From NCBI RefSeq assembly GCF_016744175.1, contig NZ_JADGEV010000021.1, positions 22,625-59,391 on the forward strand: a stretch of 36,767 nucleotides of DNA, written 5' to 3'. The position numbers and the translations under genes were made by a program. The notes below the pieces were generated by a model, which ran no database searches, was not told the DNA's origin, and saw only the letters and a program-made list of their open reading frames with translations. Numbering within the stretch: the first letter of the stretch is position 1; the number at the start of each line of letters is the position of its first letter. Source of the DNA: Neptunomonas sp. (lineage in GTDB: Bacteria; Pseudomonadota; Gammaproteobacteria; Pseudomonadales; Balneatricaceae). This document shows, in pieces, positions 1 through 36,767 of the stretch.

Positions 1-735
1 GAACAAGAAAGGTTGTTAAAACAAGAGTCTGTTTTACGTGATAGAGCTTCCGCTGTAGAAAGCAGCACGCTAAATACTCAAGTGGCATCATTACCTACAC
101 CTACACCTACACCTACACCTACACCTATATCTAGACCTATACATGTGGTTAAAGCTGAAAAAGGGTTACCGCAGTTAAGTATTAGTAAAAATGAGTCATT
201 GTCGGTTGAGAAATTAACAACAGAAGTTTCAAAAACATTAAAAACATTAGCTCAGAAGCCGGCAGTGAAGATTCCTAAACCCGCTCTTACTCGTGTGGAA
301 AAACCTATCGAAGTTACGAAAACTGTCCCAAAAACTAAAGTGACAACTCCTGAAAAAGTGGGTGCGACCTCTAAAGTTGCTGCTTCTGTGACAAAAACAG
401 ATAAGAAAGCAGCTGCTTTAAAAGGTGGTACCAGTAAGTGGCTTAAGGAAGAGCAGTTATTATCTTGGCCTTCTACGGGTTATACATTGCAAGTTCTTGG
501 CGCACGATCTAAATCTAGCGTTGTGCAATTTATGGAGTCTTTAGATAGTCGTGATCGACTATATTACTTTACAACAGTGTTCAAAAAAGCACCTTGGCAT
601 GTTGTTGTATATGGGCAGTACGCCAACCGTACTGCCGCAAATCGTGCAGTGAGCTCTTTACCGAAAGAGCTTAAAAAGCTAAAGCCTTGGGCGAGAAGTA
701 TTAAAGGGGTGCAGCAAGACATCAAGAAAAAATAA
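1..735 (+). CDS. SPOR-domain protein, DamX-like (5' end outside window)
   Basis: The reading frame is open from base 1, so the gene starts upstream and only about 244 C-terminal residues are seen. A low-complexity linker rich in Pro, Thr, Lys and Val, including a run of Pro-Thr pairs at about residues 31-42, leads to a SPOR-type domain over roughly the last 80 residues (from the segment YTLQVLGARS onward). SPOR domains bind denuded septal peptidoglycan, and DamX-like proteins act at the cell division site. In Pseudomonas a protein with an N-terminal AAA ATPase and a C-terminal SPOR domain sits between aroB and gltB, which fits the next gene here. The ATPase part cannot be seen, so the family assignment rests on the SPOR domain and on position. 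The gene ends in a strong terminator at 771-796. Confidence 0.75.
   Translation, partial: EQERLLKQESVLRDRASAVESSTLNTQVASLPTPTPTPTPTPISRPIHVVKAEKGLPQLSISKNESLSVEKLTTEVSKTLKTLAQKPAVKIPKPALTRVEKPIEVTKTVPKTKVTTPEKVGATSKVAASVTKTDKKAAALKGGTSKWLKEEQLLSWPSTGYTLQVLGARSKSSVVQFMESLDSRDRLYYFTTVFKKAPWHVVVYGQYANRTAANRAVSSLPKELKKLKPWARSIKGVQQDIKKK
94..129 (+). repeat. hexanucleotide tandem repeat CCTACA, about six copies
   Basis: Five perfect CCTACA units at 94-123 are followed by CCTATA. They encode the Pro-Thr run in the linker of the SPOR protein. A change in copy number would keep the reading frame. Confidence 0.9.
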
Positions 736-770
736 TTTTTTTCTTTAGATAATTCAGTAAATTGTTTTTA

Positions 771-796
771 AAAAACGGCTTTTTGCCGTTTTTTTT
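771..796 (+). terminator. Rho-independent terminator after the SPOR gene
   Basis: A nine-base-pair stem AAAAACGGC/GCCGTTTTT with a five-T loop runs straight into more T residues. It separates the SPOR gene from gltB. Confidence 0.85.
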
Positions 797-827
797 ATGC
801 TTAAACGAATGAATGTTTGCTTAAAAT

Positions 828-856
828 TTGTCCCCAGCGGGCTCAATGTGTAAAAT
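828..856 (+). promoter_or_regulatory. possible sigma-70 promoter of gltBD
   Basis: TTGTCC at 828-833 and TAAAAT at 851-856 are separated by 17 bases. They lie just after the terminator of the upstream gene and about 95 bases before the gltB start. This is a consensus match only. Confidence 0.4.
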
Positions 857-951
857 ATCCTCCCTTTTTGCCTGCCAAATAAAAGACCAGTCGAAAAGGT
901 ATTATGTTAAGCCTTTGTATTTTTTAAGAACTTTTTAAGTGAGTATGACTT

Positions 952-3900
952 ATGAGCACAGGTCTATATCGCCCCGGTGAATTTAAGGATAACTGTGGTT
1001 TTGGTCTGATGGCGCACCTGGAAGGTACGGCCAGTCATGACCTTTTGCTAAAAGCGATTGGCGCACTCGCCTGTATGACCCATCGAGGCGGTATTGCTGC
1101 GGATGGTAAAACAGGCGATGGCTGCGGATTGTTAATGCAGAAGCCAGATAGTTTTTTACGTGAAGTAGCTAAAAGCGATCTTAGTGTAGAGCTAGCAGAG
1201 CAATATGCTGTTGGTATGGTTTTTTTATCGCGTGAAGCAGAATTAGCTGATGAATCGCGTACCACGTTAAACCGAGAACTCGAGGCTCAAGGGCTAGTAG
1301 TTAAAGGCTGGCGTGTAGTACCGACAGATGAAAGCTGTCTTGGGCCGATTGCTAAAGATACTTTGCCGCAAATTGAGCAAGTCTTTATCGAAGCAGCCGA
1401 TAAGTCTGAGCGTGATTTTGGTATCAGTTTGTTTGTTGCCCGCCGCAAAGCAGAAATTGCTTTAAACGCGGATAAGGATTTTTATATCTGTAGCCTTTCA
1501 GATAAAGTTCTTTCGTATAAAGGGCTGACTTTACCTGTCGATCTCCCTGTGTTTTATAAAGACCTTGCTGATGAGCGTCTTGAAACAGCGGTGTGTACTT
1601 ACCATCAACGTTTTTCAACGAACACGGCTCCACGCTGGCCTTTAGCTCAGCCATTTCGTTTTCTGGCGCATAACGGTGAAATTAATACGATCGAAGGTAA
1701 CCGTAACTGGTCTCGTGCCCGTTCGCGTAAGTTTGCTACAGACCTGTTACCTAACCTCAAAGAACTACAGCCGATTGTAAATACAAGCGGCTCTGACTCT
1801 TCCAGTATGGATAACATGCTGGAGTTTCTAATGGTCGGTGGAATTGACATTTACCGTGCTGTTCGCATGATTATTCCACCAGCCTGGCAGAATGTTGACA
1901 CCATGGACACGGAACTGCGTGCCTTCTATGAATACAACTCGATGCATATGGAGCCATGGGATGGCCCCGCAGGCATGGTAATGACTGATGGTCGTTTTGC
2001 TGTGTGTATGCTTGACCGTAATGGTCTACGCCCATCACGTTGGGTTATAACAAAGCAGGGTTATGTTTGTACGGCGTCTGAGATTGGTGTTTTTGATTAC
2101 CAACCAGAAGATATTGTGGCGCAGGGCCAAGTAGGCCCAGGTCAAATTTTTGCAATTGATACAGCCAGTGGGGAAGTATTACACACGGCCGATATTGATA
2201 ATCGCCTGAAAAAAGCGCAACCGTACAAAAAATGGCTCAGAGAAAATGCCTTGCGCCTTGAGCAGACGATGAACCTGAGTGAAGAGTCACGATCTTTTCG
2301 TGAGATGCCTCCAGAAGAAGTTAAAAGGCACATGAAAATGTTCCAAGTGACTTTCGAGGAGCGAGACCATGTTATTCGCCCACTAGGTGAGTCTGGCATG
2401 GAAGCAGTCGGCTCTATGGGTGATGATAAACCAATGGCGGTTTTGTCTAGCCGTGTCCGGTCTCCCTATGACTATTTTCGTCAGCAGTTTGCTCAGGTAA
2501 CCAATCCACCTATTGATCCTTTACGTGAATCGATCGTTATGTCGTTGGAAACGTGTATCGGTGCTGAGCAGAATATTTTTGAAGAAACAGCAGAGCATGC
2601 ACGACGTGTTATTTTAACAACACCAGTATTATCGGCATCTAAGTTCCGCCGTCTGCGTGATAATGAAGTGCCTGGCTTTGGTGTTGTAACGATTAACTTG
2701 AATTATGATTCTTCAGAAACCAACCTGAAAGATGCAATAGCAAAGGTTACTGACGAAGCTGAAAAGGCGGTTCGTGATGGTAAAGTTATTATCATTCTAT
2801 CGGATGCGAAGATAGAAGAAGGTAAGCTACCCATTCATGCGGCAATGGCTACAGGTGCCGTGCATCATCGTTTAGTCGATACTGGATTACGTTGCGATGC
2901 AAATATCGTAGTTGAAACCGGAACAGTAAGAGACCCACATCACTTCTCGGTTCTGTTTGGTTTTGGTGCTACAGCCGTTTATCCATTCCTTGTTTATCGC
3001 GTATTGAATGACTTGTGTGCATCTGGTGAAATGCTGTTAGACCCACTAGATAGCCATGAAAATTACCGTAAAGGTATCAACAAAGGCTTGATGAAGATCC
3101 TCTCGAAGATGGGTATTTCTACCATCGCTTCTTATCGAGGAGCTCAGCTGTTTGAAGCCATAGGTTTAAGCTCTGAAGTTGTCAGTCAGTGCTTTAAAGG
3201 CGTGAGTAGCCGTATTGAAGGCGCGCGTTTTGAAGATTTCGAATACGAGCAGTCATTACTGGCGAAACAGGCTTGGACAGCTCGTAAACCTATTCAGCAA
3301 GGTGGCCTACTAAAGTATATGCATGATGGTGAATATCATGCGTATAACCCGGATGTTGTCCGAACTATCCATGAAGCGGTTGAAAGTGGTGATCCGGCTA
3401 AATATCAAATATATGCTGATCTAGTGAATAATCGTGGTGTCGCCACACTGCGTGACATGCTGGCTTTGAAAAAAGATGTGAAGTCAATTTCACTGGATCA
3501 GGTTGAACCGGTTGAAGAAATTCTCAAGCGCTTTGACTCAGCCGCAATGTCTCTGGGTGCTTTATCACCAGAAGCTCATGAAGCATTAGCAGTTGCTATG
3601 AATGAGCTGGGTGGCCGTTCTAACTCGGGTGAAGGTGGTGAAGACCCTGCTCGTCACGGCACCATGAAGCGCTCAAAAATTAAGCAGATAGCATCAGGTC
3701 GCTTTGGAGTTACTCCTGAGTATTTGATGAGTGCAGATGTTTTACAGATCAAGGTTGCTCAGGGGGCTAAACCTGGTGAGGGTGGTCAGCTTCCTGGCGG
3801 GAAGGTCAATGATCTGATAGCTCGTTTACGCTTTTCTGTACCCGGTGTCACGCTGATTTCACCGCCACCACACCATGATATTTACTCAATTGAAGATTTA

Positions 3901-5409
3901 GCACAGCTGATTTTCGATTTGAAGCAGATTAATCCTGAAGCATTGGTCTCGGTAAAACTAGTTTCACGGCCAGGTGTTGGCACTATCGCCTGTGGTGTGG
4001 CTAAGGCGTACGCTGATTTGATTACTATCTCAGGTTATGATGGTGGAACAGCAGCATCACCGATCACTTCGATTCACCATGCTGGCTCCCCATGGGAACT
4101 AGGCCTTTCTGATGCACATCAGTCGCTTAGGGGTAACCACCTGCGTGGCAAAATTCGTTTGCAAACAGATGGTGGCTTAAAAACTGGCTTGGATGTAATT
4201 AAGGCGGCCATGTTAGGTGCTGAGAGCTTTGGATTTGGCACAATGCCAATGGTCGCTCTAGGTTGTAAATACTTGCGTATCTGCCATTTAAACAACTGTG
4301 CAACCGGTGTTGCTACTCAGAATGAGAGACTGCGTGAAGATTTCTTCCGTGGAACAGTTGAAATGGTGAAGAACTTCTTTAGATTTGTTGCAGAAGAAAC
4401 GCGTCAATGGATGGCTCAAATGGGCATTCGTACCATGGATGAGTTGGTAGGACGTGTTGATTTGCTAGAATTGATCGACGGTTATACACCCAAACAACAG
4501 AATTTGGATTTAAGCCCAATTATTAGTGACGGTGGCGTGCCTGCTGAATATCCTCAGATTTGTCAGCAAACGCGTAATGAGCCATACGATAGCGGTGATC
4601 TCAACACTCAGATGCTTGAGTTGTCATTACAGAGTATTGAGCAGAAAACCGGTGGCGAATGGCAGTTGGCAATTACTAACTGTGATCGCTCTGTTGGTGC
4701 GCGTACTTCAGGTGCCATTGCTAAACAGCATGGTAATCTGGGCATGTGTGGTCAGCAGCTCACATTCAGCTTTAAAGGCCACGCAGGCCAGTCATTTGGT
4801 GTGTGGAACGCCGGTGGCCAGGATCTTATTCTAGAAGGTGATGCCAACGACTACGTCGGTAAAGGCATGGCGGGCGGTAAAATTGTAATTAAGCCGTTTG
4901 CTGCTGCTAATTTCAAGTCGAATGAAACCGCTATTATGGGTAATACCTGTTTGTACGGTTCAACGGGTGGGAAGTTATTTGCTGCTGGTCGTGCCGGTGA
5001 GCGCTTTGCAGTGCGTAACTCGGGTTGTCATGCTGTTGTTGAAGGAGCCGGTGATCATTGCTGTGAGTATATGACCGGTGGTCTGGTGACTGTACTTGGA
5101 GCAACGGGTTATAACTTCGGTGCAGGCATGACCGGTGGATTTGCCTATGTACTGGATATGAGTAATACCTTTGTGGATAAGTACAATCATGAATTGGTTG
5201 AGATTCACCGAGTTCATACTGAGCATATGGAAATCCATAAAAACCATTTGCGTTCAGTGATTATTGAATTTGCTCGAGAGACAGGTAGTGCTTGGGGCCA
5301 AGAAATTATTGAGAATTTTGATGATTATATCGGTCGCTTCTGGTTGGTTAAGCCGAAAGCCGCGGGTATTACTGATTTACTGAATAGTGTTCGTAGACGC
5401 CCTGAATAA
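952..5409 (+). CDS. gltB: glutamate synthase (NADPH) large subunit
   Basis: GltB makes glutamate from 2-oxoglutarate and the amide nitrogen of glutamine, with electrons from GltD. At 1485 residues it has about the length of E. coli GltB. The expected order is visible: an N-terminal class II glutamine amidotransferase domain whose nucleophile would be Cys15 (DNCGFG) after removal of a short propeptide; a central domain; an FMN-binding synthase domain (about 800-1180) with the 3Fe-4S cysteines C1105, C1111 and C1116 spaced as in known enzymes; and a C-terminal glycine-rich beta-helix (about 1220-1485). The propeptide is only 14 residues, shorter than in E. coli. gltD follows after 63 bases, so the two form an operon. 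Confidence 0.97.
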
Positions 5410-5437
5410 CAGGTTTCGTAGCGATAAAGTTTAATCT

Positions 5438-5455
5438 GCGCCTGTTTACAGGCGC
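5438..5455 (+). repeat. intercistronic stem-loop between gltB and gltD
   Basis: A perfect seven-base-pair inverted repeat, GCGCCTG/CAGGCGC, with loop TTTA. There is no T tract, so it is more likely an mRNA stability or processing element than a terminator. It ends shortly before the gltD ribosome binding site GAGGTGGG. Confidence 0.7.
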
Positions 5456-5463
5456 CATAATGA

Positions 5464-6903
<1,440 letters not shown>

Positions 6904-6956
6904 TGCTGGGTTGCTCGTTGTCGCTTAATTGTTTTTATGAGTATGACGATGTTGAT

Positions 6957-6987
6957 AAAAAGGCCGCTAATATAGCGGCTTTTTTTG
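6957..6987. terminator. bidirectional terminator between gltD and rarD
   Basis: GCCGCT/AGCGGC with loop AATAT is flanked by A and T runs on the two sides, so it can work in both directions. The TAG stop codon of rarD (6969-6967, minus strand) lies inside the hairpin. Confidence 0.85.
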
Positions 6988-7899
6988 TTTCTCCAGTCCT
7001 ATATTTCCAGCAAATTTTGCTAACTTAGCACGACGTATCGCATCGATTGAGAAAACGGTAAAACCCACCCAGACCAATGAGAAGGTTGCTAGGCGCCCTG
7101 TATCTATTGCTTCACCGAATAAAAATACGGCAAGTAAGAAGTAAAGTGTTGGTTCGATATACTGTAAGACCGCGATCGTAGAGATGTTTTTTGTGCGTGC
7201 CACACCAAAGGCAAATAGGCCTAATGGTAAAATAGTCATCGGCGCCGTTAGCATTAACAAAAGACGAACACTATCTTCATTGGCTTCCCAATGAGTCTGC
7301 CCTGACATACCGATGAGGTAAAATAATGCAAAAGGAACCATGAGTAGTGCTTCAGCTGCGAGCCCGTTAAGGGTATCGATGCGTACTTGCTTCTTAATGA
7401 CGCCATAGCAACCAAATGCAAGAGTAATACCGATGGTCAACCATGGGAAGCTATCTAGGCTTATGCAAGCGTAAAGAAAACCTGTTGCGCAAAGTAGCAG
7501 AGCGATGAATTGTAATGGTGTAAGTCGCTCTCGTAGATAGAGCACCCCAATCAGGATACTGATAAGCGGCGTAAGAAAGTATGCCAAACTTACCATCAGT
7601 ACTTGGCCGTTGGTGGTCCCCCAGGTGTTGAGGTACCAGCTAGTGGATATACAAATTGTAGAGATAAACAGTGAGGAAAATGTTTTGGGGTCCATCAATA
7701 GTTTGAATACACGTATGGGCGTGACGGTTATCCAGAGTAATGCCGCCATTAAAGGTACAGAGCATAGAACACGTAGGGCAAAGATTTCCATCGCTTCTAC
7801 CCCATTAAAGTACTGATAGAAGAGTGGCGATAGCCCCCAAATAATATAGGCCGAAGTGGTCCAGAGTAGGCCACCTTGTACAAAGTTAGATCGTTGCAT
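6967..7899 (-). CDS. rarD: EamA-family transporter, RarD-like
   Basis: A 310-residue, strongly hydrophobic protein with about ten membrane segments in two EamA repeats. The opening, with SAYIIWGLSPLFY followed by an ALRV segment, matches the RarD branch of the drug/metabolite transporter superfamily. The substrates of RarD proteins are not well established, and the old link with chloramphenicol does not define a function here. The gene is transcribed toward gltD and stands alone: 178 bases separate it from the racemase gene upstream, and that gap contains a terminator for the racemase operon. The final codons and stop form part of the shared terminator hairpin. Confidence 0.8.
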   Translation of the reverse strand: MQRSNFVQGGLLWTTSAYIIWGLSPLFYQYFNGVEAMEIFALRVLCSVPLMAALLWITVTPIRVFKLLMDPKTFSSLFISTICISTSWYLNTWGTTNGQVLMVSLAYFLTPLISILIGVLYLRERLTPLQFIALLLCATGFLYACISLDSFPWLTIGITLAFGCYGVIKKQVRIDTLNGLAAEALLMVPFALFYLIGMSGQTHWEANEDSVRLLLMLTAPMTILPLGLFAFGVARTKNISTIAVLQYIEPTLYFLLAVFLFGEAIDTGRLATFSLVWVGFTVFSIDAIRRAKLAKFAGNIGLEKQKKPLY

Positions 7900-8003
7900 G
7901 TGTTGGTTTTAGCTATACATTATTGTGATGAGATAAGAACTGGAATACGAAATTTCCGTATGGTACTGACGTGATTCATTAAAGATCTTAGTTAAAAAAT
8001 AAT

Positions 8004-8036
8004 AAGACGACTATTGAGCAGTGCTCTAGTCGTCAT
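8004..8036 (-). terminator. terminator of the ridA-dadA-racemase operon
   Basis: GACGACTA (8006-8013) pairs with TAGTCGTC (8027-8034) across a 13-base loop. On the minus strand the stem is followed by a T-rich run. It lies about 45 bases after the racemase stop. Confidence 0.7.
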
Positions 8037-8077
8037 TAATAGTGCTTTCAATCAATGCAGCGAGACATCAGTCTGAG

Positions 8078-8794
8078 TTAGGCGATTTGACGATCCACAG
8101 CCGCTGCCACCATGCGCGTTAGGCTGCTTAAATCAAAGATTGGCAGGCCGAAATTTTTCTGCAGCTTCGGTGCAAAGTGCGAAAGATCAGTACACTCAAG
8201 AACGATAGCGCCCACTTCTGGATTTTCGTTCAACATGCCCTGAACCACAGAGTTTAATTCCTCCTCGAAAAGATCCATATCTAGGTCATCTGTATCGCCA
8301 TGAAGGATGACTTCTGCAAACTGTTTTTGGTGTTGCATACCTGCAACTACAACAGGCTCTGCAGTAATGCCGACACCTTTTAGGTGGTCTGCGGTCAGCG
8401 CATCACTGTTAGCAACCACTACGCCTACTTTCTGATCTCGTTTTAATAAGCATGAGACCAATGGAACTTGAATGAGGCTAGACATAAACACGGGCACATT
8501 TACCGCATCGGCAATCTCTTTCTGGTGCAGTGCTAGAAAGCCGCAACTACCGGTGATTGCTTTTACGCCTTCACGTTCTAGTTCCTGAGCGGCTTCTATA
8601 AATGGCTTTAGCAGCTCCGGATCTCGTTCGCGGATAAGGCGGTCAATAGTAGCGCCTTTGACTGTCTTGTAAATAATAGGAAAGTCAAAGCTGGCGGGGT
8701 GCTTAATATGTCCAGCTGGTTTAGGGAAGTAAGACTCTAGGGAAATAACGCCTATAGTGAGTCCGCATACATTGATACCACCTTTGATGATCAT
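8078..8794 (-). CDS. aspartate/glutamate racemase family protein
   Basis: A 238-residue member of the Asp/Glu/hydantoin racemase superfamily. These enzymes are independent of cofactors and use two cysteines as acid and base. Both are visible, in TGSCGF (about residue 83) and LECTDL (about residue 200), so the enzyme is probably active. The family also contains hydantoin racemases and maleate isomerase-like enzymes, and the sequence alone does not tell which substrate is used. The start codon lies 15 bases after the dadA stop with AGGA upstream, so it is the last gene of a ridA-dadA-racemase operon. In that setting it probably interconverts the L and D forms of the compound that DadA oxidises. 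Confidence 0.8.
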   Translation of the reverse strand: MIIKGGINVCGLTIGVISLESYFPKPAGHIKHPASFDFPIIYKTVKGATIDRLIRERDPELLKPFIEAAQELEREGVKAITGSCGFLALHQKEIADAVNVPVFMSSLIQVPLVSCLLKRDQKVGVVVANSDALTADHLKGVGITAEPVVVAGMQHQKQFAEVILHGDTDDLDMDLFEEELNSVVQGMLNENPEVGAIVLECTDLSHFAPKLQKNFGLPIFDLSSLTRMVAAAVDRQIA

Positions 8795-8809
8795 ATTTTA
8801 AATATCCTG

Positions 8810-10051
8810 TCAGTTAAAGCGTGCAGCGGAGAATGGTTTAAGATCTACTATTGGTACATGGCCCTGTATGCTTTGTGTAATCAGCTTGCCGGTAATTGCA
8901 GCGAATGTTAGCCCTAAGTGGCCATGACCAAACCCTACTTTTATCCGAGGGTGCTGCTCTAGCGCCCCTATAATCGGTAGAGAATCGGGTGTTGATGGAC
9001 GACTACCAACCCAAGTCGACTTGATTTCAGGGGCACTGCCTAACATCACTTTGGCATGCTTCAGCATTTCATCAGCACGTTGCGGATTTAGGGGGGCATC
9101 GGCAAATGCAAACTCTGCTGTTCCTGCTAAGCGTATACCGTCTTCCATCGGCGTCAGGAAGACCGCTTTATCTAGCCAGCCTACTGGGCGACTAAGAGAT
9201 TTTGCACCAATATCTAGTGTTAGATGGTAACCGCGTTCGCTGACGAGTGGGATTTTCACTCCAAGTTTTGTCAGAATCTCTTTGGATGAAAAACCTGCAC
9301 AGATTACGACTTGATCATATTTAACGCTGCTATTACTTAGCATTATTGTTACTTCATTATCATTAGGTAATACTGCTTGCACTTCATCTTGTAATATCTT
9401 TCCACCGTTGATACTGAAGTAAAGGGCATAGCGCCGGCTCAATTCAACGGGGCTTATCGTGAATCGAGTATCGGGATAAAATACACCGCCAGCATGAAAG
9501 TTAGCTAAATCAGGTTCCATGTCATGCACTTGATTTGCATTCAAAAACTCTAGATTTACACCTTGCTCTCTGCGTTCTTGCAGATCGCCATTTTGTGCGG
9601 TAGAAAATCCTTCTTCTGTTGCAAAGAGACCTAAACAGCCTTCAGATTTAATCAAGTCCTGAGCATCGGTGAGATCCAGTAATTCTTGATTAGTGAGTTG
9701 TGCACATTCTTGCAAAGATGTAAGTGCTTTCTTTCCTTGCACGTACTTTGTAGGGAAACAGGCTTTGAAAAACTCCCAGCCGTAAGGCATCAATGAGGGT
9801 AAATAGCTCCCTTGCATAGACAGTGGGCTAGTTTTATCTAGGAGCATTCCAGGCATTTTTTTCATCATTGCAAACTTAGCAAACGGCAAGCGGGCATAAT
9901 CTGCAAATAAACCCGCGTTACCGAAAGATGCGCCCATTCCGGGAGATTCTTTATCGATCAATGTCACCTTATAACCTGCTTTTTGCAAGCAAAGTGCGGT
10001 TGACAGACCGACGATCCCTGCCCCCAATATTCCAATATGTATATTTTGCAT
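8810..10051 (-). CDS. dadA: FAD-dependent D-amino acid dehydrogenase
   Basis: A 413-residue flavoprotein of the DAO/DadA family. The N-terminal Rossmann motif GILGAGIVGLSTA binds FAD, and GASFGNAGLF shortly after it is typical of DadA. The C-terminal part has the family's second FAD segment (PSTPDSLPIIGALE, then GHGHLGLTFA). Such enzymes oxidise D-amino acids, or related secondary amines, to imino acids and pass electrons to the respiratory chain. The neighbours fit well: RidA hydrolyses imino/enamino products, and the racemase could supply the D form. The symbol describes the family; the true substrate may not be D-alanine, since DadA paralogues for other substrates are common. Confidence 0.85.
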   Translation of the reverse strand: MQNIHIGILGAGIVGLSTALCLQKAGYKVTLIDKESPGMGASFGNAGLFADYARLPFAKFAMMKKMPGMLLDKTSPLSMQGSYLPSLMPYGWEFFKACFPTKYVQGKKALTSLQECAQLTNQELLDLTDAQDLIKSEGCLGLFATEEGFSTAQNGDLQERREQGVNLEFLNANQVHDMEPDLANFHAGGVFYPDTRFTISPVELSRRYALYFSINGGKILQDEVQAVLPNDNEVTIMLSNSSVKYDQVVICAGFSSKEILTKLGVKIPLVSERGYHLTLDIGAKSLSRPVGWLDKAVFLTPMEDGIRLAGTAEFAFADAPLNPQRADEMLKHAKVMLGSAPEIKSTWVGSRPSTPDSLPIIGALEQHPRIKVGFGHGHLGLTFAAITGKLITQSIQGHVPIVDLKPFSAARFN

Positions 10052-10088
10052 AACTTACTTCGTGATGGAGCCACCACGCCTCACAATT

Positions 10089-10436
10089 TTAAGCTTTGGC
10101 TGCGATTACCTGAATCTCTACTAACAGTTCCGGACGTGCTAAACGAGATTCCACACAGGCCCTGACGGGTGTGTTTTTGCTATCCACCCATGCATCCCAC
10201 ACCGCATTCATCTGATCGAATTGGCTAATATCAGAAACCCAGATATTAGCGCTGATCAGGCGGCTCTTATCGCTACCCGCGTCTTTGAGTAGAGCGTCTA
10301 TTTGTGCCAAAACTTGGTGGGTCTGCCCGGCCATATCTTCGGATGGATTTTTTGCTACTTGGCCGGCAGTCCAAACTAGATCTGCAAAGCTTACTAGTTG
10401 GCTCATACGTTGATTTGAATGTTGGCGTTGGATCAT
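10089..10436 (-). CDS. RidA-family imine/enamine deaminase
   Basis: A 115-residue protein of the YjgF/RidA family, which hydrolyses reactive enamines and imines released by amino acid enzymes. The N-terminal NQRMSQ block, AGQVA, and the C-terminal PVRACVE with a conserved arginine and VEIQ with the expected glutamate are present, so catalytic function is likely. The N-terminal residues before RMSQ match the usual start of the family, which supports this start codon, although its AGGA lies unusually close to it. It is the first gene of the operon with dadA (37-base gap) and would remove the imino acid made by DadA. It probably belongs to a Rid subgroup linked to specific catabolic operons rather than being housekeeping RidA. 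Confidence 0.85.
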   Translation of the reverse strand: MIQRQHSNQRMSQLVSFADLVWTAGQVAKNPSEDMAGQTHQVLAQIDALLKDAGSDKSRLISANIWVSDISQFDQMNAVWDAWVDSKNTPVRACVESRLARPELLVEIQVIAAKA

Positions 10437-11337
10437 GTCCTACTCACTTATTATTGGTTTTACTTGTGTTGGCTTGCAGTACTACAAACTATTTTTTTGC
10501 TTGTATTTTTTGATGTCATAAGTTAGTCGTTTTAATCATTAAGCCAATGGCTCTCGGGCTCTCGGGAACTCGATTATGAGAACAATTAACTCAAACATGG
10601 TTGTCAAAATACATAAGAGAAGGGCTGTAAATGCGAGGTACTAGATACTGATTTCTATAATCAATACCGTTTATAAACGATACGTACATTGAGATCTTCT
10701 TTTATTGTTATATTCGGCCTACTAACTAAAACAACCCAGATAGCAGCTTTTAAGAAGTTATTATTTACACTAAAAAACATAATAACAAATCGTAAATATT
10801 TAACATTTCATCAGTTATTTTTATATTAATGAGAATTTATGATTGGGCTGAGTGTGTTCTTAATCGCTACTGAAACTCAGTATTTATCAAAGGAGTAAGC
10901 CAATTGCGTTTGTTAACTCGGTGATAAATCAAACGAAGGTAGCTGATGAAAGAGTGCATAGTTATTTGAGATAACCGCTTCTTATTTTTCATTTTCAATA
11001 AAGTGTGTTGCCTTCGATTTCTAAAGAAATGAGCTTTTCTCTTTCATAATTCAGAGATCCCCCAAGTATTTGTTAAAAAACATACTCATACATAAGCACT
11101 CAATTAGATGGCATTTTTATTAAAATACTGTCGCGTGAAAGAGTCGAGACGTGATAAATAACATAAGAAAAACTTATATAATCAAATATTTTTTAGAATT
11201 GTATCTATATTAAGTTTGTTTACACTGAATGAATCATTGTCCTGTGATATTGGAAGTTGAGTTGTTACAGCAACTCTTAGTTCTTCGTCACAGTCATTGC
11301 TGAAACTTATAAAAACAAGAAACATTCGGGTAGTAAA
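10437..11337. other. 901-base AT-rich intergenic region between ridA and tctB
   Basis: No convincing gene is seen. The region holds a perfect 12-base palindrome CGTTTATAAACG (10668-10679) with partly symmetric flanks; a tandem repeat of GGCTCTCG (10549-10564); a TATAAT hexamer at 11177-11182 that could be a -10 element for tctB but lacks a good -35; and a GAGTTG/CAACTC hairpin (11259-11276) in the presumed tctB leader. Two very short open frames (10576-10644, 22 codons; 10839-10898, 19 codons) have no other support. The two divergent operons on either side must have their promoters here. The length and AT content also fit the remains of a lost gene. Confidence 0.6.
10668..10679. promoter_or_regulatory. 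12-base palindrome, possible operator
   Basis: CGTTTATAAACG is a perfect palindrome in the control region between the divergent ridA and tctB operons. It could bind a dimeric regulator. No regulator can be named from the sequence. Confidence 0.35.
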
Positions 11338-11802
11338 ATGGATAGAAGAAAGATAGACGTCGTATTATCGACATTTTTGATTATTGTTTCTTTGATCATC
11401 TTAACCAACGACAACCTAGTAGAAGGTGGAGCTGAAAGTGATTTAGGATCTATGTTTTTACCTCGTGTCGTAGCGGGGTTGATCATCCTCTTTTCCGCAA
11501 CTATCGCTATCCAGTCTCTACTTAAACTTTCAAAAGGCACCAAGATTGAAGGTTTAGAGCTGATCAGCACCGACGGTTTCTCCGGAATCCTTATCTATAT
11601 AGGGATCTTTATTGTGTATTGGCTTGCTGTACCTTACGTAGGCTTTCTGGTAGCAACCCCCTTTATTATGATCGCTGTTGCCATACTTCTTGGAGGTCGA
11701 AACTGGGTTCCTATCATTGCTATGTCTGTTATTACCCCTGTACTGATTGATTATGGCTCCAAAGAGTTTCTGCGAGTTTACTTGCCAACTTGGGCTTTTT
11801 AA
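11338..11802 (+). CDS. tctB: tripartite tricarboxylate transporter, TctB small membrane subunit
   Basis: A 154-residue hydrophobic protein with about four membrane segments, the usual size and layout of TctB. TctB partners the large TctA channel subunit and the periplasmic binding protein TctC in Na+-driven secondary uptake of organic acids and related compounds. The sequence is poorly conserved in this family, so the call leans on size, topology and the tctA gene that follows after 14 bases. The ribosome binding site before the ATG is weak. It is the first gene of the tctB-tctA-tctC cluster and is divergent from the ridA operon. Confidence 0.85.
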   Translation: MDRRKIDVVLSTFLIIVSLIILTNDNLVEGGAESDLGSMFLPRVVAGLIILFSATIAIQSLLKLSKGTKIEGLELISTDGFSGILIYIGIFIVYWLAVPYVGFLVATPFIMIAVAILLGGRNWVPIIAMSVITPVLIDYGSKEFLRVYLPTWAF

Positions 11803-11808
11803 GGGGAG
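11801..11808 (+). promoter_or_regulatory. ribosome binding site that sets the tctA start
   Basis: AAGGGGAG overlaps the tctB stop and lies eight bases before the ATG at 11817. It favours this start over an earlier in-frame codon at 11790 that would lie inside tctB. Confidence 0.8.
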
Positions 11809-11816
11809 AAAGTCAG

Positions 11817-13337
11817 ATGTTCGATAATATTATTAGTGGTTTCTCTTCAATTCTGGCAATAGGTCCTATTTTGGGCATTATTGCAGGCGTAATCATCGGT
11901 ATTATTTTTGGTGCTATTCCTGGCATCTCCGCCATCATGGCGATTGCTATCATTTTGCCGATGACCTTTTATGTAGATCCAATAATCGGTATCACCATGT
12001 TATTGGCTGTATATAAAGCAGGTATTTATGGTGGGTCGATCTCAGCTATTTTGATCAATACACCTGGAGCTGCCGCCTCATTTCTTACCGCTCAAGATGG
12101 TCATGCACTGACGAAAGCAGGTAAGGCAGGCAAGGCACTTGATATGTCATTATTTGCCTCGGTCACAGGTGAGATGTTGGCAACATTAGTACTGATTTTA
12201 GTGGCGGCTCCGATCTCTTTGATCTCGTTGCAGGCAGGTCCTATAGAGAAAGTATTCCTGCTGCTGTTTGCTTTTACAGTTATCGGCTCTATGGCAGGAG
12301 AGTCTCTCCCGCGTGGTTTACTATCGTGTTGTTTGGGTATGCTGTTTGCTATGGTCGGTATGTCTACCATTACGGGGGCCGCACGCTTCACTTTTGGTTA
12401 TACCGAACTGATGGGTGGTTTTACCTTTACGCCAATGCTGATAGGTATCTTGGTTATGCCAGAAGTGTTTAATGTTATTAAACGGCGTTTGGTTCCACAT
12501 CATGAGATGACGATTACGCATTCCCCTAATCCTGCTGATAATCGCATTAGTTTTAAAGAATTTCGAAGTGTGTTTAGCACCATTTTAAAATCCAGTGGTA
12601 TTGGTACCTTTGTTGGTGCACTCCCAGGTTTGGGTTCTAGTACAGCAGCTTTCATTGCCTATGGTGAAGCAAAACGTACTGCTAAAAAACCTGAAGAATA
12701 CGGTAAGGGTTCAGTCGAAGGTATTGCTGCTGCAGAGTCTGCAAATAACGCAGTGTGTGGCTCTAGTATGATTCCAATGCTGACATTGAGTATACCTGGT
12801 GATGATGTAGCAGCACTGCTGATGGGTGCTTTTTTGATTCATGGCTTGACACCTGGTCCTATGATCTTTTTCGAACACACTGAGACTATCTACGCGATTT
12901 TCGCTGGTTTCTTGATTACCGACCTATTCCTTTTGGTGATCGCCCGGTCTGGGTTCAAATTTTTCGTGAAAATGGCGTCGTTGCGTCGTTATTATATTTT
13001 CCCATGTGTGACTGTGTTCGCTTTCACTGGTGCCTTCACTGCTGGGCAGAACATGGATGACATTCTAGTGCTCATTGCTTTTACCGTTATGGGCTACGGC
13101 ATGAGGCTGGTTGGATTAAACCCGGCGGTATTTATTATTGGTTTTATTCTGACGCCGTTCCTAGAGCAGAATTTAGATCAGGCAATGTCGATCGTTGGTA
13201 CTGACTATTATCTGTTCTTTGCCTCACCGTTCTCATGGGTGTTTATCGCACTGTCAGTATTCTTTGTTTTCTCCAGTATGCGAGTAAGACGAAAAACTTC
13301 AAACACTTCTGCTCAGGTAGAGGATAAAACCGCCTGA
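11817..13337 (+). CDS. tctA: tripartite tricarboxylate transporter, TctA large membrane subunit
   Basis: A 506-residue integral membrane protein with about twelve hydrophobic segments, the normal length for TctA. Family blocks are clear: GAIPGISAIMAIAI, YGGSISAILINTPG, and in the second half GALPGLGSSTAAFIAYGEAK followed by GVEGIAAAES-like sequence and SIPGDDVAALLMGAF. The two proline-glycine-rich segments form the inverted repeats around the substrate path. It works with TctB and with substrate delivered by TctC. The substrate is not readable from the sequence; the neighbouring ridA-dadA-racemase operon suggests an amino acid-like compound. The start at 11817 is chosen because of the strong ribosome binding site. 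Confidence 0.93.
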   Translation: MFDNIISGFSSILAIGPILGIIAGVIIGIIFGAIPGISAIMAIAIILPMTFYVDPIIGITMLLAVYKAGIYGGSISAILINTPGAAASFLTAQDGHALTKAGKAGKALDMSLFASVTGEMLATLVLILVAAPISLISLQAGPIEKVFLLLFAFTVIGSMAGESLPRGLLSCCLGMLFAMVGMSTITGAARFTFGYTELMGGFTFTPMLIGILVMPEVFNVIKRRLVPHHEMTITHSPNPADNRISFKEFRSVFSTILKSSGIGTFVGALPGLGSSTAAFIAYGEAKRTAKKPEEYGKGSVEGIAAAESANNAVCGSSMIPMLTLSIPGDDVAALLMGAFLIHGLTPGPMIFFEHTETIYAIFAGFLITDLFLLVIARSGFKFFVKMASLRRYYIFPCVTVFAFTGAFTAGQNMDDILVLIAFTVMGYGMRLVGLNPAVFIIGFILTPFLEQNLDQAMSIVGTDYYLFFASPFSWVFIALSVFFVFSSMRVRRKTSNTSAQVEDKTA

Positions 13338-13384
13338 GCATGAAAACCAAACCTCCTTAGCTGGGCAGTAACTTATGTGTTCCT

Positions 13385-13401
13385 GGCCTTTGCTTAAGGC
13401 C
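13385..13401 (+). repeat. intercistronic stem-loop between tctA and tctC
   Basis: GGCCTT/AAGGCC with loop TGCTT and no T tract. A hairpin at this place could protect or process the mRNA so that tctC is expressed at a different level from tctA. No promoter was clear in the 120-base gap. Confidence 0.55.
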
Positions 13402-13457
13402 GAAAATCCATATGAAAACCGTTAAATATAAATATAAATAAATCGAAGGAAGTATGT

Positions 13458-14405
13458 ATGAAAAGTTCTAAAAAAGTATTGGCAACTCTTACCGCAGCGT
13501 TAGCTGTAACATTAGCTTCTGGTGCAGCTTTAGCGGAATACCCCGATAAGCCGATCAATGTTATCGTTCCTTGGGGCGCGGGTGGTGACTCTGATTTGAC
13601 GACACGTATTTGGGCTGACGCTGTAGAAAAAGAGTTAGGTGTTCCTGTGGTTGTTATTAATAAAACGGGCGGTGGCGGTATTGTTGGTACATCATTCGTT
13701 GCTCGTGCTAAAAAAGATGGCTATACGTTGATTAACGCGGGCCTAAGTAACATGTTAATAACCCCTAACTTCAGTAAAACACCGTACAACTTCGATAGTT
13801 TTACTCCCATTGTGAAAATGACTTCCGTGCCTCTAGCCGTGGTCGTTGCAAAAGACAGCCCTTACAAAACATTTGATGAATTTGTTGCGGGCGCAAAGAG
13901 CACAAGAGTGACTCAAGGTTCTTGGGGTGCAACGTCATCAGGAACAATCCAAGCCAATATCATTGCAGAGCAGATGGGATATAAAGTTAAGTATGTTCAT
14001 GCGAAAGGCGCTGCAGACTCTATGGTCTCAGTTGTCGGTGGTCACATTGATTCTGCTGTGTCATTCCCTCCTGCATTTGGTCCTCATGTAAAGGCTGATC
14101 GTGCACGAGCACTGGTTATGAACCAGAAAATGGATGCATTTCCAGGCGTGCCGACATTTGCGGATTATGGTGTAAAAGGTAGCTTCGAAGGCTGGTCTGG
14201 TGTGTTCGCACCAAAAGGCGTTCCTCAGGAAGTGGTTGATAAGTTAAATGCTGCGACCGCCAAAGCAATGAAAGACCCAAAAGTGCTGGCTGCTTACCAG
14301 AACATCGGTGCAATAGTTGATTATCGTCATGGATCCGAGTGGGTTAATGACATGAAAGTAACTTACGGCATCATGAAAGAGGCTGCTGCTAAAGTTAAGA
14401 AATAA
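13458..14405 (+). CDS. tctC: tripartite tricarboxylate transporter, TctC periplasmic binding protein
   Basis: A 315-residue solute-binding protein of the Bug/TctC family. The first 26 residues are a typical Sec signal peptide: lysines, a hydrophobic core, and a cleavage site after AALA. The mature protein begins EYPDKPINVIVPW, with the GAGGDSD ligand-binding loop near the start; later blocks such as GSWGATSSGT and a C-terminal region with FAPKGVPQEVVDKLN are typical of the family. It binds substrate in the periplasm and hands it to TctAB. GAAGGA seven bases before the ATG supports the start. The tctB-tctA-tctC order puts the binding protein last, which differs from the common tctC-tctB-tctA order. 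Confidence 0.93.
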   Translation: MKSSKKVLATLTAALAVTLASGAALAEYPDKPINVIVPWGAGGDSDLTTRIWADAVEKELGVPVVVINKTGGGGIVGTSFVARAKKDGYTLINAGLSNMLITPNFSKTPYNFDSFTPIVKMTSVPLAVVVAKDSPYKTFDEFVAGAKSTRVTQGSWGATSSGTIQANIIAEQMGYKVKYVHAKGAADSMVSVVGGHIDSAVSFPPAFGPHVKADRARALVMNQKMDAFPGVPTFADYGVKGSFEGWSGVFAPKGVPQEVVDKLNAATAKAMKDPKVLAAYQNIGAIVDYRHGSEWVNDMKVTYGIMKEAAAKVKK

Positions 14406-14713
14406 TAGCAACAACTAATTTTCAACGACACTCGGTATTTTCTGGTTATCGAGATGTCGTTGAATTTTTAGCTAATAACCCTCTCTATAGTTTCTATTCA
14501 ATACCCAAATCAAAACTTATCCACCGCTTCGCTTCAACTGTTTACGCTGTTTAATGCCTGTCTTCAGGTTTGTTTTACGTCATTTAACTGCTTAAAGCTG
14601 TATTACATGAACAAGCATCGAATGCTGATATACGTTATATTTCTATAAAATGATAACTAAATGCCTTTTTTTAGGGTTGTTCATCAGTATATCTAATATT
14701 TAAAGGTTAAATA
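14406..14713. other. 308-base intergenic region between tctC and the lysR gene
   Basis: It contains the tctC terminator at 14421-14469. The rest is AT-rich and carries the presumed lysR promoter. No RNA gene or convincing short coding region is seen. Confidence 0.6.
14421..14469 (+). terminator. terminator after tctC
   Basis: A perfect ten-base inverted repeat, TTCAACGACA (14421-14430) and TGTCGTTGAA (14455-14464), is followed by TTTTT. CTCG/CGAG extends the stem inward. Confidence 0.8.
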
Positions 14714-15646
14714 ATGAACCTCAAGCAGATGGAAGCCTTTCGGGCGGTAATGTTAAGTGGTTCGGTTTCACAAGCCGCTAAACAGTTATTTCGAACTCAA
14801 CCCGCAGTGAGTATGATGATTACCTCACTGGAGAACGATATTGGTTTTCAGTTGTTTGAACGACATAAGAAACGTCTTTATCCAACGCCAGAGGCCCACT
14901 ATTTATATAAAGAAGTAGAAGCGATCTTTTCTCGTATACAGGACGTAAGTCAGACAGTTCAGGATATACAGAATAAGCAATATGGCTTTCTACGTATTGG
15001 TTGTATGCCTGGGCCATCTAATTTCTTTGTGCCTGATATTTTGGCGGATTTCTTGGAAGACCATCCCAAGGTACAGGCCTCATTACAAACAAGGACTTCC
15101 GATGCTGTAGTTGAATGGGTCGCTTCCAATCAATATGATTTGGGTCTGGCTGAAATCTCCACGCATCAGTCCAAGCTAGGTCGAAACAGAATGTTCGAAT
15201 TGCCTTGTGTTTGTGCGTTGCCTGCTAGCCACCCATTGGCAGAGCAGGAGGTGATCACACCTGAAATGCTAGATGATGAGCCCATGATAACGTTACATCC
15301 AGACCATATGATATTTCATGATTTAATGCAGTTGTTTGAAGCTGGCGGACATCGCATGAACGTGCGTTTGCAAACGCGTTTCTTTATTCCGGCGCTTAAA
15401 TTTGTTGAGCGAGGGCTTGGAGTATCGATTGTTGACCCTATATCGGCGACCAGTTACACCACTTATGCACAAGTAAACAAAGTAGTATTTCGTCGCTTTC
15501 AGCCAGACGTGCATTTACGTATTGGTTTAATGTTTCCATCCGGAAATCCGTCATCAATGATAGCCATGGAGTTTGCTGATTTACTATGCAGTCAGATAGA
15601 TGATGTTATTGAAAACCCACAGCAGTTTCTAAATTGGGGTGAGTAA
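14714..15646 (+). CDS. LysR-family transcriptional regulator
   Basis: A 310-residue LysR-type regulator. The N-terminal winged helix-turn-helix is clear (LKQMEAFRAVMLSGSVSQAA, then TQPAVS and LFERH), and a substrate-binding domain spans about residues 90-295. It resembles regulators of amino acid or opine catabolism more than CysB types. The binding domain presumably senses an amino acid-like compound. It lies downstream of tctBAC on the same strand but behind a terminator, so it has its own promoter. Its likely targets are the tctBAC genes and the divergent ridA-dadA-racemase operon; this is inferred from position. AAGG seven bases before the ATG supports the start. Confidence 0.9.
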   Translation: MNLKQMEAFRAVMLSGSVSQAAKQLFRTQPAVSMMITSLENDIGFQLFERHKKRLYPTPEAHYLYKEVEAIFSRIQDVSQTVQDIQNKQYGFLRIGCMPGPSNFFVPDILADFLEDHPKVQASLQTRTSDAVVEWVASNQYDLGLAEISTHQSKLGRNRMFELPCVCALPASHPLAEQEVITPEMLDDEPMITLHPDHMIFHDLMQLFEAGGHRMNVRLQTRFFIPALKFVERGLGVSIVDPISATSYTTYAQVNKVVFRRFQPDVHLRIGLMFPSGNPSSMIAMEFADLLCSQIDDVIENPQQFLNWGE

Positions 15647-15698
15647 TGTATCTATTTAGTAATGCTGGCGATGCGCAATAGCGTTTAACGGGAAACAA

Positions 15699-15724
15699 AA
15701 GCCTCGTGTTTACGAGGCTTTATA
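15699..15724. terminator. terminator between convergent lysR and putP
   Basis: AAGCCTCGT/ACGAGGCTT with a four-base loop, with A residues before and T residues after, so it may act in both directions. It lies between the lysR stop and the putP stop. Confidence 0.8.
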
Positions 15725-15741
15725 TAGGGCTATAGCTAACT

Positions 15742-17232
15742 TTATAGCTTGCTAAGGTAGCTATTAAATCGCTGCTTAATCGACTCTGATGGTGCTGCTG
15801 TTACTAAGCTTACAATGACAATTGATACTGCTGCAAAAATAATACCCGGAACTATTTCATAAACATCAAAAATACCTCCACTTATTTGCTTCCAGATAAC
15901 AACCGTTAAGCCACCAACAATAACACCTGCCAATGCACCAAAACGGTTCATGCGTTTCCAATACAAGCTTAGGATTAGCGTTGGACCAAAAGCAGCACCA
16001 AAGCCTGCCCATGCATAAGAAACTAACCCTAATACAGAACTGTCAGGGCTCATTGCCAGCATCAGAGCGACAAGGGACAAACCTATTACGGCAATTCGAC
16101 CGACCATGACCACTTGCTTTTGTGACGCATCTTTACGAAATACTTGTTTGTAAAAATCTTCGGCCAATGCGGAAGAAGATACCAACAGTTGTGAGTCTGC
16201 TGTGCTCATAATGGCTGCAAGAATAGCGGCCAAAAGAATACCTGCAACAACCGGGTGGAATATTGCGTTGACTAGCAACATGAAGATTTTTTCGCCGTCT
16301 CCTAAGTTTCCACCCAACTGGTTGTCTACATAGATAATACCGGCAAGGCCCACGAGTATAGCGCCGACCATGGATAGCCCAGACCACACGACCGCAATAC
16401 GGCGAGCAGTAGTGATCTCTGCATTACTGCGTACTGCAGCAAAACGCGCCAAAATATGAGGTTGGCCGAAGTAACCTAAACCCCACGCAGCTAAAGAGAT
16501 AATAGCGATGGCTGTTAGTGGTTCACCTTTGCTATCGTTCCAGATAGTGAGCAGTTCCGGGTTTTTAATTTCTAAAGCGGTAAAGAGGTTAGCAAAACCC
16601 CCTTCAGACTGAATAGCAATAATAGGCACAATAATAAGAGCCGCAGCCATTAATAAACCTTGCACTAAATCTGTCCAAGATACCGCTAAGAAACCGCCAA
16701 ACAAGGTATAGGACACAACACAAACGGTGCCTATGATGACTGCTAGGGTGTAATCCAAACCAAACACTGTTTCAAATAATTTTCCGCCAGCGACAAGGCC
16801 TGAACTTGTGTAAAACAAGAAGAACAACAAAATAAAGAATGCAGATATCACTTGAAGCAGATTTGAACGGTCTTCGAAGCGTTTTGCAAAGAACTCGGGT
16901 AGTGTGAGTGAGTCGTCTGCTTCAATACTGTAAGTACGTAGACGTTTGGCTACTAATAACCAGTTTAGCCAAGTGCCTATGAGCAAGCCTGCGCCAAGCC
17001 AAATTGACTCTAAACCAGACGAAAAAGCATAACCTGGTAGACCTAAAAGTAACCAGCCACTCATGTCAGAAGCACCCGCTGATAATGCAGCAGGCCATGG
17101 ACCTAAGGATCGGCCACCTAAGAAATAATCTGAAGAGTTTGCTGTACGTCGGTAAGCATACACACCAATGGCAAGCATTAGCCCCAGATAAATCGTAAAA
17201 GTACCAATAATGGCACCGCTATTTGCGATCAT
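15742..17232 (-). CDS. putP: Na+/proline symporter
   Basis: A 496-residue sodium:solute symporter very close to E. coli PutP in length and sequence. The Na+ and proline site near membrane segment 2 is intact (GASDMSGW, with Asp56, Ser58 and Gly59 matching Asp55, Ser57 and Gly58 of E. coli). The later block IMSTADSQLLVSSSA carries the Ser/Thr pair of the second sodium-binding region. It brings proline into the cell for PutA. GAGGT before the ATG supports the start. It is the third gene of the put operon, 128 bases after the gene for the separate PutA C-terminal domain; that gap holds a GCTTATC/GATAAGC inverted repeat (17316-17349). Confidence 0.96.
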   Translation of the reverse strand: MIANSGAIIGTFTIYLGLMLAIGVYAYRRTANSSDYFLGGRSLGPWPAALSAGASDMSGWLLLGLPGYAFSSGLESIWLGAGLLIGTWLNWLLVAKRLRTYSIEADDSLTLPEFFAKRFEDRSNLLQVISAFFILLFFLFYTSSGLVAGGKLFETVFGLDYTLAVIIGTVCVVSYTLFGGFLAVSWTDLVQGLLMAAALIIVPIIAIQSEGGFANLFTALEIKNPELLTIWNDSKGEPLTAIAIISLAAWGLGYFGQPHILARFAAVRSNAEITTARRIAVVWSGLSMVGAILVGLAGIIYVDNQLGGNLGDGEKIFMLLVNAIFHPVVAGILLAAILAAIMSTADSQLLVSSSALAEDFYKQVFRKDASQKQVVMVGRIAVIGLSLVALMLAMSPDSSVLGLVSYAWAGFGAAFGPTLILSLYWKRMNRFGALAGVIVGGLTVVIWKQISGGIFDVYEIVPGIIFAAVSIVIVSLVTAAPSESIKQRFNSYLSKL

Positions 17233-17360
17233 TTACCATACCTCGTGTTAAGTCTGAAAGTTATTATTAGAATCGGCCTATTTTGGAGAGGGCGAAAATA
17301 AGCCGTGGATCATACGCTTATCGTTATACTTTTGGGTATTGTGATAAGCATTTTTTGAGG

Positions 17361-18062
17361 TTACGAGTCGCTTTTGCCTCCAAGCTCCAATAACGTCGCA
17401 TTACCTCCTACCGCAGTGGTATTCACTGAGAGAGTGCTTTCTGTGACAAAACGCCAAGGATAATCAAGGCTGGTTAATGTCGCATAAGCATCAAAATCTG
17501 TTTCTGAAATTAGTTGCGCTAGCATGCCATCGCGTTGTGCTAGTTGTGCATTGAGCGCTATTACATCAGCATTCTGTCCACAAAATGCATAGGCATGAAA
17601 GGCTTCACAACCGGCTAGCTCTTCCGTTGATGCGCTGCTGATTTGAACGGCATCAGGTGTTACTCCTGCGTTAAGTAATGCTGAATGTAAACGATGTGTG
17701 TACTTGTTTGATGCCTGTAGAACAACGACGTTACCGGTTGCTAGCGCAGTGAATAGTTGCGCTGCAATAGCCGGGTTACACGCTTCTTGTGGAAGGGTAT
17801 TATGTGCCTTCTCTGCACAAATACCGATAAGCCCTCGGCCACTCCAGCGCAAGCTGTTAGCTTCACCTGTTGGGCCTGGTAAAATAATGGTTTCTGGCAT
17901 TGTCGTAGTAATTCGTGCGAGGAGCCAATTCACAAGAGGTTGGTTGAGCTCTTCTGCTGCGATGTAAAGCAATTTAGTTCGGGCTGTCAGTCCTAATGCA
18001 TTCCAGCCTTCCCAAGCAGATTCTGCAGTTTTTATAGCGCTTGCTAATGTTGAGTTAGTCAT
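17361..18062 (-). CDS. stand-alone C-terminal (ALDH-like) domain of type B PutA
   Basis: A 233-residue protein that corresponds to the C-terminal domain of long PutA proteins, here as a separate gene. Recognisable blocks are ILPGPTGE near the middle, as in the E. coli PutA C-terminal region, and the final motif NTTAVGGNATLLELG (from residue 214), which matches the conserved last motif of E. coli PutA. It lacks an ALDH catalytic cysteine block and is too short to be an enzyme alone. In type B PutA this domain covers the tunnel through which P5C/glutamate semialdehyde moves between the two active sites, so this protein presumably binds PutA. The ATG at 18062 is preferred because of AGGAG six bases upstream; it lies 13 bases after the putA stop. 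An upstream ATG at 18089 overlaps putA and has no such site. Confidence 0.85.
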   Translation of the reverse strand: MTNSTLASAIKTAESAWEGWNALGLTARTKLLYIAAEELNQPLVNWLLARITTTMPETIILPGPTGEANSLRWSGRGLIGICAEKAHNTLPQEACNPAIAAQLFTALATGNVVVLQASNKYTHRLHSALLNAGVTPDAVQISSASTEELAGCEAFHAYAFCGQNADVIALNAQLAQRDGMLAQLISETDFDAYATLTSLDYPWRFVTESTLSVNTTAVGGNATLLELGGKSDS

Positions 18063-18068
18063 ATGTAT

Positions 18069-18073
18069 CTCCT
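18069..18073 (-). promoter_or_regulatory. ribosome binding site of the stand-alone PutA C-terminal domain gene
   Basis: AGGAG with a six-base spacer before the ATG at 18062. It shows that the separate reading frame is a real, independently translated gene and not just a frameshifted end of putA. Confidence 0.8.
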
Positions 18074-18075
18074 GC

Positions 18076-21000
18076 TCACGCTTTGTCATTTAAAGGGCTT
18101 TGTGTATTTGTCTTTTGGGAGCTGCTCGCTTTAACGCTTTGTACTTCGCGAGTGAAACGTTTTAAGTAATGTGGTCCGCCGGCTTTAGGGCCCGTGCCTG
18201 AAAGCCCTTGGCCACCAAAAGGTTGAACCCCGACTACAGCGCCGACTTGATCGCGGTTGATATAAATATTGCCAGCTCGGACACGCTGTGCAATGTGATT
18301 AGCAGTGGTTTCGTTGCGTGTATGCACACCCAGTGTTAATCCGAAGCCGCTGTCGTTGATGCTATCAATGATGCTGTCGAGTTCAGAGGCTTTATAGCGA
18401 ACCACGTGAAGAATCGGCCCAAACTGCTCTTCAGATAACCGTTCGATTCCTGAAATCTCGAATGCACTTGGGGCAATAAAAGTACCTTTCTCCGCATCAA
18501 ATGGTAGTGGTGTTTGAGCAATCAGGGAGGCGTTTTTATTCATGTTTTCAATATGCTGCAAAAGCCCGGCTTGTGCCCTTTTATCTATGACAGGTCCGAT
18601 ATCTGTTTGATGGTATTCAGGGTTTCCAACAGTGCTTTCTTGCATAGCACCACGTAGCATTGGAATAATGCGATCAGCGACATCTTTCTGAATAAATAAC
18701 ACGCGTAATGCTGAGCAGCGTTGCCCGGCGGATGCAAAAGCTGAGCGTACAACATCACGTACGACCTGTTCCGGCAGGCATGTTGAGTCGATTAACATGG
18801 CATTTTGTCCGCCTGTTTCGGCTATAAATGGGACGGGCTCTGCTTGGCGTTTGGCTAATGAGCGGTTTATACGCTGCGCGGTCCCTGTTGAGCCAGTAAA
18901 GGCTACACCAGCAACTCGTTTGTCAGAAGTTAATGGCTCACCTAGTGTGGCCCCTTCACCGGTAAGTAGCTGAATAGCTCCTGCAGGGATGCCTGCCTCA
19001 AGCATTAATTGAACAGCGCGAAAGGCAATAAGGCTAGTTTGTTCGGCAGGTTTGGCGATAACAGTGTTGCCTGCAGCCAGCGCAGCTGTTATGGGTCCTA
19101 GGAATATGGCTAGGGGGAAGTTCCAAGGTGAGATACAAACAAACACGCCTCGACCTTGGCGGCTTATTTCTAATGTGGAATCATCAAAGTTCTGTAACGT
19201 TTCTGTTTCGCTCATTGCTAAGCGAGCCTGGACAGCATAATACCGGCAAAAATCAACGGCTTCACGAACCTCGTCGATGCCATCTTGTAACGTTTTACCC
19301 GCTTCTCGATGGCATAGTGCCATGAATTCACCGTAATTGGCTTCGAGCAAATCGGCTAAGCGCTCTAAAGCTTGGGCGCGAACAGTTACGGGTGTATCAC
19401 GCCATGCTGGGTAAGCCTTTTCAGCGTGTTCTAAAGCAAGGTCTACATGCGAAGCGTTAGCGAAATTAACCTGCCCTACGCTTTGATTGTGATCGTAAGG
19501 AGCAACTTTTTTATGTTCTGTGGTATGTATTGATATTACTTCACCATTAATTATGGGGCCTGCTTGCCAGGTAGTCTTCATAAATGGCTGAATCAACGCC
19601 TTAAAGTGATTCCATTCAGCATCAACTTCAATGTTGTAACCGTAAGAATTCTTACGCTCGTCACCAAACAGTTCTACAGGGAGCGGAATATAAGGATTGG
19701 CAAGAGATTCGCGTGATGCTAAGACATCAGCGGGGTGATTCACTAGTTCGCTAATAGGGCAGCGAGCATCAACTAAGCGGTGGACAAATGAACTGTTTGC
19801 TCCGTTCTCTAATAAGCGACGAACTAAATAGGGTAATAAATCCTTATGATTTCCTACCGGTGCATAAATACGAACAGCAACATTGTTTGTTTTGAGAACG
19901 GTATTATAAAGAGAATCTCCCATACCGTGTAAGCGCTGGAATTCGAATTCATCATGCATCGCCATGGCAATAACGGAAGCAACAGTATGTGCATTGTGGC
20001 TGGCAAACTGCGGATAAATATGGCCTCGAACATTTTCGCTTAACAAGAACCGAGCGCATGCTAAATAGGCGGTATCAGTAGCTTCTTTTCGAGTGTATAC
20101 AGGGTAACCACTTAGACCTCGTTGCTGACAGTTTTTAATCTCACTGTCCCAATAAGCACCTTTCACTAGACGAAGAGGAATTCGATCCCCTTGGCTTTTT
20201 GCTAAAGCTGCTAACCAAGCTAATACAGGTAATGCCCGTTTAGAGTAAGCCTGTATCACTAAACCTAACTCACCCCACCCACGTGTGTGCTTGTGTTGAT
20301 ATAGTTGCTGAAATAGCTCTAAGGAAAGCTCTAAACGGTCTGCTTCTTCTGCGTCTATGGTAATGCCGACATTTAAGGATCTAGCATGGCGAATAAGCTC
20401 AAGTAGCTTATCGCTCATTTCTCCTAAAACACGTGATTTTTGACTAGCCTCATAGCGAGGGTGGAGTGCAGATAGCTTGATGGAAATTGTGGGTATGGGG
20501 GCACTTCCTTCGTACTTATCTTTACCAACAGCAGTAATGGCTTGTTTATAGTCATTGAAATACTTATCAGCATCTTGCGATGTTAGTGCTGCTTCACCAA
20601 GCATATCGAAAGAGTATGTATAGCCTTTATCTCGATCGCTACGACCACGCTTTAATGCTTCTTTAATGGAGCGCCCCAGTACAAACTGATGTCCCATGAT
20701 TTTCATGGCTTGGTTCATCACTTTACGGATGACAGGTTCAGACATTTTATTAACAAGGCGGTTAATAACGTTTGACGGTTCGCCGTCTTCATCTTTATCA
20801 AGCGATACAACTTTTCCAGTCAGCAGTAATCCCCAAGTAGAGGCATTTACAAACAAAGAGTCTGAGTTTTGTAAATGTGCTTTCCAGTCTGCTACTGACA
20901 GCTTGTCTCGAATTAGCGCATCGGCTGTTTCGGCATCAGGTATGCGCATTAACGCTTCAGCCAGACACATCAGAAGAATGCCTTCATGTGTATCTAGGCT

Positions 21001-21243
21001 GTATTCCAGCAGCAGAGCGTCGATCATGTGAATAGCACCATCATCCGCACGTACTTGTTCAATTAGCGTAGTCGCACCCAGAGTGATTTGTTGGCGTTCA
21101 TTCGCGTTTGGCATGGCTAATGGCAGTAGCTCTGTTAACCAGCTCGCTTCATCTACTGCATAGAGAGGAGAAATGAGCTCCCAAATTTGTGATAGTGGCT
21201 GATCTAGAAAACCAGGGTTTAAGATGTCGGTGGCTTTGAACAT
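18076..21243 (-). CDS. putA: bifunctional proline dehydrogenase / L-glutamate gamma-semialdehyde dehydrogenase, without DNA-binding and C-terminal domains
   Basis: PutA oxidises proline to P5C with FAD and then to glutamate with NAD+. The 1055-residue protein begins MFKATDILN. An arm/alpha region is followed by the proline dehydrogenase barrel (about 170-490) with LRLVKGAYWD and RRLLENGANSSF, whose Arg475-Arg476 match the substrate-binding arginine pair of E. coli. The aldehyde dehydrogenase domain (about 550-1035) has SPWNFPLAIF, FTGSTGTA, ETGGQNAM and catalytic Cys843 in SAGQRCSALR. There is no N-terminal ribbon-helix-helix domain, so it cannot repress its own operon as E. coli PutA does. 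The protein stops soon after the GGPHYLKRF flap, where longer PutAs continue into the C-terminal domain; that domain is the next gene. The start at 21243 is chosen for AGGGAG seven bases upstream; an extension to 21423 looks non-coding. Confidence 0.95.
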   Translation of the reverse strand: MFKATDILNPGFLDQPLSQIWELISPLYAVDEASWLTELLPLAMPNANERQQITLGATTLIEQVRADDGAIHMIDALLLEYSLDTHEGILLMCLAEALMRIPDAETADALIRDKLSVADWKAHLQNSDSLFVNASTWGLLLTGKVVSLDKDEDGEPSNVINRLVNKMSEPVIRKVMNQAMKIMGHQFVLGRSIKEALKRGRSDRDKGYTYSFDMLGEAALTSQDADKYFNDYKQAITAVGKDKYEGSAPIPTISIKLSALHPRYEASQKSRVLGEMSDKLLELIRHARSLNVGITIDAEEADRLELSLELFQQLYQHKHTRGWGELGLVIQAYSKRALPVLAWLAALAKSQGDRIPLRLVKGAYWDSEIKNCQQRGLSGYPVYTRKEATDTAYLACARFLLSENVRGHIYPQFASHNAHTVASVIAMAMHDEFEFQRLHGMGDSLYNTVLKTNNVAVRIYAPVGNHKDLLPYLVRRLLENGANSSFVHRLVDARCPISELVNHPADVLASRESLANPYIPLPVELFGDERKNSYGYNIEVDAEWNHFKALIQPFMKTTWQAGPIINGEVISIHTTEHKKVAPYDHNQSVGQVNFANASHVDLALEHAEKAYPAWRDTPVTVRAQALERLADLLEANYGEFMALCHREAGKTLQDGIDEVREAVDFCRYYAVQARLAMSETETLQNFDDSTLEISRQGRGVFVCISPWNFPLAIFLGPITAALAAGNTVIAKPAEQTSLIAFRAVQLMLEAGIPAGAIQLLTGEGATLGEPLTSDKRVAGVAFTGSTGTAQRINRSLAKRQAEPVPFIAETGGQNAMLIDSTCLPEQVVRDVVRSAFASAGQRCSALRVLFIQKDVADRIIPMLRGAMQESTVGNPEYHQTDIGPVIDKRAQAGLLQHIENMNKNASLIAQTPLPFDAEKGTFIAPSAFEISGIERLSEEQFGPILHVVRYKASELDSIIDSINDSGFGLTLGVHTRNETTANHIAQRVRAGNIYINRDQVGAVVGVQPFGGQGLSGTGPKAGGPHYLKRFTREVQSVKASSSQKTNTQSPLNDKA

Positions 21244-21250
21244 AAAAATG

Positions 21251-21256
21251 CTCCCT
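21251..21256 (-). promoter_or_regulatory. ribosome binding site that sets the putA start
   Basis: AGGGAG with a seven-base spacer to the ATG at 21243. It selects this start over upstream in-frame codons. Confidence 0.8.
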
Positions 21257-21340
21257 AAACATGTTGGGCGGGCTATAACTGCGCCATGGGTCACGAATAT
21301 CACGATGTACCCACTGTATGACCAAGTGGCGGCTTTCGTC

Positions 21341-21367
21341 TTGCAATAAGCTCGGGTTGTTTTGCAA
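21341..21367 (-). promoter_or_regulatory. paired TTGCAA boxes upstream of putA, possible activator site
   Basis: Two TTGCAA hexamers start 21 bases apart, two turns of the helix. That is the spacing of the paired half-sites used by many AraC-family activators. They lie about 100-120 bases before the putA start and 15 bases upstream of a possible -35 (TTGGTC, 21325-21320). No binding can be shown from sequence. Confidence 0.35.
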
Positions 21368-21475
21368 AAAACTCTGTTTTGTCTTCCCGTAAGTATTTCT
21401 TTGGGTGTTTTCTTTATAAACATGGAAGGCTATAGGGGAAAATTCCAGTTTTTAAGCGATCAATTGTCTGGAATT

Positions 21476-21484
21476 TGCTATGAT
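21476..21484 (+). promoter_or_regulatory. extended -10 promoter of purEK
   Basis: TGCTATGAT is an extended -10 element. The -35 region is poor, as is often the case with such promoters. Transcription would begin near 21491, giving a leader of about 60 bases. Confidence 0.4.
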
Positions 21485-21552
21485 CCGCTTTTGCGGCGTT
21501 ATTTGAGATAGCGCTTCTTTTTAGTACCATTAATTAGATCGGATCGAGTTAT

Positions 21553-22044
21553 ATGCAACCGAAAGTCGCCATTATCATGGGTTCTAAAAGTGATTGGGAT
21601 ACCATGAAATTAGCCACCGAGATTCTGGACGAGCTTCAGGTACCTCACCATGTCGAAGTTGTTTCAGCACACCGTACACCCGACAAGCTTTTTTCTTTCT
21701 CCTCTGGCGCTGTTGATGCCGGCTATCAGGTAATTATTGCGGGTGCTGGTGGCGCCGCACATTTACCTGGCATGATAGCTTCGAAAACGCGGTTGCCTGT
21801 TTTGGGTGTCCCTGTTCAAAGCAAAGCGTTAAATGGTATGGATAGTTTGCTATCAATTGTTCAGATGCCTAAAGGTATAGCTGTTGGTACGCTAGCAATT
21901 GGCGCAGCAGGTGCTTTTAATGCAGGCTTGATGGCCGCACAAATTATTGCGAATGCCGACGTTAAATTGGCACAGCGTTTGGACGCTTTTCGCAAGACGC
22001 AAACAGATACTATTTTAGAAAACCCTGATCCGCGAGAAGTCTAA
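21553..22044 (+). CDS. purE: N5-carboxyaminoimidazole ribonucleotide mutase
   Basis: PurE moves the carboxyl group of N5-CAIR to carbon 4 in purine synthesis. The 163-residue protein is a typical class I PurE: the nucleotide-binding loop [10 protein letters not shown], the active-site histidine in SAHRTPD (His40), and the glycine-rich [12 protein letters not shown] block are all present. Its stop overlaps the purK start by one base (TAATG), so the pair is translationally coupled. Together with PurK it replaces the direct carboxylation of AIR. Confidence 0.97.
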
Positions 22045-23111
22045 TGAGTAAAGTATGGGTATTGGGTGCAGGTCAGTTGGGCGCTATGATGCGCCACGCG
22101 GCGACGCCGTTGAACGTTGAGGTTGTGCCGGTTGACTTTAATCAGTCCCAGAGTGTTGAATTAGCAGACGATGATGTTGTTACTGCTGAAATAGAGCTGT
22201 GGCCTGAAACAAATGCTACTAATGTGCTTTCAAATCATCCTCATTTTATTAATCGCGAAGTGTTTCCGCGTTTAGCGGACCGTTTCACGCAGAAACAGCT
22301 ACTTGATGAGTTGCAAATTGCCACAGCTCCGTGGCAATTAGTTGATTCGGATACTCAAGCACAAGCACTTTATCAGTCACTAGGTGAAACTGTACTTCTG
22401 AAGCGTCGTACGGGCGGTTATGATGGCCGCGGTCAGTATTGGCTGAAACAATTAGAAGCCACTGACGTTCCTGAAGGTTGGCATCAAGAAGCAATCGCAG
22501 AGCAGAAAATACCGTTTGATGAAGAGGTATCTCTTGTCGGTGCTAGAGATAAAGAGGGTAATTTGTATTTTTACCCGCTAGCGCTGAATCTGCATGTTAA
22601 CGGCATTCTTATGGCGTCTATTGCTCCATTAGAGCGCTTGTCGGGAGTTCAGGCAGAAGCAGAAGAGATGTTGGGCAAGCTGCTAACTTCTCTTGAGTAT
22701 GTAGGTGTGATGGCGATGGAATGCTTTCGGGTGGGAGACCACTTGATGGTGAATGAGCTCGCTCCTCGTGTACATAACAGTGGGCATTGGACTCAATCCG
22801 GAACGAGTATTAGTCAGTTTGAATCACATATTCGGGCTGTCGCTGGTTTGCCGATGAGTAAAGCAGTGGTCAAAGGCCAATCTGTGATGATTAATTTAAT
22901 TGGTGTTGAGCGTAATAATGACTGGCTTGCTGTTGAAGGTGCTGAGTTATATTGGTACGGGAAAGAAGTTCGAGTAGGGCGCAAGGTAGGGCATATCAAC
23001 CTTACGTTAAATGACGCGCAACAACTTAGCTCATCTTTGGAGCAGCTGGCTTCAAGTTTTCCTGAGCCTTATCCTGAAGTGTTTAGTTGGGTCGCTGATA
23101 ACTTGAAATAA
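22044..23111 (+). CDS. purK: N5-carboxyaminoimidazole ribonucleotide synthase
   Basis: PurK is an ATP-grasp enzyme that joins bicarbonate to AIR to give N5-CAIR for PurE. The 355-residue protein has the N-terminal VWVLGAGQLGAMM motif, the ATP-grasp blocks KRRTGGYDGRGQ and EEVSLVGARD, and the metal and product site NELAPRVHNSGHWT. Length and motif order are normal. It starts on the last base of the purE stop codon and ends at a terminator. Confidence 0.97.
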   Translation: MSKVWVLGAGQLGAMMRHAATPLNVEVVPVDFNQSQSVELADDDVVTAEIELWPETNATNVLSNHPHFINREVFPRLADRFTQKQLLDELQIATAPWQLVDSDTQAQALYQSLGETVLLKRRTGGYDGRGQYWLKQLEATDVPEGWHQEAIAEQKIPFDEEVSLVGARDKEGNLYFYPLALNLHVNGILMASIAPLERLSGVQAEAEEMLGKLLTSLEYVGVMAMECFRVGDHLMVNELAPRVHNSGHWTQSGTSISQFESHIRAVAGLPMSKAVVKGQSVMINLIGVERNNDWLAVEGAELYWYGKEVRVGRKVGHINLTLNDAQQLSSSLEQLASSFPEPYPEVFSWVADNLK

Positions 23112-23156
23112 GCTAGTGACTTCATGCTTAGGTAAGGTTTGATTGGTAAAAACATT

Positions 23157-23186
23157 AACGCTATTGATTTTCAATGGCGTTTTTTA
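23157..23186 (+). terminator. terminator after purK
   Basis: AACGCTATTGA (23157-23167) pairs with TCAATGGCGTT (23171-23181) with one G-T wobble and is followed by T residues. Confidence 0.8.
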
Positions 23187-23238
23187 ATTAAGCGGTGAGT
23201 CCTTATATTTTGTGGGTTTTAGCCCGGTTGTTGTTTCA

Positions 23239-24000
23239 TCAGTATTCAATAATAGTTTTTTGGCAGCGTGCTGGCGTGATATTGAAATGATCACGAAATG
23301 CATGTGTAAATGCACTTTGACTACTAAAACCGCAATGCTCAGCTGTTTGTAATATGGTCCAACCGGCGGCCAGCTTCTCTTTTCCTCGCTCTAAACGTTT
23401 TCGTAATGCATATTGATGAGGTGTAATACCTGTTTTTTCTTTAAAACAGCTATGGAAGTGGCTTGGGCTTAAAAAGACACTTGCGGCGAGTTCGGCAATA
23501 GAGATTTTTCTATGCATATTTAATTGGATATAAAGATCGAGTGCTGCTAAATCAATGTGGGTGTGATGTCGTCGGGGCGTGGGTTCACTCATCAGGTTTT
23601 GCATAGAAAGTAGCAAGGTATTACCGCATGCTTGTAATAGAGGAGAGTTAGCTGGTGTTTGCTTTATTTCTTGGCAAATAGCTTGGAGCAATACTTGCCG
23701 TTGACTATCCAGTGAGAAGTATGAGGCTTTATCAAATAGACTAGATACTTGCGTTTGTAGTGTCGTAGAATTCAGTTGGGAGGTTTCGATATTGATAACA
23801 ACAATACGGTTTTCTCCCATGCCGCAAAAAGCATGTTCTGTTGCAGAGGGGACTAAGCAACCTTTTCCAAGACCAACATTTGCTCCTCGGCCTTGAATAT
23901 CAAACTCGGTATTACCTTCTAACCCAAAAACCAGCTGGTGGTACTTGTGGTCATGATTATTGGCTGTATCGGGTAGTGTCAGTAGCTCTGTTGTCGTCAC
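23239..24000 (-). CDS. AraC-family transcriptional regulator
   Basis: A 253-residue regulator. The N-terminal part (about 1-110) looks like a cupin effector domain, with a histidine-rich start (HDHKYHQLVFG). The C-terminal 100 residues are an AraC/XylS DNA-binding domain with two helix-turn-helix units: ISIAELAASVFLSPSHFHSCFKE, here split as ISIAELAASVF and LSPSHFHSCF, and LQTAEHCGFSSQSAFTHAF. The start is GTG. The target is unknown. Because the PutA here lacks its own DNA-binding domain, and P. aeruginosa controls putAP with the AraC-type activator PruR, this gene 2 kb away is a candidate proline regulator. It could instead act on hemE, which it diverges from, or on distant genes. Confidence 0.88.
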   Translation of the reverse strand: MTTTELLTLPDTANNHDHKYHQLVFGLEGNTEFDIQGRGANVGLGKGCLVPSATEHAFCGMGENRIVVINIETSQLNSTTLQTQVSSLFDKASYFSLDSQRQVLLQAICQEIKQTPANSPLLQACGNTLLLSMQNLMSEPTPRRHHTHIDLAALDLYIQLNMHRKISIAELAASVFLSPSHFHSCFKEKTGITPHQYALRKRLERGKEKLAAGWTILQTAEHCGFSSQSAFTHAFRDHFNITPARCQKTIIEY

Positions 24001-24102
24001 GATAGTACTTACCGTTGTTTGAACTTCGTTTATTATATTTATAATTAAGTAGGCGTGTTTTTATGAAAAGCCGTACTGATTGATAAGTGTACAGCAAATT
24101 TT

Positions 24103-24116
24103 CAATGGTTCCATTG
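24103..24116. promoter_or_regulatory. inverted repeat CAATGG-tt-CCATTG, possible operator
   Basis: A perfect 14-base inverted repeat lies in the 221-base divergent region between the AraC gene and hemE. It is a possible binding site for a dimeric regulator; the protein is not known. Confidence 0.3.
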
Positions 24117-24221
24117 GAATCAAATCGAGTTAGCGATAGCTTCTTTGATGTCGATCTTCTATTTAGAGCGCATTTTCTCTTAAAAATCGGTAGAATACGC
24201 CCCCATTGAAAGAAACTTTAG

Positions 24222-25301
24222 ATGGCTGAAATTGACATGGCTGAATTACAAAACGACCGTTTTTTACGTGCGCTAATGCGTGAACCTGTTGATGTTACAC
24301 CTGTTTGGATGATGCGGCAGGCGGGACGTTATTTACCAGAATATAAAGCAACACGTGCTCAGGCTGGAGACTTTCTCAGCTTGTGTAAGAACCGTGAACT
24401 TGCGTGTGAAGTGACACTTCAGCCGTTGGAACGCTTTGAGCTCGATGCTGCAATTCTATTCTCTGACATTCTTACCATCCCTGATGCTATGGACTTGGGG
24501 TTGTATTTTGAAGAGGGAGAAGGTCCGCGCTTCAAAAAGGTTGTTCGTACAGAGCAAGATGTTGATGCGTTAAAAGTACCGGATGCCGCTACAGATCTTG
24601 ATTATGTAATGAATGCTGTTACCGAAATTCGTTCAGAGTTGAAAGGTAGAGTACCCTTGATTGGTTTCTCTGGCAGTCCGTGGACATTAGCAACTTATAT
24701 GGTTGAGGGTGGTTCTTCAAAAGATTTCCGTCATATTAAAAAGATGATGTACGCTTCCCCAGAAGTATTGCATGAGCTGTTAGGTAAGCTTGCAGAGTCA
24801 GTAACGAACTATCTTAACGAGCAAATTCTGAGTGGTGCTCAGGCAGTGCAAATTTTTGATACCTGGGGCGGTGTTCTTAGCGGTGACATGTACAAGGCGT
24901 TTTCGTTAGATTATATGCGCAAAATCATATCTGGTTTAATTCGGGAGCATGATGGCCGCAAGGTGCCAGTCATTATGTTTACCAAAAATGGTGGCCAATG
25001 GTTAGAAGTGATGGCTGAAGCCGGTGCTGATGCGCTAGGTCTTGACTGGACTACGGATATTGATAATGCACGCCGTCGCGTAGGTGATAAAGTTTCTTTG
25101 CAAGGAAATATGGATCCTTCCGTTTTGTATGCACACCCTGAACGTATTCGTCAGGAAGTTGCGGATATCTTGCAGCGCTTTGGTACAGGTAATGGTCATG
25201 TGTTTAATCTAGGCCATGGGATACACCAGTTTGCTGACCCAGAGCATGCGAAAGTATTTGTTGATGCAGTTCATGAACTCAGCGCTAAATATCATGTCTG
25301 A
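24222..25301 (+). CDS. hemE: uroporphyrinogen decarboxylase
   Basis: HemE removes the four acetate carboxyl groups of uroporphyrinogen III to give coproporphyrinogen III in haem synthesis. The signature [15 protein letters not shown] near the N-terminus and [16 protein letters not shown] in the middle are intact. Two starts are possible. The ATG at 24222 has GAAAG upstream and gives 359 residues. The ATG at 24237 (MAELQNDRF) gives 354 residues and aligns with the start of E. coli HemE, but has a poor ribosome binding site. TAGAAT at 24191-24196 may be the -10 element. In Pseudomonas hemE follows gltD; here it is separated from it by about 17 kb. Confidence 0.96.
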
Positions 25302-25325
25302 GTTATATAACTGATATGCTTCAAT

Positions 25326-25353
25326 AAAAAGGGACTTAACTGTCCCTTTTTAT
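25326..25353 (+). terminator. terminator after hemE
   Basis: AAAAAGGGAC/GTCCCTTTTT with a six-base loop, a stem of ten base pairs ending in T residues. Confidence 0.88.
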
Positions 25354-25416
25354 TATTTTTCTTTTATAGATGGGGTTTTATACCTAAATCGTTAAACCTA
25401 ACTTTTACGGATTAAT

Positions 25417-26079
25417 ATGAAAAAACTACAGCATCTTTTTGATAGTAACCGTTCTTGGGCTGACAAAATTACAGAAGAGAATCCAGAGTTTTTTGCGACG
25501 CTAGCGAAGCAGCAAGCACCTGATTATCTATGGATTGGCTGTTCAGATAGTCGTGTTCCAGCTAATGAAATCGTTGGCATGTTACCTGGTGATATTTTTG
25601 TTCATCGAAATGTATCAAACCTTGTTATTCATACGGATATGAATTGTTTGTCCGTTATTCAATATGCCGTTACCGTACTTAAAGTGAAGCATATTATGGT
25701 GGTAGGACACTATGGTTGTGGTGGAGTACGTGCAGCTATTGAGACAAAGCCGCATGGTTTGATTGATAACTGGTTGCGTCATATCCGTGATATTGATACT
25801 AAACATCGCAGTTTGCTGTCGGCTTGGTCTGACCAGACTGAGTATTTAGAGCGCTTATGCGAGCTTAATGTAATTGAGCAGGCCTACAATGTATGTAACA
25901 CCACAATAACACAAGAAGCATGGGGGAGAGGGCAAGAGTTGTCCGTTCATGCTTGGGTATACGGATTAAATAACGGCTTAGTGAGAGACCTGAATTTTTG
26001 TATATCTGATAAGGACGCTATTGATGCGGGTTATCACGAAGCGATTGAGTCAATTGGTCAGCTTGCTTCAGAAAAATGA
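25417..26079 (+). CDS. can: beta-carbonic anhydrase
   Basis: A 220-residue zinc enzyme that interconverts CO2 and bicarbonate in the cytoplasm. It is close to E. coli Can throughout. The zinc ligands Cys42, Asp44, His98 and Cys101 are in place (CSDSR, GHYGCGG), with Arg46 making the usual salt bridge with Asp44. Trp39, Arg64 and Tyr182 correspond to the allosteric bicarbonate pocket of type II enzymes, so pH-dependent control by bicarbonate is likely. It stands alone behind the hemE terminator. It could supply bicarbonate to PurK and other carboxylases. Confidence 0.96.
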   Translation: MKKLQHLFDSNRSWADKITEENPEFFATLAKQQAPDYLWIGCSDSRVPANEIVGMLPGDIFVHRNVSNLVIHTDMNCLSVIQYAVTVLKVKHIMVVGHYGCGGVRAAIETKPHGLIDNWLRHIRDIDTKHRSLLSAWSDQTEYLERLCELNVIEQAYNVCNTTITQEAWGRGQELSVHAWVYGLNNGLVRDLNFCISDKDAIDAGYHEAIESIGQLASEK

Positions 26080-26099
26080 TTTTACTCTACTAGAAAATT

Positions 26100-26126
26100 C
26101 CCCCTGAAGTAACCTACTACAGGGGG
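26100..26126. repeat. inverted repeat between convergent can and metY
   Basis: CCCCCTG (26100-26106) and CAGGGGG (26120-26126) form a seven-base-pair stem with a 13-base loop. There is no clear T tract on either side, so it is only a weak terminator candidate. Confidence 0.5.
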
Positions 26127-26150
26127 GATGTCATAACAGGCCCTAAAGTT

Positions 26151-27425
26151 TTACTTAGTGCTAGCTAATGCTTGTTCAAGGTCAGCAAGCAGGTCATCTA
26201 TATGTTCAATACCAATAGATAAACGAATCATTTCTGGAGCAACACCTGCTGATTTGAGCTCTTCGTCATTTAGCTGACGGTGAGTGGTTTCGGCAGGAAT
26301 TGAAGCGAGTGATTTACAGTCGCCAATGTTAACCAAACGTACAAATACAGCCAAAGCATCATAGAATTTGCGGGTAGCTTCACGGCCACCAGTAACGCCA
26401 AAGCTCAAAATGCCGGAGGCTTGGCCGTTCATATATTTTTTCGCCAATGCATGATCTTTATGGCTTTCTAGGCCTGCATAGTTCACCCAGTCAACTTGAG
26501 CATGGCTCTCTAAGTATTCAGCAATAGTTTGAGTGTTAGCATTAACTCGTTCCATGCGAAGCGCTAACGTTTCTATTCCCTGCAGAATTAGGAAAGCATT
26601 CATAGGAGAGAGCGCTGCACCCATATTACGCAATGGAACAACACGACAACGACCGATAAATGCAGCAGGACCAAAGGCTTCAGTGTAAACCACACCGTGG
26701 TATGACGCATCTGGTTCGTTCAATAGAGGGAAGCGTGCTTTGTTATCAGCCCATGGGAAATTACCCGAATCAATGATAACGCCTGCTAAAGAGTTACCGT
26801 GCCCACCCATATATTTTGTGGCTGCATGTACAACAATATCAGCGCCTTGTTCAATAGGGCGCCACATCAGTGGACTTGCGACAGTGTTATCTACAATTAA
26901 AGGGACACCGTGTCGGTGTGCAATTTCTGCGAGTTTCTCAATATCTGCAATGCCACCTGAAGGGTTGCCGATAGATTCACAAAAAATACCTTTTGTTTGA
27001 TCATCTATATGCGCTTCAATTGCAGCAAAATCATCTTTGTTAGCAAAACGAACCTTGATGCCTTGGCGTGGTAAGGTGTGAGCAAATAAATTATATGTAC
27101 CGCCGTAGAGCTCGCTGGTCGACACGATGTTATCGCCAACCTCAGCTAATGTCTGGATGGTATAAGTAATAGCGGACATACCCGAAGCAACGGCTAATGC
27201 CGCGATGCCTCCTTCTAGTTCAGCTGCGCGTTTTTCAAGGACATCGGTGGTTGGGTTCATGATGCGTGTATAAATATTACCCGGCACTTTTAAGTCAAAC
27301 AGGTCTGCACCGTGCTGAGCATCATCAAACGCATATGAAGCTGTTTGGTAAATTGGGACAGCAACTGCTTTAGTCGTTGGGTCTGGCGTATAGCCGCCGT
27401 GAACGGCAATGGTTTCCAGTTTCAT
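26151..27425 (-). CDS. metY: O-acetylhomoserine sulfhydrylase
   Basis: A 424-residue PLP enzyme of the Cys/Met metabolism family. The start MKLETIAVHGGYTPD, the block IYTRIMNPTTDVLEKR, and the lysine that binds PLP in ATKYMGGHG point to the O-acetylhomoserine (MetY) branch; MetB/MetZ-type enzymes are shorter. It makes homocysteine from O-acetylhomoserine and sulfide, a direct route to methionine. The start at 27425 is set by AAGGAG six bases upstream; a 64-residue upstream extension would be hydrophobic and unlike the family. It diverges from radA over a 178-base gap. Confidence 0.93.
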   Translation of the reverse strand: MKLETIAVHGGYTPDPTTKAVAVPIYQTASYAFDDAQHGADLFDLKVPGNIYTRIMNPTTDVLEKRAAELEGGIAALAVASGMSAITYTIQTLAEVGDNIVSTSELYGGTYNLFAHTLPRQGIKVRFANKDDFAAIEAHIDDQTKGIFCESIGNPSGGIADIEKLAEIAHRHGVPLIVDNTVASPLMWRPIEQGADIVVHAATKYMGGHGNSLAGVIIDSGNFPWADNKARFPLLNEPDASYHGVVYTEAFGPAAFIGRCRVVPLRNMGAALSPMNAFLILQGIETLALRMERVNANTQTIAEYLESHAQVDWVNYAGLESHKDHALAKKYMNGQASGILSFGVTGGREATRKFYDALAVFVRLVNIGDCKSLASIPAETTHRQLNDEELKSAGVAPEMIRLSIGIEHIDDLLADLEQALASTK

Positions 27426-27431
27426 GTAGCG

Positions 27432-27437
27432 CTCCTT
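27432..27437 (-). promoter_or_regulatory. ribosome binding site that sets the metY start
   Basis: AAGGAG with a six-base spacer to the ATG at 27425. Confidence 0.85.
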
Positions 27438-27603
27438 GGATATTTTTATTAAGGGCTTGTTATCGCTTGTAAGATAATACGATAAAAATAGTAGATCGAT
27501 TGTAAAGGTTATCCCCGACAAATTAAAAGCGAAACAGACTAATGCTTTATGAGAAGTATGTCGGTTGGGTAGAATGTATCTCATATAGCAAAGGGAGAAA
27601 ATC

Positions 27604-28971
27604 ATGGCGAAAGCCAAAACGGCTTATGTTTGCAATGAATGTGGTGCTGATTTCACAAAGTGGCAAGGGCAATGTTCTGCTTGCCAAGCGTGGAACACCT
27701 TAAGTGAAGTACGCTTGGGGACAGTACAGAGTACAGCCTCTAAACCTCGATATGATGGCTATGCAGGGCAAGCGAGCCAGAGAGTTATGCGATTAGCAGA
27801 TGTTGACTTGGCTGATATGCCGCGTTTCAGTACGGGTGCTGGAGAGCTTGATCGTGTTTTGGGTGGTGGTTTAGTTCCAGGGTCATCCATTTTGATGGGT
27901 GGGCACCCCGGAGCGGGTAAAAGCACACTGCTATTACAAATTATGTGTTATTTGGCTGAAAATATGCCTGCACTTTATGTGACGGGCGAGGAGTCATTAC
28001 AGCAAGTTGCAATGCGAGCACATCGTTTAGGTTTAAAAGCTGAGCAGCTAAAAATGCTTTCCGAAACGAGTGTTGAGTCTGTTTGCCAAGTGGCGACTGA
28101 ATTAAAACCTAGAGTCATTGTGATTGATTCTATTCAAGTGATGCATATGTCTGAAGTGCAGTCAGCTCCTGGTTCTGTCTCACAGGTGAGAGAGTCGGCT
28201 GCGGATTTAACGCGCTTTGCTAAGCAAACAGGGTGTGTGTTGTTCTTAGTAGGGCATGTGACGAAAGACGGATCGTTAGCAGGCCCTAAAGTATTGGAGC
28301 ATATGATTGACTGTTCGCTGCAATTAGAAGGCTCTTCTGATAGTCGTTTTCGTACGCTACGGTCACATAAAAACCGCTTTGGCGCTGTAAATGAGCTGGG
28401 TGTATTTGCTATGTTGGAGACAGGGCTTAGAGAGGTGAAGAATCCCAGTTCCATCTTCCTTAGTCGTGGTGAGGTGGCTAGTCCTGGCAGTGTTGTTATG
28501 GTGGTTTGGGAGGGAACCCGGCCGTTACTGGTTGAAATTCAAGCGTTAGTTGACCAGTCGCATATGAACAACCCAAGGCGTGTGGCTGTTGGCTTGGATG
28601 GTAACCGATTATCTATGCTGCTGGCCGTGCTGCATCGCCATGGCGGATTACAAACAGGTGATCAAGATGTTTTTGTCAATGTAGTTGGGGGTGTTAAAGT
28701 ATTAGAAACAAGTGCAGATTTAGCCTTATTACTTGCTGTCGTTTCTAGCTACAAAGATAGGTCCTTGCCACAAGACTTAATGGTTTTTGGTGAGGTTGGT
28801 TTGTCCGGTGAGATTCGCCCTGTCCCGAACGGGCAGGAGCGTATTCGTGAAGCGGCTAAGCATGGATTTAAGCGCGCTATTGTTCCTAAAGGAAATGTAC
28901 CTAAAGATGTAGTGAAAGGGATGGAGGTTGTAGGCGTCAGCCGTTTAGCTGACGCGTTAGATGCTCTGTGA
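27604..28971 (+). CDS. radA: DNA repair/recombination protein RadA
   Basis: A 455-residue RecA-related protein that helps process branched recombination intermediates. It has the N-terminal four-cysteine zinc finger (CNECG, then CSAC), Walker A GGHPGAGKST at about residue 99, the RadA-specific KNRFG motif at 256-260, and a C-terminal Lon-protease-like domain. Length matches E. coli RadA (about 460). GGGAG before the ATG supports the start. It is convergent with the PilZ gene with only two bases between the stop codons, an arrangement like radA and PA4608 (mapZ) in P. aeruginosa. Confidence 0.97.
   Translation: MAKAKTAYVCNECGADFTKWQGQCSACQAWNTLSEVRLGTVQSTASKPRYDGYAGQASQRVMRLADVDLADMPRFSTGAGELDRVLGGGLVPGSSILMGGHPGAGKSTLLLQIMCYLAENMPALYVTGEESLQQVAMRAHRLGLKAEQLKMLSETSVESVCQVATELKPRVIVIDSIQVMHMSEVQSAPGSVSQVRESAADLTRFAKQTGCVLFLVGHVTKDGSLAGPKVLEHMIDCSLQLEGSSDSRFRTLRSHKNRFGAVNELGVFAMLETGLREVKNPSSIFLSRGEVASPGSVVMVVWEGTRPLLVEIQALVDQSHMNNPRRVAVGLDGNRLSMLLAVLHRHGGLQTGDQDVFVNVVGGVKVLETSADLALLLAVVSSYKDRSLPQDLMVFGEVGLSGEIRPVPNGQERIREAAKHGFKRAIVPKGNVPKDVVKGMEVVGVSRLADALDAL
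28934..28955 (+). repeat. perfect inverted repeat near the 3' end of radA
   Basis: GCGTCAGC and GCTGACGC with a six-base loop, inside the last codons of radA. There is no T tract. It lies at the convergent junction of radA and the PilZ gene. Confidence 0.6.
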
Positions 28972-28973
28972 CT

Positions 28974-29354
28974 TTACGTATTATAGAGGTGAACCAGCTC
29001 TCGTTCTAATAAAGCTGGGTCACCTAAGTTTAGTTCCACAAGCCTCCTCAAGTAACTCACACTTGAAAGTTCCATATTCATTGCTTGGAAGCCAAAGTGA
29101 TTGCTTTCTCTATGGTTAATGAGAGCTGGCATTGTTATCACCACCTCATTACCGTCGAGAATAATTCTTAATTCTACTGAATCTCCGATGTTTAAGGGGA
29201 TATCGGCATGGCTCTCAACGAGTGCACCTTTTAAGCAAATATCGATTAACTTCACCGGCCATTCGCCTTCTGATGATCGTAGTGTGCAGTCAGCATCAAA
29301 ATTAATTCGGGTAAACCTACGACGATTTTGTTGATGTTTGATAGATTCTTCCAC
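28974..29354 (-). CDS. mapZ: PilZ-domain c-di-GMP receptor, MapZ-like
   Basis: A 126-residue, single-domain PilZ protein. It matches P. aeruginosa MapZ (PA4608): the RRRFTR motif at the start, the FDAD segment just after it, and the ending YLRRLVELNLGDPALLEREL are nearly the same. In P. aeruginosa MapZ binds c-di-GMP and then the methyltransferase CheR1, slowing chemotaxis adaptation. The second PilZ motif reads DICLKG where DxSxxG is usual, so the serine is replaced by cysteine. The GTG at 29354 is preferred, with TGGAG six bases upstream; a TTG at 29366 would add four residues but has no good ribosome binding site. It is next to radA, as in Pseudomonas, and divergent from a c-di-GMP enzyme gene. 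Confidence 0.88.
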   Translation of the reverse strand: MEESIKHQQNRRRFTRINFDADCTLRSSEGEWPVKLIDICLKGALVESHADIPLNIGDSVELRIILDGNEVVITMPALINHRESNHFGFQAMNMELSSVSYLRRLVELNLGDPALLERELVHLYNT

Positions 29355-29360
29355 GCAATG

Positions 29361-29365
29361 CTCCA
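29361..29365 (-). promoter_or_regulatory. ribosome binding site that decides the mapZ start
   Basis: TGGAG with a six-base spacer to GTG at 29354. Confidence 0.6.
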
Positions 29366-29470
29366 AGCTTTAGTCGAGTTCTTATGATTTAGTATAGAGT
29401 GAAAATCGCTATTAGCGTAGATCATCGGCTACACTATTATGAAGGAAACTTATTCGGTGAGTAGACTTGG

Positions 29471-32400
29471 ATGACTAGTTTTGCGGAATTATTGAATAAT
29501 GCCGTTCTTTTACTGGCCCTTGGCGTTATTTATGATTCGTTGGGTCTGCATAATATTGCCAATAAAACACAGCGTAATGTATTAACAGGAATTCTTGTGG
29601 GTGTCATAGGTATATCTGTGATGCTAACTCCTTGGGAATTAAGCCCAGGTGTTTTCTTTGATACGCGTTGGGTTCTAATCAGCTTATGTGGTCTTTACTT
29701 CGGTCTTGTGCCCACTCTCATTGCTGTTGTTATGACAGTTTGTTTACGCCTTTTCCAAGGTGGTGCAGGAATTTATGTGGGTTCATTAGTCATTATCACT
29801 AGTGGCCTTATTGGTTTGTCATGGCGCTACTGGAGTGTCCGCTATAAGAAAGAAATGAGCTGGGGCTGGCTTTACTTGTTGGGCTTGAGTGTACAAATTG
29901 ATGTGCTTTTATGTATGTTTTTGATGCCAGAAAGTATGCGTTACACCATCATTGCTCACATCGCTCTGCCCTTGCTCATAATTTACCCTTTCGGAACGAT
30001 GCTGTTGGGCATGCTACTGAAGCGCCAAAGAGATAGGCGGCAAGCTGAGTTTGATCTTCTTGAGCATAAAGTTTTACTGGACAGGGAAAGAGGATTGCTC
30101 AAAAGGCTTATTGATAGTATCCCCGACTTTATTTTTTATAAAACTGTTGATGGCCATTACCTTGGGTGCAATAAGGCAACGGCTGAACTTTTTGATATGA
30201 ATGAAGAGGATATTGTTGGAAAAACCGATTATGATTTTTTTGATCATGAGCAGGCTGTTTTTTTTCGAGAAAAAGATCAAGAAATGCTGTCATCTGGCCA
30301 GCATCGAACCAATGATGAAGTGGTCGTACATCCTGATGGAAGAGAAATTCTTCTCAATACATTGAAAACACCTTTCTATGGGGAAACAGGTAAGCTTTAC
30401 GGCCTGATAGGAATAGGTCGGGATGTGACTGAAAAGGAAACAGCGGAGGAGATCATTCGTAGGAATGAGAATACCTATCGCAATGTGCTGAGCACCGCCT
30501 TAGATGGTTTTCTGATTGTATCATCTGAAGGTGTCATCCAAGATGCTAATGAAGCTTATTCGGTAATGTCTAATTACAGCATTGAAGAGCTTATTGGTAT
30601 GCAGGTTAATCATCTAGATGCCATTGAAACGGCTGTGATGACTGAGCAGCATATACAAGAAATTATAGATAATAAAAAGCAGCGCTTTAGTAGCCAACAT
30701 CGTCGTAAGAATAATTCTGTGTTTGATGTAGATGTGAATGTGACATATTGGCCAGAAAACGGCGGTAAGTTCTTCGTCTTTATCAAAGATACTACAGAAC
30801 AAAAGTTGGCTGAACAGCGCCTTCTGAAAAGCGAAATTCGTTTCAGGCATGTCTTTGAAAACATGCCTGCCATTGCTGTTCAAGGTTATGATAAAGACCG
30901 TAATGTTATTTTTTGGAATGATGCCAGTACGGCGGTATATGGATACTCTACTGCTGAGGTAATAGGACAAAAACTTGAAGATCTAATTATTCCCGATGCT
31001 ATAAGGGAACCCGTAATAGAGGAGGTTAACCGCTGGATAGCAGGAGGGCCTGTAACGCCTGCTTCTGAAATGATGTTGAAAAAATCTGATGGTTCGCTTG
31101 TTTCAGTTTTCACTAGCCATGTAATGATAACCGGGGTGAATAACGAGCCTGAAATGTATTGTATCGATTTAGATTTGACGGCATTGAAACGTGCTGAGGA
31201 GCGCATTGTTACGCTTTCTCAAGCTATTGAACAAAGTCCAGTGTCCGTAGTTTTGACTGATACCCACGGAAAGATTGAATACGTTAATAGCATGTTCGAA
31301 AGGTTAACAGGCTATAGCAGTGATGAAGTTGTTGGTGAATCTAGTAGCTTACTTAAATCTGGTTTTACTTCTGATACTAAATATCAGCAACTATGGGCTG
31401 CACTAGCTGCGGGTGAGTCTTGGCAGGGAGAGTTTCAAAACAAAAAGAAAGATGGGCAACTATTTTGGGAGCAAGCTCACATCGCGCCCGTTATTAACGA
31501 GACTGGGAATGTTAAGCACTATTTGGCAGTGAAACAGGATATTACGCAGCAAAAATATCAAGAAGAAAGAATTTTATATCAAGCTCATTTTGATAGCTTA
31601 ACTGGGCTTCCGAACCGTTTTTTATCGTTAGATCGATTGTCGTTTATGTTGAAAGAAACTAAGCGGACGAAGACCCAAGTAGCGGTTTTTTTCTTAGACT
31701 TAGATGATTTTAAAAAGGTTAATGACACGCTAGGGCATCAAGTAGGTGATGAGTTGTTAATTGAAGCGGCTTCTCGCTTAAAACTGGCCGTTCGAGATGA
31801 CGATGTTATTGGTCGTTTAGGTGGCGATGAATTCATTATTCTTATTGATCATATGATAAGTAGCACGGCTATTGCAAAGGTGGCTGAAAAGCTACTTAAG
31901 CAATTCCGAACACCTTTCTTTTTAAGTGGCAGAGAGCTTGTATCTACAGTAAGTATTGGAGTGGCCGTTTATCCTACTGATGGTTTGACTCCTGCAGAGC
32001 TATTAAGGCAGGCAGATGCGGCTATGTATTGTTCTAAAGAGCAGGGGCGCAATACTTATAATTTTTATACACAACAAATGAACGATGATGTAGCGCGCCG
32101 TTTATTGATAGAAGAACAATTGCGAGGCGCTCTCGATAAAAAAGAACTAAAAGTTTATTTTCAGTCCGTCGTTGATTTGAAAAAACGTAAGATTATTGGC
32201 GCTGAAGCATTACTGCGCTGGAATAATGAGATACTAGGGCGGGTTTCCCCTGATGAGTTTATTCCTATAGCAGAACAAACAGGGTTAATTGTAGCTATTG
32301 GTCGTTTTGTCTTGGAGCAAGCTGTTACCGCTGCTTCAGGTTGGAGAGAGCAGTTTTCTCCAAACTTTCGTGTTGCAGTGAATTTGTCTCCTCGTCAATT

Positions 32401-32872
32401 TAGAGACGAGGGATTAATCGATTATATTTGCGAATTGTTGGCCCGGTATGATTTGCCTGCTTCGGGAATTGAGCTAGAAATTACTGAAGGAGTCTTGATG
32501 ACAGGCCATGCAATGATTGATGTGGCATTGGCTAACCTTAATAAATTAGGCATAGGTATATCTATGGATGATTTTGGGACAGGTTATTCATCATTAAGTT
32601 ATTTGCGCAGTTACCCATTTGATACTTTAAAAGTAGATAGGAGCTTTATCAGTGACATCTCTGAAGATCAGGCTGATTTGCAATTAGTTAGTGCAGCTAT
32701 TGCTATGGGGCATGGACTTGGGTTGATTGTGATTGCTGAAGGTGTTGAAACAGAAGAGCAATACCAGTTACTGCTGGGTCAGGAGTGTGACTATGCTCAA
32801 GGCTATTTGTTTGGAAGGCCTGTTCCTGCAGATGAGTTTGAAAAGGAGCTTCAGTTGAATGGCGAGCAGTAA
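29471..32872 (+). CDS. membrane-bound 5TM-PAS(4)-GGDEF-EAL c-di-GMP enzyme, MorA-like
   Basis: A 1133-residue protein. Residues 1 to about 195 are hydrophobic and resemble the 5TM sensor of LytS-type proteins (GVFFDTRWVLISLCGLYFG, then a glycine-rich QGGAGIYVG segment). About four PAS domains follow (near 213, 333, 455 and 584). The GGDEF domain has an intact active site (RLGGDEF, GGDEF at 784-788) and an intact inhibitory site RDDD at 775-778, so c-di-GMP synthesis with product feedback is likely. The EAL domain is also intact (E912-A913-L914, NLSPRQF, DDFGTGYSSL, AEGVETEEQ, QGYLFGRP), so it can probably also degrade c-di-GMP. Layout and position near glyA and radA-mapZ resemble P. aeruginosa morA, but orthology is not proven. 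It diverges from mapZ. Confidence 0.9.
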   Translation: MTSFAELLNNAVLLLALGVIYDSLGLHNIANKTQRNVLTGILVGVIGISVMLTPWELSPGVFFDTRWVLISLCGLYFGLVPTLIAVVMTVCLRLFQGGAGIYVGSLVIITSGLIGLSWRYWSVRYKKEMSWGWLYLLGLSVQIDVLLCMFLMPESMRYTIIAHIALPLLIIYPFGTMLLGMLLKRQRDRRQAEFDLLEHKVLLDRERGLLKRLIDSIPDFIFYKTVDGHYLGCNKATAELFDMNEEDIVGKTDYDFFDHEQAVFFREKDQEMLSSGQHRTNDEVVVHPDGREILLNTLKTPFYGETGKLYGLIGIGRDVTEKETAEEIIRRNENTYRNVLSTALDGFLIVSSEGVIQDANEAYSVMSNYSIEELIGMQVNHLDAIETAVMTEQHIQEIIDNKKQRFSSQHRRKNNSVFDVDVNVTYWPENGGKFFVFIKDTTEQKLAEQRLLKSEIRFRHVFENMPAIAVQGYDKDRNVIFWNDASTAVYGYSTAEVIGQKLEDLIIPDAIREPVIEEVNRWIAGGPVTPASEMMLKKSDGSLVSVFTSHVMITGVNNEPEMYCIDLDLTALKRAEERIVTLSQAIEQSPVSVVLTDTHGKIEYVNSMFERLTGYSSDEVVGESSSLLKSGFTSDTKYQQLWAALAAGESWQGEFQNKKKDGQLFWEQAHIAPVINETGNVKHYLAVKQDITQQKYQEERILYQAHFDSLTGLPNRFLSLDRLSFMLKETKRTKTQVAVFFLDLDDFKKVNDTLGHQVGDELLIEAASRLKLAVRDDDVIGRLGGDEFIILIDHMISSTAIAKVAEKLLKQFRTPFFLSGRELVSTVSIGVAVYPTDGLTPAELLRQADAAMYCSKEQGRNTYNFYTQQMNDDVARRLLIEEQLRGALDKKELKVYFQSVVDLKKRKIIGAEALLRWNNEILGRVSPDEFIPIAEQTGLIVAIGRFVLEQAVTAASGWREQFSPNFRVAVNLSPRQFRDEGLIDYICELLARYDLPASGIELEITEGVLMTGHAMIDVALANLNKLGIGISMDDFGTGYSSLSYLRSYPFDTLKVDRSFISDISEDQADLQLVSAAIAMGHGLGLIVIAEGVETEEQYQLLLGQECDYAQGYLFGRPVPADEFEKELQLNGEQ

Positions 32873-32898
32873 TCTTGTTCGTTTATATGAATGTAGAT

Positions 32899-32923
32899 AA
32901 ACAGCCGGCATTACCGGCTGTTT
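32899..32923. terminator. bidirectional terminator between the GGDEF-EAL gene and ettA
   Basis: A perfect ten-base-pair stem AAACAGCCGG/CCGGCTGTTT with loop CATTA. It lies between two convergent genes. T tracts are short on both sides. Confidence 0.7.
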
Positions 32924-32934
32924 ACTTGTGAGTG

Positions 32935-34593
32935 TTACCCTATGCGCTTATATTTAATGCGCTCTGGTTGGTGATCTTTACCATGACGGCGTTTGTAGTC
33001 TTCAGCATATTCAGTGTAGTTCCCATCAAAGAAAGACACTTGAGAGTCGCCTTCGTACGCCAGCATATGTGTGCATACGCGGTCTAGGAACCAACGGTCA
33101 TGCGAGATTACTACGGCACAGCCAGGGAAAGCTAACAGTGCTTCTTCTAATGCACGGAGAGTTTCTACATCCAGATCGTTAGTCGGCTCATCTAAAAGCA
33201 GCACGTTACCACCTTCTCGAAGTAGTTTTGCCAGATGTAAGCGGTTACGCTCACCTCCGGACAAGTCACCTACACGTTTTTGTTGATCGGAGCCTTTGAA
33301 GTTGAAACGGCCACAATAGGCACGTGATGGTGTTTGGTAGTTGCCGATGGTGATAATGTCTTGTCCATCAGATAGCTCTTCCCAAACAGTATTGTCGCCG
33401 TTAAGCTCGCGCATCTGGTCTACATAAGCCAGTTTTACAGTACTACCGACGATAACTTCACCAGAATCAGGTTGTTCTTCGCCAGCAATCATCTTAAATA
33501 GCGTTGACTTACCCGCACCGTTACCACCAATAACGCCGACAATAGCACCTTGTGGAATGGTGGCTTTTAGGTTTTCAAAGAGTAGTTTGTCGCCATACGC
33601 TTTGGAAACATTATGCAACTCTATAACTTGAGCGCCTAAGCGAGGCCCGGGTGGGATATAGATTTCTTGAGTCTCGTTGCGTGCTTGGAATTCGCGAGAG
33701 TTCATCTCTTCGAACTGGCTTAGGCGAGCTTTAGATTTGGATTGTCGACCTTTTTGACCTTGGCGAACCCATTCTAATTCAGATTTCACCGCTTTTTGGT
33801 GAGCGGCTTCTTGCTTAGACTCTTGAGCTAAACGGTGTTCTTTTTGTTCGAGCCAAGATGAGTAATTACCTTCATATGGAATACCGTGGCCACGGTCTAG
33901 TTCAAGAATCCAGCCTGCAGCATTATCCAAGAAATAGCGGTCATGGGTGATGGCTACTACAGTACCTGGGTACTCTTGTAAGAAGCGTTCAATCCAAGCG
34001 ATAGATTCGGCATCCAAATGGTTGGTTGGCTCATCTAAAAGCAGCATGTCGGGCTTGTCGAGAAGAAGACGGCATAGAGCAACACGGCGGCGTTCACCAC
34101 CGGATAGGTGTTCGACTCGGGCATCCCAAGGAGGTAAGCGCATGGCATCAGCTGCACGTTCTAGTGCTACTTCAAGGCTGTGCCCCTCTTTCGATTCAAT
34201 TAGGTTTTCAAGTTCGCCTTGTTTCTTGGCCAATGCATCAAAATCAGCATCAGGTTCGGCATAAGCGGCATAAACTTGATCAAGTTCAGTTAATGCGTTT
34301 TTTACGTCGGCTACGGACTCTTCAACAATTTCGCGAACAGTTTTGCTGTTATCCAGCTGTGGTTCTTGTGGTAAGTAGCCTACCTTTAGATCAGGCATCG
34401 GTCGTGCTTCACCGATAAAATCAGTATCAACTCCTGCCATAATTTTAAGCAGGGTGGATTTACCTGAGCCATTAAGGCCAAGCACACCGATTTTGGCACC
34501 GGGAAAGAAAGAAAGTGAAATGTCTTTAAGAATCTGGCGTTTGGGAGGAACGATTTTTCCCAAACGATTCATTGTATAAACGTACTGTGCCAT
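32935..34593 (-). CDS. ettA: energy-dependent translational throttle protein EttA
   Basis: A 552-residue ABC-F protein, almost the length of E. coli EttA (555) and similar throughout. It has two ABC ATPase domains: Walker A GLNGSGKST at 39-47 and GGNGAGKST in the second half, each with LSGGE and a DEPTN(H/D)LD block. Between them is a charged linker that reaches the P-site tRNA. It has no membrane segment and is not a transporter. EttA binds the ribosomal E site and controls the first elongation steps according to ATP/ADP level. It is transcribed alone on the minus strand; the 250-base gap upstream holds an inverted repeat AGTTGC-gg-GCAACT (34769-34782). Confidence 0.96.
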   Translation of the reverse strand: MAQYVYTMNRLGKIVPPKRQILKDISLSFFPGAKIGVLGLNGSGKSTLLKIMAGVDTDFIGEARPMPDLKVGYLPQEPQLDNSKTVREIVEESVADVKNALTELDQVYAAYAEPDADFDALAKKQGELENLIESKEGHSLEVALERAADAMRLPPWDARVEHLSGGERRRVALCRLLLDKPDMLLLDEPTNHLDAESIAWIERFLQEYPGTVVAITHDRYFLDNAAGWILELDRGHGIPYEGNYSSWLEQKEHRLAQESKQEAAHQKAVKSELEWVRQGQKGRQSKSKARLSQFEEMNSREFQARNETQEIYIPPGPRLGAQVIELHNVSKAYGDKLLFENLKATIPQGAIVGVIGGNGAGKSTLFKMIAGEEQPDSGEVIVGSTVKLAYVDQMRELNGDNTVWEELSDGQDIITIGNYQTPSRAYCGRFNFKGSDQQKRVGDLSGGERNRLHLAKLLREGGNVLLLDEPTNDLDVETLRALEEALLAFPGCAVVISHDRWFLDRVCTHMLAYEGDSQVSFFDGNYTEYAEDYKRRHGKDHQPERIKYKRIG

Positions 34594-34843
34594 AAGCCCT
34601 CAGCGTGTAGTGTCGGTTAGCATGCCGCTCAATTCTAACTGAAAACAATGAAATGAAACGTATAAATCTATCAACGTATTCGAGATAGCCTTATAAAGAC
34701 TAATCCTGCAAGAAGCATCATCATGTTGAGGGCACTTTTAATAAAGGCTAAACAATAAAGGAGTAGCGAGTTGCGGGCAACTGAACTCGTGCAATCAATT
34801 GTTGTGTTATGGGCCTTATAGATAGTGGATTTAAGATGCAGGC

Positions 34844-35218
34844 CTACGATTCAGTATTCACGAATTTTTGCTCTAGGTAGCGAATAATATCGTTTGATTC
34901 GTACATCCAGCTAACACTACCATCCTCATTAGTTATTCTTAGACAAGGTACTTTTATGCGGCCTCCTTGCTCTAACAATTCTTGTCGAAACGTATCATTG
35001 TTTTTTGCATCACGTAATTCAATATTAAGTGAATAGCGTTTCATTGCCCGGCGTACTTTTACGCAAAAAGGACACGCATGAAATTGGTAAAGTGCTAGCT
35101 GGTGAGTCTGTCTATCTGTTTGCGCCTGTTCGTCTTCTGTCCGCTTAAGTCCACGGGGCGTTGTAAGGAAGTTAATTGTCAGGATTAGTTTGCCTAAGAA
35201 CCAGCGAATAAAAGCCAT
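34844..35218 (-). CDS. glutaredoxin-like protein with hydrophobic N-terminal segment
   Basis: A 124-residue protein. Residues 1-20 are hydrophobic with few charges (MAFIRWFLGKLILTINFLTT) and may anchor it to the inner face of the membrane. A short charged linker leads to a glutaredoxin fold with the active site CPFC (Cys49, Cys52) and the usual VPCL cis-proline segment (KVPCLRI). The end has the DIIRYLEQ helix typical of glutaredoxins. It probably reduces disulfides or glutathione adducts. The start at 35218 is chosen because the hydrophobic segment begins there; an upstream ATG at 35266 would add 16 residues, and neither has a strong ribosome binding site. It is divergent from glyA. Confidence 0.8.
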   Translation of the reverse strand: MAFIRWFLGKLILTINFLTTPRGLKRTEDEQAQTDRQTHQLALYQFHACPFCVKVRRAMKRYSLNIELRDAKNNDTFRQELLEQGGRIKVPCLRITNEDGSVSWMYESNDIIRYLEQKFVNTES

Positions 35219-35358
35219 CTTTAAAAAGTCTCGATTATCAAAGTGGAAAGGCGCGTAGCTTAGCATGTTCAGCGATTAATGATCAGCTATTGGCGCTGAT
35301 GAATGCTCTTCTTGTTTAGGTGATCGACTTTCATGTGCGTTTTAGTCTTAGTTCGGAG

Positions 35359-35425
35359 TATAATGCGCTCCTTTTTTTAAAGGCCGGAAGCCATCCGGGT
35401 GAGACCAGAAACTTAGGGGATAGCT
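35359..35425 (+). promoter_or_regulatory. glyA -10 element and structured leader
   Basis: TATAAT at 35359-35364 has no clear -35. The leader of about 55 bases contains a T run and a small hairpin CCGGA-agcca-TCCGG (35384-35398), then AGGGGA before the start codon. It does not match any riboswitch that I recognise. Confidence 0.4.
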
Positions 35426-36682
35426 ATGTTTAGCAAAGATATGTCAATTGCCGACTTTGATGCTGATCTGTGGTCAGCAATGCAGTCTGAAACCACACGT
35501 CAGGAAGAGCACATCGAACTGATTGCTTCTGAAAACTACACTAGCCCAAGGGTTATGGAGGCTCAGGGTTCAGTACTGACTAATAAATATGCTGAAGGTT
35601 ATCCTAATAAGCGCTACTACGGTGGTTGTGAGTATGTTGATGTTGTAGAGCAATTGGCAATTGATCGTGCTTGTGAGCTTTTTGATGCAACTTACGCGAA
35701 CGTGCAGCCACATTCGGGTTCGCAAGCTAATGCTGCTGTTTTCATGGCGTTGTGCAAGCCAGGCGATACTATTTTGGGTATGAGTCTTGCTCATGGTGGT
35801 CATTTAACGCACGGTTCGGCTGTATCTTTTTCAGGCCGTATTTATAATGCTGTTCAATACGGTCTAAATGCGGAAACAGGCGAAATCGATTACGCCGAAG
35901 TTGAGCGCCTAGCGCTTGAGCATAAACCTAAAATGATCGTTGCTGGCTTCTCTGCATACTCGGGTATTGTTGATTGGCAGCGTTTCCGTGATATCGCGGA
36001 TAAAGTGGGTGCATACCTGTTTGTTGATATGGCACATGTTGCTGGTTTAGTTGCTGCAGGTGTATATCCATCACCAATGCAGTTAGCGGATGTTGTGACT
36101 ACGACAACACACAAAACATTGGGCGGTCCGCGCGGCGGTTTGATTTTGTCTGCTCGTGCAGATGAAGACTTACAGAAGAAGCTGAATTTTGCTGTTTTCC
36201 CTGAATCTCAGGGCGGTCCTCTGATGCATGTTATTGCAGGTAAAGCGGTTTGCTTTAAAGAGGCAATGCAGCCTGAGTGGAAAGCATACCAAGTGCAGGT
36301 TGTAAAAAATGCACAGGCAATGGCTGAAACGTTCAAGTCTCGCGGCATCAACATTGTTTCTGATGGAACAGAGAACCATCTGTTCTTAATGGACCTAATT
36401 GATAAAGATTACAGTGGTAAAGATGCTGATGCTGCTTTAGGTCGTGCAAATATAACAGTGAACAAAAACTCTGTTCCGAATGATCCTCGTTCACCGTTCG
36501 TTACATCGGGTCTACGTATTGGAACACCTGCAGTAACACGTCGTGGCTTTAAAGAGGAAGAAGTTACCCAGCTAACTAACTGGATCTGTGATGTTCTTGA
36601 TGACATTACTAACGAAGAAACGAGCGCACGTGTTAAAGCACAAGTACTCGATATCTGTAGTCGTTTCCCAGTTTATAAATAA
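35426..36682 (+). CDS. glyA: serine hydroxymethyltransferase
   Basis: GlyA is a PLP enzyme that converts serine and tetrahydrofolate to glycine and methylene-tetrahydrofolate, the main source of one-carbon units. The 418-residue protein has the normal length and blocks: [24 protein letters not shown], and Lys230 in [14 protein letters not shown], which binds PLP. The C-terminal [13 protein letters not shown] segment is also intact. AGGGGA before the ATG supports the start. It is followed by a terminator. Confidence 0.97.
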
Positions 36683-36705
36683 GCACTAAATCAGGTAGAA
36701 TAAGC

Positions 36706-36731
36706 GGGCGACTGAAAGGTCGCCCTTTTTT
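36706..36731 (+). terminator. terminator after glyA
   Basis: GGGCGAC/GTCGCCC with a six-base loop, followed by six T residues. Confidence 0.88.
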
Positions 36732-36767
36732 GCGTTACAGGTTATGAATTAGTTATATACATCGCTC

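Follow-up and report, generated by a model that had tools for sequence, protein, structure and literature searches.

The gene immediately downstream of putA in a stretch of Neptunomonas sp. DNA encodes a 233-residue protein that, judging from sequence comparisons, is probably a non-catalytic subunit of PutA that would supply the lid of the enzyme in trans; the two blocks concerned, PGPTGE and the C-terminal lid motif, would have been ceded to it once, by a type A ancestor. PutA is a standard model for substrate channelling. A lid encoded as a separate protein would make its part in aldehyde dehydrogenase (ALDH) activity and channelling measurable by adding or omitting one protein, with the enzyme itself left untruncated.

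In the window, by which we mean the whole stretch of 36,767 nucleotides analysed, putA, the 233-residue gene and putP lie consecutively on the minus strand, with the following features:

18076..21243, minus strand: putA core (PRODH and ALDH modules, without the lid motif), 1055 aa; ATG at 21243, stop ending at 18076
19147..19197, minus strand: site in the PutA ALDH module matching the PGPTGE position of type A enzymes; it reads LQNFDDSTLEISRQGRG here
18076..18180, minus strand: C-terminal end of PutA, GGPHYLKRF plus a 25-residue tail without the lid motif
18069..18073, minus strand: AGGAG ribosome-binding site of the small gene; comparable sites lie ahead of 69/69 homologues, whose starts were chosen with the site in mind
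17361..18062, minus strand: small gene, 233 aa, encoding a putative lid/adapter protein, a homologue of the type B PutA C-terminal domain
17862..17879, minus strand: PGPTGE motif, residues 62-67 of the small protein, from the alignment
17379..17453, minus strand: C-terminal lid motif RFVTESTLSVNTTAVGGNATLLELG, residues 204-228 of the small protein, from the alignment
15742..17232, minus strand: putP, sodium/proline symporter, the next gene downstream of the small gene
23239..24000, minus strand: AraC-family gene, a candidate regulator, split from putA by two opposite-strand genes

Thirteen bases separate the TGA of putA from the ATG of the small gene at 18062, and AGGAG precedes this ATG. The initial annotation had described a PutA that ends after GGPHYLKRF and is followed, 13 bases on, by a separate 233-residue frame with its own ATG and AGGAG, and the coordinates confirm this; the PutA C-terminal hallmarks that it had recognized in the small protein are likewise present, ILPGPTGE at residues 60-67 and NTTAVGGNATLL at residues 214-225. 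The longest frame starts at 18089 (242 aa) and overlaps putA, and we took 18062 as the start because it is the position preceded by the ribosome site. Our PutA queries started at 21237 and so were without the first two residues. The source assembly (4.2 Mb, 97 contigs) contains one match to the small gene.

Sequence searches with the small protein lead to PutA. There was no Pfam family at E 0.001, the two NCBIfam matches are both PutA families, and every PDB sequence matched under E 0.1 is a PutA. Aligned with six type B C-terminal domains, the small protein gave an hhalign probability of 100 (E 7.5e-43, 209 columns). It resembles the type B domain, an ALDH-superfamily domain of unknown function (SmPutA, 5KF6; RcPutA), in the order of its parts (arm, PGPTGE, Rossmann-like part, lid motif) and in the absence of the NAD and catalytic patterns, and differs from it in that the type B domain is fused to the catalytic core and here it is a separate gene, in the window as in 68 other loci. 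The sequence of the small protein is that of an ALDH-family remnant consisting of an N-terminal arm and a Rossmann-like part without a catalytic domain. Conservation is highest at PGPTGE..GRG and in the C-terminal block, and the motifs hardly vary among the 20 proteins aligned. From alignments of four rows (the window and L031-L033, the sequences of N. japonica, N. qingdaonensis and N. antarctica), AlphaFold gave poor models, with a pLDDT of 55.7 for the small protein alone, with residues 153-233 under 50, and 34.4 for PutA; all ALDH-fold matches of the predicted small-protein structure were above E 0.001.

Monofunctional PutB and PutC are separate PRODH and P5C dehydrogenase enzymes, and they likewise divide proline oxidation between two genes; here both enzymes are fused in PutA, and only the lid/adapter would be separate. 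That the small protein is itself an enzyme, either a standalone P5C dehydrogenase (the PutC of a putBCP operon) or one acting on another substrate, is suggested by annotation only. The gene is already annotated in databases, as an 'aldehyde dehydrogenase family protein' in Salinivibrio, and according to the available text of PMC3858670 the V. campbellii gene at this position bears the name PutC, a P5C dehydrogenase, in an operon putBCP, with PutP, PutC and PutB carrying successive locus tags and all decreasing together in an hmgA mutant. Its position in that account, flanked by putP and the proline dehydrogenase gene, would make V. campbellii PutC (M892_27510) the small gene described here. 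Against an enzyme stands the lack of a catalytic domain: among 69 small proteins the WNFP, KPAExT and FTGS patterns are found in 0/69 and the GQRC pattern, which contains the catalytic cysteine, in 1/69, while the adjoining PutAs retain WNFP, FTGS and GQRC in 69/69 and KPAExT in 67/69. With the NAD and catalytic motifs gone, the small protein is hardly a P5C dehydrogenase, and we consider an enzymatic role extremely improbable. Adopting a lid subunit instead would correct the annotation of a gene present in 141 of the 150 Vibrionaceae genomes searched.

The initial annotation had pointed to a genome search for separate genes beside putA, and such a search shows the arrangement to be conserved within the family, in Vibrionaceae and in three more families. 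Within the family, 97 of 116 genomes searched contain a match to the small gene, 40 of them as a full separate frame and one more in two contig pieces; the remaining matches are mostly fused PutAs of ~1200 residues and the ALDH modules of ~1050-residue PutAs. Weak short-frame matches (for example in G102, G034, G010 and G060) scored far below the standalone genes and were excluded from the standalone count. When the same 116 genomes were searched with PutA, 42 had a split-type putA (40 whole, at no fewer than 1535 bits, and two cut), and the next matches, in G054 (1462 bits) and G018 (1425 bits), belong to type A enzymes whose own chain includes the lid motif. The small gene is found in 41 of these 42 genomes; in the other, G044, the contig stops ~50 nt after the putA stop. 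It is present in all eight Neptunomonas genomes searched, and this, together with dN/dS values of 0.22 and 0.20 against two close Neptunomonas, argues that it is not a chance frame.

Further afield, among the matches listed for 370 sampled genomes of the class, the small gene was seen only in its own genome, and among those listed for 299 sampled genomes of the phylum it was seen in 15, nine of them in one Vibrionaceae genus. In Vibrionaceae, a family recognised by matches to named Salinivibrio, Vibrio and Photobacterium records, 138 of 150 genomes contain it at E 1e-30. Three of the other 12 have a PutA (broken in G762) followed directly by a weaker copy of the small gene, and in the remaining nine there was no PutA at E 1e-60, which brings the total to 141/150; no genome in which putA was found was without the small gene, the PutA search having covered the 12 genomes without a strong small-gene match and a minority of the 138. 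Two Vibrionaceae matches (G894 and G860) contain an internal stop codon, and that in G881 covers only residues 97-229. The small gene is also present in 47 of 48 genomes of family f170 (the one miss also has no PutA), in 18 of 24 in f175, where five have a fused type B enzyme, and in 7 of 61 in f2, all in one genus; for these three families the position beside putA is that seen in the fetched loci L075-L078, L159-L164, L172 and L173. Genus g307 of f175 contains both arrangements, with 18 genomes having the separate small gene and five a fused type B PutA instead, a mix suggesting that one arrangement replaces the other.

The small gene lies directly behind putA in all fetched loci of the split class, and in 69/69 loci with whole frames it is on the same strand with its own ATG and ribosome site, at a gap of -4 to +73 nt; the 69/69 ribosome sites are no independent test, because the site guided the choice of start. 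The closeness of the two frames in the window, only 13 bases apart, could point to a sequencing error or to a programmed frameshift that rejoins a single chain, but the same arrangement recurs in many assemblies and all three frame offsets between putA and the small gene occur (offset 0 in 6 loci, 1 in 21 and 2 in 42), so that neither one frameshift nor a programmed one would account for them. We give this explanation practically no credence, and the view of the initial annotation that this is a stable gene and not a sequencing error stands.

The small gene appears to be under purifying selection, although weaker than that on putA. Besides the two values given above, dN/dS was 0.04 to 0.14 in three further pairs; 3 of the 8 pairs were synonymously saturated. 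Measured to N. japonica, dN is 0.133 for the small gene vs 0.042 for putA, a rate about three times faster that indicates weaker constraint. This faster change, the internal stop codons in two Vibrionaceae matches and the recent copying of part of a type B putA 3' end in one genome, which shows that such copies do arise, are what might be expected of a decaying remnant without function. Against decay, the frames are open in 69 loci of five families, the motifs are near-invariant in the 20 aligned, dN/dS is well below 1 where it could be computed, and the gene is kept in most sampled genomes of three families; we regard loss of function as very improbable. Decay is thus rejected along with the readings discussed above, an error in the sequence, a programmed frameshift and a genuine P5C dehydrogenase. 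In the G762 locus mentioned above (L181, 3298-7088), putA is in three pieces in different frames, and the small gene behind it is still open.

The distribution of the two blocks links the small protein to its neighbour. We classed 145 whole PutA frames as split (69), type A with the lid in its own chain (41) or type B (26, with one gene counted twice), leaving nine unclassed: five with a variant or degenerate lid motif, three (L110-L112) with none and one (L113) whose contig ends ~50 nt after putA. Two loci with cut putA frames (L052, L061) and one at a contig end (L171) were left out of this classification; L154 is a repeat of L088. The lid motif (terminal NTTAVGGN) occurs in 0/69 split cores. 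PGPTGE, scored at no fewer than 5 of its 6 letters, is likewise found in 0/69 split cores and in 64/69 of the small proteins; the corresponding counts are 36/41 for type A cores, and 0/26 for type B cores with 26/26 for their C-terminal domains. PGPTGE and the lid block therefore travel together, whether in the enzyme chain, in a fused domain or in a separate protein, and this joint travel fits a single closing device. The split PutAs form one clade, so that motif transfer and pairing count as one event and not as 69. The three PutA-like proteins L110-L112 (from G001, G003 and G011) are divergent and short, with neither the lid motif nor a small gene, so not all PutA-like proteins have a lid.

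Types A, B and C of PutA have already been described, and in the available text of PMC5293562 type A enzymes have ~1000 residues and minimal PRODH and ALDH domains with no C-terminal domain. The window PutA (1055 aa) fits this size and minimal-domain definition, the core tree sets its core among type A enzymes, on the other side from type B cores, and its best PDB matches are to the type A enzyme BjPutA (3HAZ), at 960 bits vs 941 for the type B SmPutA. It departs from type A in one respect: the chain of type A enzymes itself includes PGPTGE and the lid motif, a feature seen in these alignments, and 0/69 split cores share it. Type C enzymes are trifunctional with an N-terminal ribbon-helix-helix, and only 24 query residues precede the BjPutA-aligned stretch in the window PutA.

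The initial annotation had read the pair as a split type B PutA, and of this the homology of the small protein to the type B C-terminal domain holds, but the origin from type B does not agree with the enzyme core. Core trees were built from 98, 43 and 33 of the 145 classed PutAs, and in each of them the split PutAs form one clade (support 100) that adjoins type A enzymes from the same class and stands apart from type B; its closest relatives are type A enzymes whose own chain includes the lid. A joint clade of split and type B enzymes was rejected both under LG+G4 with 43 rows (lnL 333 lower, p 2.5e-61) and under a mixture model with the PGPTGE columns removed and 33 rows (lnL 251 lower, p 1.2e-74), and the split cores are therefore not derived from the sampled type B enzymes. 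The split PutA is thus probably not a broken type B, as far as the core sequences indicate, but a third arrangement, in which the lid is supplied in trans.

The ancestry of the small gene is seen less directly. In the domain trees the small proteins and type B domains stand together opposite all ALDH modules (support 99), although in the first of these trees, with long-branch rows in, the small proteins and the type B domains do not each form one group; five such rows (L174, L175, L176, L091 and L152) were left out of the second. A nested origin of the small gene, from the ALDH modules of the lineage to which it belongs, is slightly disfavoured (AU p 0.039), a value that does not settle the matter because both kinds of domain change rapidly and their branches may be drawn together. 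In a block-by-block comparison of 32 small proteins, 29 have a lid block closest to that of related type A enzymes, 3 one closest to distant type A enzymes and 0 one closest to type B. For the PGPTGE block, related type A enzymes are the closest in 18/32, but the Rossmann-like part resembles distant type A enzymes most in 28/32, which does not argue for descent from the own lineage.

Fission of a type B PutA, whereby the fused C-terminal domain became a gene of its own, would explain the strong homology to that domain, N-terminal arm included, as well as the grouping in the domain trees. Set against this are the core trees, with the joint clade rejected under two models, and the lid block with no nearest relative in type B, so that we hold fission to be rather unlikely; it concerns the history only, and a lid in trans would still be possible under it. 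A partial duplication from a type A ancestor appears likelier, from the sequences, than capture of a type B domain. On this preferred history, a type A enzyme would have ceded both blocks once, in the ancestor of the clade, to a partial ALDH copy directly downstream. In one genome (G057), part of the 3' end of a type B putA is repeated in tandem (L115, 5585-6162) over 564 bases at 98% identity, and the copy has a 148-aa frame; this is a recent example of a duplication from which a separate gene could arise. We suggest more tentatively that the split PutA may be a fourth arrangement, which arose once from type A and independently of type B: a partial tandem ALDH copy would have taken PGPTGE and the lid, the enzyme would then have lost both, and the lid would have become a separate and perhaps exchangeable subunit whose occupancy sets how much P5C is channelled and how much released.

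In the available texts, the C-terminal domain of RcPutA is stated to contribute to ALDH activity and channelling (PMC5293562), and in PutAs, SmPutA among them, the C terminus is described as covering part of the tunnel like a lid (PMC12398946). By analogy, the small protein most probably acts in trans on PutA, as the initial annotation had supposed. It would bind the ALDH module of the PutA made beside it, occupying the place taken by the partner protomer in type A dimers or by the fused domain in type B, and its C-terminal strand would close part of the P5C tunnel and support ALDH activity. PutA would then be a two-subunit enzyme with its lid in trans, and it is such a two-protein complex that we infer. 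Our literature search, which covered few subscription papers, found no recognisable paper on a separate gene for the PutA C-terminal domain or lid.

Some features of the surroundings are shared with other loci. The putP gene lies downstream in most of the fetched loci, not all, and AraC-family homologues adjoin putA in many others. In the window, putA is separated from the AraC-family gene by two genes on the other strand (21553-23111), which we take to resemble purE and purK. Finally, the gap between the small gene and putP (17233-17363) can form two hairpins, at -29.3 kcal/mol vs -16.0 in shuffled sequences (z -4.6).
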